DNA of 64,000 nt, taken from assembly GCA_017462565.1 (NCBI GenBank), contig JAFTQW010000040.1, positions 62,001 through 126,000 on the forward strand, in the 5' to 3' direction. Position 1 is the first letter of the stretch. Each line of letters begins with the position of its first letter. Shown piece by piece: positions 1-64,000 of the stretch. Origin of the DNA: Ruminococcus sp. (GTDB taxonomy: Bacteria > Bacillota > Clostridia > Oscillospirales > Ruminococcaceae). Both the position numbers and the translations under genes were made by a program. The notes under the pieces were generated by a model, which was given only the letters and a program-made list of their open reading frames with translations, was not told where the DNA came from and did not search any database.

Positions 1-1
1 A

Positions 2-850
2 TTTGAAACTGTTGATATAACCATAGATTCACAGAAAATCGTTTCATGCGTCTATCGTGTTCACCAAAAGGGGTGGGATTACGGCAAGAGCATGATCGTT
101 GATATTCTTCGTGGCAGCCGCAATGAAAAACTCTGTTCACTCGGTTTTGATAAACTTTCAACATACGGCATCATGGCGGAAGTTTCAGCTTCAAGAATAC
201 GTTCCGAAATTGATTATCTCGTCATGAACGGTTACCTTATGCTCACTGATTCCGATTTTCCTCAGCTTTGCCTTTCTTCTAAATCAGTAAAAATCCTTAA
301 AGAAAAAATTCCTGTGAGCATGAAGCTCCCCATTGAGAAATCTCCAAAGGACAAGCGTAAAACCGATGACAAATTCTACGCCAATGATCCTCTTTTTGCC
401 GAACTTCGTTCTCTTCGCAGTAAATTCGCAAGTAAGGAAAAAGTTCCGGCTTACATAGTTTTCGGTGACGCCGCTCTTCGTGATATGTGCAGAAAACTCC
501 CGACCACAAGAGAACAGTTTCTCAATGTTTCCGGAGTCGGAAGAAGCAAGGCTGATAAGTACAGCGATGCCTTCTGCGAAGTGATTTCCGAATACATAAA
601 AAACAATCCCGATGCGGAGAAAGCTCCTGATGGCGAGGTGAGCTATCTTGAAAGTCAGCTTGCCAGTTTTCGTGAACACGCTGTCGGCACAACTGCTCTT
701 CCAAAGCCCAAGCCATGGACTGAAAGCGAAGAAGGTCAGCTTGCCAAAGAATTTAACGCTGGTAAATGTATTGCTGAAATCGCACAAATTCACAAACGCA
801 CTAACGGTGCGATACGTTCAAGACTAAAGAAAATGGGAATTTTAACATAA
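2..850 (+). CDS. recQ: ATP-dependent DNA helicase RecQ, C-terminal part (5' truncated by window edge)
   Basis: The reading frame is open from base 2, so only the last 282 residues are visible; the helicase core lies outside. The visible part begins inside the RQC winged-helix domain (roughly residues 1-105, with RGSRNEKL and LSTYG motifs), which binds duplex DNA at forks. An HRDC domain follows at about 133-200 (FAELRSLRSKFA ... VSGVGRSKADKYSDAF). The last 45 residues form a helix-turn-helix-like tail (TESEEGQLAKEF ... GAIRSRLKKMGI), a common end of clostridial RecQ. RecQ unwinds DNA 3' to 5' in recombination repair. It converges on the DUF3021 gene with about 55 bases between them and no clear terminator. 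Confidence 0.9.
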   Translation, partial: FETVDITIDSQKIVSCVYRVHQKGWDYGKSMIVDILRGSRNEKLCSLGFDKLSTYGIMAEVSASRIRSEIDYLVMNGYLMLTDSDFPQLCLSSKSVKILKEKIPVSMKLPIEKSPKDKRKTDDKFYANDPLFAELRSLRSKFASKEKVPAYIVFGDAALRDMCRKLPTTREQFLNVSGVGRSKADKYSDAFCEVISEYIKNNPDAEKAPDGEVSYLESQLASFREHAVGTTALPKPKPWTESEEGQLAKEFNAGKCIAEIAQIHKRTNGAIRSRLKKMGILT

Positions 851-906
851 AAGATACATCAAATAAATTTATCGGCCTTTTCAGTATTAATATATAATTA
901 ATAACT

Positions 907-1365
907 TCATCTTTTTGTTTTATATAAATTCTCATTCATTTTCTTTACGCTATGCTTACCGATAATAAATTGAATTATCCAAATTACTATGAAAATCAAT
1001 GCAAAAATCCCAAAGTAACTTAAGAATCCTATAACACTGTGTTCCATCCAGTATGTCAGATATGCAATCGGCATCATTATTACAGAAACAATTATAAAGT
1101 AAATTCCTGTCTGCTTTACAATACCCCAATGTTCTATTTCCCATATTACTGAGCTTGCCGCATATCCTGCGCCCAGAAATCCGCACAGAACAGCTTGCAG
1201 AATAACTGCATTTATCTCCTTATCCATTAAATCTGTCAGCTCAGGCACACAGGGCGAGTAATAACCATTTCCCATAACAAGAGAAATAAATATGGTTATA
1301 ATATATCCAATTGCTATTCCGAGAGGAAATCCTATCATACTTCGTAACAATATTTTTTTTTTCAT
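907..1365 (-). CDS. DUF3021 family membrane protein
   Basis: A 152-residue polytopic membrane protein with four hydrophobic segments (about 8-30, 50-70, 85-105 and 115-138) and a basic C-terminus, matching the DUF3021 pattern. It begins 12 bases after a LytTR regulator gene and shares its promoter. LytTR proteins are often paired with a small membrane protein that restrains them, as in streptococcal HdrRM and BrsRM. A similar inhibitor role here is inference from the arrangement. A purine-rich GGAGGAAAAATT precedes the ATG. Confidence 0.75.
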   Translation of the reverse strand: MKKKILLRSMIGFPLGIAIGYIITIFISLVMGNGYYSPCVPELTDLMDKEINAVILQAVLCGFLGAGYAASSVIWEIEHWGIVKQTGIYFIIVSVIMMPIAYLTYWMEHSVIGFLSYFGIFALIFIVIWIIQFIIGKHSVKKMNENLYKTKR

Positions 1366-1377
1366 AATTTTTCCTCC

Positions 1378-1818
1378 TTATATGCCCAATATTTTTTTAA
1401 TTTTAGAAACGTATCGCCTTGATACATATGTCGTTTGCCCATTTAATAATTTTACGCAAATTGTGCCTGTAATGCTCAGATCAAAGTTATTGACCTTTTT
1501 AAGATTGATGATCTCAGAGTTTGAAATTCGTACAAACTGATGAGAATTCAGTTTATTTTCTATCTCATACAATCTTAGGCGCAGAATGTATTCACCATTA
1601 TCTGTTACAGCAAAATTTTTTCCTGAATTTGCATAAATTCTTATAATATCTGATTGTTCAAGAACCTCAAGCTTGTTATCTTTAATTCCTGAAATTATTT
1701 GCGGAACGTTTTCTGAAAGCTTATCCATAATATTTTTTATTTCTTCTGTCATGGAATCGGTCATTATTATTACGATTGGTTCAGTACATGAACTGTCGAT
1801 TTTTAATTCGATCTGCAT
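1378..1818 (-). CDS. LytTR-family DNA-binding transcriptional regulator
   Basis: A 146-residue protein with no receiver domain. The C-terminal two thirds (about 50-145) is a LytTR domain: IIRIYANSGKNFAVTDNG, then RLYEIENKL and the typical FVRISNSEIINLKKV strand, ending SRRYVSKIKKILG. The N-terminal 45 residues resemble the short leader of stand-alone LytTR regulators. LytTR domains bind paired direct repeats in promoters and often autoregulate. It is first in a two-gene operon with the DUF3021 gene, behind a consensus promoter. An AAGGAGG ribosome site lies 8-9 bases before the start. Confidence 0.9.
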   Translation of the reverse strand: MQIELKIDSSCTEPIVIIMTDSMTEEIKNIMDKLSENVPQIISGIKDNKLEVLEQSDIIRIYANSGKNFAVTDNGEYILRLRLYEIENKLNSHQFVRISNSEIINLKKVNNFDLSITGTICVKLLNGQTTYVSRRYVSKIKKILGI

Positions 1819-1841
1819 TACATCAGCCTCCTTAATTTGGT

Positions 1842-1870
1842 ATTATATATAAAATAAATGCTGCTGTCAA
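1842..1870 (-). promoter_or_regulatory. Promoter of the LytTR-DUF3021 operon
   Basis: On the minus strand there is TTGACA (1870-1865), a 17-base spacer and TATAAT (1847-1842), a perfect sigma-A type match. The -10 lies about 23 bases before the LytTR start codon, so the leader is very short. Confidence 0.85.
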
Positions 1871-1910
1871 CAATTTTTCGATAATCGGTATTTTTTGCAA
1901 TATAAGTGGT

Positions 1911-1939
1911 AAAAAAAAAGAGCTTACAAATGTAAGCTC
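1911..1939 (-). terminator. Rho-independent terminator after the transketolase genes
   Basis: Arms GAGCTTAC (1920-1927) and GTAAGCTC (1932-1939) enclose a 4-base loop. On the minus strand they are followed by nine T residues (1919-1911). It ends the transketolase transcript just before the LytTR promoter. Confidence 0.85.
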
Positions 1940-1955
1940 CTTTTTTATCATAAAA

Positions 1956-2903
1956 TTATTTAAACTTTACAGCCTTTTTAACTTTTGACACGATGTTTTC
2001 TGCGGAAAGGCCAAATTCTTTCAGAAGATCTACAGCCGGACCGGAATGTCCGAACTCGTCGTTAACACCGATCTTTACAACCGGAACAGGACAGCACTCC
2101 GTTACAGCTTCTGCTACAGCAGAACCAAGTCCGCCGATAACGCTGTGCTCTTCAGCCGTCACGATAACCCCTGTTTCCTTTGCACACTTGCAGATAAGCT
2201 CTTTATCAAGCGGCTTGATCGTATGGATATTGACAACTCTTGCCGATATACCGTCATTTTCAAGTAAAGCGGCAGCTTCAAGAGCTTCGTTTACCATAAG
2301 TCCGGTTGCAACGATAGTAACATCGCTTCCGTTCTTCATAACAACGCCCTTGCCAAGCTCGAATTTGTAGGTTTCTCTATCATTTACCACCGGAACTGCC
2401 AGACGTCCGAAACGCATATATACCGGTCCATTAAAATCAAGCGCAGCTCTTATTGCGGCACGAGCTTCAACATCATCGCAGGGATTGATTATAGTCATTC
2501 CGGGAATAGTTCTCATAAGAGCAATATCCTCGTTGCACTGGTGAGTTGCACCGTCCTCGCCGACTGAAATTCCCGCATGAGTTGCACCTATTTTAACGTT
2601 CAGGTGGGGATAGCCGATAGAATTTCTTACGATTTCGTAAGCTCTTCCGGCAGCGAACATAGCAAATGTGCTTGCAAACGGAATTTTTCCGCAGGCTGCA
2701 AGTCCTGCCGCAACCCCCATCATGTTGGCTTCTGCAATTCCGCAGTCGAAGAAGCGCTCAGGATAGGCTTTTTTAAAGATTCCGGTCTTGGTTGCAGCCG
2801 CCAGATCGGCATCGAGAACAACAAGATCTTTATACTCCTCGGCAAGCTCTTTCAGCGTTTCGCCATAGCTTTCTCTGGTAGCTTTTTTCATAACTTCTGC
2901 CAT
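1956..2903 (-). CDS. Transketolase, C-terminal subunit
   Basis: A 315-residue protein that is the second half of a split transketolase: the pyrimidine-binding domain (about 1-165, with FASTFAMFAAGRAYE and EANMMGVAAGLA) and the C-terminal transketolase domain (about 185-310, VVTAEEHSVIGGLG). Together with the N-terminal subunit encoded just upstream it moves two-carbon units in the non-oxidative pentose phosphate pathway using thiamine diphosphate. The two genes are separated by 4 bases, which fits co-translation and a heteromeric enzyme. Split transketolases are common in Clostridia. A hairpin terminator follows. Confidence 0.93.
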   Translation of the reverse strand: MAEVMKKATRESYGETLKELAEEYKDLVVLDADLAAATKTGIFKKAYPERFFDCGIAEANMMGVAAGLAACGKIPFASTFAMFAAGRAYEIVRNSIGYPHLNVKIGATHAGISVGEDGATHQCNEDIALMRTIPGMTIINPCDDVEARAAIRAALDFNGPVYMRFGRLAVPVVNDRETYKFELGKGVVMKNGSDVTIVATGLMVNEALEAAALLENDGISARVVNIHTIKPLDKELICKCAKETGVIVTAEEHSVIGGLGSAVAEAVTECCPVPVVKIGVNDEFGHSGPAVDLLKEFGLSAENIVSKVKKAVKFK

Positions 2904-2907
2904 TACC

Positions 2908-3747
2908 TTAGTCCTCCAATTCCTTTAACTGCGCATTAAGCTCTTCCATAGCCTGTGCGTACTGTTCTTTATTAGGAGCAGTTCCGTGCCAGCCTACCTG
3001 ATTTTCCATGAATGAAACACCCTTGCCCTTAACGCTCTTCTGAATGATAGCAACCGGCTTATCCGTTATCTTTTCAGCTTCGGTAAAGGCTCTGTCAATA
3101 TCATCGAAATCGTGAGCGTCCATTGTTATAACGTGCCAGCCGAAAGCGGCAAATTTATCTGTAATAGGCTCAGGAGAACAAACCTCCGTAATAGGTCCGT
3201 CAATTTGCAGACCATTATTGTCAACAATAGCAACAAGATTTCCAAGACCGTAATGAGCCGCAAACATTGCCGCTTCCCAAACCTGTCCTTCCTCGATTTC
3301 ACCGTCGCCGAGAATTGCGTAGACATTATAAGATTTATTGTCGATCTTTCCTGCAAGAGCCATTCCGCAGGCAGCGGAAATTCCCTGTCCGAGAGAGCCG
3401 CTGGACATATCAACTCCGGGAATGTGAATGCACGGATGTCCCTGTAAGAGTGCGCCGATATGACGGAGCGATTTAATCTCCTCTTCCGGGAAATAACCTT
3501 TCTGCGCAAGAACAGAGTAAAGCGCCGGAGCAGTATGTCCCTTAGAAAGCACAAGACGGTCTCTTTCAGGATTTTCCGGATCATTGATGTCAACATTCAT
3601 TTTATTGAAATAAAGATATGTGAGGGTGTCGCTTATTGAAAGCGAACCGCCGGGATGTCCCGATTTAGCGTTATAAGTGCCCTCGATAACGCCCATTCTC
3701 ACTTTGCAGGCAGTTTTCTGCAAAGACTTTTTGATAGATTCGTCCAT
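2908..3747 (-). CDS. Transketolase, N-terminal subunit
   Basis: A 279-residue thiamine diphosphate-binding half of a split transketolase. It shows the substrate/cofactor loop SGHPGGSLS (about residue 30), the GDGEIEEGQVWEA thiamine-diphosphate motif (about 150) and DNNGLQIDG, a Mg/diphosphate site. I start it at the ATG whose SD GGAGG is 5 bases upstream; an in-frame longer reading from 3852 lacks a site and overlaps the upstream gene. It is followed after 4 bases by the C-terminal subunit gene. Confidence 0.93.
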   Translation of the reverse strand: MDESIKKSLQKTACKVRMGVIEGTYNAKSGHPGGSLSISDTLTYLYFNKMNVDINDPENPERDRLVLSKGHTAPALYSVLAQKGYFPEEEIKSLRHIGALLQGHPCIHIPGVDMSSGSLGQGISAACGMALAGKIDNKSYNVYAILGDGEIEEGQVWEAAMFAAHYGLGNLVAIVDNNGLQIDGPITEVCSPEPITDKFAAFGWHVITMDAHDFDDIDRAFTEAEKITDKPVAIIQKSVKGKGVSFMENQVGWHGTAPNKEQYAQAMEELNAQLKELED

Positions 3748-3800
3748 AATAACCTCCATATATAATTCAGCCGCATAGCAACTGGTTTTATTTATTCTGA

Positions 3801-4262
3801 TCAAAGTCTTTTTATCGGAAAAAACATATAATTTTTTCCTGTCTGTGTACAAGTAAAATCATGAACAGCGCCCGCTAATTCAATATCATTATCTTTCATA
3901 TATTGAATAACCTGCAAAAATGTGTCGTCTTCTTCACATTCAGCATAGATATACTCATACCCCGGAATGATCCATTTTGTCCATCCCTCAGGCGCTTCTG
4001 AATCGTTATTGCACTCCATGCCAGCAAGATAAAGTCCTTCATTAAAGTTTTTCCACGGCTTGAAAGAACGTGAAAAATCGGACATTGCTCCCCATATTCC
4101 GGCTATATTTCCATTTTCATCTTTCTTTGCCAAATGCTGAATTTCTCCGGCATGAGCATTCGCCTCAGTCCATAATCTTTGAATAAATCCGTTTCCTTCT
4201 GATGAAGAACCCTCTTTTCCAATAACAGCAAACGATTCCTTTGTACACTTTTGAATCTTCAT
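3801..4262 (-). CDS. GyrI-like (AraC-type effector-binding) small protein
   Basis: A 153-residue protein resembling the stand-alone GyrI-like/AraC effector-binding fold: an N-terminal sensor half, GLYLAGMECN in the middle and a WTKWIIPGYEYIYAECEE segment typical of the family's second strand pair. Such proteins bind small hydrophobic or cationic molecules, and some act on them. Two further GyrI-like genes occur at 58.9 and 60.1 kb. It lies between the HAD phosphatase and transketolase genes on the same strand (18 and 53 bases). The ligand cannot be told from sequence. Confidence 0.7.
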   Translation of the reverse strand: MKIQKCTKESFAVIGKEGSSSEGNGFIQRLWTEANAHAGEIQHLAKKDENGNIAGIWGAMSDFSRSFKPWKNFNEGLYLAGMECNNDSEAPEGWTKWIIPGYEYIYAECEEDDTFLQVIQYMKDNDIELAGAVHDFTCTQTGKNYMFFPIKRL

Positions 4263-4280
4263 ATTTATCTCCGTAAAAAT

Positions 4281-5105
4281 TTACAAATTATTTATGATAT
4301 GATTTATCAACTCAGCAACTGCGCCCTCGTCATTAGTTTTCTTAAGAACGAGATCAGACGCTTTTTTCACTGATTCTTCGGCATTTGCAGGACACGCGCC
4401 AAAGTCGGCTTCACGAATCATTTCGATGTCGTTGTCGAAATCGCCGATAGCCACGAATTTAAAATCTGTCATTCCGTCAAGCCTGCGGTAATTTGAAAGA
4501 GCAGAACCCTTGCTTACTCCCACGGGAAGCATCTCATAAAACATCTCTGACGACTTCACAAAGCTGACAGTTTCGTAATTTTTCTGCCGAATGAGTATCT
4601 CTATGTATTCCATATCCTCCGGAGCCATTGCAAACAGTACTTTAAGCCATTCACCCTCCGGAATTTCATCAAGAGTGGAATAAAACGGAGTGATTCCACA
4701 AAGTTTTGTGTGAAGCTTCTGATAATCGTTGTTGCGGAAAACGTAAGTTCCGTCCAGCTTTAAAACCTCTCCGCCGGCATCAGGCATGGCTTCAAGAAGC
4801 CCTTTGGCTATATTCCGGCATTCATCAGGAAGAGGATGTGTATACAATGCGTCCCCGGAACTGTAATCGTAAATCGCCGCGCCGTTATACAGGATAACAG
4901 GCATATTCAGTTTCAAAGCGGCACGATACTGCTCAAATGCCTGTAACGTGCGCCCTGTAGCAACTGTAAAATGACCTCCGAGATGTGTAAAACGCTGAAT
5001 CGCAGCCAAATCGACCTCATTAATAAGCTTTTTTGAATTAAGCAGCGTTCCGTCCATATCACTAAGCAGCACAATTTTAGATATATCTTCAAACAAATTT
5101 CTCAC
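4281..5105 (-). CDS. Cof-type HAD-IIB family phosphatase
   Basis: A 274-residue haloacid dehalogenase-superfamily hydrolase. Motif I is DMDGTLLNS (about residues 16-24), motif II is the threonine in FTVATGRT, motif III is the lysine in GVSKGSAL, and motif IV is GDFDNDIEM. The C2B-type cap lies between motifs II and III, as in Cof/YidA sugar-phosphate phosphatases; the substrate cannot be predicted. The start is a GTG 4 bases after the rluA-type stop. A TTG four codons later is an alternative. Confidence 0.88.
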   Translation of the reverse strand: MRNLFEDISKIVLLSDMDGTLLNSKKLINEVDLAAIQRFTHLGGHFTVATGRTLQAFEQYRAALKLNMPVILYNGAAIYDYSSGDALYTHPLPDECRNIAKGLLEAMPDAGGEVLKLDGTYVFRNNDYQKLHTKLCGITPFYSTLDEIPEGEWLKVLFAMAPEDMEYIEILIRQKNYETVSFVKSSEMFYEMLPVGVSKGSALSNYRRLDGMTDFKFVAIGDFDNDIEMIREADFGACPANAEESVKKASDLVLKKTNDEGAVAELINHIINNL

Positions 5106-5108
5106 CGC

Positions 5109-6023
5109 CTACATTTTTTCAAGCTTATTCAAAATCGAAGAAAAATACTCCGGAAGCTCGCTCGTAAATTCCATATATTTACCGCTTGACGGATGAATAA
5201 AGCCTATTTTACGGGCATGAAGGCACTGTCCGTCAATTCCCTTATATGACTTTCCATAAACATCGTCGCCCAGAACCGGATGACCTATATACGCAAGATG
5301 AACTCTTATCTGATGTGTTCTTCCGGTTTCCAGTCTCAGACGAACGTGAGCATATCCCCCGTATTGCCGCAAAACGCTGTAATGAGTGACCGCATTCCTC
5401 GAATTTTCCTGCGTTACGCACATTTTCTTTCTGTCGGTTTTGTGCCGTCCTATAGGAGCGTCGATAGTTCCCTCGGACTCCTTGAAGTAGCCTGCGGCTA
5501 CCGCTTCGTATTCACGTGTAAAACTATGCGCCTTGATCTGTTCCGCCAGTTTAACATGAGCCGAATCCGTTTTTGCAACGATAAGCAAGCCGCTGGTATT
5601 TTTGTCTATTCTGTGGACAATTCCGGGACGGATAACCCCATTTATCCCCGATAGGCTATCTCCGCAGTGATGAAGCAGAGCGTTGACCAGAGTTCCGTTA
5701 TAATTTCCGTGCGCCGGATGAACGACCATTCCTTTCGGCTTATTTACAACAAGAAGTTCACTGTCCTCATAAACAATATCAAGCGGAATATCCTCCGGCA
5801 AAGCGTCCATCGGCTGAGGTTCAGGAATTTCAACTGAAATTTGCTCACCGCCATGAATCTTATAATTTTTTCCGGAATGTTTTCCGTCCACAAGAACTAA
5901 ACCATTTAAAATCAGTCCTTGAACTGCGCTCCGAGAAAGCTGAGCAATATTGTCCGAAATAAATTTGTCAATTCTTTTTCCGGAATCATTGTCGGAAGCA
6001 GTCAGAATAAGATCTTCACTCAT
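5109..6023 (-). CDS. RluA-family rRNA pseudouridine synthase (RluD-like)
   Basis: About 304 residues: an N-terminal S4 RNA-binding domain (about 12-75, RIDKFISDNIAQLSRSAVQ) and a catalytic domain with the HRIDKNTSGLL motif carrying the active-site Asp, plus GRTHQIRVHLAYIGHPVLGD. It isomerises uridine in large-subunit rRNA. Three ATGs are close together (6038, 6029, 6023). I prefer 6023, because the GAGG inside the lspA tail is then 9 bases away. The gene overlaps the lspA stop by a few bases, suggesting translational coupling. The lspA-rluD pair is widely conserved. Confidence 0.9.
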   Translation of the reverse strand: MSEDLILTASDNDSGKRIDKFISDNIAQLSRSAVQGLILNGLVLVDGKHSGKNYKIHGGEQISVEIPEPQPMDALPEDIPLDIVYEDSELLVVNKPKGMVVHPAHGNYNGTLVNALLHHCGDSLSGINGVIRPGIVHRIDKNTSGLLIVAKTDSAHVKLAEQIKAHSFTREYEAVAAGYFKESEGTIDAPIGRHKTDRKKMCVTQENSRNAVTHYSVLRQYGGYAHVRLRLETGRTHQIRVHLAYIGHPVLGDDVYGKSYKGIDGQCLHARKIGFIHPSSGKYMEFTSELPEYFSSILNKLEKM

Positions 6024-6537
6024 TTTCATCAGCCTCATTTTTCATTGCTGCCGACTCCTGTTTGAGTCTTTTCTCAATCTTGGGATCTATAAAAATTCCA
6101 TAAACCAAAAGCAGGATAAAAGCGATCGTCACGCAGATATCTGCAAAATTAAAAATCGCAAATCTGAACGGCTTGAACTCAAACATATCAACTACATATC
6201 CGAAGCGGATACGGTCGATAATATTGCCGATTCCTCCGGCAACAAAGAGTGAAACGGCTGTGCTAAGCAGTTTAGAGCGTTTCAGGAACTTGAACATAGC
6301 AACAATCCCGACAGCGATAACTATTGCCGTAAAGCCGATAAGAAACCACCTCTGACCTGACATACTGCCAAAAATAGCACCGTCGTTTTCAAGATAAGTC
6401 AAATCAAAAATTTCGGTTTTTCCAAAGCGGATGAAGTCAATACTCCCCTTCGGCTGAAGGGAATGAATCGCCCAGTATTTGATTATCTGATCGATTCCGA
6501 TAAGGGCAATTACCATTGCCGTAAGCAGAATAGCCAC
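6016..6537 (-). CDS. lspA: Lipoprotein signal peptidase (signal peptidase II)
   Basis: A 173-residue aspartyl protease of the inner membrane that cleaves prolipoprotein signal peptides after lipidation. Four membrane segments are visible. The conserved blocks GGIGNIIDRIRFGYVVDMF and FNFADICVTIAF each carry one of the catalytic aspartates. The start is GTG with AAGGA 9 bases upstream. The two lipoproteins at 20.9-23.6 kb would be substrates. The C-terminal tail is charged and overlaps the downstream pseudouridine synthase start. Confidence 0.94.
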   Translation of the reverse strand: MAILLTAMVIALIGIDQIIKYWAIHSLQPKGSIDFIRFGKTEIFDLTYLENDGAIFGSMSGQRWFLIGFTAIVIAVGIVAMFKFLKRSKLLSTAVSLFVAGGIGNIIDRIRFGYVVDMFEFKPFRFAIFNFADICVTIAFILLLVYGIFIDPKIEKRLKQESAAMKNEADENE

Positions 6538-6607
6538 TAAAAATTTGTCCTTTCAAGTAAATAATACGCCTGCCGCCATATCTTGACAGCAGGCAATATT
6601 GTTATAA

Positions 6608-9379
6608 TTACGCCTCAATTGCTATCGCACATCTCTGACAAAGTGTGGGATGCTCATGATTTTCGCCTACATACTTTGAATAGCGCCAGCAGCGTTCGCA
6701 CTTTCCGCCCTCTGCCTTTGCAACCTCAAACACAGTCTCGCCGTCATTTTTTTCAATTTCAACATCGGAAACAATAAGAATTTCTGCAAGCTGCTTTGCA
6801 AGATCAGAATATCTTTCAAAATCAGCCTCGCTGCTCTTGATGATAATTTTAGCCTCAAGAGATTTACCGATTACCTTTTCGTTTCTTGCATCCTCAAGAG
6901 CCTTGTTAGCTGATTCACGAGCAGCATAGATAAAGTTCCATTTATCAATAAACTCTTCACTGAACTCAATACCGGACTTTTCAGGCATCTGATTCAGGAA
7001 AACGCTTTCAGTATCGTCCGCAGAAGTATGCGGCATGAACTGCCAGATTTCCTCAGCGGTAAAGGAAATGATAGGAGCGGCAAGTCTTGCTACTGCGCTG
7101 AGAATGCGGTACATAGCGGTCTGAGCAGCACGGCGCAGCTCGGAATCCTCTTTTTCGCAGTAAAGTCTGTCCTTGATAATATCGAGGTAGAAATTCGACA
7201 TATCAATTACACAGAAGTTATGGATTGCATGGAATGCGATATGGAAATCAAAAGCCTGATAGCCCTCGTTCACCTTGTCGATGAGAGCGTCAAGACGCAT
7301 AAGCGCCCATTTATCGAGTTCTGTGAGCTTATCGTCAGAAACACTGTCTGTATCCGGGTTAAATCCATTGCCGTTGCCAAGATTTCCAAGGATGAATCTT
7401 GCAGTATTTCTGATTTTCTTATAAGCGTCAGAAAGCTGGCTGAGGATAGTTTTGGAAATTCTGATATCAGAATGATAATCGGAAGAAGCTACCCACAAAC
7501 GAAGAATATCTGCACCGTACTGATCGGTTATCTCACTTGGGTCAATTCCGTTTCCGAGGGACTTATGCATAGTTTTGCCCTCGCCGTCAACGACCCAGCC
7601 ATGTGTGCAAACAGCCTTATACGGAGCTTTTCCCTTGTAAACAACAGATGTGAGAAGCGACGACTGGAACCAGCCTCTATACTGATCTGCACCCTCGAGA
7701 TAAAGGTCCGCCGGCCATGAAAGGCTGTCAAATTCGTCCATAACGGCTGTATGGGAAACACCGCTGTCGAACCATACGTCCATAATGTCGTATTCCTTAG
7801 TAAATTCACTGCATCCGCATTCGCACTTAACGCTTGCCGGGATGAATTCGGAAGCTTCTCTTGTCCACCATGCATCAGAACCTTCCTTGCGGAAAAGATC
7901 GGCTATTGCGGAAATTGTTTCGTCATTAACGATTGGCTTACCGCAGTCCTTGCAGTAAACGATCGGGATCGGAACGCCCCATGTTCTCTGACGTGAAATG
8001 CACCAGTCACTTCTGTCACGAACCATGCCCTTGATTCTGTCCTCGCCCCACTCGGGAATCCACTGAACTTCTTCGATAGCCTTGATAGCTTCGTCCTTGA
8101 AATCGTTTACGGAACAGAACCACTGTTCTGTTGCACGGTAGATGATAGGACTGTTGCATCTCCAGCAGTGCGGATACTGGTGGACGATCTTCTGAGTTGC
8201 AAGCATTGCTCCAACCTCTGTAAGCTTAGCGGCGATAGCCTTGTTTGCGGTCTCGGTGTCCATTCCCTCGAATTCGCCAGCTTCGGCGGTCTGTCTGCCC
8301 TTTGCGTCAACACAAACGATTATGCCGATATCATCGTAATTCTTGCAAACCTCGAAGTCCTCAACACCATAGCCGGGGGCAGTATGAACGCATCCTGTAC
8401 CGCTTTCAAGCGTCACGTGATCGCCGACAATGATCGGTGACGGACGGTCGTAAAGCGGATGCTTTGTCTTCATTCCCTCAAGCTCTGCGCCTGTGAAGAT
8501 TCCCTCTGTTGTATATTCAGTGATTCCGGCTGTTTCCATTGTCGTTTTAACAAGCTCTTCAGCCATAACGTAATACTCGTCGCCAACGTGAACGAGAGTG
8601 TAGTTATACTCCGGACCGAGACAGATAGCAAGGTTTCCAGGGATAGTCCATGTTGTGGTAGTCCAGATAACGAAATAAATTTTGGATGTATCAAGTCCCA
8701 TACCGGAAAAAATTCCCTTATCATCGGTAACATTGAACTTTACATAAATAGAGTAGCATGGATCGTTTGAATATTCAATCTCAGCTTCTGCAAGAGCTGT
8801 GTTGCAGTCGGGACACCAGTAAACTGGTTTAAGTCCTTTATACATATAGCCCCGTTTAGCCATTTCGCCGAATACCTCAACCTGTCTTGCCTCAAATTCA
8901 GGACGAAGTGTGAGATACGGATAATCGTAATCGCCGATAGTACCGAGTCTCTTGAACTGTTTCATCTGGTTCTGAACGTGCATCATTGCAAAATCATGGC
9001 AATGCTTTCTAAGCTCTACAGGCGAAATTGCTCCGTTTTCAACGCCAATAGACTTCATTGCCTTCAGCTCGATAGGAAGACCGTGCGTATCCCAGCCCGG
9101 AACATAAGGAGCGCAGAATCCGCTCATATTCTTATATTTAACAATGAAATCCTTTAAAGTTTTGTTAAGAGCCGTTCCAAGATGAATTTCACCGTTGGCA
9201 TACGGAGGTCCATCGTGAAGAATATAGCTTTTCTTACCCTTATTCTTCTCAATCATCTTGTAGTAAAGTCTTTCTTTTTCCCACTTTTCGAGCATTTCAG
9301 GCTCTCTTTTAGGAAGATTTCCTCTCATAGGAAAATCTGTTTTCGGTAAATTTAAGGTGTTATTATAATCCTGCGCCAT
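6608..9379 (-). CDS. ileS: Isoleucyl-tRNA synthetase
   Basis: A 923-residue class I aminoacyl-tRNA synthetase that charges tRNA-Ile. The HIGH motif appears in YANGEIHLGTALN and the KMSKS loop as GKTMHKSLGN, a variant seen in Bacillota. The editing domain lies between them, and the C-terminus has a zinc-finger CERCW ... CQRC. I chose the ATG at 9379 because the protein then begins MAQDYNNTLNLP, the family's usual start. A longer TTG reading to 9427 would run through a leader hairpin. It follows divIVA, as in many Bacillota. No T-box signature was evident in the 80-base leader. Confidence 0.96.
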   Translation of the reverse strand: MAQDYNNTLNLPKTDFPMRGNLPKREPEMLEKWEKERLYYKMIEKNKGKKSYILHDGPPYANGEIHLGTALNKTLKDFIVKYKNMSGFCAPYVPGWDTHGLPIELKAMKSIGVENGAISPVELRKHCHDFAMMHVQNQMKQFKRLGTIGDYDYPYLTLRPEFEARQVEVFGEMAKRGYMYKGLKPVYWCPDCNTALAEAEIEYSNDPCYSIYVKFNVTDDKGIFSGMGLDTSKIYFVIWTTTTWTIPGNLAICLGPEYNYTLVHVGDEYYVMAEELVKTTMETAGITEYTTEGIFTGAELEGMKTKHPLYDRPSPIIVGDHVTLESGTGCVHTAPGYGVEDFEVCKNYDDIGIIVCVDAKGRQTAEAGEFEGMDTETANKAIAAKLTEVGAMLATQKIVHQYPHCWRCNSPIIYRATEQWFCSVNDFKDEAIKAIEEVQWIPEWGEDRIKGMVRDRSDWCISRQRTWGVPIPIVYCKDCGKPIVNDETISAIADLFRKEGSDAWWTREASEFIPASVKCECGCSEFTKEYDIMDVWFDSGVSHTAVMDEFDSLSWPADLYLEGADQYRGWFQSSLLTSVVYKGKAPYKAVCTHGWVVDGEGKTMHKSLGNGIDPSEITDQYGADILRLWVASSDYHSDIRISKTILSQLSDAYKKIRNTARFILGNLGNGNGFNPDTDSVSDDKLTELDKWALMRLDALIDKVNEGYQAFDFHIAFHAIHNFCVIDMSNFYLDIIKDRLYCEKEDSELRRAAQTAMYRILSAVARLAAPIISFTAEEIWQFMPHTSADDTESVFLNQMPEKSGIEFSEEFIDKWNFIYAARESANKALEDARNEKVIGKSLEAKIIIKSSEADFERYSDLAKQLAEILIVSDVEIEKNDGETVFEVAKAEGGKCERCWRYSKYVGENHEHPTLCQRCAIAIEA

Positions 9380-9387
9380 TTTTCCTT

Positions 9388-9425
9388 GATTCTTCGCACT
9401 TGATATGCGGAAGAATCCTCCTTTC
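9388..9425 (-). promoter_or_regulatory. Leader hairpin between a strong ribosome site and the ileS start
   Basis: On the minus strand a perfect SD core GAAAGGAGG (9425-9417) lies about 40 bases before the ileS ATG. Between them is an 11-bp stem with one bulge (arms 9417-9406 and 9398-9388, 7-base loop). Folding would leave about 8 bases between GGAGG and ATG. A weak AAGGA sits 4 bases before the ATG. Confidence 0.45.
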
Positions 9426-9458
9426 AAGCAAATTTAAACGATTTAATTAAAAATAAAA

Positions 9459-10019
9459 TTAAAGTTCCTCTGATGCAACTGCGGCAGCGATCTCTTCGGC
9501 TGTCTGAGGTTCAAGACCTGCTGCTTCCTCAAATGTTTCCGGCATAGAAGAAATAAGCTCAAGGTGGCTCTTATACATATCGAAAAGACTCTTCTTGAAA
9601 TCTGCAACCTGCTGCTGAGCCTCGATAAGAGCTTCCTTTTCTTTTGCTATCTCCTCACGGTTACGCTCCATAGCCTCTGCGTGCTGACGGACAGCCTCAT
9701 CTTCAAGAGCTTCCGCCTTAGCCTTAGCCTCGGCAATTATCTGCTCTGCTTTCTCGTTTGCCTCGTTGATAACCTGATGTCCCTGCTTCTGAGCGCCGAG
9801 AAGAGCGTCTTTAAGAGCGTCCTCATCTCTCATATATTCACGAACCTTATCGGCAAGAACCTGAATCTTGTTGTTTGATTCGATACGCTCTCTTTCCATT
9901 TCGTCAAGCTCTGCTTCAAGCTGAGAGAAAAACTCGTCAATTTCCTCCTGTTTATAGCCAAAAGCCGCCTTTTCAAATCTTTTATTTCTTACATCTTTTG
10001 AAGTAATCATTGTTTTCAC
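9459..10019 (-). CDS. divIVA: DivIVA family septum/pole-associated protein
   Basis: A 186-residue coiled-coil protein. The N-terminus has the lipid-binding DivIVA signature (DVRNKRFEKAAFGYKQEEID, residues 8-27). A long Glu/Ala/Lys-rich coiled coil follows (about 30-150), with a short acidic tail. DivIVA proteins sense membrane curvature at septa and recruit division or growth factors. It sits 2 bases after ylmH in the sepF-ylmH-divIVA-ileS order typical of Gram-positive division clusters. Confidence 0.93.
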   Translation of the reverse strand: MKTMITSKDVRNKRFEKAAFGYKQEEIDEFFSQLEAELDEMERERIESNNKIQVLADKVREYMRDEDALKDALLGAQKQGHQVINEANEKAEQIIAEAKAKAEALEDEAVRQHAEAMERNREEIAKEKEALIEAQQQVADFKKSLFDMYKSHLELISSMPETFEEAAGLEPQTAEEIAAAVASEEL

Positions 10020-10021
10020 CT

Positions 10022-10783
10022 CTAAATAAATTTACGAAGATTAATGTGTATCCGGCCCTTTTTGGTAGAGCCGTTTATATCCGACAAAATAAATCTTCCG
10101 CAGCCTCGTATCGAAAGAACGTCACTGGCATGAAGCTCCTGCGAAATTGATGAAGCCGTAAAATGATTTATATCGACCTTTTCAGATCGGATGAGCTTTG
10201 CTGCATTTTCTCTGCTTATTCCGGCAGCAAGACTTACAACGCAGTCCAGTCGCATAGAAGCCACAGTTCCGCTTATATTGCGGAATTCCTGCTTGACTTC
10301 AAGCTGAAACGGACGATCGCCATACACCTTAACTCCGGTTTTTCCGATTTTGTAAACCGTAGATAAGATAAGTCTTGCGGCGATATCAGTGACAAAAGCC
10401 TGAGCAATACCCTCGTCAACAATAATATCGCCTATCACATCACGCTTTAAACGCATTCCCATAAAGCTTCCGAGAAAATCCCTGTGCGACAGCCTGTCCT
10501 CTTTGCGGAAAGTAAAGGTCAGGCATTTTATTGGGAATTCATCCGTGATGTAATCCTGGTAATAATCAGGGAAAACCGCAAGAATACGTCTTTTTGCATC
10601 CGGGAAGCCGCCGTAGAGCGTATACATCAAACTGCCTGAATTATTCAGACACCAACGCTGTGCCTCTGCGCACTGCCGTTCGTCAAGAAAATTTGAAAAA
10701 CAGCATACGCCGTCTCTTTCACAGCGGCTGACCAGATCGCCGAGTCTTGCGGCAAAAAGCTTATCCTCTGTATCGCCGTTCAT
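10022..10783 (-). CDS. ylmH: YlmH-family S4-domain RNA-binding protein
   Basis: A 253-residue protein with a C-terminal S4 RNA-binding domain (about 180-240: RLDCVVSLAAGISRENAAKL ... DVLSIRGCGRF). The N-terminal two thirds matches the YlmH family (FLDERQCAEA, GGFPDAKRRILAVFPDYY). YlmH binds ribosomes carrying peptidyl-tRNA and takes part in ribosome quality control in Bacillus; here the assignment rests on sequence pattern and synteny. Its start overlaps the sepF stop by one base (TGATG). The ylmG gene often found between sepF and ylmH is absent. Confidence 0.88.
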   Translation of the reverse strand: MNGDTEDKLFAARLGDLVSRCERDGVCCFSNFLDERQCAEAQRWCLNNSGSLMYTLYGGFPDAKRRILAVFPDYYQDYITDEFPIKCLTFTFRKEDRLSHRDFLGSFMGMRLKRDVIGDIIVDEGIAQAFVTDIAARLILSTVYKIGKTGVKVYGDRPFQLEVKQEFRNISGTVASMRLDCVVSLAAGISRENAAKLIRSEKVDINHFTASSISQELHASDVLSIRGCGRFILSDINGSTKKGRIHINLRKFI

Positions 10784-11247
10784 CAGATGAATACGCCGTT
10801 GTTTTCAAGCTCTCCGACAAGATCCTCGCCGATGAAGCCAACGTTATAAGGAGTAATAATATATGTCAGGTTAGCAACCGGCTTTAAGCTTCCGCCGTTA
10901 GCGTATGCTACGCCTACCAGGAAGTCGATAATTCTTCTCTTATTCTCCGGAGAAGCTGTTTCAAGGTTGAGTACAACAGTTTTCTTTGCAATAAGATGGT
11001 CTGCGATCTGCTTTGCATCTGTAAAAGCTGAAGGCTTTACGAGAACGACCTGAAGCTGAGCTGTTGTCTGAATATTCACAACCTTGTTTCTTCTGTTTCC
11101 CTCGCCTGAATTAACTTCATCCTGATCGGAAGGCTGGTAGCTTGAACGCTCGCTGCGGTTCGTATGGCGAACCGGAACATCTGCCTGATCGAGTTCTTCG
11201 TCTTCAGGGGCAAAGAAGAATTCCTTGATGTTCTCAAAAAGTTTCAT
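10783..11247 (-). CDS. sepF: Cell division protein SepF
   Basis: A 154-residue protein with an amphipathic N-terminal helix (MKLFENIKEFFF), a variable charged linker (about 15-60) and the SepF core (about 62-150: VVLVKPSAFTDAKQIADHL, VVLNLETASPENKRRIIDFL, VGVAYANGGSLKPV). SepF tethers FtsZ filaments to the membrane and aligns the septal ring. It lies between yggS and ylmH, the standard neighbourhood, with a 100-base gap upstream. Confidence 0.93.
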   Translation of the reverse strand: MKLFENIKEFFFAPEDEELDQADVPVRHTNRSERSSYQPSDQDEVNSGEGNRRNKVVNIQTTAQLQVVLVKPSAFTDAKQIADHLIAKKTVVLNLETASPENKRRIIDFLVGVAYANGGSLKPVANLTYIITPYNVGFIGEDLVGELENNGVFI

Positions 11248-11350
11248 TTTAATACTCCGTTTCTCCGCATTATTTATATTTATATTTTTGTTTCAGACAC
11301 GAAATCAATGCGGATATTTCCGTGCCTTTCTTAATATGTTATGATGCTGA

Positions 11351-12055
11351 TCAAACTTTATAATTTCTTGCGCCGAAAAGGCCTGTTCCAATTCTTACAA
11401 GCGTAGAACCGTATTTAACAGCTCTTGCGTAATCGTTAGTCATGCCCATTGAAAGAATGTCCATTGAAGTTCCGCTTATATTGAAATCGGAAATTTTATG
11501 GAAAAGCTCCTGCATCCTGCCGAGGAAAACATCGCTTTCGCAGGGCGGCGGAATAGTCATAAGTCCTCTTACACGAATTCCTTCAAGAGCCGCAGTCTGT
11601 TCAATAAGCTCCCTTAAATTTTCAGGAGCGATCCCGCTTTTTGATTCCTCTCCGCCGATATTTACCTCGCAGAGAATATCCATGATTTTACCGTTATTAA
11701 CGGCAAGCCGGTTTATTTCCTGAGCAAGTTTAAAGCTGTCAACCGACTGTATCATTTTCACTGAATTTATAATATATTTCACCTTATTGGTCTGTAAATG
11801 GCCGATAAAATGCACCTTAGCCTTCGAATCATAGCTCTCAGCCTTAGACTGAAATTCCTGAACTCTGTTCTCGCCGAGAAGCTCCAGCCCGAAATCGAAA
11901 ACATAATTCACAACCTCCGCAGGAACAGTTTTCGTAACAGCCATTATATCGACCCTGCTTCCGTCATTACGGTATTTATCATAAGCTTCGCTGATATTAC
12001 TGCGGATGATCCTCAGATTTTCCTTGATTTCATCATAGCTGTAATTATTTTCCAC
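11351..12055 (-). CDS. yggS: YggS-family pyridoxal phosphate homeostasis protein
   Basis: About 235 residues of the YggS/PLPBP family, a one-domain alanine-racemase-like fold that binds PLP but has no known catalysis. The PLP lysine is in MAVTKTVP (about residue 40). GENRVQEF, FIGHLQTNKVKYII and LSMGMTNDYARAVKYGSTLVRIG are family signatures. No ATG is available: TTG or GTG codons between 12073 and 12055 can start it. I use the last GTG. The gene overlaps the end of the HlyD-like gene. Confidence 0.9.
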   Translation of the reverse strand: MENNYSYDEIKENLRIIRSNISEAYDKYRNDGSRVDIMAVTKTVPAEVVNYVFDFGLELLGENRVQEFQSKAESYDSKAKVHFIGHLQTNKVKYIINSVKMIQSVDSFKLAQEINRLAVNNGKIMDILCEVNIGGEESKSGIAPENLRELIEQTAALEGIRVRGLMTIPPPCESDVFLGRMQELFHKISDFNISGTSMDILSMGMTNDYARAVKYGSTLVRIGTGLFGARNYKV

Positions 12056-13313
12056 TTTGCTCAACACCTTCAATCATAATATCGTCATAAAGCGCAAGAT
12101 AGCTCGGATCATCTTCGTGTATTTCGGAAAGAACGTAATCGCTTCCCTCATAAACAACATCAATTTTCTTGAATTCAACCTGTTCGCCTTTAAGAATGTA
12201 AACGCCCTTATAAGAAACGCTTTTAACAACGTCTTCGCCGCTTTCAGGATCGGTGGTTTCTTCATCAATCGGAACGAAGCGTATGGCTTCCCTCGGAACT
12301 TTAAGACCTCTGTAATCGCCTGTGATCAGTTCGATCGTTTCTGTTCTGTGCTGAACAATATCGTGACTGAGCTGCTCGCATAAAAGGATAATAACGCTTT
12401 TTGAAGGATCGCCTTCATCTCTTATATCATAGATCGAAGCGTTAATATACTCCGCCGACGAATCCAGACGCACCTTGACCTCGGCTCCGACATTGTATTC
12501 CTTTCTGGAATTATCAACAACGCCTGCAATATACCAGTTATAGCCGTTTACGAGCTTTCCTACGATGGTGTTGTCCGTAAGTCTGTTATCGGTTATCTCG
12601 GCGATTCTTGAAGCCGTTAACGAGCTCAGATTTTCGGGAGTAAGCTCGCTTTCATAGCCGTCGCAGTAGCTTACAAAATAAGCAGGCTTGTCCGATGTAA
12701 TCGTCTCAAGCGGTTCAGATGACTGCTGACGAAGCTGAGAAAGCTCGTTATTGATATCGGTTATCTGCTGTTCAAAGCCGCTTACCTCGTTGGTTATTAT
12801 CTGGTATGTACTCAAATTGACAAGCAGATTATCCTTGACCACTTCAAGGGTATCATAATCCTGCATATCTCTGCATAGGATAAAACTGCGGTAATTTTCC
12901 TCGATAGTCTCCGAAATATTCGATGGCTGAGCCGATTCAAGAGTTCCGGGATTCTGAATTTTTTTCAGAATATCAAGTTCTTTTGTAAGACTGTCGATCT
13001 TTCTGTTAATGCTTATCTGGTTTTCATCGGGATAAACCTCTGCTATAACGCTGCCGTTTCCAAGCTTTCCGCCGTCTGTAACATTGTAGCTTAAAACTCC
13101 GCTGCCGCTGTAGGTTTTGATCTGTTCATCCCTTATAAAAACTCCCTTGAATTCTCTTGAAGCCGTCGCTTCTGCAATAAGAGCGCTTTCGGTATCGCTT
13201 TCCCTGTTGCGGAAGTTATAAACAATGCTTATAAAAATAACGATAAACATTATAAGAACAACATTGCGCAGAACCTTTACCAGCGGACTGCTATCCGATT
13301 TAACAAAGCGCAT
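12045..13313 (-). CDS. HlyD-like membrane-anchored adaptor protein
   Basis: A 422-residue protein with one N-terminal membrane segment (about 14-32) and an extracytoplasmic body. A biotinyl-lipoyl-like half (SGSGVLSYNVTDGGKLGNG ... VIAEVYPDE) is followed by a coiled-coil stretch (about 105-200) and a beta-barrel region (VGKLVNGYNWYIAGVVDN ... VGAEVKVRLD), the layout of HlyD/RND adaptor proteins. No exporter ATPase or permease is adjacent. It sits between hfq and yggS, inside the division cluster. A structural envelope role rather than efflux is possible, but unproven. Confidence 0.72.
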   Translation of the reverse strand: MRFVKSDSSPLVKVLRNVVLIMFIVIFISIVYNFRNRESDTESALIAEATASREFKGVFIRDEQIKTYSGSGVLSYNVTDGGKLGNGSVIAEVYPDENQISINRKIDSLTKELDILKKIQNPGTLESAQPSNISETIEENYRSFILCRDMQDYDTLEVVKDNLLVNLSTYQIITNEVSGFEQQITDINNELSQLRQQSSEPLETITSDKPAYFVSYCDGYESELTPENLSSLTASRIAEITDNRLTDNTIVGKLVNGYNWYIAGVVDNSRKEYNVGAEVKVRLDSSAEYINASIYDIRDEGDPSKSVIILLCEQLSHDIVQHRTETIELITGDYRGLKVPREAIRFVPIDEETTDPESGEDVVKSVSYKGVYILKGEQVEFKKIDVVYEGSDYVLSEIHEDDPSYLALYDDIMIEGVEQSGK

Positions 13314-13325
13314 TTATATCACACC

Positions 13326-13571
13326 TTATTCGCTTTTTTCAGCGGCGTCAAGAATAGAAACCTGTCTTGCAGGAATAATTGTAGAAATAGCGTGCTTAAA
13401 AACAAGCTGCTGTTTGCCGTCGCAGTCAAAAATAGCAACATAGCTGTCAAATCCTCTTATCATGCCTTTAAACTGAAATCCGTTTGTAAGAATAATAGTT
13501 ACCATTATTTTGTCTTTTCTGCACTGATTAAGAAATACATCCTGAAGATTAATTGTTTTGTTCATACACAT
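13326..13571 (-). CDS. hfq: RNA chaperone Hfq
   Basis: An 81-residue Sm-like protein. The Sm1 motif includes [20 protein letters not shown] and [19 protein letters not shown], and Sm2 ends with LVFKHAIST, where proteobacterial Hfq has YKHAIST. Hfq hexamers pair small RNAs with mRNAs. It lies 233 bases downstream of miaA, the same partner as in many bacteria. GGAGAATGTGT precedes the ATG. The C-terminal tail is short, as usual in Gram-positives. Confidence 0.95.
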
Positions 13572-13797
13572 TCATTCTCCTTTATTTAATTATATATATC
13601 TGATATCTCTAATTGACAGCCTCTGAAAGTCTCTTCTGACAAAAACAGCTATGCATATCATTTGCCGCATCAAAACCTTCTGCAATACGTTGTAACGCTT
13701 TTGAGAACTTTTTCCGCCGCTGACACGCCTCTCTGATTCTTGCCTGAGCAAACAGATTTTTAAAGGTTATCAAAACATATAGAAATACACACAATAC

Positions 13798-13806
13798 ATT
13801 ATATCA
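13798..13806 (-). promoter_or_regulatory. Possible extended -10 promoter for the hfq operon
   Basis: On the minus strand TGATATAAT overlaps the miaA stop codon: an extended -10 (TGn) with a perfect TATAAT at 13803-13798, but no good -35. The following 220 bases before hfq contain no convincing gene. A 61-codon reading frame there begins with TTG and has no ribosome site. Confidence 0.4.
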
Positions 13807-14754
13807 CACATTCCAGTAATTTGCTATACATTTTTTAGATTTTTCTAAAATTTCATTCTTTTTATCAAATTCGCCCAAAATAATCCACTGAATACGTTGA
13901 TTTTTCCTAAACCACGTCAATTGTCTCTTGGCGTAACGGCGTGTTTCCTGTTTTATTTTGTCGATACACGCCTCAAGCGGCATCCGGTTTTCAAAAAAAG
14001 GAATGAACTCTTTGAAGCCGATTGCGTTTGCTGCGGTTTTCATCGAACCTTGTCGCCAAAGCTCCTCTGCTTCTTCAAGCAGTCCGTTTTTCATCATCTC
14101 ATCAACCCGGAGATCAATTCTGTTGTATAAAGTCTGACGGTTTTCAAAATTCAATCCAAGGATAAGCGAATCGTAAGGACTTTCCACAAGACGGCTCTCT
14201 TTTTTCAGATCGCTGAATTTACGTCCGGTGACATGAATGACCTCAAGCGCACGGACAACTCTTACAAGATTATTCGGATGGATAGTTTCCGCAGCTTCGG
14301 GATCGGCTTCCGAAAGCTTTGCATACAGGGCTTCATTTCCCTCCTTTACGGCAAAATCATAAAGCTCTTTCCGATATTTTTCATCGCTTCCGCCGTCGGA
14401 AAACTTCACATTTTCAAGCAGTGAATCAATATAGAGTCCCGTACCGCCGACTATGATAGGCAGCTTGCCCCGGCTTAAAACTTCGGCTATTTTTTCCTTT
14501 GCAAGCCGCACATAATCTGCGGCGCTGAAGCTTACATCTCTGTCAATAAAATCAATAAGATGATGAGGAATTCCCTGCATTTCCTCCTTCGCAGGCTTAG
14601 CGGAGGCTATATCCATTCCCTTATATATCTGCATAGAATCGGCAGAAATCACTTCTCCGCCGTATATTTTGGCAAGCTGTACCCCAAGCCATGTCTTTCC
14701 GGAAGCCGTAGGACCTGCAACCGCAAGAACACGTGGTTTACTTTGATTCAGCAT
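13804..14754 (-). CDS. miaA: tRNA dimethylallyltransferase MiaA
   Basis: A 316-residue enzyme that adds a dimethylallyl group to A37 of tRNAs reading UNN codons. The P-loop is AVAGPTASGKTWLG near the N-terminus. ISADSMQIYKGMDI, VGGTGLYIDSLL and the C-terminal RRYAKRQLTWFRKN are family hallmarks. I start at the ATG preceded by AGGAG 7 bases away. It overlaps the small membrane protein gene by 17 bases. MiaB, which methylthiolates the product, is encoded at 23.6 kb in the same direction. Confidence 0.95.
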   Translation of the reverse strand: MLNQSKPRVLAVAGPTASGKTWLGVQLAKIYGGEVISADSMQIYKGMDIASAKPAKEEMQGIPHHLIDFIDRDVSFSAADYVRLAKEKIAEVLSRGKLPIIVGGTGLYIDSLLENVKFSDGGSDEKYRKELYDFAVKEGNEALYAKLSEADPEAAETIHPNNLVRVVRALEVIHVTGRKFSDLKKESRLVESPYDSLILGLNFENRQTLYNRIDLRVDEMMKNGLLEEAEELWRQGSMKTAANAIGFKEFIPFFENRMPLEACIDKIKQETRRYAKRQLTWFRKNQRIQWIILGEFDKKNEILEKSKKCIANYWNV

Positions 14755-14935
14755 CTTCACTCTCCTTTTGCAGCTCACGCTTCATCTTTTTATTATTAAT
14801 AAAACACGCAGCAAACGCAATCACTGCGCAGATAATAAATCCGAGTATCATAACGACCGCCAGCAAAATATGCGAAGCCTTTACAAACTCAGAAATTCCG
14901 ACCGAATGCTCAGCCAACAGCAAGGTAAGCTTCAT
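14738..14935 (-). CDS. Small single-pass membrane protein
   Basis: A 65-residue protein with a hydrophobic segment at about 22-47 (HILLAVVMILGFIICAVIAF) and a basic then acidic cytoplasmic tail (NNKKMKRELQKESEDAESK). GGAGGATAGT precedes the ATG. It sits 19 bases after mutL, and its 3' end overlaps the miaA start, so translation is probably coupled. I do not recognise a family. Confidence 0.7.
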   Translation of the reverse strand: MKLTLLLAEHSVGISEFVKASHILLAVVMILGFIICAVIAFAACFINNKKMKRELQKESEDAESK

Positions 14936-14954
14936 ACTATCCTCCTCTTTACGT

Positions 14955-16931
14955 TCACGAACGTCCGAACTGATGCTCTATGTTTGATTTGGTCATAGTG
15001 AACATAACAGGTCTGCCATGGGGACAATGACGGATCCTCTCATCGCTGTAAACCTGCTCTGCAAGCGATTGAAGCTCGGCTGCGGAATTCTTATCGTTTC
15101 CCCTTATTGCCGATTTACAGGCGACTGTATGAAGCATATCGTCCAGTGTATGAGACTGCGGATCATGGCGGTTAAGTCTGAGATTTTCAGCTATCTCAGA
15201 AATTATCTCCTCAATATCAAGCTCCATAATAAAAGTCGGCACAGCCGTTGCTTTAACGCATGGACGCTCCGAAAAGTCAAAAACGAAACCCATATCCGCA
15301 AGAAGCTCGGTATTTGCTTCAAGAGCGCTGAACTCATCACCCGTAAGAAGAACCTTTATCTCATTCATGAGCATCTGACTGTATTGGCGGCAATTACGGC
15401 TTTTCAGACGTTCAAAGATAATACGCTCATGTGCGGCGTGTTTGTCTATCATAACCATTTTTTTGTCCTCTGTTTCGGCAATTATGTAAACCCCGAACGC
15501 TTCGCCGATAACTCTGATTTTCGGTTTTTCTGTCCACTCTGATTGTTTTTTCTCAAGCACCTTCGGTTCAGGCTCGGGCTTGATCTCCTCAAAGGATCTC
15601 GTATTTAAATACTGAAAGCCCTCAACGTTTTCAGGCTCAGGCTCAGGTTTAATTTCGATAGCAGGCTTTACTTCCTCATTCTGTTCGAAAGCGGTCTCAT
15701 TCGGTTCATTTTTATCTGTACACTGAGGAATTTCCGGTTTCTCAACAGAAACTTCATTAGTAACAGAATTAATCTGCTCCGGCGCTGACGATATTTTATT
15801 TTCATCAGCGAAAAGCTTTTTTTCAGTCTGCTCGATTTCCGAAACAGGAGTAAACAGGAATTCCTGCTGCTGCATTTCCTCCGGTTCAATCACCTGCTGC
15901 CGCCAGTCCTGACGTGGTTTCAGCTCAAACTCATAAATAAGACCGTCGTTCATCAAAGCGTTCTTAACGGCGAAAAAAATTGCGTCGGAAACTGTTTTTT
16001 CATCGGTAAACCGCACCTCTGCTTTTGTCGGATGTATATTGACGTCCATTGAAGCCGGCGGAAGCTCTATCATCATAATGCAGGCGGGAAATTTTCCTGT
16101 CATTATCATATTCTCATAGGCGTTTTCAAGAGCTGCGGAGCAAAGCTTTGAATGAACGTATCTGCCGTTTACAAAAAAATTCTGAAACGATCTGTTGTTT
16201 TTAGAGTAAAGCGGCTTGACTGTAAAACCGGTCACTCGTATCCCACCGTACTCATATTCAACATTTATCAGATCTCTGGCAAAATCACGTCCATAAACAG
16301 CATAAACCGCTGAAAACAGCTCTCCGTCGCCGCTTGAATTAAACTCTACACGGTTGTCCCTGATGAATTTGAAAGCAATATCAGGATGCGACATCGTTAT
16401 TTTCTGGAGTATCTGACTTACCGCATTTGACTCCGTTATATCTTTTTTCAGAAACTTACGTCTCGCCGGAACATTATAAAAAAGTTCACGGATTATAATT
16501 GTCGTTCCGTCCGGACATCCTCCCTTATCGTGGAACGATTCAACGCTTCCCTCGATATTGTAAAGAGTGCCGTAGGTTTCATCCTTCTGCTTGGTCATAA
16601 CTTCAACACGTGAAACGGCTGCAACCGAAGCAAGCGCTTCACCTCTGAATCCAAGAGTAAGAATGTTGTCAAGATCCTCTTTCGAGCTTATCTTGCTTGT
16701 TGCATGACGAAGAAACGCTTTCGGAACATCATCAAACGACATTCCGCATCCGTCATCGGTAACTCTCATATAAGTAGTTCCACCGTTTTTGATTTCAACA
16801 GTAATATGTCTTGCTCCGGAATCTATCGAATTTTCCACAAGCTCCTTGATAACGGAACAAGGCCGTTCGATAACCTCTCCGGCAGCTATAAGCTCGGATA
16901 TTTCCTGACTGAGAAGATTTATTGACGGCAT
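14955..16931 (-). CDS. mutL: DNA mismatch repair protein MutL
   Basis: A 658-residue GHKL ATPase. The N-terminal ATPase shows ELVENSIDSGARHI, DDGCGM and GFRGEALASV; the second domain follows to about 330. A long Glu/Pro-rich linker (about 345-460) leads to the dimerisation domain. That domain carries the endonuclease signatures DKHAAHERIIFE, ACKSAIRGND and CPHGRPV, so this is a nicking-type MutL as expected where MutH is absent. GAAAGGAG lies 6 bases before the ATG. It belongs to the mutS-to-miaA gene series. Confidence 0.95.
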   Translation of the reverse strand: MPSINLLSQEISELIAAGEVIERPCSVIKELVENSIDSGARHITVEIKNGGTTYMRVTDDGCGMSFDDVPKAFLRHATSKISSKEDLDNILTLGFRGEALASVAAVSRVEVMTKQKDETYGTLYNIEGSVESFHDKGGCPDGTTIIIRELFYNVPARRKFLKKDITESNAVSQILQKITMSHPDIAFKFIRDNRVEFNSSGDGELFSAVYAVYGRDFARDLINVEYEYGGIRVTGFTVKPLYSKNNRSFQNFFVNGRYVHSKLCSAALENAYENMIMTGKFPACIMMIELPPASMDVNIHPTKAEVRFTDEKTVSDAIFFAVKNALMNDGLIYEFELKPRQDWRQQVIEPEEMQQQEFLFTPVSEIEQTEKKLFADENKISSAPEQINSVTNEVSVEKPEIPQCTDKNEPNETAFEQNEEVKPAIEIKPEPEPENVEGFQYLNTRSFEEIKPEPEPKVLEKKQSEWTEKPKIRVIGEAFGVYIIAETEDKKMVMIDKHAAHERIIFERLKSRNCRQYSQMLMNEIKVLLTGDEFSALEANTELLADMGFVFDFSERPCVKATAVPTFIMELDIEEIISEIAENLRLNRHDPQSHTLDDMLHTVACKSAIRGNDKNSAAELQSLAEQVYSDERIRHCPHGRPVMFTMTKSNIEHQFGRS

Positions 16932-16960
16932 ATGTTTCTCCTTTCTTATAACGAGGCTGC

Positions 16961-17281
16961 TCAGATTCCCAGTATTGTAAAAATCCCATGTTCTTCCAGC
17001 GTCTCTTTTACCCAGAATGACGCTTCTTTAACGGCTTCGAGAGCCGACAATTTCGCCTCGGAGCATATTTTCTCCCACATTTCTGAATCTATCTCAGAGT
17101 CGGCATAAGGCGAATAATCAGGAACGACACGGGAAATCACTCTTTTAAGGCCTGAACTGCTAAAGTCTTCATCATAAATATAAATCGAATCATAGCTCCA
17201 GAATGTTCCGTTCCACTTTCCTTTAAAGAACTCATGACAGTCCGTTCCGTGAAGTTCATTAATTTTATAAAAATATTTCAT
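16961..17281 (-). CDS. Uncharacterised 106-residue protein in the mutS-mutL interval
   Basis: I do not recognise this protein. It starts MKYFYKINELHG, is rich in aromatic and acidic residues (FWSYDSIYIYDEDF) and has no membrane segment or signal. A longer reading upstream is possible, but the ATG at 17281 gives the more natural start just after the preceding gene. It lies 17 bases after the 142-residue unknown gene and 29 bases before mutL, so it travels with mismatch repair genes. Confidence 0.65.
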   Translation of the reverse strand: MKYFYKINELHGTDCHEFFKGKWNGTFWSYDSIYIYDEDFSSSGLKRVISRVVPDYSPYADSEIDSEMWEKICSEAKLSALEAVKEASFWVKETLEEHGIFTILGI

Positions 17282-17298
17282 TACTATTCCTCTATACA

Positions 17299-17727
17299 CT
17301 ATAGCTCGTCGGACCATCTTTTCAGCTTTTCGATAAACCCGGCATGATTTGCAGGCTGTTCGGGAAAGCCTTTTCCGCCTACTTTACTGACAGTAACAAT
17401 CCTGAATCCATATTTTTTTCCGTCGGCAACTCCTCTGATATCGACAGTGTATGCGTTTAAAATAGCTGTTTTCTTTAATTTGAGCTTCTTTATGCCCAGC
17501 ACAGGAAGCTGAAAATACTCAGCGTCATTTATCGTTCCAAATACGGGTATCTGCACAAGAATAAGAAAATTATCGTCAGTTACCGCCGCATAGCCTGATA
17601 TCGCATCGCTCGGACGGCTGAAAAAACCTGTCGCCATATTTCTTATACTTGCATAAATTGGATATTTATATTGTTTGCCAAAACGGTCAAGAGCCTCGGT
17701 CATATTTTCAGAATTAAATTTTACCAT
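17299..17727 (-). CDS. Uncharacterised 142-residue protein downstream of mutS
   Basis: I do not recognise this protein. It looks soluble and beta-rich (NFLILVQIPVF, KKLKLKKTAILNAYTVDIRG, YGFRIVTVSKV), perhaps a PH-like fold of the kind seen in small bacterial proteins, with a C-terminal helix (AGFIEKLKRWSDEL). There is no signal peptide. It starts 16 bases after mutS and is followed by another unknown gene. The pair interrupts the otherwise standard mutS-mutL order. Confidence 0.65.
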   Translation of the reverse strand: MVKFNSENMTEALDRFGKQYKYPIYASIRNMATGFFSRPSDAISGYAAVTDDNFLILVQIPVFGTINDAEYFQLPVLGIKKLKLKKTAILNAYTVDIRGVADGKKYGFRIVTVSKVGGKGFPEQPANHAGFIEKLKRWSDEL

Positions 17728-17743
17728 ATTATCACCCCATATC

Positions 17744-20362
17744 TCATCGAATCAAGTCCGCCATGTCTTTCAGCAGGTCACGGCATTCAGCGTCGGTAAG
17801 CTCGTCTATATTGGTTTTTTCAAGCATTTCCAATGCGCTTTCACGGTTTATCGCTCCAAAGCTTATCTGCTCTGTTTCCGCCTGTTCTGCTGCCAAAAGA
17901 CTGTTCTTATGACTCTTTTCCATTTCCTCAAGAATCTCCCTCGCTCTGCTTATAACCTTGGAAGGAAGTCCGGCAAGCTTCGCAACGTCAACGCCGTAGC
18001 TCTCGTCAACTCCTCCACGGACGATTTTTCGCAGAAAACGAATAGTTCCGCCATGCTTATTCACAGCGATACTGTAATTTTTTACGCCCTCAAGCTCATT
18101 TTCAAGACCGATAAGCTCGTGGTAATGCGTTGCGAAAAGAGTCTTACAGCCAAGCTTTTTTGAACTGCATATATGCTCGGCAACAGCCTTTGCAATACTC
18201 ACTCCGTCAAATGTAGAAGTACCTCTGCCAACCTCGTCGAGTATGACAAGGCTGTCGTGAGTGGCATTTTTCAGAATATCCGCAACTTCGCTCATTTCAA
18301 CCATGAATGTACTTTGTCCGGCAGTGAGATCATCGGAAGCTCCGACACGGGTAAAGATTTTATCGACAACGGAAATTTTCGCAGAGTCCGCCGGAACGAA
18401 GCTTCCGATCTGAGCCATGAGAACGATAAGCGCAGTCTGACGCATATAGGTCGATTTACCGGACATATTCGGCCCTGTTATCACGGACATCCTGTTTGAT
18501 TTATTATCGATATAGACATCGTTCGGCACAAACATTTCTCCGTCAAGCATGAGTTCGACAACCGGATGACGTCCGCCCTTGATATCGACAGCTCCGTCAA
18601 GGGAAATATCGGGCTTAACGTACTGATTTTTCAGTGCAGTGTCGGCGAAAGCGCAGAGTACATCAACAGAAGCAACAGAAGAAGCCGTCTTCTGAACCAT
18701 TTCAAGCTTGGTTGCAAGAAAATCCCTGACTTCGGAAAAAATATCGGCTTCAAGCGAAAGCGCCTTATCTTTAGCGCCGAGAATTGCGTTTTCGGCATTT
18801 TTCAGCTCTTCCGTTATGTAACGCTCGGCATTTGCAAGAGTCTGCTTACGGATATATCCCTCCGGAACAAGCTCCTGGTAAGAACGTGTTACTTCAATGT
18901 AATAGCCGAACACCCTGTTAAATCCGATTTTAAGCGTTTTAATGCCGGTGGCTTCACGTTCACGGCATTCAATATCCTCGATCATTTCCTTGCCGTGGTT
19001 CATTATGTGGCGCAGAGAATCAAGTTCTTCATTAAAGCCGTCCTTAATAACTCCGCCGTCCTTGACTGCGACCGGAGGATCATCCACAACAGCATTTTCC
19101 ACAAGCCTAACCATCTCTTCAAGAGTCGAAATGTCGTTGTTATACTTTGAAAGCAGCTTATTGTCGCTGAATTTTTCAAGCTCCTTTTTAAGAGAAGGAA
19201 GCTGCATCGCCGTAGCTGAAAGCGCTTTCAGATCACGTGGATTCGCCTTTTTATACATAACCTTTGTCATAAGGCGCTCAAGGTCGTAGACTCGCTCCAA
19301 AAGAATTTGTATATCTGAAAGAATCACGCTTTTTCTGGTCAAAGCTTCAACTGCGTCAAGGCGCTCGATAATTCTCGCCGGACTTTTCAGCGGCTGTTCT
19401 ATCCAGTTTTTAAGCATACGCCGTCCCATTGAGGTTTTCGTTGAATCGAGAACCCAGAGCAGCGAACCCTTTCTGTCTTTTGAACGAAGAGTTTCAGTAA
19501 GCTCAAGATTTCGTCTTGCATTCAGATCGAGTCCCATATAGGCATCGCTGTTAAGAATTTCTATTGACGTAAAACGTGAAACCGAGATTTTCTGCGTGTC
19601 GTCGATATAGTCGAAAAGACCGCATACCGCACAGCAGTCCGCACCATTCTCGCTTATCCCAAGCTCGGAAAACGATTTGACTTTAAAGAGGTTCAGCACG
19701 ACGCTCCGTCTCTTCTCGGGAGAAAAGCAAACGCTGTCACGAAGCGTTACCGGGCACTTCATGCGTATTTTCACAAAATCAGTGACATTTTTCAGCGAAA
19801 GAAAATTTTCGGGGAATATTATCTCTGCCGGCTGACAGCGTGAAAGCTCGTTAATAACGCTGGCTTCAAGATCCTTGCCCTCGAAAAAGCTGAGAAAAGC
19901 CTCGCCGGTTGAAATATCGGCAGAAGCAACTCCGCAGGTCTGCTCAGTCTGATCGTAGAAAATACTGCAAACGTAGTTATTTTTTCCTTCATCAAGCATA
20001 CTGCTTTCGATCAGCGTTCCCGGGGTGACAACTCTTATAACATCACGGACTACTATCCCTTTTGATTCGGCCGGATCAGTAAGCTGCTCGCAGACAGCAA
20101 CCTTAAATCCTCTGTCAATAAGCTCTTTTATATAAGTATCCGCCGCATGATAGGGGACGCCGCACATCGGCGCACGTTCTTCAAGACCGCAGTCCCTGCC
20201 CGTTAAAGTAAGCTCCAGAGCCTTTGAAACGACTATTGCATCATCGAAAAACATCTCGTAAAAATCGCCGAGACGAAAAAATAAAACGCAGTCTTTGTAC
20301 TTATCCTTGATCTCCAGATATTGCTGCATCATCGGAGAAATTTTGCTTCTGTCTATTTCCAT
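17744..20362 (-). CDS. mutS: DNA mismatch repair protein MutS
   Basis: An 872-residue mismatch sensor. The N-terminal mismatch-binding domain has the conserved FYEMF segment (phenylalanine-X-glutamate wedge), then connector, lever and clamp domains. The ATPase carries Walker A GPNMSGKSTYMRQTA and Walker B DEVGRGTSTFDG, with an HTH dimer region at the end. Length and order are typical of MutS1. It is followed by two small unknown genes and then mutL. ylbF precedes it, an order common in Clostridia. Confidence 0.96.
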   Translation of the reverse strand: MEIDRSKISPMMQQYLEIKDKYKDCVLFFRLGDFYEMFFDDAIVVSKALELTLTGRDCGLEERAPMCGVPYHAADTYIKELIDRGFKVAVCEQLTDPAESKGIVVRDVIRVVTPGTLIESSMLDEGKNNYVCSIFYDQTEQTCGVASADISTGEAFLSFFEGKDLEASVINELSRCQPAEIIFPENFLSLKNVTDFVKIRMKCPVTLRDSVCFSPEKRRSVVLNLFKVKSFSELGISENGADCCAVCGLFDYIDDTQKISVSRFTSIEILNSDAYMGLDLNARRNLELTETLRSKDRKGSLLWVLDSTKTSMGRRMLKNWIEQPLKSPARIIERLDAVEALTRKSVILSDIQILLERVYDLERLMTKVMYKKANPRDLKALSATAMQLPSLKKELEKFSDNKLLSKYNNDISTLEEMVRLVENAVVDDPPVAVKDGGVIKDGFNEELDSLRHIMNHGKEMIEDIECREREATGIKTLKIGFNRVFGYYIEVTRSYQELVPEGYIRKQTLANAERYITEELKNAENAILGAKDKALSLEADIFSEVRDFLATKLEMVQKTASSVASVDVLCAFADTALKNQYVKPDISLDGAVDIKGGRHPVVELMLDGEMFVPNDVYIDNKSNRMSVITGPNMSGKSTYMRQTALIVLMAQIGSFVPADSAKISVVDKIFTRVGASDDLTAGQSTFMVEMSEVADILKNATHDSLVILDEVGRGTSTFDGVSIAKAVAEHICSSKKLGCKTLFATHYHELIGLENELEGVKNYSIAVNKHGGTIRFLRKIVRGGVDESYGVDVAKLAGLPSKVISRAREILEEMEKSHKNSLLAAEQAETEQISFGAINRESALEMLEKTNIDELTDAECRDLLKDMADLIR

Positions 20363-20403
20363 TGGGTTGCTCCTTTTGTAAGTTTTTTACATATTGATGT
20401 CTA

Positions 20404-20808
20404 TCAGCCGCATCCGCCGCAGGTAGAACAGCTTCCTGTGCATCCTGTAGAGGGCTGGCAGGTATCAGGGTCTTCGCCGTTTGCGCAGAGTGAAATTATC
20501 TGATTTACGTTGTTGATAAGTCCTTCAAGAGCCTGCTGTGCCGCATTGAATACGATCATATTTTTGTTGCTCATTATTTTCTGATAAACAGCTTTAAGCT
20601 CTTCGTCAATTTTCTGGAGCTTATCACCGTCTTTATTTTCCTCGCTCATTGCCTTGCTGAGGTCGCTGCGGAGCTGCGAAAAGCGCTCTATATCGGCTTG
20701 AAGCTCACTGTCGTTATCGTTCACCTGTTTTGCAAGATTGTAAGCGATATAGCGGTCATCCTGCTGAATTGCCTTTCCCAGTTCTCTTGTTAATTCAATT
20801 ACATCCAT
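20404..20808 (-). CDS. ylbF: YlbF/YmcA-family protein with a cysteine-rich tail
   Basis: A 134-residue, mostly helical protein of the YlbF/YmcA family (about 1-105: ELGKAIQQDDRYIAYN, IERFSQLRSDLSKAM). In Bacillus, YlbF, YmcA and YaaT form a complex that binds iron-sulfur clusters and affects RNase Y and Spo0A phosphorylation. The last 27 residues contain six cysteines (positions about 107-133, ending TGCTGSCSTCGGCG), suggesting metal or cluster binding. It is upstream of mutS. The tail is seen directly; the cluster is inference. Confidence 0.85.
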   Translation of the reverse strand: MDVIELTRELGKAIQQDDRYIAYNLAKQVNDNDSELQADIERFSQLRSDLSKAMSEENKDGDKLQKIDEELKAVYQKIMSNKNMIVFNAAQQALEGLINNVNQIISLCANGEDPDTCQPSTGCTGSCSTCGGCG

Positions 20809-20867
20809 GATTGATTCTCCTTAATTAATTATTTATATAGACAAACAATTGTAAATTGTTCAATCTT

Positions 20868-21746
20868 TTATTGGGTTACGTTTTGAATATTTTCCTCTGT
20901 AAGCTTAATAAATTCCAGTTCAAGCGGTTCTGTGCCGCCTGTGAATTCCCTGTCCATTTCGTTATATTCGGTAACGTCAACAGGTTCTGCCGTACCACTG
21001 TGCCAATCGGGACGAATATAATAAACGAATCCCGAATTGCTCGTGTCGGCTTCATACGGATATTCTATAAAATTTGTTCCGTTATTCTCTTCGGCAGCTG
21101 AGTTTCTTACCTTTACATCTTCAAGATCAAGAGCTTCTACAAATCCCAAAAACTCATACGAATCCGTTTCACGATCGTATCTGTACATACCATATGGCCA
21201 GAAACGTCCGGATGGACCTTGATTATGAGAATCTTTAACCTTTACTGCACCGTTTTCATAAAAAGTAAATGCCGGATATGCGCTGAACTGCAATACAAGA
21301 TTTCCCTCAGCGTCATGATCGTATATTATTCCTATCTGCCCTGCCGTATAATAATTGGTCAGCTTGAATATAAGTTCGTCGCTTCCATCGTTGTCAATAT
21401 CGTAAATCAAAAAATCATTTTCTTCTATATCATAATCATTCGACAATATCTGTTCATCTAAAAATAATGGAAGCTTATAATTATAATATATAGTTTCCAA
21501 AACCTCACGATAAGTTTGTTTTTCATAAACATTTTCCGAAGCTTCTTCCGTCTGCGGCTGAGTTACAGTTTCTGTAATAATTTCCGTTGAAGCTTCAATA
21601 AGTTCGGTTGTTGAAATTGTGGATTCAGTCGTTTCCGCCTGTGATATTGTTACAGTTACCATATCAGCTTCGCTTTTTTCTTCTTCCACAGAGGAACAGC
21701 CCGTGAGCATAAAAGCTACTCCTGCTATTAATAATATCTTTTTCAA
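20868..21746 (-). CDS. Lipoprotein with an acidic calcium-loop-like repeat
   Basis: A 292-residue lipoprotein. The signal peptide ends in lipobox LTGC at about residue 16, followed by a Thr/Glu-rich spacer to about 75. The mature domain has DIDNDGSDELIFKL, a short FG-GAP/VCBS-like motif, then aromatic-rich beta segments. I cannot name a function; a surface protein is likely. It lies 23 bases after another lipoprotein gene on the same strand. Both should be processed by LspA, encoded in the same window. Confidence 0.75.
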   Translation of the reverse strand: MKKILLIAGVAFMLTGCSSVEEEKSEADMVTVTISQAETTESTISTTELIEASTEIITETVTQPQTEEASENVYEKQTYREVLETIYYNYKLPLFLDEQILSNDYDIEENDFLIYDIDNDGSDELIFKLTNYYTAGQIGIIYDHDAEGNLVLQFSAYPAFTFYENGAVKVKDSHNQGPSGRFWPYGMYRYDRETDSYEFLGFVEALDLEDVKVRNSAAEENNGTNFIEYPYEADTSNSGFVYYIRPDWHSGTAEPVDVTEYNEMDREFTGGTEPLELEFIKLTEENIQNVTQ

Positions 21747-21769
21747 TTTATTATCTCCATCCAGTCAAT

Positions 21770-23608
21770 TTATGTGGTTTTATTTTCATAATATGTCTTT
21801 ACCAGATTGCCGTCCGTATCAAGCTCCGCAATATAGGAGTAATACGGTCCGGACGAAATTTCCACAAAGATATGTCCGTTTTCAATGCAAAGCTTATCTA
21901 TCATATAATGATAATCATTGCCGAAGAATTCCTGAGCGCTGAAAAGCTTCCTGTTTACACCATTTTCAAGTATAAAAATACTACTGTCTCTCTTAATCTC
22001 ATCATAAGTTGAATAAACTATATCATTCCCGATGAAATCAAAATTAATCACTTTTTCATTAACCGCTTCTATGGAATAATCAGAAAGTTTCATCCGCCAA
22101 AGATCATAATCGTCTATATAATACATATAACCATTATGAATCCGCCCAACTCCACCTTGCGGAATCTCGGTATTTACTCCTGTTTCAATATCATATATGC
22201 CTAATTTATGGTATTTCTTTGCATCGTAATAAATTTTATTGTCATAAACCAGAAAATCAAGAGCATAATCGGCTTCATCAAGAGTTAAAACGGATTCCGG
22301 ATTTTCACCGTTATAGCCCACTCTGCAAATTTCAGCAGTTTTATCGTCCGAAATAACATAGTAAATGTAATCTCTGGTAAAATAGCTTTTGTGTATGTAC
22401 GACTGTGGATAAGCGCAAATATCAGATACGGCATTATTCTCGCATTTGCAGAAACTTACACCGTCGATACTCCACTTTGTTCCATAGAAAGTATCTCCGC
22501 TTTTATAGTACCATATACAGTCCTCGCCGTTTTCAACAGGAACAGGATTTCCGTCGCCGTTATCGAAGCTCAGAACAAAGTTTGCGCTGTCTCTTCCTCC
22601 AACATATGAATAGTAATAATAATCGGAATCGGAGAAGAAAACAGGTTTTCTCTTGTTTAAATCGTCAAAGTTTTCTTTTTCCAAGTCGATTATATAAAGA
22701 AAATGCTTCTCGGCAGGATGATATTGATTGGCATAAACGTACAGTTCATTTTCTGAAACAAATTTCAAAGAAAAGTTCACATAGTCATTTTCGCTTGAAA
22801 AAGTGTATTCTTCAAGCAAGTCTCCTGTTTCAATTGAAATTAGAGAAACGGTGTAGACATTCTCCACACTGCCTGACCTGTCCGCAAAAATATTTGCGGA
22901 AAATTTTCCGTCCGGAGAAAAAGCGTCACAAACCGTATATCTCCGCTCCTTAAAAAGGGGATCAGGAATATCCTCAAGCTCATATGTATTCAGATTCAAC
23001 CTTGAATAGCCGTAAAAGTCGGATATCCGTGCTTTCGACAGAATCAGATAATCCCCCGAAACGCACTTCGGATAATACCCGATATGCCCTTCGTCAGGCT
23101 CAATTCGGAAATCCTCTCCTGTTTCCAGATTATAAACTCCGCAGCCTAAATTAGCGTCCTCCTGATGAATCGTATAGCTGAAACGGCTGTTATCAATAAT
23201 ACTGCCAATTGTAACATATACCGTTTCACTTTCCACGGGAAGGTCGATCAACCCATTGATTTCATCCGATTCAGATAAAAGAGTAACATTGCCGTTTTCA
23301 CATATAAGCGTTCCGAAAGCAGGGACTTCAAATTCGCTTTTGCTCAGATTTTCTTCATCGTATTGAGAATAGGCGCTGTTTTCAGACAGACTCAGATCAA
23401 GCTCTTTAACATGACTGTTCGTCACAGCAGGCAGAGTACCATTTGTCAAAGCTTCCGTTGTGAGTTCTTCTGTTGATTTTTCTGTTGTAACCGAAGCAGT
23501 TTCGGACAAAGTTTCCGGCGAAACATCAAAAGAATCTTTACTTTTACTATTTGAAGAGCATCCTGCAAGCAGGGCTGCTGTGAGAAGTGCAGCCGTTATT
23601 TTTTTCAT
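21770..23608 (-). CDS. Large lipoprotein with beta-propeller-like repeats
   Basis: A 612-residue lipoprotein: signal peptide with LAGC lipobox at about residue 17, a Ser/Thr/Glu-rich linker to about 65, then repeated beta-blade-like segments such as GYMYYIDDYDLWRMKLSDYS and DNKIYYDAKKYHKLGIYD, reminiscent of DUF5050-type propellers. It probably sits on the outer face of the membrane, and no enzyme motif is visible. It shares the Thr-rich linker style of the next lipoprotein and lies just downstream of miaB. Confidence 0.75.
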   Translation of the reverse strand: MKKITAALLTAALLAGCSSNSKSKDSFDVSPETLSETASVTTEKSTEELTTEALTNGTLPAVTNSHVKELDLSLSENSAYSQYDEENLSKSEFEVPAFGTLICENGNVTLLSESDEINGLIDLPVESETVYVTIGSIIDNSRFSYTIHQEDANLGCGVYNLETGEDFRIEPDEGHIGYYPKCVSGDYLILSKARISDFYGYSRLNLNTYELEDIPDPLFKERRYTVCDAFSPDGKFSANIFADRSGSVENVYTVSLISIETGDLLEEYTFSSENDYVNFSLKFVSENELYVYANQYHPAEKHFLYIIDLEKENFDDLNKRKPVFFSDSDYYYYSYVGGRDSANFVLSFDNGDGNPVPVENGEDCIWYYKSGDTFYGTKWSIDGVSFCKCENNAVSDICAYPQSYIHKSYFTRDYIYYVISDDKTAEICRVGYNGENPESVLTLDEADYALDFLVYDNKIYYDAKKYHKLGIYDIETGVNTEIPQGGVGRIHNGYMYYIDDYDLWRMKLSDYSIEAVNEKVINFDFIGNDIVYSTYDEIKRDSSIFILENGVNRKLFSAQEFFGNDYHYMIDKLCIENGHIFVEISSGPYYSYIAELDTDGNLVKTYYENKTT

Positions 23609-23632
23609 GTCATCACCTTTTTGTTCTGTATT

Positions 23633-25000
23633 TTATATCTTTTTACCTATAACTGCCCAATTCATGGATTCAATAATTTCCACGTCAGCAAATTGTCCGA
23701 TAAGCGAAGAATCGCCCTCAAATTCGACAATTATGTATTCGCTGCTCTTTCCCGAAACAAATCCCTTTCTTTTTTTCGAGATGCCGTCTACCAGCACACG
23801 CATTTTTTTGCCCACAAACCGCTGATAACGTTCCGTGGAGATCTCTCGCTGAACCTCCAGCAGTTTTCTCATACGCTCGCTCTTAATCTCATCGGAAATT
23901 TTGTCGGGCATTTCGGCAGCCTTAGTGCCGCTCCGCTTTGAATAAATAAAGGAGTAGATATTGTCGTACTTAGCATATCTTATAAGGTCGAGAGTAGCCT
24001 CAAATTCCTCGTCGCTCTCATCAGGAAATCCGACAATAATATCCGTCGTGAGTGAAAAATCACTGTCACGGTTTCTTATATAGTCAACTATCTGAAGATA
24101 TTTTTCCGCAGTATAACGTCTGCTCATTCTTTCAAGAACACTGTCGCTTCCGCTCTGAACGGGCAAATGAAGCGATTTTGCCACCTTACTGCAATCAAAA
24201 ATAGTGTCAATAAGCTCTATTGAAGCGTCTTTGGGATGAGATGACATAAATCGGATTATAAAATCTCCGTCTATCTTATCAAGCTCACGCAAAAGCTTAG
24301 GGAAAGAAATTCCGCCGCTGAGATCGTTTCCATAAGAGTTCACATTTTGTCCGAGAAGCATAATTTCCTTGTATCCAGTCTGAACCAGCCGCGTCACTTC
24401 ACTGATAATATCCTCAGCCGAACGGCTTCTCTCACGTCCACGAACATACGGAACAATGCAGTATGTACAGAAATTATTGCATCCGAACATTATCGGAACA
24501 GACGCCTTGAACTTGCTTTCACGAACCTGTTCGACCGTTTCTGAAAAATCGTCATATTCAGCTATATCGGCTGAAAATCTCGTTCCGTGAACGCTTTCAA
24601 GCAGAAGCTTCGGAAGAGAATTTATCGCCGAAGTTCCGAGGACAAAACTAACCTGCGGATATGATTTTTTTATTTTCTCCGCAATATGCTCCTGAGCGGT
24701 CATACATCCTGAAACACCTATTATTAATGACGGATTGAGTTCCTTTAGCTTTTTCATGCTTCCAATAATTCCGAAAACCCTGTCCTCCGCCGATTCACGT
24801 ACAGCGCAGGTATTGAGAATAATGAGGTCGGCTTCGTTTTCATTCTCAGTGAAGCTATAACCGATTTGTTTAAGCAAACCCTTTATTTTTTCTCCGTCGG
24901 AAACGTTAAGCTGACAGCCAAAACTTCTGACGTAGGCTTTTTTTGATCTGCCGGAAAAAAGTTTATTTAATTCATTTATATAAAATCTATTATCGTTCAA
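23633..25000 (-). CDS. miaB: tRNA-2-methylthio-N6-dimethylallyladenosine synthase MiaB
   Basis: About 455 residues. The N-terminal UPF0004 domain has three cluster cysteines (SFGCQLN, NTCAVRE, SGCMTAQE), and the radical SAM domain has CNNFCTYCIVPYVRGRERSR. A C-terminal TRAM domain follows (VGKKMRVLVDG ... FADVEIIES). The enzyme methylthiolates i6A37 made by MiaA. No ATG fits: I use the TTG at 25000, with GGGG about 8 bases upstream. A TTG at 25036 is an alternative. The nearby ATG at 25023 is in another frame and quickly stops. Confidence 0.94.
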   Translation of the reverse strand: MNDNRFYINELNKLFSGRSKKAYVRSFGCQLNVSDGEKIKGLLKQIGYSFTENENEADLIILNTCAVRESAEDRVFGIIGSMKKLKELNPSLIIGVSGCMTAQEHIAEKIKKSYPQVSFVLGTSAINSLPKLLLESVHGTRFSADIAEYDDFSETVEQVRESKFKASVPIMFGCNNFCTYCIVPYVRGRERSRSAEDIISEVTRLVQTGYKEIMLLGQNVNSYGNDLSGGISFPKLLRELDKIDGDFIIRFMSSHPKDASIELIDTIFDCSKVAKSLHLPVQSGSDSVLERMSRRYTAEKYLQIVDYIRNRDSDFSLTTDIIVGFPDESDEEFEATLDLIRYAKYDNIYSFIYSKRSGTKAAEMPDKISDEIKSERMRKLLEVQREISTERYQRFVGKKMRVLVDGISKKRKGFVSGKSSEYIIVEFEGDSSLIGQFADVEIIESMNWAVIGKKI

Positions 25001-25138
25001 AACAGATACCCCACTTTTTTCATGCCGCTTCCTCAATCAAGCTGTGTCGATACTGTCTGAATTTTTCTTATTTAAGACAAATTCAGACATCAAAATAATC
25101 AGCAAGACCAGCAAAGCTATATAATCTTGTAATATATT

Positions 25139-25167
25139 ATTATAACATATTTCCTGCGTTTTTTCAA
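25139..25167 (-). promoter_or_regulatory. Promoter upstream of miaB
   Basis: On the minus strand TTGAAA (25167-25162), a 17-base spacer and TATAAT (25144-25139). It would start the long minus-strand series beginning with miaB, giving a leader of about 130 bases. Confidence 0.7.
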
Positions 25168-25237
25168 TAGCCTGCCAAAGTTTTATTCAAGTAAATCCGG
25201 TAAGAAAAGAATCCATAATTTTTTCTGTAAAATCCTG

Positions 25238-25266
25238 TTGACAATACAAATAATTTGAGTTAAAAT
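25238..25266 (+). promoter_or_regulatory. Promoter of the Phd/YefM-like gene
   Basis: TTGACA (25238-25243), a 17-base spacer, and TAAAAT (25261-25266), about 60 bases before the start codon. An AAGGAG site precedes the ATG. The miaB promoter is divergent, about 70 bases away. Confidence 0.75.
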
Positions 25267-25324
25267 AATCTAAAAGAAAGATTTAAAACCGTTAATTTTT
25301 CAATAAAAAAGGAGAACAACGCCT

Positions 25325-25606
25325 ATGATTTCTATTAAACATGAAGATTTCAGCCGCAATTATGATTTATTCACAAAGCTGTGCGAAATTACATCTGAAC
25401 CAATCAAGCTTGTTAAAGAAGGCTCGCCTGATCTTATCATTATGAACGCTGATGCCTATGAACGCCGAAAAAAGCTTCTCGATCTGCGTGAAAAACTTCT
25501 CCGGATAAACGAAGACACATCATTTGATTCAAAAGGAATTTCTATCGAAGAGCTTGGCAAATACATTGCTGAAATAGAAAACGAAAACAAAGAAAACACT
25601 TTATGA
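25325..25606 (+). CDS. Phd/YefM-like antitoxin-type protein without an adjacent toxin
   Basis: A 93-residue protein whose first 60 residues fit the Phd/YefM antitoxin fold: an N-terminal beta-alpha-beta (FTKLCEITSEPIKLVKEG) and the typical PDLIIMNADAYERRKKLL strand-helix. The acidic C-terminal half would be the toxin-binding arm. No RelE/YoeB/Doc toxin follows: only 126 bases separate it from pspA and the upstream gene is miaB on the other strand. It is either an orphan antitoxin acting as a repressor or a domesticated regulator. Confidence 0.7.
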   Translation: MISIKHEDFSRNYDLFTKLCEITSEPIKLVKEGSPDLIIMNADAYERRKKLLDLREKLLRINEDTSFDSKGISIEELGKYIAEIENENKENTL

Positions 25607-25636
25607 TGAAAATTTGATGAAACTGTTAAAATATTC

Positions 25637-25665
25637 TTGACAAGCCGAATTTTCTGCTCTATAAT
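25637..25665 (+). promoter_or_regulatory. Consensus promoter of pspA
   Basis: TTGACA (25637-25642), a 17-base spacer and TATAAT (25660-25665), a perfect sigma-A match immediately followed by a large inverted repeat. Confidence 0.9.
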
Positions 25666-25706
25666 ATTATTATTGAAAGACAAAGGGGTTGTCTTTCAAT
25701 AATAAT
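25666..25706 (+). repeat. Perfect 18-bp inverted repeat at the pspA transcription start
   Basis: Arms 25666-25683 and 25689-25706 are exact reverse complements with a 5-base AGGGG loop. The left arm begins directly after the -10 box, so the expected start point falls inside it. It could be an operator for a dimeric repressor, an mRNA 5' hairpin, or, with the five T residues after it, an attenuator. Sequence alone does not decide. Confidence 0.85.
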
Positions 25707-25732
25707 TTTTCCATGACACAGGAGGGTTTTTT

Positions 25733-26428
25733 ATGGGAGTATTTCGTAGATTAAGCGATCTTCTTAAATCAAATGTAAACGATCTTATCGACAGAGCTGA
25801 AGATCCGGAAAAAATGGTTAAACAGATCATTATTGATATGCAGAAGGAGCTTACCAAAGCTACACAGAATTATGGAAAGGCTAAGGCAAGTGAACGTCTT
25901 GCTGAAAAGAAGTACCTTGAAGCACAAAAAGTTTCCGAAAGCTGGGAGCTGAAAGCTAAGGCTGCACTCTCTCAGGGTAATCAGGAGCTTGCGAAGCAGG
26001 CTCTTGCAAAAAAAGTTAAGGCCGATGAAGACGTTGCAAGCTACAAGGAAATGTACGAGTCTATTTCTGACCAGACTGAGGCTATCGGAAATCAGGTTGA
26101 AGTTCTGAAATCCAAACTTGATGAAGCTAAATCTAAACAGGCGATGCTTATTGCACGTTCGCAGATGGCTGAAACACAGAAAAATCTCGCTAAATCTTCC
26201 GGCGGATTTGATGGTTCTTCATCTTTAGAAAAGTTCAAAAGAATGGAAGAAAAGGTTGAACGTAAAGAGGCTGAGGCTTCCGCTTTTTCTGAAATTGCCG
26301 GAGCGGACGATGATGTAAGCGATTCTTTTGAAAAGCTTGAATCCGATGCAAAAGTTGACGCAGAGCTTGCAAGACTTATGGCTGAAATGAACGGCGGAGC
26401 AAATGCTGATTCTTCAGATGCCGAATAA
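25733..26428 (+). CDS. pspA: PspA/IM30 family membrane-stress protein
   Basis: A 231-residue, almost entirely coiled-coil protein of the PspA/IM30/Vipp1 family, starting GVFRRLSDLLKSNVNDLIDR, with AEDPEKMVKQIIIDMQKEL near residue 25. These ESCRT-III-like proteins bind stressed membranes and form rods or rings. Ala/Glu/Lys-rich helices run to about 200, and the tail is acidic. AGGAGGG lies 9 bases before the ATG. No pspF, pspBC or liaRS lies next to it. A 55-residue membrane protein follows after 20 bases and ends at a terminator. Confidence 0.92.
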   Translation: MGVFRRLSDLLKSNVNDLIDRAEDPEKMVKQIIIDMQKELTKATQNYGKAKASERLAEKKYLEAQKVSESWELKAKAALSQGNQELAKQALAKKVKADEDVASYKEMYESISDQTEAIGNQVEVLKSKLDEAKSKQAMLIARSQMAETQKNLAKSSGGFDGSSSLEKFKRMEEKVERKEAEASAFSEIAGADDDVSDSFEKLESDAKVDAELARLMAEMNGGANADSSDAE

Positions 26429-26448
26429 ACTAATCTCAGAGGTTTAAT

Positions 26449-26616
26449 ATGAGCGATAAAGAAAAATATACATCAAGAAAAATTATCAGGGATTCTCTCC
26501 CAATGCTCGGCGCTATTTTTATAGCTATTGCTTCAGTTTGCTATATCATGTTCAAAAGCTGGAGCAATAAGATCTACGTCGAAAAGTGGAAAGACTACGA
26601 TGAATGTGGTATATAA
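26449..26616 (+). CDS. 55-residue single-pass membrane protein after pspA
   Basis: Translation from the ATG at 26449 gives 55 residues: a basic N-terminus (MSDKEKYTSRKIIRD), one hydrophobic segment (LPMLGAIFIAIASVCYIMF, about 18-36) and a charged, Trp-containing tail. AGAGG is 6 bases before the ATG, and it lies 20 bases after pspA, ahead of the shared terminator. It could anchor or sense for PspA, as PspB/PspC or LiaI do elsewhere, but it is not a recognisable homologue. Confidence 0.7.
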   Translation: MSDKEKYTSRKIIRDSLPMLGAIFIAIASVCYIMFKSWSNKIYVEKWKDYDECGI

Positions 26617-26642
26617 AACAAATAAAACATAAAATAAAAATT

Positions 26643-26670
26643 AAGACCGCTTGCAGAAAGCGGTCTTTTT
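26643..26670. terminator. Bidirectional terminator between pspA operon and the APVLD-repeat gene
   Basis: A 10-bp perfect stem AAGACCGCTT/AAGCGGTCTT with a 5-base loop, followed by T residues on the plus strand and an A-rich flank that gives T residues on the minus strand. It lies between convergent genes. Confidence 0.88.
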
Positions 26671-26685
26671 ATATATCCTCATACT

Positions 26686-27795
26686 TTAATTTTTATTCTT
26701 TTTAAAGAACAGTCCCACAGCTTCACTGGCAGAAAGCATAAAGAAAACAACTATTGTTCCGGCAAGTGCAGCTCCGTAGAGAATTGCAGTAAGCGCCATA
26801 CTGCCGTTATGCTGAGGTATCATTATAATTCCCGGGAAGATCTGAATGACTCCGAAAAGCAGGAACACAAGCGAACTGAGCGACTTGAATCCGCCGATGC
26901 CTGTTATAAGCGTTACAGAACAAATTCCGACAGCTATGGCTATATACATGGAAGAATTTTCTATAATTTTTCCGATTCCGCTTAATCCGTCCTTGTAAGT
27001 CAATCCAAGTTGTCCCGAATAGAGCAGATAGAATAAAACTGCTGAAATTATACCGATTACCGCAAGAAGTATTGAAATTTTAAAGCCCTTTGCCGCCATT
27101 TCTGCCTGACGTTCTTCTTTCAGCTGAAGCATCATCCGCAGACTTTCCTTTGAATCCTTCTGATTTGAAGAAAGCTGTGATGAAACCGCCTTTTTGGCAC
27201 CTTCCTGCTTTGCTCTTTCAAGATCTTCATCCACAAATTTAGGAACATATTTCGGCGGCTCCGGCTCTTCATCAAGTACAGGAGCTTTTATAGGCTCTTC
27301 AATCTTCGGCGATTCTTCAACCTTTTTAGGCGGTGGATTGTAATTGTCTTCATCCAGAACCGGAGCGGTTACGACCGGCGGCGGAGCTTCAACGCCAAGC
27401 TGAGCTCTTCTCAAATCAAGCACCTTCTGCTGATTCGCAGCCGGAAGTTTATTGAAAGTTTCAAGCTGATCATCAGTGAATCCTGCAATGATCTCCTCAT
27501 CAGTCATTACAATTTTCTCCGGTTCAGCAGCAGTGAAATCGTCGTTGCTGTCAAGAATCGGAGCGCTTACGCCGGTCGGCGCACCTTTTTTATGCTCGTT
27601 CGGCACATAAGTGTCCATATCGTCAAGAACCGGCGCTGAAACTCCCTGCGGGCCGCCTTTTTTTGCAGTCGGAGCAACATAGTCTATCTCGTCAAGTACA
27701 GGAGCTGAGATTCCCTGCGGTCCTTCATTTTTTGGCGGAGCGCTGTATTCTATATCATCAAGCGGAGAACCGCCCAATTTGTTTTCATCATTCAT
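26686..27795 (-). CDS. Membrane protein with repeated APVLD motifs
   Basis: A 369-residue protein. The first 185 residues are disordered-looking and hold a degenerate start copy plus five clear copies of a short motif of the form S/T/K-A-P-V/I-L-D (SAPVLDEIDY, SAPVLDDMDT, SAPILDSNDD, TAPVLDEDNY, KAPVLDEEPE). A charged region follows, then four hydrophobic segments from about 238 onward (ISILLAVIGIISAVLFYLL ... ALAGTIVVFFMLSA). There is no signal peptide, so the repeat tail is likely cytoplasmic. It is encoded 4 bases after the transglutaminase-dockerin gene. I do not recognise a family. Confidence 0.7.
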   Translation of the reverse strand: MNDENKLGGSPLDDIEYSAPPKNEGPQGISAPVLDEIDYVAPTAKKGGPQGVSAPVLDDMDTYVPNEHKKGAPTGVSAPILDSNDDFTAAEPEKIVMTDEEIIAGFTDDQLETFNKLPAANQQKVLDLRRAQLGVEAPPPVVTAPVLDEDNYNPPPKKVEESPKIEEPIKAPVLDEEPEPPKYVPKFVDEDLERAKQEGAKKAVSSQLSSNQKDSKESLRMMLQLKEERQAEMAAKGFKISILLAVIGIISAVLFYLLYSGQLGLTYKDGLSGIGKIIENSSMYIAIAVGICSVTLITGIGGFKSLSSLVFLLFGVIQIFPGIIMIPQHNGSMALTAILYGAALAGTIVVFFMLSASEAVGLFFKKNKN

Positions 27796-27799
27796 TTTC

Positions 27800-28999
27800 T
27801 CACCTCAAATACATTTTTTGATACTCTTCGATCGACAAATTATCATATCCGGATAAACGAAGCGTGTAATATCTGAGAATATGCGTAGCATCTACTCCAT
27901 CAACAATACTATCGCCGTTAATATTGGCTGCAATCATCTGTTCATCATTAAAAGGGCAGTCCTGATCGGCAATAATCATAGTATAAGCTCTGAGTACAAG
28001 AGTTGCATCTATGCCGTCAACTGCTCCATCACCGTTTACATCGCCCGTATTATAGGTGATTTTATCATTTTCCGGATCATAATCGGTTTGTGAAACAGGA
28101 TATTTTTCAGCAAATTCAGCGGAAGTGTAATCCGGCGCATAAGCATAATTATTCTCTTTTCCCGAACCGGCAATGTGGGGAGCAGTTTTATTATGTTCAT
28201 CGAAATTTCCCGAACCTCTAAGAAAATAATACTTTTCGCTTCCGCCATAGGATAAATCAAAGGTCGGATCGAGCAGATAGTATTTTCCGTTTATTTCGGC
28301 AATATTCCATGCATGATTTCCGCCGTTTGCGGTTCCGGATATGATCCGGCAGGAGATTCCGGTTTCCGTTGCCAGACGGTAAAAAAGCTGAGCTATACCC
28401 TGACAGACAGCCGAACCGTTGAAAAGCGCACTATAGGCAGAAAAAATCACATCTTCGGAAGAATCATAGGCATAAGAAACATTATTTACGATATAGTCAT
28501 AAATAATCTCTATCTTTTCGTAGTCTGATTTTCCTGTCAAATCAAGCTCTCCAAGAACACTTTCAATTTTTTCATCAACAAGTCTTTCCTGTACGCCTGT
28601 TGTGAAATAATTAAATTTGATATTAAAAGTAACTCTTGCGGAATTACCGCTGTATGAACATTCATATCCATGAATGCCAAAGCGGATATAATCTCCCTCG
28701 CTGCCGTCTCCCGTTTCAGCAAAAGCTTTGTCCATAATCTCAACCAGAACGTCAGCTGCCTGATCAAACGAATATGGAACTGTGATATTCACGGTTTCAT
28801 TGCGAAGCTTGATTTGCTCCTTAAGGTATTCCGCTGTGTCTTCAATCGTTGAAAAACTCCCGGACGACACTCTATACTGAGCATCGCCTGCAAGCTGTAT
28901 TTTCGTATCAGTTTCAACCGCATAAACAGCCGAAACTGCTGCGCCTGACATAACAGTCAGCGCAGCTAAAACGGAAACTATTTTCTTAAACAGCTTCAT
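27800..28999 (-). CDS. Secreted transglutaminase-like protein with dockerin
   Basis: A 399-residue secreted protein: signal peptide (about 1-27), then a transglutaminase-like cysteine-protease fold with Cys in GSAVCQGIAQLFYRL, His in GGNHAWNIAEI and Asp in YYLLDPTFDLS, the usual triad. The C-terminus (about 318-390) is a type I dockerin with two calcium loops (GDVNGDGAVDGIDAT and NINGDSIVDGVDAT), so it should attach to a cohesin-bearing scaffold outside the cell. The reaction is uncertain; such domains cleave or crosslink peptides. It starts 2 bases after purA. Confidence 0.88.
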   Translation of the reverse strand: MKLFKKIVSVLAALTVMSGAAVSAVYAVETDTKIQLAGDAQYRVSSGSFSTIEDTAEYLKEQIKLRNETVNITVPYSFDQAADVLVEIMDKAFAETGDGSEGDYIRFGIHGYECSYSGNSARVTFNIKFNYFTTGVQERLVDEKIESVLGELDLTGKSDYEKIEIIYDYIVNNVSYAYDSSEDVIFSAYSALFNGSAVCQGIAQLFYRLATETGISCRIISGTANGGNHAWNIAEINGKYYLLDPTFDLSYGGSEKYYFLRGSGNFDEHNKTAPHIAGSGKENNYAYAPDYTSAEFAEKYPVSQTDYDPENDKITYNTGDVNGDGAVDGIDATLVLRAYTMIIADQDCPFNDEQMIAANINGDSIVDGVDATHILRYYTLRLSGYDNLSIEEYQKMYLR

Positions 29000-29001
29000 A
29001 A

Positions 29002-30279
29002 TTATCTTTCAAGAATCTGAGTTCTGTCAGGACCTATGCCTACCATGCTTACATGGCATCCAACCAGTTCTTCCAGACGGGCAATATATTTGCGGCAGTT
29101 TTCCGGAAGCTCCTCGAAACTCTTGCACTGAGAAATATCTTCCTTGAATCCCTCAAACTCCTCGTAAACCGGAGTACATCCTGCAAGCTCTTCAAGTGTC
29201 GGCGGGAAGTTTTCAATAACAGTGCCGTCAGGCTTTTTATATGCAACGCAGATTTTAAGAGTATCTATTCCGGAAAGAGTATCCAGCTTGTTTATAGCAA
29301 GACTGTCAAGACCGTTTACTCTTACGGAATGACGAACGATAACGGCATCGAACCAGCCTGTTCTTCTCGGTCTGCCTGTAGTAGTACCAAATTCTCCGCC
29401 TACGTTTCTGATCTGATCGCCGATCTCATCATCAAGCTCTGTGGGGAAAGGTCCCTTTCCGACACGAGTTGTGTAAGCCTTGGCAACGCCGATAATATTG
29501 GTTATTACCTTAGGTCCTACGCCCGTTCCGACGCAAACTCCTGCTGAAAGCGGATGCGATGATGTAACATATGGATATGTACCAAAGTCAATATCAAGAA
29601 GCGTAGCCTGTGCGCCCTCGAACATGATAGTTTTTCCAGCCTTATGAGCTTCAAAAGTAAGAACGGAAACATCGTCCATATAAGGAGCAAGTCTCTTTCC
29701 GTATTCGATATATTCAGCCGTAACAGCGTCGAGATCAAAAGCTTCTCCGCCGTAAACCTCTGTAATGATCTTATTTTTAAGCTTGCCTGTAGCCTGAATT
29801 TTTTCAGCAAGCACATCAGGATTTACAAGATCGAACATTCTGATTCCGCAGCGTTCATATTTATCCATATAAGTAGGACCTATACCACGCTTTGTTGTAC
29901 CGATATCCTTACCGCCTCTGAAAGCCTCTGAAAGACCGTCAAGAGTGATGTGCCATGGCATAACGATATGCGCACGGGGATCAACCTTGAGATGACCTTC
30001 CGTTTTAATTCCTCTTTCAGCAAGACTATCGAGTTCGCCGATAAAGTCCTTAGGATCAAGAACAACTCCTGCACCGATAAGACAAAGCGTATTCGGATAA
30101 AGAATTCCGGATGGAATAAGATGAAGCTTATAAACTTCACCGTTATTTACAACGGTGTGACCGGCATTATTTCCGCCCTGTGAACGAACAACAACATCTG
30201 CACGGGATGCAAGGATATCAATAATTTTTCCCTTTCCCTCGTCTCCCCACTGAGTTCCGACAACAATATTAGCAGGCAT
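29002..30279 (-). CDS. purA: Adenylosuccinate synthetase
   Basis: A 425-residue enzyme making adenylosuccinate from IMP, aspartate and GTP, the first step to AMP. The GTP loop GTQWGDEGKGKIID is at the N-terminus, with NNAGHTVV, GIGPTYMDK and TTTGRPRRTGWFDA further on. Length is typical. It has its own promoter about 115 bases upstream and is first of three same-strand genes ending at the bidirectional terminator. No purB is adjacent. Confidence 0.97.
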   Translation of the reverse strand: MPANIVVGTQWGDEGKGKIIDILASRADVVVRSQGGNNAGHTVVNNGEVYKLHLIPSGILYPNTLCLIGAGVVLDPKDFIGELDSLAERGIKTEGHLKVDPRAHIVMPWHITLDGLSEAFRGGKDIGTTKRGIGPTYMDKYERCGIRMFDLVNPDVLAEKIQATGKLKNKIITEVYGGEAFDLDAVTAEYIEYGKRLAPYMDDVSVLTFEAHKAGKTIMFEGAQATLLDIDFGTYPYVTSSHPLSAGVCVGTGVGPKVITNIIGVAKAYTTRVGKGPFPTELDDEIGDQIRNVGGEFGTTTGRPRRTGWFDAVIVRHSVRVNGLDSLAINKLDTLSGIDTLKICVAYKKPDGTVIENFPPTLEELAGCTPVYEEFEGFKEDISQCKSFEELPENCRKYIARLEELVGCHVSMVGIGPDRTQILER

Positions 30280-30394
30280 TTATTTTCCTCTTTTCATAAT
30301 TATGATTAAGAACTTATTCTCATCTCAATAAATCATATTGCTGATAACAAGAACAAATTCCGAATTAATATGCAAAACTGCACACTTACAATTT

Positions 30395-30423
30395 ATTATA
30401 GCATATCATTAATAATAATGCAA
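30395..30423 (-). promoter_or_regulatory. Promoter of purA
   Basis: On the minus strand TTGCAT (30423-30418), a 17-base spacer and TATAAT (30400-30395). A terminator for the preceding cluster lies just upstream. Confidence 0.8.
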
Positions 30424-30442
30424 GGGGGGAGGGATTTATGTA

Positions 30443-30489
30443 TAAAAAAAAACAAAATAAAAAGACTGCCGCCCGGCTGGTGACAGTCT
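30443..30489 (-). terminator. Terminator downstream of the yicC-to-spoVM cluster
   Basis: On the minus strand AGACTG (30489-30484) pairs with CAGTCT (30468-30463) around a GC-rich loop, followed by a long T-rich run to 30443. It sits between the putative MITE and the purA promoter and would end read-through from spoVM. Confidence 0.75.
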
Positions 30490-30490
30490 C

Positions 30491-30654
30491 AGAGCCTGTG
30501 TTCATGGGATAAATCTCACGTCTTTTCGGCAAAATTTGCCGATCACTGCGTTGAAAAAGTTCACCGTACGGTCAGTATGCTTTCACTTTTTCGTCTTGTT
30601 CTCGGCAAATTTATGCTCGAAAATACGCACAATTTCCCTATGAACACAGGCTCT
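30491..30654. repeat. MITE-like element with 15-bp terminal inverted repeats
   Basis: AGAGCCTGTGTTCAT (30491-30505) is repeated in exact inverse at 30640-30654, bounding 164 bases with no coding capacity. Inside are shorter inverted tracts (CGGCAAAATTTGCCG). No target duplication is obvious. It lies between spoVM and the cluster terminator. Just beside it, at 30660-30677, is a short 8-bp hairpin (AGAGTATA/TATACTCT). Confidence 0.65.
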
Positions 30655-30685
30655 TAAACAGAGTATATGTATACTCTTTGCAAAT

Positions 30686-30769
30686 TTATTCCTCTTCCTT
30701 TTTTATTCTGAAAATAACTCTCAGTATACCTGATATAAATTTCGGACTTCTTATTACTACAACCTTCAT
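30686..30769 (-). CDS. spoVM: Stage V sporulation protein SpoVM
   Basis: A 27-residue reading frame, MKVVVIRSPKFISGILR followed by a basic/acidic tail. It matches the amphipathic-helix protein SpoVM of Bacillus (MKFYTIKLPKFLGGIVR...), including the P-K-F and the G-I/L-hydrophobic-R pattern. SpoVM binds the curved forespore membrane, anchors the spore coat ATPase SpoIVA and is essential for spores in Bacillus. GGAGG is 8 bases before the ATG. Its place directly after rsgA-thiN is the same as in Bacillus subtilis, which strongly supports the call. Confidence 0.87.
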   Translation of the reverse strand: MKVVVIRSPKFISGILRVIFRIKKEEE

Positions 30770-30842
30770 ATACAGCTCCTCCTTCAACTAAGTATACCTC
30801 ATTATATTCAAGCTATCAGAAAAATGTTACTTCAGACAGCAT

Positions 30843-31463
30843 TCACATTTTTGAACGAACAATAAGCGCAGTTCCTCTGCGGATTGTAAGCAAAGCCCTG
30901 CTTTCGGTTATCTCGTTGCTTACTCCAAGAGGAAAGCTGTTTTCCATGCAGTAATTTCTCAAAGGATATTTCACTCCGCTCATGCTCTCTATCTCAAGCT
31001 TTTCTGTAATCGTAAAAACCGAGAAGTACCAGTCGTTCCACAATTCAAAGGAATGCTCGCCCTCGCCGCAGACTGTCATTACATTGCCGCAGTCAGAAAT
31101 TTCAGCTTCGCAGCCCTGTTTGTGAATGTAGACAAGAGTCTGGATATTGGCAAAGGCATGGTCAAAACGTCCGCCGAGAGCGCCGTGAATAATTATTTTC
31201 TCGGCTCCCCTTTCAAGAGCTATCTTCACTGCAAGCATAGTATCGGTATCGTCCTTTTCGGGAACGCTGTAAAAAATCTCAATGTTTTCAGGAAGCTTAT
31301 CCTTATACGAATCAAAATCCCCAACCACTATATCCGGAATGATATTTAAATTTTTGGCATGATTCAGTCCCTTGTCAGCGCACATTATAATATCCTGCGG
31401 ATTGATTTTCAATGTTTCTGAAACCTGAAAATCTCCTCCGGCAAAAATTCTGTAAGTATTCAT
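30843..31463 (-). CDS. thiN: Thiamine pyrophosphokinase
   Basis: A 206-residue enzyme converting thiamine to thiamine diphosphate, the cofactor of the transketolase in this window. Family motifs are CADKGLNHA, IVGDFDSYKD, DDTDTMLAVKIALERG and IHGALGGRFDHAFANIQTL. I start at the ATG whose ATGA overlaps the rsgA stop; an earlier GTG would lack a better site. In Bacillus, rpe sits between rsgA and thiN; it is absent here. Confidence 0.94.
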   Translation of the reverse strand: MNTYRIFAGGDFQVSETLKINPQDIIMCADKGLNHAKNLNIIPDIVVGDFDSYKDKLPENIEIFYSVPEKDDTDTMLAVKIALERGAEKIIIHGALGGRFDHAFANIQTLVYIHKQGCEAEISDCGNVMTVCGEGEHSFELWNDWYFSVFTITEKLEIESMSGVKYPLRNYCMENSFPLGVSNEITESRALLTIRRGTALIVRSKM

Positions 31464-32338
31464 TTCAGCTCCCACTCCTTGATCTGCTTTGCTTCATCGT
31501 ACATAGCGCAGTAGCTTTCATGACGGCTCTGCGAAATAGCTCCGCCCTGAACCGCTTCTATAACGGCGCACCCTTTTTCGCAGGTATGCGAACAGTCCTT
31601 GAACCGGCAGTTATCAACGTAATCTGACATTTCACGAAAACAACCGGAGAGTTCCTCTTTGCGAATGATATCATAGCGATTAGTTTCAAATGTCGAAAAA
31701 CCGGGCGTATCGGCAATATATCCTCCTCCGCTAAGCTTATAAAGCTCCGCGTGACGTGTTGTATGTCTGCCCCTTCCGAGTTTTCGGCTTATTTCAGCAG
31801 TTGGAATATTAAGCGAAGCGTCTACCGCATTGAGGAGAGTTGATTTTCCTGCCCCGGAATTGCCTGTGAATGCGCTTATTTTTCCGGAAAGAATCTCTCT
31901 TACAGCTTCAATAGAACTACCCTTGCCATAGTCGATTTCAACAACATCAATACCTATTTTTCCATAGATATTGCAAATTTCAGAACTGTCGCCGAGATCG
32001 GTTTTCGTAACGGCAACAACCGGACGAATCCCCTTATATTCGGCAATTGCAATAAATTTATCAAGAATAAGATAATTCGGCGCAGGCTCGCAGGTTGACA
32101 CTACGAAAACAAGCTGATCGAGATTTGCAAGAGGAGGTCTTATTATATAATTTTTCCGATCGCCGATTTCAGTTATAACGCCGTCTTCAAGCTTAACGTT
32201 ATCGCCCACGCATGGGCTTATGCCTCTGTTGCGGAAAATTCCTCTTGCCTTGCATTCAAATATACCGTCAGGGGACTCTACAGTATAGAGTCCCCCTAAG
32301 CATTTTGTTATTATTCCGCTTTGAATACTGCTCTTCAT
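31460..32338 (-). CDS. rsgA: Ribosome small subunit-dependent GTPase RsgA
   Basis: A 292-residue circularly permuted GTPase: an N-terminal OB fold, then G4 (VTKTD) before G1 (GNSGAGKSTLLN) and G3 (DTPGF), and a C-terminal zinc site (CRFKDCSHTCEKGC). It helps late 30S assembly. The ATG at 32338 overlaps the prkC stop by one base (TGATG), implying coupling. RsgA is a known phosphorylation target of PrkC-type kinases in Bacillus, which fits the gene pairing. Confidence 0.95.
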   Translation of the reverse strand: MKSSIQSGIITKCLGGLYTVESPDGIFECKARGIFRNRGISPCVGDNVKLEDGVITEIGDRKNYIIRPPLANLDQLVFVVSTCEPAPNYLILDKFIAIAEYKGIRPVVAVTKTDLGDSSEICNIYGKIGIDVVEIDYGKGSSIEAVREILSGKISAFTGNSGAGKSTLLNAVDASLNIPTAEISRKLGRGRHTTRHAELYKLSGGGYIADTPGFSTFETNRYDIIRKEELSGCFREMSDYVDNCRFKDCSHTCEKGCAVIEAVQGGAISQSRHESYCAMYDEAKQIKEWELK

Positions 32339-34656
32339 CAGAACCATACCCATACAGTCTGACCGTCATCCTGAGTCTGCCAGTCTCCGTTTATGCCGGG
32401 CTGATAGTATACCCAGTTTCCGTACAAATCGTATTCGCCGTTAACTCCCGGCTGATAATCATTTGTAGTGGGTTCGGGAGTCGGTTCAGGCGTAGGTTCA
32501 GGAGTCGGCTCTTCCGTAGTCGGTTCAGTTTCCGGTTCCGGGAAGCCTCCTACGGCTTCAAATGCGCCAATTATATCTTCACTCTGTGTTACGATGCTCT
32601 GAGTTGCGAAATTGAAATAATAGGTTCCGATAGTTGCTCTTGCATTATTATTAAGATTTGTAAGCATTACCGAAACACGGACATTTTCACCGGAACCCTG
32701 AATATTCTGCTCAACAGATCCCTGTTCGGGAATAAGCAGAGTAGGTGTACTTATAGTATCCGTTTTTCCGTCTTCGCCCACAACAACAAAATCGATAACG
32801 AATCTTCCGTTAGCCTCTGCCGGGAACGGAATTGTGAAAGGAATTTCTCCATCAGGAGCGATTCCGTCGCTGAAATAGAGAATGATCTCTGTTTCGGCGT
32901 CAACCTTTTCACCCTTTTTGATGCTCTGTTCTACAACAACGCCTTCTTTTTCATAGGAATGCTTCTTATCAGTTTTAACTTTAAGTCCATCATATTCCGC
33001 AATAGAAACGGCGTCTTCAATATCCTTTCCGGTATAATCCTTAACAACTATCTGATCGAGGTTTGCGCCCATACTTACATAAAGGATTACGGTAGAGCCC
33101 TTATGAACCGAAGTTCCTTCTTTCGGCTCGGTTTTTATAACGTATCCCTTTTTGACATCCTTATCGGTCGATTGTTTTATTTCAAAATTAAGCCCTCGCT
33201 GTTTAAGCTGATCTTTTGCCATTTCCTGATTCATATCAACGCAGTTTGGAACTTCAGTTGTTTCCATTCCCTTGCTTATTTTAACCTTCAGAGTATCGCC
33301 CTTATTGAACTCAGTATCAGGATCTATACTCTGTTCAATAATAGCGTTTTCATCATACTCGCTGTATTCAGAGCCTATAACCTCGAATTTAATATTGTTG
33401 CCGTATTCGCTTACAGCTTCGTTGTAATCTTTTCCGATAAAATCAGGCATTGTGAAATCGTTCTTTTTGCCGCTGCCCTTTAAAAGTCCGCTGAGAAGCG
33501 TTGCAACGAATATCACCGCAACTATAATTACAACAACAACAACGGCTGTAAGTACGGGAACAACAAGCGACGACCGCTCTTCTTCTTCCTCGTCATCCTC
33601 TTCGTAATAATTATCGTAAGCCGGTGCAGTCTGATTTCCGTAGCCCTGCATATTCTGCGGATAAACCGGAGTCTGATTTGCATAAACAGGCGCATTTCCC
33701 GCCATAACTCTTTCAGGCTCGGCAGCCGGATTTTCAAGCTGTACCTCGTTGTTTGGAGGAGCAGCAAAATTCAGCGTATCCTCATTGGAACTGTCGGTTT
33801 CTTCCTGATAATAACCAAATCTTATCAGCGGATTGGATTTGAACTTTTCGATATCCTTTATCATATCTGCGGTAGACTGATATCTGTCCTCCGGAGCTTT
33901 TTCCATCGCCCTTAAAACGATCTCTTCAAGACCGTCCGGAATATCAGGATTTATCGCTCTTGGTCTTTCCGGAATATCATGCATATGCATAACGGCGATA
34001 GCTACGGGATTATCGCTGTCGAAAGGCTTTCTTCCGGTCAGCATTTCATACATCATAGCGCCGACGGAATAAATATCGCTTTTAGCGTCTGTAACGCTTC
34101 CGCTCGCCTGTTCGGGACTGATATAATGAACGCTTCCTATAGCCTGATCGGTAGCGGTTTTGCCGTCTTCTCTTGCAAATTTTGCAATTCCGAAATCCAT
34201 TACCTTAATAGTGCCGTCGGTGAACATCATAATATTCTGCGGCTTTATATCACGGTGAACGATCCCCTTATCGTGAGCGTGCTGAAGCGCTCTTAAAATC
34301 TGAATAACGAAGTGAACCGTATCTTTCCAGGTTAAAACCTTTTCCTCTTCGATATACTCTTTCAGCGTTATGCCGTCAATATACTCCATAACGATATACT
34401 GAATTTTTTCGGAAAAGCCCACATCGTAAATTCTTACAATATTAGGATGCGAAAGAACGGCGATAGCCTTCGATTCATTTCTGAAACGGCGAAGAAATTC
34501 TTCATTTTCGGCATATTCTTTTTTAAGGATTTTAATTGCGACGGTTTTGTTGTCGATAACATCGATTCCCTTATAAACCTCCGCCATTCCGCCTACTCCG
34601 ATAAGCTCGGTTATTTCATATCTTCCATCGAGCTTTTTGCCAATGTTTTTATCCAT
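32338..34656 (-). CDS. prkC: PASTA-domain serine/threonine protein kinase PrkC
   Basis: A 772-residue Hanks-type kinase: kinase domain about 12-275 (GVGGMAEVYKG, VAIKILK, HRDIKPQNIMM, DFGIAKF), a juxtamembrane linker, one membrane segment (about 365-390, VVPVLTAVVVVVIIVAVIFV) and three PASTA domains outside (about 400-600) that bind muropeptides. After them comes an unusual 170-residue extension with a Thr/Glu/Pro linker and two YQPG-V/I-NG motifs near the Trp-rich end. AGGAGG precedes the ATG. The phosphatase gene stp is directly upstream. Confidence 0.95.
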   Translation of the reverse strand: MDKNIGKKLDGRYEITELIGVGGMAEVYKGIDVIDNKTVAIKILKKEYAENEEFLRRFRNESKAIAVLSHPNIVRIYDVGFSEKIQYIVMEYIDGITLKEYIEEEKVLTWKDTVHFVIQILRALQHAHDKGIVHRDIKPQNIMMFTDGTIKVMDFGIAKFAREDGKTATDQAIGSVHYISPEQASGSVTDAKSDIYSVGAMMYEMLTGRKPFDSDNPVAIAVMHMHDIPERPRAINPDIPDGLEEIVLRAMEKAPEDRYQSTADMIKDIEKFKSNPLIRFGYYQEETDSSNEDTLNFAAPPNNEVQLENPAAEPERVMAGNAPVYANQTPVYPQNMQGYGNQTAPAYDNYYEEDDEEEEERSSLVVPVLTAVVVVVIIVAVIFVATLLSGLLKGSGKKNDFTMPDFIGKDYNEAVSEYGNNIKFEVIGSEYSEYDENAIIEQSIDPDTEFNKGDTLKVKISKGMETTEVPNCVDMNQEMAKDQLKQRGLNFEIKQSTDKDVKKGYVIKTEPKEGTSVHKGSTVILYVSMGANLDQIVVKDYTGKDIEDAVSIAEYDGLKVKTDKKHSYEKEGVVVEQSIKKGEKVDAETEIILYFSDGIAPDGEIPFTIPFPAEANGRFVIDFVVVGEDGKTDTISTPTLLIPEQGSVEQNIQGSGENVRVSVMLTNLNNNARATIGTYYFNFATQSIVTQSEDIIGAFEAVGGFPEPETEPTTEEPTPEPTPEPTPEPTTNDYQPGVNGEYDLYGNWVYYQPGINGDWQTQDDGQTVWVWF

Positions 34657-34671
34657 TCCAATCCTCCTGAA

Positions 34672-35397
34672 TTAATCTGATATAACTGCAACAGTTACAT
34701 TATCTCTTCCGCCCTTGCTGAGAGCGAGCTGAATCAGTTCGTCGGCAACGTTATCAAAAGTTGAATTAAGGATAACGCTGTATATTTCATCATCGCTGCA
34801 ATACCCTGAAAGCCCGTCGGAACAAAGCAGCAGACTTATTTTGTTCTCATAATCGAGAACAAAAGTGTCCGGAAGAACGGTTTTTTCTACTCCGACAGCC
34901 TTAACCAGCATATGCTTCTGCGGATGAACTTCCATTTCTTCAGCGGTGATTTTTCCCTGTTCATAAAGCAGTGAGGCAACATTATGATCGTTTGTGATCT
35001 TCATAAGCTCACGGTCTGTAACGAGATAAGCTCTGCTGTCACCAACGTTAACTATAAATACAGACTTTTGATTAACAAATGCGGCAACGCAGGTCGTACC
35101 CATTCCGAAATTCTTGAAATCGAGCCTTGCTCTTGTATAAATGACGGAATTTGCAGCTGAAACGGATGAAATGAGCAGCTTTCTTATCGCCTCATCATCA
35201 AGTTTTTCGGAATATCCGGCAGAAAACCTTTGAAAAAATTCCTCTATAGCAACGCAGCTTGCCTCTTTTCCGGCACGTTCGCCGCCCATGCCGTCGCAAA
35301 CAACGGCAAGAATATTATGTCCGAAATATTCGCATCTTACTGCATCCTGATTTTCGTCACGTTTAAGACCAATATCCGTTCCGAATCTATATCTCAA
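34672..35397 (-). CDS. stp: PP2C-type protein phosphatase (Stp/PrpC)
   Basis: About 241 residues of a metal-dependent Ser/Thr phosphatase that reverses PrkC phosphorylation. Motifs are TDIGLKRDENQDA, VVCDGMGGERAGKEAS, VNVGDSRAYL and LLLCSDGLSGYCSDDE, which hold the metal-binding aspartates. I choose the TTG at 35397 because the protein then begins as the family does and GGAGG lies 9 bases upstream. An ATG at 35415 is inside the rlmN end. The stp-prkC pair is conserved in Bacillota. Confidence 0.93.
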   Translation of the reverse strand: MRYRFGTDIGLKRDENQDAVRCEYFGHNILAVVCDGMGGERAGKEASCVAIEEFFQRFSAGYSEKLDDEAIRKLLISSVSAANSVIYTRARLDFKNFGMGTTCVAAFVNQKSVFIVNVGDSRAYLVTDRELMKITNDHNVASLLYEQGKITAEEMEVHPQKHMLVKAVGVEKTVLPDTFVLDYENKISLLLCSDGLSGYCSDDEIYSVILNSTFDNVADELIQLALSKGGRDNVTVAVISD

Positions 35398-35399
35398 TC

Positions 35400-36452
35400 C
35401 TACGCACCTCCGCATCCGATTTGTTGTTTTGCAGCGTCACGTCTTAACTGACCGCAAGCCGCCTCTATATCGCTCCCGAGAGTTCTTCTTACCGTAGCGT
35501 TTATTCCACGTTTTTCAAGTCTCTTTGCAAACTTTGCAACGCCGGAAGCGGCAGTTTTGTAATTTCTCTCTTTAACCTGATTTACAGGTATCAGATTCAC
35601 ATGGCAATTCAGTCCACGCAGCAGGTCTGCAAGCTTGTCTGCGTCTTTTTCAGCAGAATTGACATTGTCTATAACAGCATATTCAAAGGTTATCCGCCGT
35701 CCTGTTTTTTCAATATACATACGGCAGGCTTCAATAAGCTTGTCTATATTATATGTCCGGTTCACTGGCATTATTTCACTTCTTTTGTCGTTATCTGCAC
35801 TATGAAGCGAAACGGACAGAGTAAGCTGAAGTTTCTTATCGGCAAGATCATAAATTCTTGGAACGATTCCGCAGGTTGAAAGCGAAACGTGCCGCAGACT
35901 TAAATTATTTCCATTTTTATCTGAAAGCAGACTCAGAAACTTCATAACGCTGGCAAAATTATCAAGCGGCTCGCCGATTCCCATAAGAACGACTCCCGAC
36001 ACTCTTACTCCGGCGTCCCTTTCAGTTTCATAGATCTGCATAAGTATTTCAGAGGGTTCCAGATCACGGACGTAGCCGGCAATTGCAGAAGCACAGAAAC
36101 GGCATCCCATTTTGCAGCCAACCTGAGTTGAAACGCAAATACTTGTGCCATAATTATATTGCATCAAAACTGTTTCAACAAAGTTGCCATCCGGAAGTCT
36201 ATAAAGATATTTTACCGTATTATCTATAGCAGATTCAAGCTTTTTTTGCACAAATAGTCCTTTTATACAAAAAATTTCACTTAAACTCTGTCTCAATTGG
36301 ACAGATATATCAGTCATCTTGCTGAAATCAAAGACTCTTTTGACATGAAGCCACTGAAAAATCTGTTTTGCACGGAATTTTTTCTCTCCGTTTTCAATAA
36401 GAATATTTTCCAATTCCTCAAGACTGAGACTGAGAATATCTATTTTTTCCAA
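35400..36452 (-). CDS. rlmN: Dual-specificity RNA methyltransferase RlmN
   Basis: A 350-residue radical SAM enzyme that methylates C2 of A2503 in 23S rRNA and A37 in some tRNAs. The cluster motif is CKMGCRFCASA, the conserved N-terminal helical domain begins near residue 8, and the second catalytic cysteine is in RTLGSDIEAACGQL. It lies between rsmB and stp, as in Bacillus. Confidence 0.95.
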   Translation of the reverse strand: MEKIDILSLSLEELENILIENGEKKFRAKQIFQWLHVKRVFDFSKMTDISVQLRQSLSEIFCIKGLFVQKKLESAIDNTVKYLYRLPDGNFVETVLMQYNYGTSICVSTQVGCKMGCRFCASAIAGYVRDLEPSEILMQIYETERDAGVRVSGVVLMGIGEPLDNFASVMKFLSLLSDKNGNNLSLRHVSLSTCGIVPRIYDLADKKLQLTLSVSLHSADNDKRSEIMPVNRTYNIDKLIEACRMYIEKTGRRITFEYAVIDNVNSAEKDADKLADLLRGLNCHVNLIPVNQVKERNYKTAASGVAKFAKRLEKRGINATVRRTLGSDIEAACGQLRRDAAKQQIGCGGA

Positions 36453-36464
36453 TTGATCACCCGC

Positions 36465-37781
36465 TTAAATGTTATTTCTTTTTCTGAATTTAGCTATAAA
36501 AAAACCATCGCTGCCAAAATGACAAGGAAAAATGCTTGCTCTGCTGCCGAATTTTTCACCAAGAATTCCCGGAAGCGGAACAGCTTCAAGCTCCGGATGA
36601 TTTTCGAGAAGTCTGTCGCAGACCTCATCATTCTCGGCTTTTCTGAGCGTACAGGTTGAGTAGATCATTTCTCCGCAATACGAAAGATATTTAACAGCGT
36701 TATCAGCAATTTTATACTGAATATCAGGAAGATTCTTAAAATCTGAAAGGCTTTTATATTTTATCTCCGGTTTTTTTCCAATAACTCCAAACCCGGAACA
36801 CGGAACGTCGCAAAGAACTTTCGTAAATTCCGTAAGCTCCGGATCAAATATCATAGCGTCGCCTTTTTCAGCATAGATATTTTCAATACCGAGCCGCTGA
36901 GCGCCGTCCCGGATAAGCTTAACACGTTTCTCATGCAGGTCAAAAGCACGAATTTCTCCTCTGCCGTTCATAAGCTCTGCCATTGTAAACGTTTTGCCGC
37001 CAGGAGCTGCACATAAATCAAGAACGACGTCGTTTTCAGCCGGATTCAAGGCATAACAGCAAAGCTGTGAGGAAATATCCTGAACATGGAAAAAACCCTG
37101 TTTAAAGGCGTCCAAAGCCATAACGTCCCCGCCTTCAAGCAGGTAACAACCCTCTATGAGAGTAGATTTTTCAGCTTCTGCTGAATCCTTTGCAAGCGAT
37201 GATATCAGCTCCTCGTCACTGCATCGAAGATTATTTTTTCTTATTGCAACAGGACTTTTTTCAAGAGCATTTGCAAACAAATCCTCTGCAAGCTCTTCGC
37301 CGTAATCGTCAATAAGACTTTTTGCAAGCTCCTCGGGAACGGAATATTTTACGGAAACTGCCTGAATTTTGTCCGACGGAAGCTTTATTTTCTTGCCTTG
37401 ACGAAGAAAATTACGCAGTATCGCATTAACCATGCCTGAAGCGCTCGTTTTGGCAAATTTCTTTGCAAGCTCAACGCTCTCGCTGACAGCCGCATTATCG
37501 GGAACGGAGTCCATATACAGGATCTGATAAATTCCGCTTCTGAGAATATTCAAAACAGCGTCATCGAGCTTGTTCAGCGGACTTGACGAAAATGATTTGA
37601 TTATATGGTCAAGAGTGATCTTCCTCTCGATAACTCCGTAATAAATGGCTGAACACAGCTTTTTATCACGTTCATCAAGATCAGAACCGCCAAGTCCGCT
37701 GTTTAACTGCAAGTTGGAATAGCTTCCGTCTTTAAATGTTTTGACGAGAAGCTTTACCGCAAGATAGCGTGAATCAGCCAT
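36465..37781 (-). CDS. rsmB: 16S rRNA m5C967 methyltransferase RsmB
   Basis: A 438-residue protein: an N-terminal NusB-like RNA-binding domain (about 1-130) and a SAM-dependent methyltransferase domain. The SAM site is LDLCAAPGGKTFTMAE, with catalytic cysteines in CDVPCSGFG and STCTL. It methylates C967 of 16S rRNA. It is 12 bases before rlmN and 2 bases after the YugP-type peptidase. Confidence 0.94.
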   Translation of the reverse strand: MADSRYLAVKLLVKTFKDGSYSNLQLNSGLGGSDLDERDKKLCSAIYYGVIERKITLDHIIKSFSSSPLNKLDDAVLNILRSGIYQILYMDSVPDNAAVSESVELAKKFAKTSASGMVNAILRNFLRQGKKIKLPSDKIQAVSVKYSVPEELAKSLIDDYGEELAEDLFANALEKSPVAIRKNNLRCSDEELISSLAKDSAEAEKSTLIEGCYLLEGGDVMALDAFKQGFFHVQDISSQLCCYALNPAENDVVLDLCAAPGGKTFTMAELMNGRGEIRAFDLHEKRVKLIRDGAQRLGIENIYAEKGDAMIFDPELTEFTKVLCDVPCSGFGVIGKKPEIKYKSLSDFKNLPDIQYKIADNAVKYLSYCGEMIYSTCTLRKAENDEVCDRLLENHPELEAVPLPGILGEKFGSRASIFPCHFGSDGFFIAKFRKRNNI

Positions 37782-37783
37782 GA

Positions 37784-38452
37784 TCAGTTTCTTCTGACAG
37801 ACGCAAGAAGTCTTATAAGCTGAAGAATAGAAGTTACCAGTGCCGTAACATAAGTGAATGCAGCAGCCTTAAGAACCTTCTGAGCCATCGGAACTTCATT
37901 ATAATCAAGAATTCCGTCAGATTCAAGCGTTTTAAGCGCTCTTCCGCTTGCATCAAGTTCAACAGGGAGAGTTACAGCCTGGAAAAGTACTACTGCGCCG
38001 AACATAATAATTCCGATAAGTGCAAGTTCAGGAAAAATCTCAAACAGTAAAATGCCAAGAATGAACACGAAATACCAGAGTCTTGAGCAAATATTTGTAA
38101 TCGGAACTATAGCCGTTCTTATTTTAATAGGAGTGTATTCCTGTGCGTGCTGACAGGCATGACCGCATTCATGAGCTGCAACGCCGATAGCCGCAACAGA
38201 AGTCTGTCCGTAAACTGCGTCAGAAAGCCTTACAACATTATCTCTCGGATCGTAATGATCGGTAAGCTCGCCGCTGATGCGCTCGATTCGGACATTGTAA
38301 AGACCGTTACTGTCGAGAATCTGTCTTGCAACCTGATCAGCTGTAAGACCTCTCGAATTTCTGACATTTTTGTACTTTTTAAAAGTTGAATTAACATTAA
38401 CCTGCGCTATGATAGGCAGAATAAGCATGACCAATAAAATAACGATTCCCAT
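37784..38452 (-). CDS. YugP-type zinc metallopeptidase, membrane-bound
   Basis: A 222-residue protein with an N-terminal membrane segment (about 2-17), the zinc motif AAHECGHACQHA (HExxH form) and two or more C-terminal membrane segments (LWYFVFILGILLFEIF, LALIGIIMFGAVVLFQAV). This is the YugP family of putative neutral zinc peptidases; substrates are unknown. Its insertion between fmt and rsmB is common in Clostridia. Confidence 0.87.
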   Translation of the reverse strand: MGIVILLVMLILPIIAQVNVNSTFKKYKNVRNSRGLTADQVARQILDSNGLYNVRIERISGELTDHYDPRDNVVRLSDAVYGQTSVAAIGVAAHECGHACQHAQEYTPIKIRTAIVPITNICSRLWYFVFILGILLFEIFPELALIGIIMFGAVVLFQAVTLPVELDASGRALKTLESDGILDYNEVPMAQKVLKAAAFTYVTALVTSILQLIRLLASVRRN

Positions 38453-38464
38453 AGTATGTTCCTC

Positions 38465-39397
38465 CTAAAAATTCAATTTTTCGCCCTTTGTGAGCTTTTT
38501 ACCCCTGAGGAAATCCTCAGTTTTCATACGTTTCTTTCCCTCCGGCTGAACCTCGCAGAACCGGATAAGACGTCCGTCGCCGCATTTAACTGCAAACGAA
38601 TCTGCATCAACTATCTCGCCGTTCTCAGATTCCGGAGCAATATTGTCCAAAATCTCAGATCTGAACACCTTTAATCTTTTCCCTTCAAGCATTGTAAATC
38701 CGGTAACGCCTCTTATGGTATTGTGGATTTCCTCTGCGGATCTGGAGAAATCAAGTGCGCTCATTTCCTTTTTTATCATCGGAGAATAGCACGAAAGCGA
38801 GTCATTCTGCTTTTCGGGAGAAAGACTGCCGTTCAGAATTGCCTCGATAGTTTCGGCAAGAACTTCTCCGCCCATAACAGAAAGTCGGTCATAAAGTTCC
38901 TGATACGTTTCATTTTCGCCGATTTTCATGCTTTTCTTAATGAGCATATCACCTGTGTCAAGTCCTTCGCTCATTTGCATAGAGGTTACGCCGGTTTCCG
39001 TTTCACCGTTAAGAATAACCCAGTTTATCGGAGCTGCTCCCCTATACTTCGGAAGAAGTGAAGCGTGAATATTTACACATCCGTGTTTTGGAAGCTCTAA
39101 AATCTCTTTCGGAAGAATCTGTCCGTAAGCTGTAACAACAATAAGATCGGGAGCAATATCGTTCAAAATCTTAATTGATTTCTCCGCATCCTCACCCTTT
39201 CTCAGCGACAGCGGCTGGTAGACAGGCAGTCCGTATTCCTCCGCAGCAGTCTTAACGGGAGTAGGTATCATTTTATATCCTCTTCCCTTCGGCTTATCAG
39301 GCTGAGTAAAAACCGCTGCGACCTCGTGATCGCTCTCCGCAAGAGTTTTCAGACAGGGAACGGCAAAATCAGGCGTCCCCATAAAAACTATCTTCAT
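38465..39397 (-). CDS. fmt: Methionyl-tRNA formyltransferase
   Basis: A 310-residue enzyme that formylates initiator Met-tRNA. It starts MKIVFMGTPDFAVPCL; the catalytic core shows NIHASLLPKYRGAAPINW and the Asp in GLDTGDML, with a C-terminal OB-like domain. It follows def by 6 bases, the enzyme that later removes the formyl group. Confidence 0.95.
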   Translation of the reverse strand: MKIVFMGTPDFAVPCLKTLAESDHEVAAVFTQPDKPKGRGYKMIPTPVKTAAEEYGLPVYQPLSLRKGEDAEKSIKILNDIAPDLIVVTAYGQILPKEILELPKHGCVNIHASLLPKYRGAAPINWVILNGETETGVTSMQMSEGLDTGDMLIKKSMKIGENETYQELYDRLSVMGGEVLAETIEAILNGSLSPEKQNDSLSCYSPMIKKEMSALDFSRSAEEIHNTIRGVTGFTMLEGKRLKVFRSEILDNIAPESENGEIVDADSFAVKCGDGRLIRFCEVQPEGKKRMKTEDFLRGKKLTKGEKLNF

Positions 39398-39403
39398 ACT
39401 ATA

Positions 39404-39865
39404 TCATTCCTCCTCCGGAACAAAGAATTCCTCCACGATTTCTGTAAAAACATGACCGTCAAGGTGATCGTTTTCGTGACAAGTACACTCTGCGCCAAGC
39501 TCGACGAAGTCACGCTCAAACCAGTTTCCGTTTCTGTCCTGCGCTTTGAGATGGCACTTCATCGGTCTTGTAACATATCCCCAGACATTCGGACAGGAAA
39601 GGCAGCCTTCCTGCACTCTCTGCTTACCCTCGCATCTTGAAACTTCGGGATTTATAGCCTCTACTGAACCCTCTTCAAGGTGCATGATAAAAATACGTCT
39701 GCAAACGCCGACCTGCGGAGCAGCAAGACCAAGTCCCTGTGCCTTATCAAGAGTTTCGTGCATATCATCCAAAAGCTGAGCCAATTTTTCGTCAAATTTA
39801 TCAACAGGTTTGCAAACCTTGTGAAGTATTTCGTCCTTATCAGTTAAAATTTTTCTCAGCGCCAT
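39404..39865 (-). CDS. def: Peptide deformylase
   Basis: A 153-residue metalloenzyme that removes N-formyl groups from new proteins. All three motifs are present: GLGLAAPQVG, EGCLSCP (metal Cys) and HENDHLDG (metal His pair and catalytic Glu). I begin at the ATG giving MALRKILTDKDEILHK, with AAGGA about 9 bases upstream; a TTG 18 bases earlier is less likely. It lies between priA and fmt. Confidence 0.95.
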   Translation of the reverse strand: MALRKILTDKDEILHKVCKPVDKFDEKLAQLLDDMHETLDKAQGLGLAAPQVGVCRRIFIMHLEEGSVEAINPEVSRCEGKQRVQEGCLSCPNVWGYVTRPMKCHLKAQDRNGNWFERDFVELGAECTCHENDHLDGHVFTEIVEEFFVPEEE

Positions 39866-39883
39866 TTTATACATTCCTTTCAA

Positions 39884-42328
39884 TTATACTCCAACATCGC
39901 CGTTCATATCCGCATAAAGCGATACTTTTTTCATCTCTTTTAATTTAGAAGATTCAACAAGAACCTCACTGATAAAAGATCTTATCTCGGCGGTATTCTT
40001 GCATTTCATAATAATTCTGTACCGGAATTTTCCTCCGATTTTTCCATAAGAGCATTTTACCGGACCAAGAACTCTTACGGGAGTTTTTGGCTGAAGCGTC
40101 CTCAGTTTTTCATTCATGAGCAAAATAACTGCGTCGGCTCCTTTTTTCACCGATATTTCGTCGCTTGCGGAGAAACAAAATATACACATATCGCAAAGCG
40201 GAGGAAAAATCATTGCACGTCTGATTGCAATTTCTTCTCTGTAAAAGCCTTTGTAGTCCTGAGCCGCCGCAAGATTCATTATATAATGCTCCGGAATAAA
40301 CGTCTGAAGCACAGCCCGACCCTTCCGTCCGCCTCGTCCGCCTCGTCCCACAACCTGAGTAATGAGAGAAAAAGTCCGCTCGTAACTCCGGAAATCGCCG
40401 GCATACAAGGCTTTATCGACCGACAGCACTCCAACAAGAGTAACATTGGGAAAATCGAGTCCCTTTCCTATCATCTGAGTTCCGATCATTATATCATATT
40501 CGCCATTTCGGAATGCCGAAAAGTTCTTTTCATAAGAATATCGGGAAAAAGTAGTATCAGCGTCCATTCTCAGAACTCTTGCTGACGGGAAGAACATTTT
40601 AAGCTCTTCCTCCAGCTTCTGAGTACCGAATCCCATATTTTTTAGTCTTTCCGAGCCGCATGACGGACATTTTGTGATCGGTTCACTCACAAATCCACAG
40701 TAATGGCACATCATTTTGTCATTTTTTTTATGATACGTCAGCGGAACCGAGCAATTTGGGCAGTAAATCGGCTGATAACAATCGCAGCAGCTTATGATCG
40801 TGTGAAAGCCACGGCGATTGAGCAGTAAAATGGTCTGCTCGCCGTTTTTTAGATTGAGATTTATCTCTTTGGTCAGTTCACGGCTGAATTCAGCGGCATT
40901 GCCCTCGCTGCGCTCAATATTCATGTCCACAATCCGAACATCCGGAAGCGAATTGCTGTGATATCTTTTTTTCATCTCAAGAAGACGGTAAATGCCTCTT
41001 TCAGCCAGATAATAGCTCTCTATAGAGGGCGTCGCCGAAGCCAGAAGGAGCGCTGCCTTGTGATACAAACAACGCTGTTTCGCCGCATCATGAGCAATAT
41101 ATCTTGGGGAGCTGTCCGACTTATACGAACGTTCTCCCTCTTCATCAATGATAATAAGACCGATATTGCTGCAAGGCGCAAAAACTGCACTTCTCGTACC
41201 TATAACGATATCCGCATCGCCTCTTTTTATCCGTTTGTACTCATCAAGCCTTTGACCAAGAGAAAGTCCGCTGTGAATAACGGCAACTCTTTCACCGAAA
41301 AGCGAACGAAAACGCTTTAAGATCTGCGGTGTAAGACCGATTTCCGGAACAAGCAGGATCGCCTGCCTGCCAAGCCTTATCGTATCTGAAATGAGCTTTT
41401 CAAAAACGGAAGTTTTACCGCTTCCCGTCACTCCATGAAGGAGAAAAGCAGCCGGTTTTTTCTCAAAAATCTGAGCGAAAACCGCATCATGAGCCGCTTG
41501 CTGTTCATCCGAAAGCACAATAGAATCGGGATCGCATTTTGTATCTGCTCCATCATCCACGCCACGTAAAATTTCCACATCGTACTCCTCGGCAGCGCCG
41601 TTTGCAGCAAGTCTTTTAACTACAGCGGCAGTCACTCCGCACATATATGCAGCTTCTTTTTCCGCTGCCGAACCGTATTCCAAAAGAAAATCGGCAACCT
41701 GTTTTTGCTTTGGAGTAAGCTTAAAGCGCTCAGGCTCTCTCTGAAATTCGTCCGTAAGACGAACCATTTTCATAGTCGCATCACCGACCGACTGTCTGAA
41801 AACGTTGTCCGAGATGATAGCCCCGCAATCGCAAAGTTCGTCAACAGCTGCTCTTCCGTTTTCGACAATATAATTTTCAAGAAAACTGTTCAGCTCCGTT
41901 TCTGAAGAATTGATTTTTGCAAGAAGCTTTGCACCCTCCTCCGAAAGGTTTTCATAAGAGTCAAAATTTTTTACAAGGCTGAACCGTTCCTTAACTGTCA
42001 CGCTCATTGCCGGGGGCAGCATAATTTTTGCAGCGTCGAAATATGTGCAGAAAGTCTGCTCACGCAGGTAAAGAGCAAGCCTGATAAGCTCGTCTGAAAG
42101 TGCCGGTTCATCATCTATAAGCGAAACAAGCTTTTTAAGTTTGCTGCCGCCGCCTTCAGATAGTTTCATCACAATGCCTATTCTTCGCTTATTTCCGCTT
42201 CCAAAAGGAACAAGCACTCTGCATCCGCACGCTATTTTACCGCAGAAATTTTCCGGAACAATATAACTGAACAGCCTGTCAAACGAATAAACCGTTCCGC
42301 TTACAGCAGTTTCCGCAATCAGCGACAT
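39884..42328 (-). CDS. priA: Primosomal protein N' (replication restart helicase PriA)
   Basis: An 814-residue helicase that recognises stalled forks. It has an N-terminal DNA-binding domain, Walker A in LLHGVTGSGKTSVFE, a DEEGERSYK box, and a zinc-binding insert with paired cysteines (CCDCYQPIYCPNCS, CHYCGF, CPSCGS). Motifs V and VI read IGTQMIGKGLDFPNV and QVVGRGGRGGRKG. Its ATG overlaps the rpoZ stop by one base. In Bacillus, coaBC lies between rpoZ and priA; here it does not. Confidence 0.95.
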   Translation of the reverse strand: MSLIAETAVSGTVYSFDRLFSYIVPENFCGKIACGCRVLVPFGSGNKRRIGIVMKLSEGGGSKLKKLVSLIDDEPALSDELIRLALYLREQTFCTYFDAAKIMLPPAMSVTVKERFSLVKNFDSYENLSEEGAKLLAKINSSETELNSFLENYIVENGRAAVDELCDCGAIISDNVFRQSVGDATMKMVRLTDEFQREPERFKLTPKQKQVADFLLEYGSAAEKEAAYMCGVTAAVVKRLAANGAAEEYDVEILRGVDDGADTKCDPDSIVLSDEQQAAHDAVFAQIFEKKPAAFLLHGVTGSGKTSVFEKLISDTIRLGRQAILLVPEIGLTPQILKRFRSLFGERVAVIHSGLSLGQRLDEYKRIKRGDADIVIGTRSAVFAPCSNIGLIIIDEEGERSYKSDSSPRYIAHDAAKQRCLYHKAALLLASATPSIESYYLAERGIYRLLEMKKRYHSNSLPDVRIVDMNIERSEGNAAEFSRELTKEINLNLKNGEQTILLLNRRGFHTIISCCDCYQPIYCPNCSVPLTYHKKNDKMMCHYCGFVSEPITKCPSCGSERLKNMGFGTQKLEEELKMFFPSARVLRMDADTTFSRYSYEKNFSAFRNGEYDIMIGTQMIGKGLDFPNVTLVGVLSVDKALYAGDFRSYERTFSLITQVVGRGGRGGRKGRAVLQTFIPEHYIMNLAAAQDYKGFYREEIAIRRAMIFPPLCDMCIFCFSASDEISVKKGADAVILLMNEKLRTLQPKTPVRVLGPVKCSYGKIGGKFRYRIIMKCKNTAEIRSFISEVLVESSKLKEMKKVSLYADMNGDVGV

Positions 42329-42537
42329 TATTCCGCCGAAGTTTCAGCTGTGTTTACAATTTTGCACTTTCCGCTGGCGATCTCTTCAACAGCAGTTTTA
42401 ACAGGCTTTTCCTCGAGAGTTTCACCGTTTTTGTAGAGAGTTTCAGAAATTTCTCTTGCACGTTTAGCAACGGCAATAACAAGTGAATAACAGCTCTCAT
42501 TTTTTGAAATAATCTGATTTACAGCAGGTCTAAGCAT
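42328..42537 (-). CDS. rpoZ: RNA polymerase omega subunit
   Basis: A 69-residue protein starting [19 protein letters not shown], with VAKRARE typical of omega, which helps assemble the beta-prime subunit. It overlaps the gmk end by 8 bases and the priA start by one, so the three are co-translated. Gene order gmk-rpoZ is conserved across bacteria. Confidence 0.9.
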   Translation of the reverse strand: MLRPAVNQIISKNESCYSLVIAVAKRAREISETLYKNGETLEEKPVKTAVEEIASGKCKIVNTAETSAE

Positions 42538-43135
42538 TTTTTAACACCTCATTTATAATTTTGCCCGAGAATTCGCTTTTAAGCTCCTCTGCACGAATAA
42601 TCGCCAGAAAATCGCTTACGGCGTCCTCAAGAGCAGCATTGACAACAACATAATCATATTTTTCCGCCAGCATAATTTCTCCGGCAGCCTTGGAAATCCT
42701 TTCTTCAATAACCTCGTCGGATTCCGTTCCTCTTTTTCTGAGACGGCGGCGAAGCTCGTTTATTGAAGGCGGAGCTACAAACACAAAAATCGCATCCGGA
42801 CGTATATCACGAATCTTCATAGCTCCCTGAACCTCAATTTCAAGAATCACATTGATTCCCTGTTCAAGCTTGTTATCGACTTCGCTTTTGAGCGTTCCAT
42901 AAAAATTATTACAATATTCAGCGTGCTCGATAAAAGCGTTTTCATCAATTTTTCTCAAAAAATCCTCACGGCTGATAAAGTGATAATTTACTCCATCAAC
43001 TTCACCCTCACGAGGCTTTCTTGTAGTTGCCGAAACAGAAACGTAAAACTTTTCATCTTTAAGAATTTCGGCAAGCATAGTTCCCTTTCCGCATCCGGAC
43101 GGCGCAGAAAAGACGATAAGTCTGCCTTTACTCAT
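42530..43135 (-). CDS. gmk: Guanylate kinase
   Basis: A 201-residue kinase converting GMP to GDP. The P-loop is [14 protein letters not shown]-binding residues lie in [17 protein letters not shown], and the lid in [11 protein letters not shown] start at the ATG giving [13 protein letters not shown] longer reading to 43258 runs through remA. It overlaps remA by 8 bases. Confidence 0.95.
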
Positions 43136-43385
43136 TGTCATCATTACCTCCTGAACCATTGATTCTTGCTGCAAGAGTATCGGTAATAAGGGACGAAAGG
43201 ATAATATGTCCGCTGTCCGTAATAATAACCGCTCTTGTTTTTCTTCCATAGGTTGCATCTATAGCATTTCCGCTGTCACGAGCCTCCTGAACAAGCCTTT
43301 TTATCGGAGCAGACTCGGGGCTTACTATCGTAACTATTCTTTCGGCGGAAACCATATTTCCGTATCCGATATTTATAAGCTTCAT
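43128..43385 (-). CDS. remA: RemA/DUF370 family DNA-binding regulator
   Basis: An 85-residue protein: [18 protein letters not shown], then [16 protein letters not shown] and the conserved [18 protein letters not shown]. RemA forms ring-shaped multimers that wrap DNA and activates matrix genes in Bacillus. Its position between yicC and gmk is conserved in Bacillota. The C-terminal tail is short and acidic (GGNDDNE). Confidence 0.93.
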
Positions 43386-43394
43386 TGACCGCAC

Positions 43395-44273
43395 CTACTC
43401 GATATTCTGAATCTGCTCACGGATCTTTTCGATTTCCGATTTCATTTCAACTACAATCTTGGTCACATTCAGATCCTGTGCCTTTGAACCGATCGTATTA
43501 ACCTCACGGTTAATTTCCTGAACAATGAAATCGAGTTTTCTTCCAACGGCTTCATCCGATTCAAGAATAGTTTTCAGCTGAGAAATATGGCTTCTGAGGC
43601 GAACTGTTTCTTCATCGACAGCAATTTTCTCAGAAAATACCGCAGCCTCGGTAAGAATTCTCTGATCGTCAATATTTTTATCCTCAAGAACTTCGCTGAG
43701 TTTTTTATAGAGTCTATTTCTATAATTTTCGACAGTCTGCGGAGAAAGTTCCTCGACCTTTTCGACCATTTCAAGAATATAATCAGCCTTTTCAATAATA
43801 TTTTCGCCGAGCGCCTTTCCCTCGACGCTTCTCATATCAATGAACTTTTCCAGAGCGTCATTGGTTACCTCATAAACATCGTTCCAAACCATTTCTTCGT
43901 CATCCGGAGTTTTTTGAATATTAAAAATATCAGGAAGCTTTATCAGTTTTGAAAGTGTAAGATCATCTTTAAGCCCGAGTTCGTCTACAATTCCTCTGAG
44001 CGCCGAAACATAGCCTTCTGCAATACTCTTGTTAACTGCGATTTCAGAATCTTTGCCCTCTATATTGTTTATAGTTACAGAAACATCGATTTTTCCTCTT
44101 GAAATGCTCGTTTTTAATAGAGCTTTCATTTTTTCGTCAATATAACTGTAGGTTCTCGGGATTCTCGAAGTATACTCGTAATATCTATGATTAACGGAGC
44201 GAATTTCTACTGTAATATCCCTGCCGTTAAGAATTTTCTGTGCCCTGCCGTAGCCGGTCATACTTTTTAGCAC
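43395..44273 (-). CDS. yicC: YicC-family endoribonuclease
   Basis: A 292-residue protein of the YicC/YloC family: an N-terminal MTGYGRA and VNHRYYEYTSRIP, a helical middle, and a C-terminal LDFIVQEINREVNTIGSKAQ, the usual end. Some members have been shown to cleave RNA. A GTG at 44273 gives the common start M-L-K-S-M-T-G-Y-G, with GGGGG upstream; the ATG at 44261 is an alternative. It is the first gene of the cluster that runs to spoVM. Confidence 0.9.
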   Translation of the reverse strand: MLKSMTGYGRAQKILNGRDITVEIRSVNHRYYEYTSRIPRTYSYIDEKMKALLKTSISRGKIDVSVTINNIEGKDSEIAVNKSIAEGYVSALRGIVDELGLKDDLTLSKLIKLPDIFNIQKTPDDEEMVWNDVYEVTNDALEKFIDMRSVEGKALGENIIEKADYILEMVEKVEELSPQTVENYRNRLYKKLSEVLEDKNIDDQRILTEAAVFSEKIAVDEETVRLRSHISQLKTILESDEAVGRKLDFIVQEINREVNTIGSKAQDLNVTKIVVEMKSEIEKIREQIQNIE

Positions 44274-44332
44274 CTTACCCCCTGCTTTCCATTTAGTTTT
44301 GCACACAAATTTCCATATATGTATACAAATTT

Positions 44333-44361
44333 ATTATAACACTTTCAGAAAAAAAAAGCAA
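44333..44361 (-). promoter_or_regulatory. Promoter of the yicC-to-spoVM cluster
   Basis: On the minus strand TTGCTT (44361-44356), a 17-base spacer and TATAAT (44338-44333). It lies directly after the GH48 terminator and about 60 bases before yicC. I saw no other equally good promoter inside the cluster, but I did not search every intergenic gap exhaustively. Confidence 0.75.
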
Positions 44362-44371
44362 GTGTTTTGCC

Positions 44372-44404
44372 AAAAAAATAAAAGGGATGCCGAAGCATCC
44401 CTTT
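44372..44404 (-). terminator. Terminator of the GH48 gene
   Basis: On the minus strand AAAGGGATGC-TTCG-GCATCCCTTT, a 10-bp stem with a stable UUCG tetraloop, then TTATTTTTTT. A strong rho-independent terminator 13 bases after the stop codon. Confidence 0.92.
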
Positions 44405-44416
44405 AAATTTATTGAA

Positions 44417-46897
44417 TTATTCCTTAACGAAATCCTTAGGATCAAGTGAGCTAACGAGTTCAAGCTTATACTTCTGAATCTGAAGAGCATCTTCGTTAGT
44501 GATGCCGCTTGTGCCGTTCTCGTAAACGTCGGCATTGAGCTGACCCTGCTCTGTGATGTGTGTAGGATCAGAACCGTTAAGACCAAACTTATCAGGGTTA
44601 GAAAGTGACTGCATGATAAGAACTGCGTCAGACATATCTACCTGCTTATCGCAGTTAGCGTCACCCCAGAGAATATCTGTCTGCTCGCTGTCTGTGATTG
44701 GCTTAACCTCAGGATAAAGAAGAGCCATATCGCCGTAAGCCATAAGAGCGTCACCAGCGTGCCAGAATCTGTGGAGCTTATATTCGTAACCATCAGTCTT
44801 ACCTGTTGCATCATAAACTTCCTTGAGTTCCTGATACATAGGATCTTTCTCATAGTTCTTACGAATAGAGCTGAATGTTGCGCCGTTTTCGAGCTTAGAA
44901 CCATCAGGCATAGATCCTGTATAGTTTGTAGGAATAAAAACATCCTGCTCGAATACACGAGTAAGGCTTCCATTGTGATCAAGGAAGGAAATACCAACTT
45001 CGTCACGACCCTGTTCCCACTGAGCAGAAAGAAGCTTGTTAGCAAGACGGAGACCCTTAGCAGCTACAGAATCGTCCTTAGCTGTCTCTTCATAAGCCTC
45101 AGAAGCAGGAACTCCGTTAGCAGCAGCGTAGTAGATGAGTGTCTCACAGAGTGAGGATACGCATCCAACATCTCCCTGACCGTAACCGGTGATTGTAGCG
45201 TGAAGCTTCTGGTTTCCATTTTCATTATATGTTCCTGTCCATGTATCAGGTACACATGTATAGTCTGTATCAGATTCACCCCAGTCGAGGTTAGAAGGAA
45301 TACAATATGTGTAGTCAGTACCGTCAGGAGCAGTCCAATCGAAGTGAGTATTCTCTTCAAACCAGCCGATCCATCTTTCGAGAAGCTTCTCAAGAGCATC
45401 TTCGATAGACATACCAGCAGGCTTAACTCCACTTGTATCGCCATTAGTCTTTACATAGTAGTAAAGTTCTGCAAGACGCTGAGTTGACCATACCTGGTTA
45501 CCAATCCAGTGGTTTGAACCAGGATCAGCATATACAGGATGCGGAACATAAACCATATCATAGAATGTCGGGTATCCATCCGGATACTTCTCGTAACGTC
45601 CTCTGTAAGAGTTTGTACATCCGCCTGCGAAAGGACCTTCAACAGACTGGAGCCAGAGATACATTTCGATCTGTCTCTTAAGAGATTCCTTATAGTCAGA
45701 TGTAGCCTGTGCGTTATCAGCCTTCATACCTGCATTGATCTTGCTGTCTGTAATAAGAGCATAAGCAGCAAGCGGGTTCTGATAGAACTGATGCGAGTGT
45801 GAGCATCCGATCTGCCAAGCCCAGTCGTAATTGCCAAGAGCTCCGCCCCATGATGTATACCATGACATGAGGTAGTGCTGGCTGTCTGTGCCTGCGCTGC
45901 CTGAAGACATGATATCCTGACAGCCGATCTTATGATAATACTTATCAAACATATCGTTACGGCACTGGTCACCCATCTTACCGGCAAGAGCAGAAAGATC
46001 GCCTGTGTCAACTTTCCATGTGTTTGCAAAGTAAACAGCCTGAATAGCACGGTCTTCAGCATCAGGAGCATTTGTAAATGCATACTGAGGAGAAACATTG
46101 CCTACGCCGTTAAAGATACCCTTGATACCGTCACGGTTATTACCATATTTAAGTTCCTCAAGACAAGGATGCGGAACAGTTTCAAAACAGGATTCCTGCT
46201 CGCCTCTCTGGAATGTGTTGATAAATGTGAATTTGCCGTTTCCTCCGCCGAAACCATACCAGTCGTCAACGTCGGCAAGCCAGTGCATAAGATAGTAACC
46301 GTTATCACTGCTGTATGCTGACTTATATACGTCAAACAGTGGATTGATAGCGTCTACGCCGGCATTGCTTGTTGGATACTCCTGCGGCGTATCCTTTTCA
46401 TAAGCCGTATCAGCCTTAAGTCTGCTCTGCTTTGTCCAGATAGTATTGTATTGGATATCAGATCTGCCGGCAGCCTTAGACCAGCCAGGAATGATAGCTT
46501 CAAGAGTGTTCCAAGCCTTCTTGAGGTCGTTAGAGCCTTCGATCTTTCCCTCTTTAACGAGTACATCGTGCATAGCTGCAATCCAAGTGATGTAAGACAT
46601 AGCTTCTGATGTTGTTTCGTGACCGTAGTCAGGAGCCTCGATACAGAGTGTTTCAATCGAATGGTAAGGAATACCGAACGAATCGCCGTTTGTCTGGCTG
46701 CTCAGGTAGCCGTTTTCCTGACCGTTTGTCATAACGTCAGCATAAAGCGATTCAAACATTGATGCATAGCTTTCGTTAGCACCGTTCTCAGAAGCATACT
46801 CATTAGCTGCTGAACCCATAGCAGGGAGAACAGCTGAAACAGAAGTAGCTGCTGCAAGAATTCCTGCAACGAGAGCCTTATTCTTTTTGCTTATCAT
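44417..46897 (-). CDS. Cellulosomal GH48 cellulase with C-terminal dockerin
   Basis: An 826-residue secreted enzyme. The signal peptide (about 1-30) is followed by a GH48 catalytic domain of about 640 residues with EAPDYGHETTSEAMSYITW (the segment holding the proposed general acid), DDWYGFGGG and ETVPHPCLEELKYG. GH48 enzymes release cellobiose processively and are usually the most abundant cellulosome enzyme. The C-terminus (about 750-820) is a dockerin (GDANCDKQVDMSDAVLIMQS ... GITNEDALQIQKYKL). The ATG at 46897 has GAGGGG 8 bases upstream. It has its own promoter and terminator and no sugar-related neighbours. Confidence 0.96.
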   Translation of the reverse strand: MISKKNKALVAGILAAATSVSAVLPAMGSAANEYASENGANESYASMFESLYADVMTNGQENGYLSSQTNGDSFGIPYHSIETLCIEAPDYGHETTSEAMSYITWIAAMHDVLVKEGKIEGSNDLKKAWNTLEAIIPGWSKAAGRSDIQYNTIWTKQSRLKADTAYEKDTPQEYPTSNAGVDAINPLFDVYKSAYSSDNGYYLMHWLADVDDWYGFGGGNGKFTFINTFQRGEQESCFETVPHPCLEELKYGNNRDGIKGIFNGVGNVSPQYAFTNAPDAEDRAIQAVYFANTWKVDTGDLSALAGKMGDQCRNDMFDKYYHKIGCQDIMSSGSAGTDSQHYLMSWYTSWGGALGNYDWAWQIGCSHSHQFYQNPLAAYALITDSKINAGMKADNAQATSDYKESLKRQIEMYLWLQSVEGPFAGGCTNSYRGRYEKYPDGYPTFYDMVYVPHPVYADPGSNHWIGNQVWSTQRLAELYYYVKTNGDTSGVKPAGMSIEDALEKLLERWIGWFEENTHFDWTAPDGTDYTYCIPSNLDWGESDTDYTCVPDTWTGTYNENGNQKLHATITGYGQGDVGCVSSLCETLIYYAAANGVPASEAYEETAKDDSVAAKGLRLANKLLSAQWEQGRDEVGISFLDHNGSLTRVFEQDVFIPTNYTGSMPDGSKLENGATFSSIRKNYEKDPMYQELKEVYDATGKTDGYEYKLHRFWHAGDALMAYGDMALLYPEVKPITDSEQTDILWGDANCDKQVDMSDAVLIMQSLSNPDKFGLNGSDPTHITEQGQLNADVYENGTSGITNEDALQIQKYKLELVSSLDPKDFVKE

Positions 46898-47054
46898 AAG
46901 TTTTACCCCTCTCATAATAATAATATAAATTTATAGTGGTTTGAAAATGAGTATTGATTTTCCGAGGGTTATTCCGACGGAAAAATCATACGAAAATACC
47001 TCGTACACTGCAAGCGGATATAACTCGCCCACATCTCAAACTATTTTCAAGTTA

Positions 47055-47083
47055 ATTATAGTCCACATTTCAGCCCATGTCAA
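47055..47083 (-). promoter_or_regulatory. Consensus promoter of the GH48 gene
   Basis: On the minus strand TTGACA (47083-47078), a 17-base spacer and TATAAT (47060-47055): a perfect sigma-A promoter. The start point would be near 47048, giving a leader of about 150 bases. This fits very high expression. Confidence 0.88.
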
Positions 47084-47394
47084 CAGTTTAGACTATTTTC
47101 TTTTTTTTGTCTGGAACATTTTGTTGCAATGCACACAATCAGAAGATCTTTTTTGTGTACTTTGTCTATTGTTCAAACAGCAAAAACCGGTTGTTTATTA
47201 ATTTAAAATGTATATGTTAAAATATACGTTTTATTTAAAAACATTCATCCGCTTTACAATAATCTTTCACAAATTTTACACATATTTAGTATAATATTTA
47301 GCAGTAATTTTATAAATAGTACCATTCACCTATATCACGTTTTTTCTGAATTAACATTTTGTTAACTGTTTGTTAATTTTGAATTCATAAAAAT

Positions 47395-47425
47395 TTGAGA
47401 TAATAAAATAGTATGTTACTATAAT
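47395..47425 (+). promoter_or_regulatory. Possible promoter of the Gld-like ABC operon
   Basis: TTGAGA (47395-47400) and TATAAT (47420-47425) with a 19-base spacer, 37 bases before the ATPase gene. The spacing is longer than ideal, so this is tentative. Confidence 0.35.
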
Positions 47426-47461
47426 GTATAATTATATATTTCTGATAGAAAGGAGAAACTC

Positions 47462-48505
47462 ATGATTACGATTGAAAATCTAACAAAATATTACGGAAAA
47501 AACAAAGCCGTAAATAATATCAGCTTTACTATCAACGACAATGAGATTCTTGGTTTTCTCGGGCCGAACGGCGCCGGAAAATCCACAACTATGAACATGA
47601 TCGCCGGATTTCTGCCTATGTCCGGCGGAAGCGTTTCCATCTTCGGAACGGATATCACAAAAGAACCTGTAAAGGCAAAGAAAAATATCGGCTACCTGCC
47701 GGAAATACCTCCGGTTTATCCCGATATGAAGGTAAGCGAATATCTCTCGTTCTGTGCCGGACTCAAAAAAATTCCTGCCGGTGAAAAAAAGGATGAGATC
47801 AAGCGTGTTATGACTCTTCTCGGCATTACAGACGTTAAGGGCAAGCTTATACGCAACCTTTCAAAGGGCTATAAACAGCGTGTCGGATTTGCTCAGGCGC
47901 TGCTTGGAAATCCTAAATTCATCATTCTCGACGAACCGACTGTAGGTCTTGACCCGAATCAGGTCATCGAAGTCAGAAAAATTATCAAGGATCTGAAAAA
48001 AGACCACACAGTTATATTCAGCTCACATATCCTCAGTGAGGTAAGCGAGGTCTGCGACAGAGTAATTATCATTAATAAGGGCGATATAAGAGCGATCGAC
48101 ACTATCGAAAACCTTGAAAGATCATACAGCTCTGCTCTCGTTCTCAACATTAAGGTAAAGGGTTCAAAAAGCAAGGCTGCCTCTATTATCGAAACTGCCG
48201 AAGGCGTTAAAGAGCTTCTTTCCATTGATGATGAAGGAAACGATATATTCTCGTTCAGCGTTCAGCTTGAGGGCGACGCCGAGACTATTCAGGATTCCCT
48301 TATGAACGAGCTGATTAAAAATCATGTGCGCATAATGGAGATCTATACGGACAAGCCTAATCTTGAAAACGTATTTATCGAGCTTATCAACCGTCCTGTT
48401 CAAAAAACAAAGCTCACCGATCTTCTTGATGAGATCGTGCCCGAAGAAAAAAGCTCAGCTTCATCAGAAAATGACGAGAAAAGCGGCGAAAAGGAGGATA
48501 ATTAA
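47462..48505 (+). CDS. ABC transporter ATP-binding protein (Gld-like system)
   Basis: A 347-residue ATPase: Walker A LGPNGAGKSTTMNM, signature LSKGYKQRVGFAQ, Walker B FIILDEPTVGLD and the switch HILSEVSEVCD. The region after 225 is an accessory domain, and the end is a charged tail (PEEKSSASSENDEKSGEKED). It resembles GldA/CcmA-type ATPases. It begins a four-gene set with a permease, a GldG-like protein and a DUF4340 protein. AAAGGAG lies 7 bases before the ATG. The substrate is unknown. Confidence 0.9.
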   Translation: MITIENLTKYYGKNKAVNNISFTINDNEILGFLGPNGAGKSTTMNMIAGFLPMSGGSVSIFGTDITKEPVKAKKNIGYLPEIPPVYPDMKVSEYLSFCAGLKKIPAGEKKDEIKRVMTLLGITDVKGKLIRNLSKGYKQRVGFAQALLGNPKFIILDEPTVGLDPNQVIEVRKIIKDLKKDHTVIFSSHILSEVSEVCDRVIIINKGDIRAIDTIENLERSYSSALVLNIKVKGSKSKAASIIETAEGVKELLSIDDEGNDIFSFSVQLEGDAETIQDSLMNELIKNHVRIMEIYTDKPNLENVFIELINRPVQKTKLTDLLDEIVPEEKSSASSENDEKSGEKEDN

Positions 48506-49240
48506 ATGTTTTCTGTTTACAAAAAGGACTTGCAGTCGTTCTTCTTTACGCCCTTTGCCTATGCTCTGGCTGCATTATTCATGCTTCTTTTTACTTATAT
48601 TTTCGCTAACCAGATCGGCGGACTTGAATCCGGAAGCACCGTTGAGTTCTCATTCACGGGAATTTTTTATGATATCATTTTCTTCTTCATGTTCCTTATT
48701 CCTATTATAACTATGCGAACATTTGCGGATGAAAGAAAATTCGGTACGGAAGTGCTGCTTATGACTTCTCCGATAAGCGTTATTAAAATAGTTATCGGAA
48801 AATTTCTTGCAAACGTAACTGTTTTCCTCTTCATGATGGCAGGCTCTCTTATCTTCCCTATCATTACTGCCCACTACGGAACTGTCGTTATAAGCCAGCT
48901 TATCTGCGCATATATCGGATTTTTCTTCTGGGGAACAATGTTTATTGCACTGGGAATGCTCATTTCTTCGTTCACTGAAAGCTCGATCATAGCCGCTATA
49001 ATCGGTGAAATAGTAATGTTTGTATTCCTTTTCCTCGATGATTTCGCTTATACAGCGTTTATCTCTCAGTTCCCGAAGCTCCAGTCGGTGCTTCTGGCGT
49101 TTGCGGCACAGTCAAGATTCTATTATTTTTCACAGGGCTTCATACGCCTTTCCGATCTCGTATTTTTCATCTCGGCAATTTTGGTTCTTCTTTCATGGAC
49201 ATATATCTCTATTGAAAAAAGACGCTGGAACAGGGGGTAA
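48506..49240 (+). CDS. ABC-2 type permease (GldF-like)
   Basis: A 244-residue membrane protein with six hydrophobic segments. PIITMRTFADERKFGTEVLL near residue 70 and the following TSPISVIKIVIGKFLA are typical of ABC-2/GldF permeases. It starts immediately after the ATPase stop codon, so subunits are co-translated. It should form the transmembrane channel or mechanical unit with the ATPase. Confidence 0.88.
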   Translation: MFSVYKKDLQSFFFTPFAYALAALFMLLFTYIFANQIGGLESGSTVEFSFTGIFYDIIFFFMFLIPIITMRTFADERKFGTEVLLMTSPISVIKIVIGKFLANVTVFLFMMAGSLIFPIITAHYGTVVISQLICAYIGFFFWGTMFIALGMLISSFTESSIIAAIIGEIVMFVFLFLDDFAYTAFISQFPKLQSVLLAFAAQSRFYYFSQGFIRLSDLVFFISAILVLLSWTYISIEKRRWNRG

Positions 49241-49246
49241 GCTTTT

Positions 49247-50737
49247 ATGCAGAAACGTAAATTCAATTTATCCGGACCTATCGCCATCGTCGTTGCACTG
49301 GTAGTTCTTCTCATCTTTGTGCCGATAAACCTTATTATTGCTTATTACGACAAAGTTTATGATATGACTCCGGCAGGAAAATATACTCTTAATCAGAAAA
49401 CTGCCGAGCTTCTCGACAGTACTTCCGATAAAGAGATCGAGATCTATTTCACATCACAGCTCCGCTATCTTCAGCAAGTACCGGAGTATCTCCCTCTTTA
49501 TCATACGCTTACACAGCTTGAAGAACGTGATAACATCAAGCTCATATGCTTTGATCCGAACAGCGATCCGGTTACAGCAGAATCGCTTGACCCGACCGGT
49601 ATTCTCAGTATAAGCACCGGAGATGTTTTCGTTAAATCCGGAGACGTTATAAAAAAAGTCAGCCATACCCTTATCTTCCAGAATGAAATGAACGAATATG
49701 CCGGAGAAGATCTTATCGCCGGAGCAATTAAAATCTGCACCAGCGGTTCTCTCCCTACTGTTTATTTTCTTACAGGACACGGCGAAAAATCCATCGATGA
49801 CAGCTACAAAATATATGCTGATCAGCTCAAAAGTCAGAACTATGACGTTCAGGAACTGAACCTTGACGAGGCTTCCTCCATGCCGGAAAACGCAAAGATA
49901 GTCTATCTTGCCGGCCCTCAGAGCGATATCACAGACCATGAAGCCGAACTTCTTGACGCTTATCTCGAAAACGGAGGCTCTGCTTCATTTCTCCTCGCTC
50001 CGTGCGAAACGGAGGGACGTTTTCTGAATATCGAAAAAATTCTCGATAAATTCGGAATTCTTATCGATTACAATTACGTTACGGAAACAGCTCCTGCCAA
50101 CAAGCTCCAGAACAGAGACGCAGAGCAAAGCGATAATTTCATGCGTATTCAATACGTTCCGACCACAGACGATTTCACAGAGGATCTGACAACGGATATC
50201 ATTAACCTTGTTGAGCAAGGAGGCTATACGGCAGGAATCTCAAACGCAAGAAGCCTTACCGAAATTCCGGAAAGCTCATTCGCAAATGCCGGAAACGTTG
50301 AAATATCGCCTATCATTGAAAATACTCCTTCATCGACGGACGGAACTTATTCAACTGTCAGCCGTTCAATGGGCGGAGACGACACAACCGTTCTTGAAGC
50401 CGATAACGAACTGAGCGGCATCGAGCTTGCATTCGGATATTATTCCTATAATAAGCTCACCGGAGGAAAGGTTATCGCTATCGGTTCAACAGACATGATA
50501 GACTCCGATGAAGTTGCTCCGTCGGTAAACGGAACAGGAACGCTCACGCTTTTCTCAAATACATGGCTCTACACAATCGAAGATGAGATCGGTATCGGAA
50601 ATAAAGTAACCGCCGTAGATTCCATGACTTTCAAAGATGCAAACGAAGCAACAACCGCTATTGCATTAACTGTTATAATCCCGCTTGCTGTCGCAGTTAT
50701 AGGCGTTGCGGTATGGCTTAAAAGGAGACACGCATAA
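49247..50737 (+). CDS. GldG-like ABC system auxiliary protein
   Basis: A 496-residue protein with a membrane segment at each end (about 12-34, VVALVVLLIFVPINLIIAYY, and about 470-490, ALTVIIPLAVAVIGVAVWL) and an extracytoplasmic domain between. That domain has the GldG/ABC-auxiliary pattern: YTLNQKTAELLDS, PTVYFLTGHGEKSIDD, KIVYLAGPQSDITDHEAELL and VIAIGSTDMI. In Bacteroidota GldG works with GldA/GldF in gliding; Bacillota versions are of unknown function. Its stop overlaps the next start. Confidence 0.85.
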   Translation: MQKRKFNLSGPIAIVVALVVLLIFVPINLIIAYYDKVYDMTPAGKYTLNQKTAELLDSTSDKEIEIYFTSQLRYLQQVPEYLPLYHTLTQLEERDNIKLICFDPNSDPVTAESLDPTGILSISTGDVFVKSGDVIKKVSHTLIFQNEMNEYAGEDLIAGAIKICTSGSLPTVYFLTGHGEKSIDDSYKIYADQLKSQNYDVQELNLDEASSMPENAKIVYLAGPQSDITDHEAELLDAYLENGGSASFLLAPCETEGRFLNIEKILDKFGILIDYNYVTETAPANKLQNRDAEQSDNFMRIQYVPTTDDFTEDLTTDIINLVEQGGYTAGISNARSLTEIPESSFANAGNVEISPIIENTPSSTDGTYSTVSRSMGGDDTTVLEADNELSGIELAFGYYSYNKLTGGKVIAIGSTDMIDSDEVAPSVNGTGTLTLFSNTWLYTIEDEIGIGNKVTAVDSMTFKDANEATTAIALTVIIPLAVAVIGVAVWLKRRHA

Positions 50738-52110
50738 TGAAAAAAAATGTTATCGCATTAGTTGTTCTGCTGGCTGCGGCAGGAGGATCAGTCGGAGCAT
50801 ATCTCGCAGTTAAGAATAAAAAGGATGACGAAACGAAACAGTATCAGGAACAGATAGCAGATCTTAATCTTTTTAACTTTGATGTGGAAAGCATTAATAA
50901 AATCGATTTTATATCCTCCGAAGGCGAATATACTGCCGAGCTTATTGATTCGCAGTGGCAGCTTACAAGCGGAGATGATTTTGCTCTCGATCAGGACTAT
51001 ATCAATCTTCTCTGCACTTACGCCGGCGAGCTTACGGCAGAAACAAGCTACAGCGGAAATAAAGCGGATTACGGTCTGGATGATGCAAATGCAACCACTA
51101 TCATACTCAGCGGCGGCGGTCAGAGCTACACTCTTCACATAGGAAACGTTTCGCCCACGTCCGATTATTACTATGTTTCAGTCGGAGATAAATCCCAGAT
51201 ATATGCAGTAAGCTCTCTTTACGGCAGCGAATTCAGTACAGACCGCCTTATGCTTAAAGCAAAAGATCTTGTTCCGTATGACGATTACGAAATTTCAGAG
51301 ATCATTATAAAGAAAAACGGCGAGATAACCTGCGAGCTTAAATATGATCCGGAAGCATACAGCTGGAGTCTTCCGGAAGAATATTCAGGACTTACGTTTG
51401 ATAATACAGCAGTAACCTCTATGGTCAACAGCATGACAAGACTTGAGGCTGAGCAGATGCTCGATGAAAATCTTGAAGATCTTTCAAAATACGGTTTCGA
51501 TGATCCGTATGCAGAAATTACCATAAAAGGACTCGACGGAACAGAACGTGTAATAACCATAGGAAGCGCATATAACGGCGGAACCTATACAAACGTTCTT
51601 ATCGGAGACGATAATCAGGTTGAAGCTTATTATACAGCCGATCTTAGCTTCGCTGACAAAACTCCGTTTGACTTTTTAGCCGATACTGTTTATAATCCGT
51701 CAATGTACGAAATAACCGGTCTGGATCTCACTTTCGGCGGAAAAGAATACAATATCACTGTTGATACGAATGAAAGCAAGGGAACTTTCAACGGCGCTGA
51801 ATTCGATATGAATATCATGAACGTTTCAACTGCTTTCCAGAATTTCTATTCTTCATTCACAACTGTCATCCTCTCCGGAATTGATATAAATGCAGATCCG
51901 ACTCTTGATGAACCGCTCTTTACTGCTGTTTATCATTGCAGCGACGGTACTGATTTTACCTATCAGATTGTTGCAGGAGAAAACGAAAACTGCTATATTT
52001 TCAACGACGGCAAATATACGGGTATGCTTCTTGCCTCAAGCAGACTTACGGGAAAAAATTCCGTTCAGAGCTTCCTTGAAAAATTTATCAGCACAGCAAA
52101 TTTAGAATAA
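50737..52110 (+). CDS. DUF4340 family protein of the Gld-like ABC operon
   Basis: A 457-residue protein with one N-terminal membrane anchor (about 4-24) and a long outer part made of two or more DUF4340-like units (YGLDDANATTIILSG and its counterpart YGFDDPYAEITIKGLDG). Each is followed by short beta strands with a G-x-x-Y/T turn. DUF4340 proteins usually accompany GldG-like proteins in such operons. Its ATG overlaps the preceding stop. A hairpin terminator follows within 6 bases. Confidence 0.85.
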   Translation: MKKNVIALVVLLAAAGGSVGAYLAVKNKKDDETKQYQEQIADLNLFNFDVESINKIDFISSEGEYTAELIDSQWQLTSGDDFALDQDYINLLCTYAGELTAETSYSGNKADYGLDDANATTIILSGGGQSYTLHIGNVSPTSDYYYVSVGDKSQIYAVSSLYGSEFSTDRLMLKAKDLVPYDDYEISEIIIKKNGEITCELKYDPEAYSWSLPEEYSGLTFDNTAVTSMVNSMTRLEAEQMLDENLEDLSKYGFDDPYAEITIKGLDGTERVITIGSAYNGGTYTNVLIGDDNQVEAYYTADLSFADKTPFDFLADTVYNPSMYEITGLDLTFGGKEYNITVDTNESKGTFNGAEFDMNIMNVSTAFQNFYSSFTTVILSGIDINADPTLDEPLFTAVYHCSDGTDFTYQIVAGENENCYIFNDGKYTGMLLASSRLTGKNSVQSFLEKFISTANLE

Positions 52111-52115
52111 TATCA

Positions 52116-52145
52116 GAAAACAGCGTCTGAAACGGCGCTGTTTTC
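52116..52145 (+). terminator. Terminator after the Gld-like ABC operon
   Basis: GAAAACAGCG (52116-52125) pairs with CGCTGTTTTC (52136-52145) around a 10-base loop. The downstream gene starts 14 bases later, so partial read-through is likely. Confidence 0.7.
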
Positions 52146-52159
52146 ATTAGGAGTAAAAT

Positions 52160-52714
52160 ATGAAAAACAAAAATATAGTCTTAACGGCTGTTATAGCTTT
52201 AATTGCGGCTATTCTTGCAATTGCGGGAATCAATCTTTTTCCGGAAAATGATGATGATAAAATTTCATCCCGTACTGAAACTTCGTCAAGCTATGCAAGC
52301 GAAACAACAGAAGGCGCAGCTTCTTCCGAAGCTGACTCTACAGAACAGAAAACAACGTACGCCCATACAAAAGAATCGACCGAACCTACGGAAATCCAGA
52401 CCGAAGAAACGACATCTTATGACAGCTCCTATGTTGAATATCACTTCCGGAATGAAAAGCTCCTCAACCAGCACTTTGAAAAGCACGGCGGAGAATTTTC
52501 CGATGATTTCGGATATGAAACAGCATATGAATACGAAAAAGGCGCAAGCGATGTTATAAATAATCCCGACGCATTATATAAAACAGAAGCCGAGGACGGC
52601 GACGGTATTTACTATCTCGAAAGCACCAATGAATTCGTCGTTCTTTCCACAGACGGATATATCAGAACGTATTTCCTGCCAAGCGGCGGAATAGACTACT
52701 TCAACCGCCAATAA
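52160..52714 (+). CDS. Membrane-anchored small extracytoplasmic protein
   Basis: A 184-residue protein with an N-terminal hydrophobic anchor (about 7-26, LTAVIALIAAILAIAGINLF), a Ser/Thr/Glu-rich spacer (about 35-90) and a compact C-terminal domain (NEKLLNQHFEKHGGEFSDDF ... EDGDGIYYLESTNEFVVLS). The end pattern resembles domains of polymorphic-toxin or phage-like secreted proteins, where a cytosolic catalytic relative exists, but I cannot assign a function. It lies between the ABC operon terminator and uvrC. Confidence 0.65.
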   Translation: MKNKNIVLTAVIALIAAILAIAGINLFPENDDDKISSRTETSSSYASETTEGAASSEADSTEQKTTYAHTKESTEPTEIQTEETTSYDSSYVEYHFRNEKLLNQHFEKHGGEFSDDFGYETAYEYEKGASDVINNPDALYKTEAEDGDGIYYLESTNEFVVLSTDGYIRTYFLPSGGIDYFNRQ

Positions 52715-52725
52715 CGAGGTGAATC

Positions 52726-54546
52726 ATGAATCCAAGACTTCCCTATCTCCGTGAAAAAACTGCAAAGCTCACGCTTTCGCCGGGAGTTTATATAATGAAG
52801 AACCGTGAAAGCGCAATAATCTATATCGGAAAAGCCAAAAATCTCCGCAATCGTGTAACAAGCTATTTTCGTGAAAATCCAGATCATACGCCAAAAGTCG
52901 CAGCAATGGTTTCAAACGTTTACGATTATGATTTTATAGTAACAGACAGCGAGTATGAAGCACTCCTGCTCGAATGCAGTCTTATAAAACAGCATAAGCC
53001 TAAGTATAATATTCTCCTCAAAGACGATAAGGGTTATCACTATATCAGGATATCGGACGAAGAATATCCTCGTATAACGAATGAAAAAAATACTGCTGAA
53101 CCGGGAAAATATCTCGGACCGTATACGAGCGGTTTTATAACCAGAGAAACCGTAAATGAAGCTAACCGTGTTTTCATGCTTCCGACCTGCCGAAAAAATT
53201 TTCCGCAGGATTTCGGGAAAAGCCGTCCTTGCCTTAACTATCATATCAAAACCTGCATGGGACTCTGCCGTGGAAAAATAAGCGCTGAAGCTTACCGGAA
53301 TGCCGTTTCAGAGGCGGTCAGCTTTATAAAAAGCGGAAGCGCTCAGTCCGTTGAGCGAATGGAAGAGGAAATGAACGCAGCGGCGGAAAACCTCGATTTT
53401 GAAAAGGCGGCTATGCTCCGTGACCGAATAGCCGCAGTAAAAAAAGCTTCGGAAAAACAGAAAATCATCAACAGCGGTATCGACTTCGCTGACGTTATCG
53501 GAATTGCCGAGATATACAGCGAGATATTCATTTCTGTTCTCATGTACCGTGAAAGCCGACTCTACGACAAAGCCGTTTTTGAGTTTGAAAAGCCGGACGG
53601 CGGAGAGGATGTTCTCAGTATTTTCATGATGCAGTTTTACTACGACAGAAATGATATCCCCAAAAACATCATACTTGACCATATTCCCGATGATTCGGAA
53701 CTTATAACCGAGCTTATGGAGCATAATTCTTCCCACAAAATCAACCTTCATATTCCGCAGAAGGGCAAGCAGCTTGAACTTTTAAGGCTTGCGAAAAATA
53801 ACAGCGCTGAATACGCAGCTCTGAAAAATAATCGAACTGCAAAAGAAGTCATCGCTCTTGAACAGCTTGGAAAAAGTCTCGGACTTGCAAAGCCTCCGAA
53901 ATATATTGAAGCGTATGATATATCAAATTTGTCATCCGAATCAATGGTTGCAGGAATGGTAGTTTTCGAGGACGGTCAGCCGCTGAAAAAAGCTTACAAG
54001 CGTTTCACTATCAAAGAGGTTGCTTATCAGAACGATTACGGCAGTATGCAGGAAGTTCTCCGCCGCCGGCTTATGCACATAAAAACCGGTGAGGGCGATG
54101 AATATTTCACTCGAACTCCCGATCTTATACTCCTCGACGGCGGCAAGGGACACGTTCATGCAGTTCAGGAAGTTATGAGCGAACTCGGGCTGAACATTCC
54201 CCTTTTCGGCATGGTCAAGGACAATAAACACCGCACCCGTGCAATTGCGGCTCAGGGACATGAAATTCAGATAAACAGCCTTAAATCGGCATTTAATCTT
54301 GTTACGAGGATTCAGGATGAAGTGCACCGCTATTCAGTAAGCTATATGCACTCAAAGCACAAGAAACGGGCATACAGCTCGGAACTTTTAAAGATAAAGG
54401 GCATCGGAGAAAAGAAAGCTGCAAAGCTTATGACAACGTTTAAGACTAAGGAAAATCTGAAAAAAGCTTCTCCGGAAGAACTTGCGAAAGCTGCCGGAAT
54501 TAATGAAGCTTCAGCATTGGAATTATGGAAAATGTTACAGGAATAA
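52726..54546 (+). CDS. uvrC: Excinuclease ABC subunit C
   Basis: A 606-residue nucleotide-excision nuclease. The N-terminal GIY-YIG domain has GVYIMKNRESAIIYIGKAKN, a UVR domain follows near 200-235 (EEEMNAAAENLDFEKAAMLRD), then the RNase H-like 5' nuclease (AYDISNLS, DLILLDGGKGHVHAV) and tandem helix-hairpin-helix motifs at the end (LLKIKGIGEKKAAKLM). GAGGTGAATC precedes the ATG. uvrA and uvrB are not in the window. Confidence 0.96.
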   Translation: MNPRLPYLREKTAKLTLSPGVYIMKNRESAIIYIGKAKNLRNRVTSYFRENPDHTPKVAAMVSNVYDYDFIVTDSEYEALLLECSLIKQHKPKYNILLKDDKGYHYIRISDEEYPRITNEKNTAEPGKYLGPYTSGFITRETVNEANRVFMLPTCRKNFPQDFGKSRPCLNYHIKTCMGLCRGKISAEAYRNAVSEAVSFIKSGSAQSVERMEEEMNAAAENLDFEKAAMLRDRIAAVKKASEKQKIINSGIDFADVIGIAEIYSEIFISVLMYRESRLYDKAVFEFEKPDGGEDVLSIFMMQFYYDRNDIPKNIILDHIPDDSELITELMEHNSSHKINLHIPQKGKQLELLRLAKNNSAEYAALKNNRTAKEVIALEQLGKSLGLAKPPKYIEAYDISNLSSESMVAGMVVFEDGQPLKKAYKRFTIKEVAYQNDYGSMQEVLRRRLMHIKTGEGDEYFTRTPDLILLDGGKGHVHAVQEVMSELGLNIPLFGMVKDNKHRTRAIAAQGHEIQINSLKSAFNLVTRIQDEVHRYSVSYMHSKHKKRAYSSELLKIKGIGEKKAAKLMTTFKTKENLKKASPEELAKAAGINEASALELWKMLQE

Positions 54547-54583
54547 AAAAGACGAACTTTAGGTCGATACTCATAAAGAAGTT

Positions 54584-54623
54584 TAAGCCCCGAAGCAATT
54601 ATTGATAACTGCTTCGGGGCTTA
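54584..54623. terminator. Strong hairpin between uvrC and the polyferredoxin gene
   Basis: A 14-bp perfect stem (54584-54597 with 54610-54623) and 12-base loop between convergent genes. The T run after it is weak on the plus strand (TTATTAATATT). It probably ends uvrC and the opposing transcript. Confidence 0.75.
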
Positions 54624-54657
54624 TTATTAATATTCGATTACTTGCATAAATCAGAAT

Positions 54658-55476
54658 TTATAGTGCATCTTTCGGACAATTCTTTACACACTCAAAGCAA
54701 AGAATGCATTCCGTACCGTTCTGTCGTTTTCGGGAATTATCTGTAACGTCTACATTCATAGGACATACCCTTTTGCATTTGCCACAGGAAACACATTTGT
54801 TTTTATCACATTTTATCCGCAGCAATGAGAAATAACTCATTGGCTTCAAAAATACTGTAATCGGGCATATGTATTTGCAGAACGCACGGTTATCCTTAAA
54901 GGCAAAAGCCAATATTATTCCAACAGTATAGTATAATACGTTTCCTATGATAAACGCCCAAAACATAATTTTTTCAATGTTACCAACATGCGCAAGAAAC
55001 AGAGCTGAAACAAATATAAGTGAAACTGCGAATACAAGATATCTTATCCAACCAATCTTTTTTCTTGGTGCTTTAGGAACTTTATAAGGAAGAAAATCAA
55101 GCACCATTGCTGTCCAACAGGCATAACCACACCATCCTCTTCCAAAAAGTAATGGCCCAAAAATTTTTGCAACTGCATAATGAATGGTCGCAGCTTCAAA
55201 TACACCCGTAAAAAGATAATACCAAAAACCTTCAATCTGCATATTTTCATTGCTGATAAGTCCCAAGTAAACCAACATATAAATACCCACAAGTAACTGC
55301 GTGACACGTCGGGCATTTTTGTATTTTTTAATAAATAAGAAAATTCCCAATGCAATAGCAATACCAATATAACTGAAGTTAAACAAATAAAACAAATTAT
55401 CCTTTGTCAGCCAAAGCGTAATTGCCACAGTTTCAAATATTGCCAGCATTGCAATTGGTAATAAATACTTTTTCAT
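54658..55476 (-). CDS. Membrane polyferredoxin (NapH-like 4Fe-4S protein)
   Basis: A 272-residue protein with about six membrane segments, a CGYACW motif and a CKYICPITVFLKPM motif typical of NapH/RdxA/PceC-type iron-sulfur membrane proteins. The C-terminus has two ferredoxin clusters (CVSCGKCKRVCP and CILCFECVKNCP). It probably passes electrons across or along the membrane to an unknown partner; no dehydrogenase or reductase gene is next to it. It has its own consensus promoter. Confidence 0.88.
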   Translation of the reverse strand: MKKYLLPIAMLAIFETVAITLWLTKDNLFYLFNFSYIGIAIALGIFLFIKKYKNARRVTQLLVGIYMLVYLGLISNENMQIEGFWYYLFTGVFEAATIHYAVAKIFGPLLFGRGWCGYACWTAMVLDFLPYKVPKAPRKKIGWIRYLVFAVSLIFVSALFLAHVGNIEKIMFWAFIIGNVLYYTVGIILAFAFKDNRAFCKYICPITVFLKPMSYFSLLRIKCDKNKCVSCGKCKRVCPMNVDVTDNSRKRQNGTECILCFECVKNCPKDAL

Positions 55477-55519
55477 CTTATCTCTCCATTTCTACAAATT
55501 CCGATTTATCTTGATAATA

Positions 55520-55548
55520 ATTATACATCAAAGATGTTGCATTGTCAA
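55520..55548 (-). promoter_or_regulatory. Promoter of the polyferredoxin gene
   Basis: On the minus strand TTGACA (55548-55543), a 17-base spacer and TATAAT (55525-55520), about 45 bases before the start codon. Confidence 0.85.
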
Positions 55549-55597
55549 TAAAAAAACGCCATATCACTTTTGACTGAAAATCATATGTGCTATGGCG
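55549..55597 (-). terminator. Terminator of the cysteine synthase gene
   Basis: On the minus strand an 11-position stem with one mismatch (55597-55587 with 55567-55557), followed by TTTTTTT (55556 downward). It abuts the next promoter, cleanly separating the two genes. Confidence 0.82.
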
Positions 55598-55657
55598 AAA
55601 ATTTTTTTATGAACGCCATTCTTTTGGTTCACCATTTTTTCAATATTATGCCTTGAC

Positions 55658-56581
55658 CTAAAACAGCGGAGTTGAAAAATATCTCTCTGCCGTATCGGGA
55701 AGAATAGTTACAACAGTTTTTCCCTCTCCGAGCTTTTCTGCCAGTTTCAAAGCCGCTGCAACATTAGTTCCGCTTGAAATTCCGCACATTATACCCTCTT
55801 TTGAAGCAAGATCCTTTGCAGTCTGAATAGCTTCTTCATCCGACACAATATAAATGTTATTATAAATTTCCGTGTTAAGTATATCCGGAATAATTCCGTC
55901 CCCTATTCCCATCTGAAGATGAGTTCCGATAGTACCTCCGGCAAGAATAGCAGCATTTTCCGGTTCAACTGCCCATATCTCTATATCAGGATACTGCGCA
56001 CGAAGAGCTTCTCCGATTCCTGTTATCGTTCCGCCTGTTCCTATTCCGGAACAGAAACCGTCTATTTTTCCGGCAGTTTGTTCAAGGATCTCAAGCGCAG
56101 TATGGTATTTATGAGCGCCCGTATTATTGGGGTTTGCAAACTGCTGCGGAACAAACACATTCTCGTCTTCTTCCGCCATTTTCAGAGCGGTTGAAAGACA
56201 TTCTTCAATACACTTTCCGATATCGCCGTCATCATGAACGAGCTTAACTTCAGCTCCGTAATGAGTAACAAGCTTTCTTCTTTCCTCGCTCACGGAATCG
56301 GGCATAATAATTATCGTTTTATAGCCCTTTACAGCTCCCACAAGCGCAAGACCTATCCCTTGATTTCCGCTTGTAGGCTCAACAATTATCGTATTCTCAC
56401 CGATAAGTCCTTCTTTTTCGGCATGACATATCATGTTGTAGGCTGTTCTGGTTTTTATCGAACCGCCGACGTTTAATCCTTCAAATTTTACAAGAACCTC
56501 CGCACTTCCATTTTTTATCATCTTATTAAGCCGTATCATCGGAGTATGTCCTATTGCTTCAAGGATATTGTTATAAATCAT
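55658..56581 (-). CDS. cysK: Cysteine synthase A (O-acetylserine sulfhydrylase)
   Basis: A 307-residue PLP enzyme making cysteine from O-acetylserine and sulfide. The PLP lysine is in NVGGSIKTRTAYNM, the substrate loop is EPTSGNQGIGLALVG (family consensus GNTGIGLA, here Gln), and the phosphate loop is GIGTGGTITGIGE. Length is typical. The two motif departures (KTR for KDR, NQG for NTG) occur in a clostridial subgroup and may shift substrate preference. No cysE is adjacent. Confidence 0.9.
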   Translation of the reverse strand: MIYNNILEAIGHTPMIRLNKMIKNGSAEVLVKFEGLNVGGSIKTRTAYNMICHAEKEGLIGENTIIVEPTSGNQGIGLALVGAVKGYKTIIIMPDSVSEERRKLVTHYGAEVKLVHDDGDIGKCIEECLSTALKMAEEDENVFVPQQFANPNNTGAHKYHTALEILEQTAGKIDGFCSGIGTGGTITGIGEALRAQYPDIEIWAVEPENAAILAGGTIGTHLQMGIGDGIIPDILNTEIYNNIYIVSDEEAIQTAKDLASKEGIMCGISSGTNVAAALKLAEKLGEGKTVVTILPDTAERYFSTPLF

Positions 56582-56619
56582 TTAGCAGATCTCCTTTAAA
56601 GATAAAATCACTATACATT

Positions 56620-56648
56620 ATTATATACTATTTCTGGAATATATGCAA
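56620..56648 (-). promoter_or_regulatory. Promoter of cysK
   Basis: On the minus strand TTGCAT (56648-56643), a 17-base spacer and TATAAT (56625-56620). It is divergent from the truncated spoIIID copy. Confidence 0.8.
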
Positions 56649-56681
56649 GGTTTATTTTTAAGTAATTTCGTTCTTATTCCC

Positions 56682-56719
56682 CCTTTTCGGCATATAATTG
56701 AAAGAACCTCCGAAAAAGG
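56682..56719 (+). promoter_or_regulatory. Dyad around the -10 of the truncated spoIIID copy
   Basis: CCTTTTCGG (56682-56690) and CCGAAAAAGG (56710-56719) flank CATATAATT. The arrangement is the same as at the right-hand copy (63821-63859), with one compensatory base-pair change (CGG/CCG here, CAG/CTG there). SD GGTGGAG follows. Confidence 0.6.
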
Positions 56720-56731
56720 TGGAGAACTATT

Positions 56732-56875
56732 TTGAAGACTCAGCCAAACCAAAGGGCGGTTATTCTCGGACAGTGCATCGTTGAACACAAGGCAACTGTT
56801 CGTGCCGCAGCAAAAATTTTCGGAATTTCTAAAAGTAAAGTACACACGGTTGTATCAAAAGAGAACGGGATCTGA
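56732..56875 (+). pseudogene. spoIIID: Truncated spoIIID copy
   Basis: From a TTG start, 47 codons read as the N-terminal helix-turn-helix of SpoIIID (LGQCIVEHKATVRAAAKIFG, ISKSKVH) and then depart from the family (TVVSKENGI) and stop. The right-hand copy at 63872 continues STVHKDVSE, the expected form. Over the first 35 codons the two differ at 8 bases, 6 of them synonymous. The promoter region is duplicated too. A terminator overlaps the end, so a short HTH peptide could still be made. Confidence 0.8.
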
Positions 56876-56898
56876 GGTCGCTTCAGATTCCGTTTTTT
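56865..56898 (+). terminator. Terminator overlapping the end of the truncated spoIIID copy
   Basis: ACGGGATCTGA (56865-56875) pairs with TCAGATTCCGT (56883-56893) with one G-T pair, followed by six T residues. The stop codon lies in the left arm. Confidence 0.8.
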
Positions 56899-56913
56899 CA
56901 TGATTGGAAATGC

Positions 56914-56942
56914 TTGATTTTTTATAAAATATATGTTATTAT
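56914..56942 (+). promoter_or_regulatory. Promoter of the first GNAT gene
   Basis: TTGATT (56914-56919), a 17-base spacer and TATTAT (56937-56942), 28 bases before the ATG. Confidence 0.7.
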
Positions 56943-56970
56943 GAGTTTGAAAAATGGGAGTTGATACAAT

Positions 56971-57468
56971 ATGACAATAAGAATTATGACACGATATGAC
57001 AATAAATTTGCAATCAGCCGTGTATACGAGGAAAGCTGGAAATATGCTTATAAAAATATTATTCCGCAAAGTTTTCTTGATAGTATCTCTACAGGAAAAT
57101 GGGCTTCAAATCTGGACAAAAACGGCAGAAAAACGCTGATAATGCTTGAAAATAATGAAATTATCGGAACTTCAAGTTTCTGCAAATCCCGTTTCTCCGA
57201 ATTTCAGGGAATGGGAGAAATTATTTCTATTTATCTTTTGCCGCAGTACATCGGAAAAGGATATGGAACTAATCTGCTTCATGCCGCAATCGCCGAATTA
57301 AAGAAATTAGGATATAACGAAATATTTCTATGGGTATTGGAGGAGAACTACCCTGCAATAAAATTTTACGAAAAAAACGGCTTTGTAAAAACCGATAAAT
57401 TCATTGATGATACTATCGGCGGAAAACCGCTTCGTGAAATTCAATACTTCTATAAAATCAAGGTGTAA
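56971..57468 (+). CDS. GNAT family N-acetyltransferase
   Basis: A 165-residue GNAT enzyme. The acetyl-CoA loop is LPQYIGKGYGTNLLHAAI (R/Q-x-x-G-x-G/A form), preceded by the strand EIISIYL. Motif B ends with LEENYPAIKFYEKNGF. It resembles YkwB/RimI-like clostridial acetyltransferases; the acceptor is unknown. It begins the plus-strand island and is followed after 3 bases by a WYL regulator, so the two are likely co-transcribed. Confidence 0.88.
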   Translation: MTIRIMTRYDNKFAISRVYEESWKYAYKNIIPQSFLDSISTGKWASNLDKNGRKTLIMLENNEIIGTSSFCKSRFSEFQGMGEIISIYLLPQYIGKGYGTNLLHAAIAELKKLGYNEIFLWVLEENYPAIKFYEKNGFVKTDKFIDDTIGGKPLREIQYFYKIKV

Positions 57469-57471
57469 TAT

Positions 57472-58374
57472 ATGAAAATTGACCGTGTTATCGGAATCCT
57501 TTCCATTCTTCTTCAAAGGGAAAAAGTGACGGCATCAGAGCTTGCCGAAAAATTTGAAGTTTCACGCCGCACCGTTATCCGTGATATCGAGGAAATCAAC
57601 AAAGCCGGGATTCCCATTGTCACATTTCAGGGGCAAGGAGGCGGAATCTCCGTTATGGATGGATTTAGACTGGATCGTACGCTCCTTTCCAATGACGACA
57701 TGAAAGCGATTCTTGCAGGCTTGAAAAGTCTCGACAGCGTAAGCGATACCAAGCGTTACCGTCAGCTTATGAGCAAGCTTTCGGCAGAAAATCCCGATAC
57801 GATAAATATGGGGAATCAAATCATCATCGACCTTTCTTCATGGGACAAAGCTGCTGTTTCGGATAAGATAGAGCTGATTAAAAACGCAATAGACGGTCGC
57901 CTGAAAATCAGATTCACCTATTTTTCTCCCACGGGTGAAACTATCCGGGAGATCGAGCCGTACCATTTAATTTTTCAATGGTCAAGCTGGTATGTGTGGG
58001 GATACTGCGTTCTGCGAAACGATTACCGGATGTTCAAACTCACTCGTCTTACCGATCTTGAATGTACGGATAAACCGTGCGAAATGCGTGAAGTTCCCGA
58101 ATATACCTGCGACAAGCTTCGTCATACCAAAGGAGAAATTGAAGCGACAGTCAAATTTGACAAATCCCTGAAATGGCGCATTATAGACGAATTTGGCACA
58201 GAACTTCCTCGATTTGACGAAAACGGAGATATTCTGCTTACTTTTACATGGTCTGATATTCCGTCGTTTTACAGTTATATTCTGTCGTTCGGAGATAAGG
58301 CGGAAATACTTTCGCCGAAAGAGTATTGCAATGAATTTCGTGAGCTGGTAAAAAGAATTTCGGAAAAATATTAA
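57472..58374 (+). CDS. HTH-WYL family transcriptional regulator (YafY-like)
   Basis: A 300-residue regulator: an N-terminal HTH_11 winged helix (about 1-60, RVIGILSILLQREKVTASEL ... SRRTVIRDIEEI), a WYL domain (about 130-205, with SSWYVWGYCVLRNDYRMFKL) and a C-terminal WCX extension. WYL domains sense nucleic acids or small ligands; many such proteins regulate neighbouring genes. Candidates here are the flanking acetyltransferases and the downstream GyrI/DUF3795 operon. Confidence 0.92.
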   Translation: MKIDRVIGILSILLQREKVTASELAEKFEVSRRTVIRDIEEINKAGIPIVTFQGQGGGISVMDGFRLDRTLLSNDDMKAILAGLKSLDSVSDTKRYRQLMSKLSAENPDTINMGNQIIIDLSSWDKAAVSDKIELIKNAIDGRLKIRFTYFSPTGETIREIEPYHLIFQWSSWYVWGYCVLRNDYRMFKLTRLTDLECTDKPCEMREVPEYTCDKLRHTKGEIEATVKFDKSLKWRIIDEFGTELPRFDENGDILLTFTWSDIPSFYSYILSFGDKAEILSPKEYCNEFRELVKRISEKY

Positions 58375-58386
58375 AGGATGATTAAT

Positions 58387-58866
58387 TTGGAATACCGTGT
58401 GATTAATAAAGATCGGATAAATGATATTGTTGATATGAGACTTAAATATTTACGGGAAGATTTTCAATCAACATCAGAAGAAAGCTTTAATTCAGTCAAA
58501 GATAATCTTCCAAAATACTTTGAAAATCATCTTAACAGAGATTTATTTGTATTTGGAGCATTTTACGGTGATAAGATAGTTTCAACAGCATTTTTGCTTA
58601 TAATTGAAAAACCTTGTAATCCACGTTTTACAACAGGAAGAATCGGAGAAATATTTAGCGTATATACTTTGGAAGAGTATCGCAGACAAGGCATTGCATA
58701 TAATCTTTTGAAAATGCTTATGGAATTTGCTAAAAACCACAGACTGGATCTTATTGAACTTAAAGCAACAAAGGAAGGATACCCGCTTTATCAAAAGCTT
58801 GGATTTTCTGAAAATGCTGCTAATTATGTTTCAATGAAATTTATTTTTAATACCAATGAAACATGA
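58387..58866 (+). CDS. GNAT family N-acetyltransferase
   Basis: About 159 residues. GNAT motif A is EIFSVYTLEEYRRQGIAYNL (R-R-Q-G-I-A), with motif B ELKATKEGYPLYQKLGF. Codon use is more AT-rich than in its neighbours. The ATG at 58378 has AAAGG abutting it, too close for a ribosome site; the TTG at 58387 has AAAGGA 8 bases upstream, so I prefer it. It follows the WYL gene closely. Its stop codon overlaps the dyad that precedes the GyrI operon. Confidence 0.82.
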   Translation: MEYRVINKDRINDIVDMRLKYLREDFQSTSEESFNSVKDNLPKYFENHLNRDLFVFGAFYGDKIVSTAFLLIIEKPCNPRFTTGRIGEIFSVYTLEEYRRQGIAYNLLKMLMEFAKNHRLDLIELKATKEGYPLYQKLGFSENAANYVSMKFIFNTNET

Positions 58867-58897
58867 CATACAGTTGTCACATTTGGTATGGTATACT
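58864..58897 (+). promoter_or_regulatory. Extended -10 promoter and TGACA-N6-TGTCA dyad before the GyrI operon
   Basis: The inverted repeat TGACA (58864-58868) - 6 bases - TGTCA (58875-58879) lies where a -35 would be. Downstream is TGG-TATACT (58889-58897), an extended -10. This is the layout of a regulator-controlled promoter. The start codon is about 30 bases on, with GAGG 8 bases before it. Confidence 0.55.
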
Positions 58898-58928
58898 CAG
58901 ATCATCAAATTTGAAATGAGGTACTACC

Positions 58929-59381
58929 ATGAATTATGAAATTGTAAATTTAGAGGAAAAGACCGTCGCAGGATTTTCTGCAAGAACAAATAACGCTTCT
59001 CCCGACATGGGAAAGATAATCGGCGGACTCTGGCAGAAACTCTACTCCCCCGAAGGCTGCTTTACGCTGAAAAACAGAATCAATGATAAGGCTCTTGGAA
59101 TTTACACAGACTATGCCGATGACGAAAAAGCCGATTATACGGTCATTACAGCCTGTGAAGTAAGCAGTGGAGATATTCCCGAGAATTTTGAACTGCGAAA
59201 AATCCCTGCCGGAAAATATGCGAAATTTGTTGTAAAGGGTCATATGGTTACTGCCGTTCAGCAGTTCTGGACAGAGCTTTGGAAGATGAATCTTGAACGC
59301 TCCTTTGTCTGCGATTTTGAGGAGTATCAGAACGCTGATGCTGAAAATGCGGAGATACATATTTATATCGGATTAAAGTGA
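58929..59381 (+). CDS. GyrI-like (AraC effector-binding) domain protein, single-domain
   Basis: A 150-residue stand-alone effector-binding domain. The N-terminal half contains IVNLEEKTVAGFSARTNNAS and KALGIYTDY; the second half has ELRKIPAGKYAKFVVKGHM and FWTELWKMNLER. This two-fold alpha-beta repeat is the GyrI/SbmC/AraC_E_bind fold. Some members bind drugs, inhibit gyrase or hydrolyse cyclopropanoid genotoxins; the activity here is unknown. It is the first gene of a four-gene coupled operon, 7 bases before the DUF3795 fusion gene. Confidence 0.85.
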   Translation: MNYEIVNLEEKTVAGFSARTNNASPDMGKIIGGLWQKLYSPEGCFTLKNRINDKALGIYTDYADDEKADYTVITACEVSSGDIPENFELRKIPAGKYAKFVVKGHMVTAVQQFWTELWKMNLERSFVCDFEEYQNADAENAEIHIYIGLK

Positions 59382-59388
59382 GTGGAAC

Positions 59389-60117
59389 ATGATTGATTTT
59401 AGTAATGTTGTCCCTTGCGGCGGAAATTGTACAGAGTGTAAATATTTTCAAAGAAACGAATGCAGCGGCTGTAATCAAAGTGATGGAAAATGCGTGAAAT
59501 TATGGGAAGGCAGTTGTAAAATACGCGATTGCTGTCGTAAGCATGACGTAAAGTTTTGTGGTCTTTGCAAAGAGTTTCCGTGTGAATGGCTGAAAAAAAC
59601 TCTGACGTGGGATAAGAACGGGATAAAACGTTTACACAATCTTAAAAATGAATATCAGAGCCGAAATGCTGATTTTTCTTTACATTTGCCTGATTTATGG
59701 AAGAAAATAGGTACACACGGCATAATGACTTTATCCACCTGTTCAGCAGATCGTGTGACGTCACGTCCCATGAGTATGATTGTGATAGACGGCAGATTTT
59801 ATTGTCAAACAGATAAAACGTATTTGAAATACAGACAAATTTCAGAGAATCCAAATGTGGCAGTCTGTCATAAAAATTTCTCAATAGAGGGAACTTGTCA
59901 ATGTATCGGAAAGCCACTTGAAAGTAAAAATGATTTTTTTATTCATGCATTCAAGAAGTATTTCTACGGCTCATACAAAGCTTATTCTGATTTGAATAAC
60001 GAACTCTTGCTGGAGATTGTTCCAACTCTAATTTATTCGTGGAATTATCAATTGACAAAACCTTATATGGAATATTTTGACTTTGTAAATTTCATCTATC
60101 GCAGAGAGGAAAAATAA
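59389..60117 (+). CDS. DUF3795 - pyridoxamine-phosphate-oxidase-like fusion protein
   Basis: A 242-residue fusion. Residues 1-75 form a Cys-rich DUF3795 module with about 13 cysteines (CGGNCTECKYF, CSGCNQSDGKC, CGLCKEFPCEW). Residues about 95-235 resemble the split-barrel pyridoxamine 5'-phosphate oxidase/flavin-binding family (IMTLSTCSADRVTSRPMSMI, FYCQTDKTYLKYRQI). A metal-site plus flavin-site protein is plausible. Its stop overlaps the next start (TAATG). Confidence 0.82.
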   Translation: MIDFSNVVPCGGNCTECKYFQRNECSGCNQSDGKCVKLWEGSCKIRDCCRKHDVKFCGLCKEFPCEWLKKTLTWDKNGIKRLHNLKNEYQSRNADFSLHLPDLWKKIGTHGIMTLSTCSADRVTSRPMSMIVIDGRFYCQTDKTYLKYRQISENPNVAVCHKNFSIEGTCQCIGKPLESKNDFFIHAFKKYFYGSYKAYSDLNNELLLEIVPTLIYSWNYQLTKPYMEYFDFVNFIYRREEK

Positions 60118-60764
60118 TGGAAAAATTTGATTATAAAAAGGAATATAAAGATTTATACCAGCCCAAAACAAAGCCGTCGATCATTGAAATTCCTGAGATG
60201 ATCTTCATTGCAATTGACGGAAAGGGCGATCCCAATACCAGCAATGAATATAAGGAGGCTCTTGAAATTCTGTATGGGCTGTCTTTCACTATTAAAATGT
60301 CAAAAATGAGCGGCACTCAGCCGGAGGAATATTTTGAGTACGTTGTTCCGCCGTTGGAGGGACTCTGGTATGTGGATGATGCAAAATTTGACGGCACAAA
60401 TATCACAGATAAGAACCGGTTTTGTTGGACATCCATGATACGTCAGCCGGAATTTGTAACAGAAAAGGTCTTTGAAAATGCAAGAAATGCTCTTGCAAAG
60501 AAAAAGCGTGAGCTTGATCTGTCAAAAGCAAGGCTGATAACAATGACTGAAGGACTTTGCGTTCAGATCATGCACAAGGGAACATATGACAACGAGCCGG
60601 AGAGTATTGCAAAAATACGTGAATTTGCCGAAAAAAGCGGATATACCGAGGATATTTCGGATACTCGTTTTCACCATGAGATATATCTTTCCGATCCTCG
60701 GAGATGTGCTGCTGAAAACTTGAAAACTGTTATAAGACATCCGATCAGGAGGAATAATAAATGA
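60117..60764 (+). CDS. GyrI-like domain protein, 215 residues
   Basis: A GyrI-like small-molecule-binding protein of the longer clostridial type: SIIEIPEMIFIAIDGKGDPN, then YKEALEILYGLSFTIKMSKM, YVVPPLEGLWYVDD, and FVTEKVFENARNALAKKK with RLITMTEGLCVQIMHKGTYD in the second half. It shares only the fold with the protein two genes upstream. The start overlaps the preceding stop and its own stop overlaps the next start (ATGA), so stoichiometric production with the DUF3795 proteins is likely. Confidence 0.9.
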   Translation: MEKFDYKKEYKDLYQPKTKPSIIEIPEMIFIAIDGKGDPNTSNEYKEALEILYGLSFTIKMSKMSGTQPEEYFEYVVPPLEGLWYVDDAKFDGTNITDKNRFCWTSMIRQPEFVTEKVFENARNALAKKKRELDLSKARLITMTEGLCVQIMHKGTYDNEPESIAKIREFAEKSGYTEDISDTRFHHEIYLSDPRRCAAENLKTVIRHPIRRNNK

Positions 60765-61132
60765 AAAGAGAGCTTGGAATTGCAAGATGCGGACTTGCCT
60801 GTTGTCTGTGCGGTCAGAACGAGACCTGCAACGGCTGTCAGAGCAATGAATGTCCCGATAAGGATTGGTGCATGAACAGAAAATGCAGCATGGAAAAAGG
60901 ACTTGAATATTGCTTTGAATGTTCGGAGAATTGCGGAAAATTTATGCTTGAAAAAATCAAGCCGAAAGCGTTCAGCGAATTTGCCCGCCGATACGGGATA
61001 GAACGTCTGCTTGATTGCCTTGAAAGAAATGAGCGGTCAGGTATTGTATACCATCGTGACGGCATCAAAGGCGATTATGATGACTTTGATGATGTGGAAA
61101 AGCTGATTAAATTTATTGAAAACGCTGAATGA
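60761..61132 (+). CDS. DUF3795 cysteine-rich protein
   Basis: A 123-residue protein. About residues 8-55 hold 13 cysteines in short spacings (CGLACCLCGQNETCNGCQSN, CPDKDWCMNRKC, CFECSENCG). The rest is helical (FARRYGIERLLDCLERNE). DUF3795 proteins are small and uncharacterised; a zinc or Fe-S role is inferred from the cysteine spacing. It ends the four-gene operon and is followed by a terminator. Confidence 0.87.
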   Translation: MKRELGIARCGLACCLCGQNETCNGCQSNECPDKDWCMNRKCSMEKGLEYCFECSENCGKFMLEKIKPKAFSEFARRYGIERLLDCLERNERSGIVYHRDGIKGDYDDFDDVEKLIKFIENAE

Positions 61133-61149
61133 TGCAAAAATTTGAGATG

Positions 61150-61184
61150 CTGAACAGGCTTAAAAAGACTGTTCAGTATTTTTT
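61150..61184 (+). terminator. Terminator of the GyrI/DUF3795 operon
   Basis: CTGAACAG (61150-61157) pairs with CTGTTCAG (61169-61176) around an 11-base loop, followed by TATTTTTT. Confidence 0.85.
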
Positions 61185-61502
61185 ATTATCTGACCGTTCT
61201 TATATCAAATTTAAGTGCATGGCAATAGCATTTACTTTTTTAAGTTAGTTATAAAGGGGAGTACCCGCCTAACAAGCCCCCGTCCCCTCTGTCAGCAAGC
61301 CGACATCTCCCCACACTGTGGAGAGTCACCCTTTGGAAACCCAGTATTAATAAATTCTAATCTCAATAAGGGATTAGAATTTATTAGGACAGAATGCTCA
61401 GACGGAAATAACTCCGTTCAACAAGAGATCACAGAAACAAAGTCTGCTTAATAAACATAATAAAAGTAAATACTGTCACCCCGGGTTTAAGAAATAATTC
61501 TC
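61185..61502. repeat. Non-coding interval with repeat remnants and a 15-bp perfect hairpin
   Basis: No gene is visible. At 61270-61330 there is a degenerate CCCC-TCTGTCAGCAAGCCGACA and CTCCCCACACTGTGGAGAG tract, which looks like an old palindromic intergenic repeat. At 61348-61362 and 61372-61386 lies a perfect 15-bp inverted repeat (TAATAAATTCTAATC) with a 9-base loop. The flank to 61490 has no clear feature. Confidence 0.55.
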
Positions 61503-61531
61503 TTGATTTTGCATGATGTTTATGTTATACT
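61503..61531 (+). promoter_or_regulatory. Promoter of cca
   Basis: TTGATT (61503-61508), a 17-base spacer and TATACT (61526-61531). It gives a leader of about 108 bases. Confidence 0.75.
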
Positions 61532-61646
61532 ATAAACACTAAAACCTGATCGGTATTTTTTGCCAAACAAGAAAAAAAGCAGCAACACACAGTTGCAAAG
61601 CCTGAAAAAATGCAGCAGATAACAGACATGAAAGGCCGGTGAAATC

Positions 61647-63047
61647 ATGACAGATACAGAAATTGCCAAGCTTATCGCACAAAAGACAGCAGAACTGGGC
61701 GGAGCAGTCTACTTTGTAGGCGGCTTTGTCCGTGACAGGATTTTAATGCGTGAAAATAAGGATATTGACATTGAGATTCACGGTATCACGCCAACGCAGT
61801 TGGAAGATATTCTGGATTCTGTCGGCGAATGTATCCAGATTGGCAAGAGTTTCGGAATTTACGGTTTAAAGGGATATTCCATAGATATCGCACTTCCTCG
61901 TACGGAGCGTCTGATCGGTACCGGTCACAAAGATTTTGAGATAACTGCCGATCCTTTTATGGGGACTTATGAGGCGGCAAGACGGAGAGATTTCACGATC
62001 AACGCCCTGATGGAGAACGTCCTCACAGGCGAGATCATCGACCATTTCGGCGGACAGGCAGATTTGCAGCAAGGGGTACTCCGTCACATTGACGATGCGA
62101 CATTTGCAGAAGACCCTTTGCGAGTTCTACGAACCGCACAGTTTGCCGCAAGATTTGATTTCACGATTACAGCCGAAACTGTTGCATTGTGCCGTGATAT
62201 CGACCTATCTACGCTTTCGGGCGAACGCATTATGCTGGAAATGGAAAAGGCTCTGCTGAAATCGGACAGACCGTCTGTATTCTTCGAGCAAATGAAGCGT
62301 ATGAACCAGTTGGATTTCTGGTTTCCGGAGTTAAAAGCACTCATAGGACTTCCTCAAAATCAGGAGCATCACCGGGAGGGCGATACATGGACGCATACCA
62401 TGATGGTACTGGACGAGGCGGCGAAACGAATGGGTATCGTGAAATATTCGCTGGGATTTATGCTGTCCGCACTCTGCCATGATTTCGGCAAGGCAGTATG
62501 CACAACAGAAATAAATGGCGTAATTCACTCCTACAGTCACGAAACCGAAGGGCTGCCGCTGGCAGAGCAGTTCCTTGCACGCATCACAACGGAAACGAAG
62601 CTGATCAAGTACGTTCTGAACATGACAGAACTGCACATGACTCCCAATATTATGGCAGGAGCAAGATCAAAGTTGAAATCCACCAACAGGCTGTTTGATT
62701 CCGCAGTCGAGCCGTTTGACCTGATACAGCTCAGTATCTGCGACAGTCTCGGCAAGATTCCGCAGCGTAACGATTCGGAAGAATTTCTGATGCAGAGATA
62801 CCGGAAGTTTCAGGAGATCATGGCAAGACCCTATGTCATGGGCAGAGACCTGATCGAAGCGGGCTTAAAGCCCTGCGAGCAGTTTTCGGAGATTCTTGCA
62901 TATGCACATAAACTGCGGCTTGCAGGATGTGACAAGGACAATACGCTCCGTCAGTGCATTGCTTATGCGAAGAAAGTATTAAAGATGAAATCGGACAAAG
63001 AAAAAGGCGGTCTTTGTTTTGGTACAGAAGCCGATAAAAAGATTTAG
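61647..63047 (+). CDS. cca: CCA tRNA nucleotidyltransferase
   Basis: A 466-residue class II nucleotidyltransferase that adds or repairs the 3' CCA of tRNA. The head domain has FVGGFVRDRI and DIDIEIHG (catalytic Asp pair), with RRRDFTINALM and AEDPLRVLRTAQFAARF of the neck. A C-terminal HD phosphohydrolase region (HHREGDTWTHTMMVLDEA ... LCHDFGKA) is present. The start ATG has GGCCGGTG upstream. It lies between the GyrI/DUF3795 operon and crcB, inside the spoIIID-bounded segment. Confidence 0.93.
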   Translation: MTDTEIAKLIAQKTAELGGAVYFVGGFVRDRILMRENKDIDIEIHGITPTQLEDILDSVGECIQIGKSFGIYGLKGYSIDIALPRTERLIGTGHKDFEITADPFMGTYEAARRRDFTINALMENVLTGEIIDHFGGQADLQQGVLRHIDDATFAEDPLRVLRTAQFAARFDFTITAETVALCRDIDLSTLSGERIMLEMEKALLKSDRPSVFFEQMKRMNQLDFWFPELKALIGLPQNQEHHREGDTWTHTMMVLDEAAKRMGIVKYSLGFMLSALCHDFGKAVCTTEINGVIHSYSHETEGLPLAEQFLARITTETKLIKYVLNMTELHMTPNIMAGARSKLKSTNRLFDSAVEPFDLIQLSICDSLGKIPQRNDSEEFLMQRYRKFQEIMARPYVMGRDLIEAGLKPCEQFSEILAYAHKLRLAGCDKDNTLRQCIAYAKKVLKMKSDKEKGGLCFGTEADKKI

Positions 63048-63078
63048 GTGCTGTATAGTACAATATAGGCTATAACAA

Positions 63079-63114
63079 TTAAGGCAACACAATCTTTGTG
63101 CAGTGTTGCCTTAA
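63079..63114. repeat. 12-bp perfect inverted repeat between cca and crcB
   Basis: TTAAGGCAACAC (63079-63090) and GTGTTGCCTTAA (63103-63114), with an inner CACAA/TTGTG pairing option. No T run follows on the plus strand, so it is a poor terminator. It looks like a dispersed palindromic intergenic element. Confidence 0.65.
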
Positions 63115-63136
63115 ATCAAAATTACTCGAGGTAAAT

Positions 63137-63502
63137 ATGAAATTTTTATTTGTAGCTCTTGGCGGAGCAATCGGAGCGATGGGAAGGTATACAATCAGCC
63201 TTATCCCAATCAAAACTGAATTTCCCATATTGACATTGACAACCAATATTATCGGTGCTGTCATGATAGGATTTATTGTCGGCATTGCCGCCGGAAAAGA
63301 TAATGTTTCCACGAATACGGTGTTGTTCTGGAAAACGGGTATCTGCGGAGGATTTACAACCTTTTCCACTTTTTCCCTTGAAGCGATCACACTGCTGGAA
63401 AACAAGTCCTTTTTATCAGGCGGAATTTACATTGTATTGAGCATGATCGGTTGTATCATAGGTGTCTGGAGCGGCAGGAAACTGTCTGCGCTTGTCGGAT
63501 GA
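63137..63502 (+). CDS. crcB: CrcB/FluC-type fluoride channel
   Basis: A 121-residue membrane protein with four hydrophobic segments: FVALGGAIGAMGRY at the N-terminus, TLTTNIIGAVMIGFIVG, and the hallmark GICGGFTTFSTFSLE. Fluc channels are dual-topology homodimers that export fluoride. A second crcB copy often lies nearby but is not seen here. GAGG lies 5 bases before the chosen ATG. I found no convincing fluoride riboswitch in the 89 bases upstream. Confidence 0.93.
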   Translation: MKFLFVALGGAIGAMGRYTISLIPIKTEFPILTLTTNIIGAVMIGFIVGIAAGKDNVSTNTVLFWKTGICGGFTTFSTFSLEAITLLENKSFLSGGIYIVLSMIGCIIGVWSGRKLSALVG

Positions 63503-63573
63503 AAGGTATTGATGCGAGCTGTTATTATGAGTGATATTTTGCAATAGCGGCAAGTATAAGAATTGGCGTATAT

Positions 63574-63631
63574 CCACGAATCGTAGGATTTCCTGTTTTG
63601 CATGATTCTACGGCTCGTGGGTTTCTTTTTT
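63574..63631 (+). terminator. Terminator downstream of crcB
   Basis: CCACGA(at)CGTAG... (63574 onward) pairs with ...CTACG(gc)TCGTGG (ending 63620) in a long interrupted stem, followed by G-TTTCTTTTTT. The rest of the 369-base gap to spoIIID shows no convincing gene. Confidence 0.75.
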
Positions 63632-63820
63632 GGGCAGATACATGATATCGTTGTATGAAAGTTGTTCATCATGAATACATATAATTTTATGAATAATCCG
63701 GTTGTCAATAGCATACTCCTCAATGATCTGAAGAAGAATCGACGCAGCAAAGCTGTGCATAGCCGTTTTTTCCCGGAAGAGGTTTTTAGAGGCTGCCTTA
63801 TGTAAATTCGTTCTTTTTCC

Positions 63821-63859
63821 CTTTTTTCAGCATATAATTGAAAGAACCGCTGAAAAAAG
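63821..63859 (+). promoter_or_regulatory. Dyad enclosing the -10 of spoIIID
   Basis: CTTTTTTCAGC (63821-63831) and GCTGAAAAAAG (63849-63859) are perfect 11-bp inverted arms, with CATATAATT at 63831-63839 beginning at the end of the left arm. The right arm abuts the GGAGGG ribosome site. A nested GTTCTTT/AAAGAAC pair (63810-63816, 63841-63847) is also present. The same layout occurs at 56682-56719. Confidence 0.65.
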
Positions 63860-63871
63860 GAGGGAACTATT

Positions 63872-64000
63872 TTGAAGGCTCAGCCAAACCAGAGAGCGGT
63901 TATTCTCGGACAGTACATCGTTGAACATAAAGCAACTGTCCGTGCCGCAGCGAAAATTTTCGGAATTTCTAAAAGTACGGTACATAAAGACGTAAGTGAA
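63872..64000 (+). CDS. spoIIID: Sporulation transcriptional regulator SpoIIID (3' end outside window)
   Basis: From a TTG start, with GGAGGG 7 bases upstream, 43 codons are visible: KAQPNQRAVILGQYIVEHKA, then TVRAAAKIFGISKSTVHKDV. This matches the helix-turn-helix of SpoIIID, the mother-cell regulator of sporulation (Bacillus: GKYIVETKKTVRVIAKEFGV, SKSTVHKDL). The family is about 85-95 residues, so roughly half is missing beyond base 64000. An extra truncated copy lies 7.1 kb upstream. Confidence 0.9.
   Translation, partial: MKAQPNQRAVILGQYIVEHKATVRAAAKIFGISKSTVHKDVSE

Follow-up and report, generated by a model that had tools for sequence, protein, structure and literature searches.

Elements that interrupt sporulation genes include: (i) skin, a large serine recombinase (LSR) element in the mother-cell regulator gene sigK of Clostridioides difficile and Bacillus subtilis (extracts of PMC5025042), (ii) gin, in gerE of Bacillus cereus ATCC10987 (extracts of PMC5595907), and (iii) yin in yabG, vfbin in spoVFB and SP-beta in spsM, which are mostly prophage-like (extracts of PMC10747680). 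Excision of skin requires the LSR and a small directionality factor, CD1234, through which sigma-E and SpoIIID control the process in C. difficile (PMC5025042, same extracts). The element described here occupies spoIIID. Similarly to gin, it splits the gene of a small mother-cell regulator into halves with a short overlap, carries non-phage cargo and, in its relatives, has an internal serine recombinase. By contrast, gin has gerE as its target, carries three serine recombinases and is shown to excise, whereas excision of the present family is presumed and the copy in the window has lost its recombinase (PMC5595907, in the part available). As with skin, an LSR element sits in the gene of a mother-cell regulator, but SpoIIID, a controller of skin excision in C. 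difficile, is here the product of the interrupted gene (PMC5025042, same extracts). The yin, vfbin and SP-beta elements likewise interrupt sporulation genes, but have other targets (PMC10747680, same extracts). Site-specific LSR families, in which diverse LSRs share one attB in one gene, are also described, but the targets named are a magnesium chelatase-like gene and a prolyl isomerase; the word sporulation occurs once in the available text of that paper, in its reference list (PMC10083194). Searches of open-licence papers brought up no description of a spoIIID element.

The window (the whole 64,000-nt stretch of DNA that was analysed, positions 62001-126000 of contig 66 of genome G000) includes two spoIIID copies in the same orientation: a first, shortened copy (N1) and a second, complete copy (N2). 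As a sequence-only reading of this DNA had reported, promoter and 5' gene are duplicated; positions 56658-56844 and 63798-63984 form a direct repeat of 187 nt with 165 identical positions (88%). N1 comprises a promoter and ribosome site (56658..56731, + strand) and the 5' half of the gene, codons 1-38 (56732..56845, +), which extends through the crossover core GTACAC (56840-56845) and forms the host side of attL, its junctions aligning with those of relatives. N2 lies in the window with its promoter and first 43 codons (63798..64000, +); the complete gene (84 codons, 84 aa; 63872-64126 in window numbering) ends outside the window and is followed there by phoR and phoB on the opposite strand. 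Both copies match the Pfam family PF12116 (SpoIIID) above its cut-off of 27 bits, N1 with 42.4 bits and N2, as far as the window reaches, with 59.5 bits. In the coding part of the repeat (113 bases), the copies differ at 10 positions in nine codons, with three residue changes (positions 3, 15 and 36). Within the first 35 codons, eight differ and six of the changes are synonymous, as counted before.

N1 is more than a truncated duplicate: past codons 37-38, its sequence becomes that of a recombinase element's attachment arm. A model of this arm, built from 30 other elements with the window left out, was scanned over both strands (~128,000 window positions); its top score of 25.0 bits falls exactly at 56846, compared to 9.6 bits for the next best position. 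The arm (ACGGTTGTATCAAAAGAGAACGGG; 56846..56869, +), taken with core and tail, is identical to that of genome G018 at 32 of 36 positions. A terminator-like hairpin (56865..56898, +), as read from the letters, closes a 47-codon open frame with its stop at 56873-56875, and a similar hairpin lies 3' of the arm in G018 and at a second locus of the sister genome G031. Judged from the arm and the aligned junctions, N1 represents attL, the left junction of an element whose integration point in spoIIID is codons 37-38. The sequence-only reading had asked whether the full gene shares the tail and terminator at 56845-56898; it has a different end, and that tail belongs to the element.

The segment between the copies (~7 kb; 56846..63797, unstranded) carries, in order, a GNAT protein, a WYL regulator, a second GNAT, a GyrI-like protein, PNPOx/DUF3795, another GyrI-like protein, a DUF3795-like ORF, a repeat, cca, crcB and the remnant of a recombinase-side gene. 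The cca gene, for tRNA nucleotidyltransferase (61647..63047, +), is 89% identical over 1368 nt to cca in the live element of G018. The remnant (MNTYNFMNNPV...; 63671..63805, +) corresponds to a small gene of G018 located ahead of the LSR and abuts the second spoIIID promoter directly, with 55 nt at 85% identity to G018 and 39 nt at 90% to the second locus of G031. Its frame was considered as the start of an LSR and ruled out, being a separate 59-aa frame in G018. The junction of the window recurs in G381, where the 5' part of the small gene is fused to the upstream region of an intact spoIIID. The earlier remark that no integrase is visible holds: no recombinase is present among the listed ORFs of the segment, and the 10 LSR places in the window's genome include none on contig 66, which carries the window. 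Both the LSR and attR are absent from the window's element; with no site-specific recombinase encoded in its own segment, it is filed as a relic and not as an active member.

In relatives, the element divides spoIIID in two: a 5' half, which bears the promoter, and a 3' half, with a short overlap at the core GTACAT. Genus and order surveys, which include many fragmented metagenome assemblies, found both halves in 25 genomes, split at the insertion point of the window: 9 of 125 genus genomes (114 with a match) and 16 of 394 order genomes (336 with a match) have both halves and no full gene. The halves share one contig in 18 of the 25. An LSR of one clade stands beside a half in 23 genomes, and in the other two (G082 and G330) no LSR is found beside the half and the contigs end near it. 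In a tree with 51 other LSRs, drawn from the same genomes or their neighbours, these 23 LSRs and those of G052 and G002 form a single clade (SH-aLRT 100). The LSR proteins of G043 and G018 match PF00239, PF07508 and PF13408 (Resolvase, Recombinase and zinc-ribbon domains) above cut-off. The spoIIID 3' half lies directly behind the LSR in 77 of the best 80 LSR relatives on genome contigs, some of which come from the same genomes as the 25 of the survey; the three loci without it are L131, L132 and L177. In G293, the 3' half is beside an LSR fragment that falls outside the score range of the clade and is too short for the tree. The window relic and its relatives alike have the insertion at one fixed site within the coding region of spoIIID, a sporulation gene, and the insertion point, on the alignment of these junctions, is a site-specific attachment site common to a large recombinase-element family of many gut bacteria.

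The sister genome G031 has a single intact spoIIID adjoining cysK, and the segment is absent there (an empty site). It is the kind of strain predicted from the window, and bears out the proposal that foreign DNA was inserted into spoIIID. The left host flank, cysK (55658..56581, - strand), is identical to that of G031 at 873 of 921 positions, and N2 is the ortholog of the intact G031 gene (331 nt, 96%, promoter included). Most of the segment is found in G031 at a distance of 320 kb, as a circular permutation, and G000 has the reciprocal empty site for this second locus. Given the attL arm, the split relatives with their LSR, and the empty site and permuted segment of G031, the segment is very likely a skin/gin-type element of spoIIID that has decayed, in which the recombinase and right end were lost and spoIIID was restored by a full copy. 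The same gene order with both copies in many distant genera, named by the sequence-only reading as a result that would speak against insertion, was not found; a half together with a full gene occurs only in G000, G440, G381 and G002, besides ambiguous fragments such as G245. The flanks of G018 were considered as an older relic and set aside: the HTH gene preceding the N half is their sole match to the second locus of G031, and loci L215 and L216 have no further genes of the window or of G031 except a weak leucine-rich-repeat match.

The origin of the full copy allows for a second account, in which N2 was imported as the allele of another strain and does not derive from the cell's own excised allele. 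The divergence of N1 and N2 is at the species level (103/113 coding bases identical, versus 109/113 and 107/113 for the two copies against G031), and the homology of N2 to G031 starts exactly at its promoter. However, the differences between N1 and N2 are the sum of the differences of each from G031, and additive distances with G031 in between are also given by a duplication near the G000-G031 split. The promoter and ribosome site of N1 have, moreover, changed faster than those of N2 (64/74 versus 70/74 identical to G031), as expected of a relic, and no donor is identified. The import proposed by the sequence-only reading is regarded as possible but doubtful.

It is unlikely that, in relatives, the split spoIIID is a dead gene which selfish elements invaded in lineages that had given up sporulation, with no programmed excision taking place. 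Such an account is consistent with an analysis of sequence in which no excision is seen and with a patchy distribution (both halves in 25 of the 450 genomes of the genus and order surveys that have a match), so that the elements behave as invaders. Some insertions are also recent; two elements share 97.8% identity across their full 9.0 kb, and the DNA next to them does not align between the hosts. Yet none of the 30 joined genes contains a stop, and the nine least saturated pairs have dN/dS values of 0 to 0.41 (median 0.20); most pairs are saturated and some insertions plainly recent, so the intact frames may partly reflect youth. The spoIVA gene is kept in all 40 genomes tested, including 22 with a split spoIIID, though in six of them and perhaps in G511 it is itself split. 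The element of relatives probably excises itself during sporulation and rebuilds spoIIID.

Plain duplication of the spoIIID 5' end, whether tandem or segmental, and without the help of a recombinase would suit a segment in which no recombinase remains, but is rejected by the arm test, the tail past codon 38 being an element arm, and by the circular permutation in G031, while an assembly artefact or a mix of excised and unexcised alleles, conceivable in a genome of 66 contigs, conflicts with the 12% difference between copies, their position inside the 202-kb contig 66 and the same anatomy on one contig of G440; both are highly improbable.

An intact attP was seen in phage contigs only, of two kinds, where it follows the LSR directly; the 21.5 kb covered of these contigs have no spoIIID piece. 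Live elements keep the gene split, with neither half supplied; restoration of the target by a supplied 5' end, as envisaged earlier, is not supported as a general rule. A scan of viral contigs for the attP pattern matched only three identical, already known contigs. A known phage was rejected as the source, as the one close record of the phage collection, MT838016.1, is probably not phage; its LSR is followed by a spoIIID 3' half and then by ORFs like those of chromosomal sporulation loci (yqfD- and ylbJ-like, named by eye). The best match of the plasmid search was 33%.

A candidate directionality factor is a small protein noted at 69 of the best 80 LSR loci, 14 of 25 LSR-bearing loci and 0 of 40 loci of other LSRs, as scored with a model made from 44 sequences of these same loci. 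It has no match in Pfam, NCBIfam or PHROGs. A conserved CATAG..ATGGACAAAG element precedes its gene; a strict sigma-E promoter pattern was found before 0 of 73, with looser patterns not exceeding the shuffle range, and the sigma-E promoters of spoIVA, compared by eye, have no clear common pattern. It is tentatively suggested, at somewhat less than even odds, that spoIIID may act as a developmental DNA switch, widespread among gut Clostridia, in which one recombinase clade and its own small directionality factor keep SpoIIID broken in vegetative cells and rebuild it at the sigma-E stage. The new SpoIIID would bind CATAG..ATGGACAAAG and stop excision, lineages would escape via a second complete spoIIID, as in the window, and the released circle would settle elsewhere by homologous recombination. 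If so, together with the spoIVA elements, several layers of sporulation would be gated by DNA excision.

SpoIIID has its place upstream of sigma-K and, in C. difficile, is needed for skin excision (extracts of PMC5025042). An element in spoIIID itself would shift the gate of DNA excision back by one step in the mother-cell cascade. The family is common enough for tests in cultured gut bacteria, and provides a recombinase set with one shared target and a candidate directionality factor. Genomes that seem 'spoIIID-negative' or that have 'two spoIIID fragments' may still be sporulation-capable.

Integration would proceed by recombinase-mediated joining of attP and attB. In the sporulating mother cell, the recombinase and directionality factor would excise the element and yield a complete spoIIID, in the manner of skin in sigK and gin in gerE. 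The window shows how hosts may escape such elements: in its lineage, the element is proposed to have lost the recombinase and attR, and recombination with an uninterrupted allele (of the sister chromosome after excision, or of another strain) would have placed a complete promoter and spoIIID behind it. With a complete second gene, sporulation would no longer depend on excision and the 5' half would, therefore, decay. In the lineage of G031, the same DNA would have left spoIIID and re-entered the chromosome elsewhere as a circle, via a crossover in an interspersed repeat. The repeat between DUF3795 and cca (61253..61476, unstranded) matches both repeats that flank the copy in G031 and is the probable crossover site for integration at the second locus. 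Many more copies of this interspersed repeat are found in the window's genome.

The duplication of the spoIIID promoter and 5' gene that had been claimed from the sequence alone is upheld as a direct repeat of 187 nt (165/187 identical, 88%). The first copy (repeat at 56658-56844) has a 47-codon open frame with a terminator-like hairpin at its end. The second is a complete spoIIID (63872-64126, the contig being extended past the window end) with phoR and phoB behind it. Among 60 relatives compared, the nearest SpoIIID is that of the sister genome G031, which supplies the predicted strain with cysK and phoR/phoB as neighbours of a single intact spoIIID. Alignment of the window's genome (G000) to G031 extends from cysK into the first copy as far as its codon 37 (94%), then resumes at the promoter of the second copy and runs to the gene end (96%). 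The spoIIID -10 region lies in the loop of an inverted repeat (56675-56735 and 63815-63875), likewise in relatives, with a right arm that spans the ribosome site and a sequence that varies by species while pairing is kept. The inverted repeat scores at least 9 in 18/42 upstreams vs 17/420 simple shuffles, and might mask the ribosome site when transcription reads through.

In relatives, SpoIIID searches find residues 1-43 at one place and residues 35-83 at another. Of 125 genomes of the genus, 114 have a SpoIIID match: (i) nine with both halves (G062, G082, G029, G110, G018, G121, G132, G140 and G014), (ii) three with the N part alone (G127, G139 and G141), (iii) two with the full gene and a half (G000, N half; G002, C half), and (iv) 100 with a single match. 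Across the order (394 genomes, 336 with a match), where place-by-place inspection was limited to genomes whose best match was weak or that had several matches, both halves occur in 16 and one half in six (G052, G053, G203, G293, G341 and G450), and G000, G440 and G381 combine the full gene with an N part. The order also includes two abutting, frameshift-like pieces (G325), a fragment of 31 residues at the edge of a contig (G245) and a second N half (G222). In the class, 272 of 392 genomes with a completeness of 95% or more have a match, and inspection covered 17 weak-match genomes besides the already known G206 and G053; both halves are found in 11 (G206, known from the order, among them), a single half in G053, G690, G787, G840 and G776, and a C half plus a degenerate N match in G700 and G749. 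The three surveys overlap. Distances between the two halves range from 3.8 to 24.6 kb at the 30 loci where both were read; for G622, the half matches are 65 kb apart.

The split genes share an attachment site and mostly adjoin a large serine recombinase (LSR). Past a core at codons 37-38, usually GTACAT, the aligned N halves continue into a shared arm of consensus ACGGTAGTAACAAAATAGAACGG, and the arm before the C halves is of opposite sense. The right-arm model, built from 30 elements of which several are near-copies of one another (training arms score 9.2 to 34.8), gives 25.0 bits at 56846 of the window, the next best among ~128,000 positions being 9.6. With the left-arm model, the top-scoring position (18.3 bits, the runner-up 15.0) is again this site, read in reverse, so the window offers no clearly distinct attR. 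A search of the fetched loci with the G043 LSR returned 81 frames, of which 76 were placed in a tree and five of less than 370 aa were left out (L084, L097, L099, L076 of G293 and one of L113). In this quick search without bootstrap, in which several outside rows are long branches, a single branch (SH-aLRT 100) sets the 25 LSRs adjoining spoIIID halves apart from all 51 others. The LSR mostly adjoins the 3' half; G029, G110 and G622 instead have it next to the 5' half, turned round. The G313 element carries a second LSR outside the clade. Among LSR relatives in genome_contigs, the 3' half is behind the LSR in 77 of the best 80 of 250 (6 of the 80 overlap with the genomes surveyed), including records titled Blautia, Flavonifractor, Pseudoflavonifractor, Agathobaculum, Schaedlerella, Extibacter and Sporofaciens. 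Three LSRs of the family (L131, L132 and L177) have no spoIIID 3' half behind, and on G293 C75 the 3' half adjoins an LSR fragment of a different kind.

The joined halves are stop-free in 30/30, and nine pairs with a synonymous difference below 0.6 have a dN/dS of 0 to 0.41 (median 0.20). In the alignment, the join of G110 is off by one codon. SpoIVA is present in 40/40 genomes tested, 22 of them with a split spoIIID. A small protein (KLNYRFHNPN...EAN..KVE.AI), a candidate directionality factor, precedes the LSR in 69 of the best 80 of 250 genome_contigs relatives and at 14/25 loci vs 0/40 other-LSR loci, by a model that was itself trained on 44 of the sequences. It is also found in phage contigs and has no match in Pfam, NCBIfam or PHROGs. 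The 11/25 loci without it include all nine of the genus's own, of which the G018 version resembles it by eye only. CATAG..ATGG precedes the small protein in 18/51 non-redundant upstreams (shuffles mean 0.085, max 2), and ATGGACAAAG is presumably near the SpoIIID-binding consensus. As a rule, SpoIIID repressor sites overlap the promoter, according to PMC517825. The putative functional steps of the spoIIID elements are suggested by anatomy and by known elements.

The elements of G313 and L170 are 97.8% identical end to end (9.0 kb), with no alignment of flanks outside spoIIID in the 3.9 kb downstream or 0.4 kb upstream compared; L146 and L179 have common pieces at 91-98%. IMG/VR phage contigs of 50-119 kb (L125-L127, identical where L125 was compared with L126, and L128) encode the family LSR (69% and 66%) and small protein, with a complete, intact attP behind the LSR and no spoIIID found within 21.5 kb. 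These are probable phages integrating in spoIIID. MT838016.1 (L124), an unverified GenBank 'Bacteriophage sp.' record with an LSR, a spoIIID 3' half and sporulation-like genes, is probably a bacterial chromosome fragment.

G031 has most genes of the window's segment at C11:591881-599925; their order is circularly permuted, and spoIIID lies 320 kb away. An interspersed repeat flanks the G031 locus as a direct pair, and a single copy of it forms the join of the window segment; the locus is without the second GNAT and carries AraC, HTH and PNPOx genes absent from the window. The matching place in G000 is empty, with one repeat copy. From the permuted order, the repeat join and the empty place, it follows that the segment DNA moved as a circle, which would have passed into or out of spoIIID via the att site and, at the other place, by crossover in the repeat. 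Neither genome retains the recombinase. G018 carries a small gene before its LSR; the start of this gene is joined to the attP-side arm in G031 and, in the window, to the second spoIIID copy. The repeat (~200 nt; 61253-61476) occurs on many contigs of G000, where it is a likely substrate for chromosomal rearrangement. A housekeeping tRNA gene, cca, lies inside the element in two lineages (61647-63047 and G018 C53:15715-17082), with no second cca at the DNA level among the matches listed for G000 or G018.

Host escape via a second full spoIIID seems to recur, since G381, G440 and G002 pair a full gene with a half as the window does. G381 has its N half on one contig and, on another, an intact spoIIID to which the 5' part of the small gene is joined. 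On a single contig of G440, the N half is followed after 6.4 kb by the full gene. G002 is a mirror arrangement, the full gene preceding an LSR and the 3' half, with two spoIIID 3' ends that are 94% alike over 211 nt.

Sporulation-gene targets named in the available parts of earlier papers are sigK, spsM, spoVFB, gerE and yabG (PMC5595907, PMC10747680, PMC5025042, PMC10083194, PMC517825). No report of an element in spoIIID or spoIVA was found in the titles and abstract openings of open-licence journal papers. In genus g188, the spoIVA gene is itself split (residues ~2-405 and 399-492) in 6/6 species sampled. The three whose loci were retrieved (G669 C1:2863155-2870734, L212; G622, L213; G562, L221-L223) carry an LSR of a different family there, as does G511 C18 (L214), where the spoIVA match ends at residue 402. 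Apparently, spoIVA is a second new target of intervening elements.
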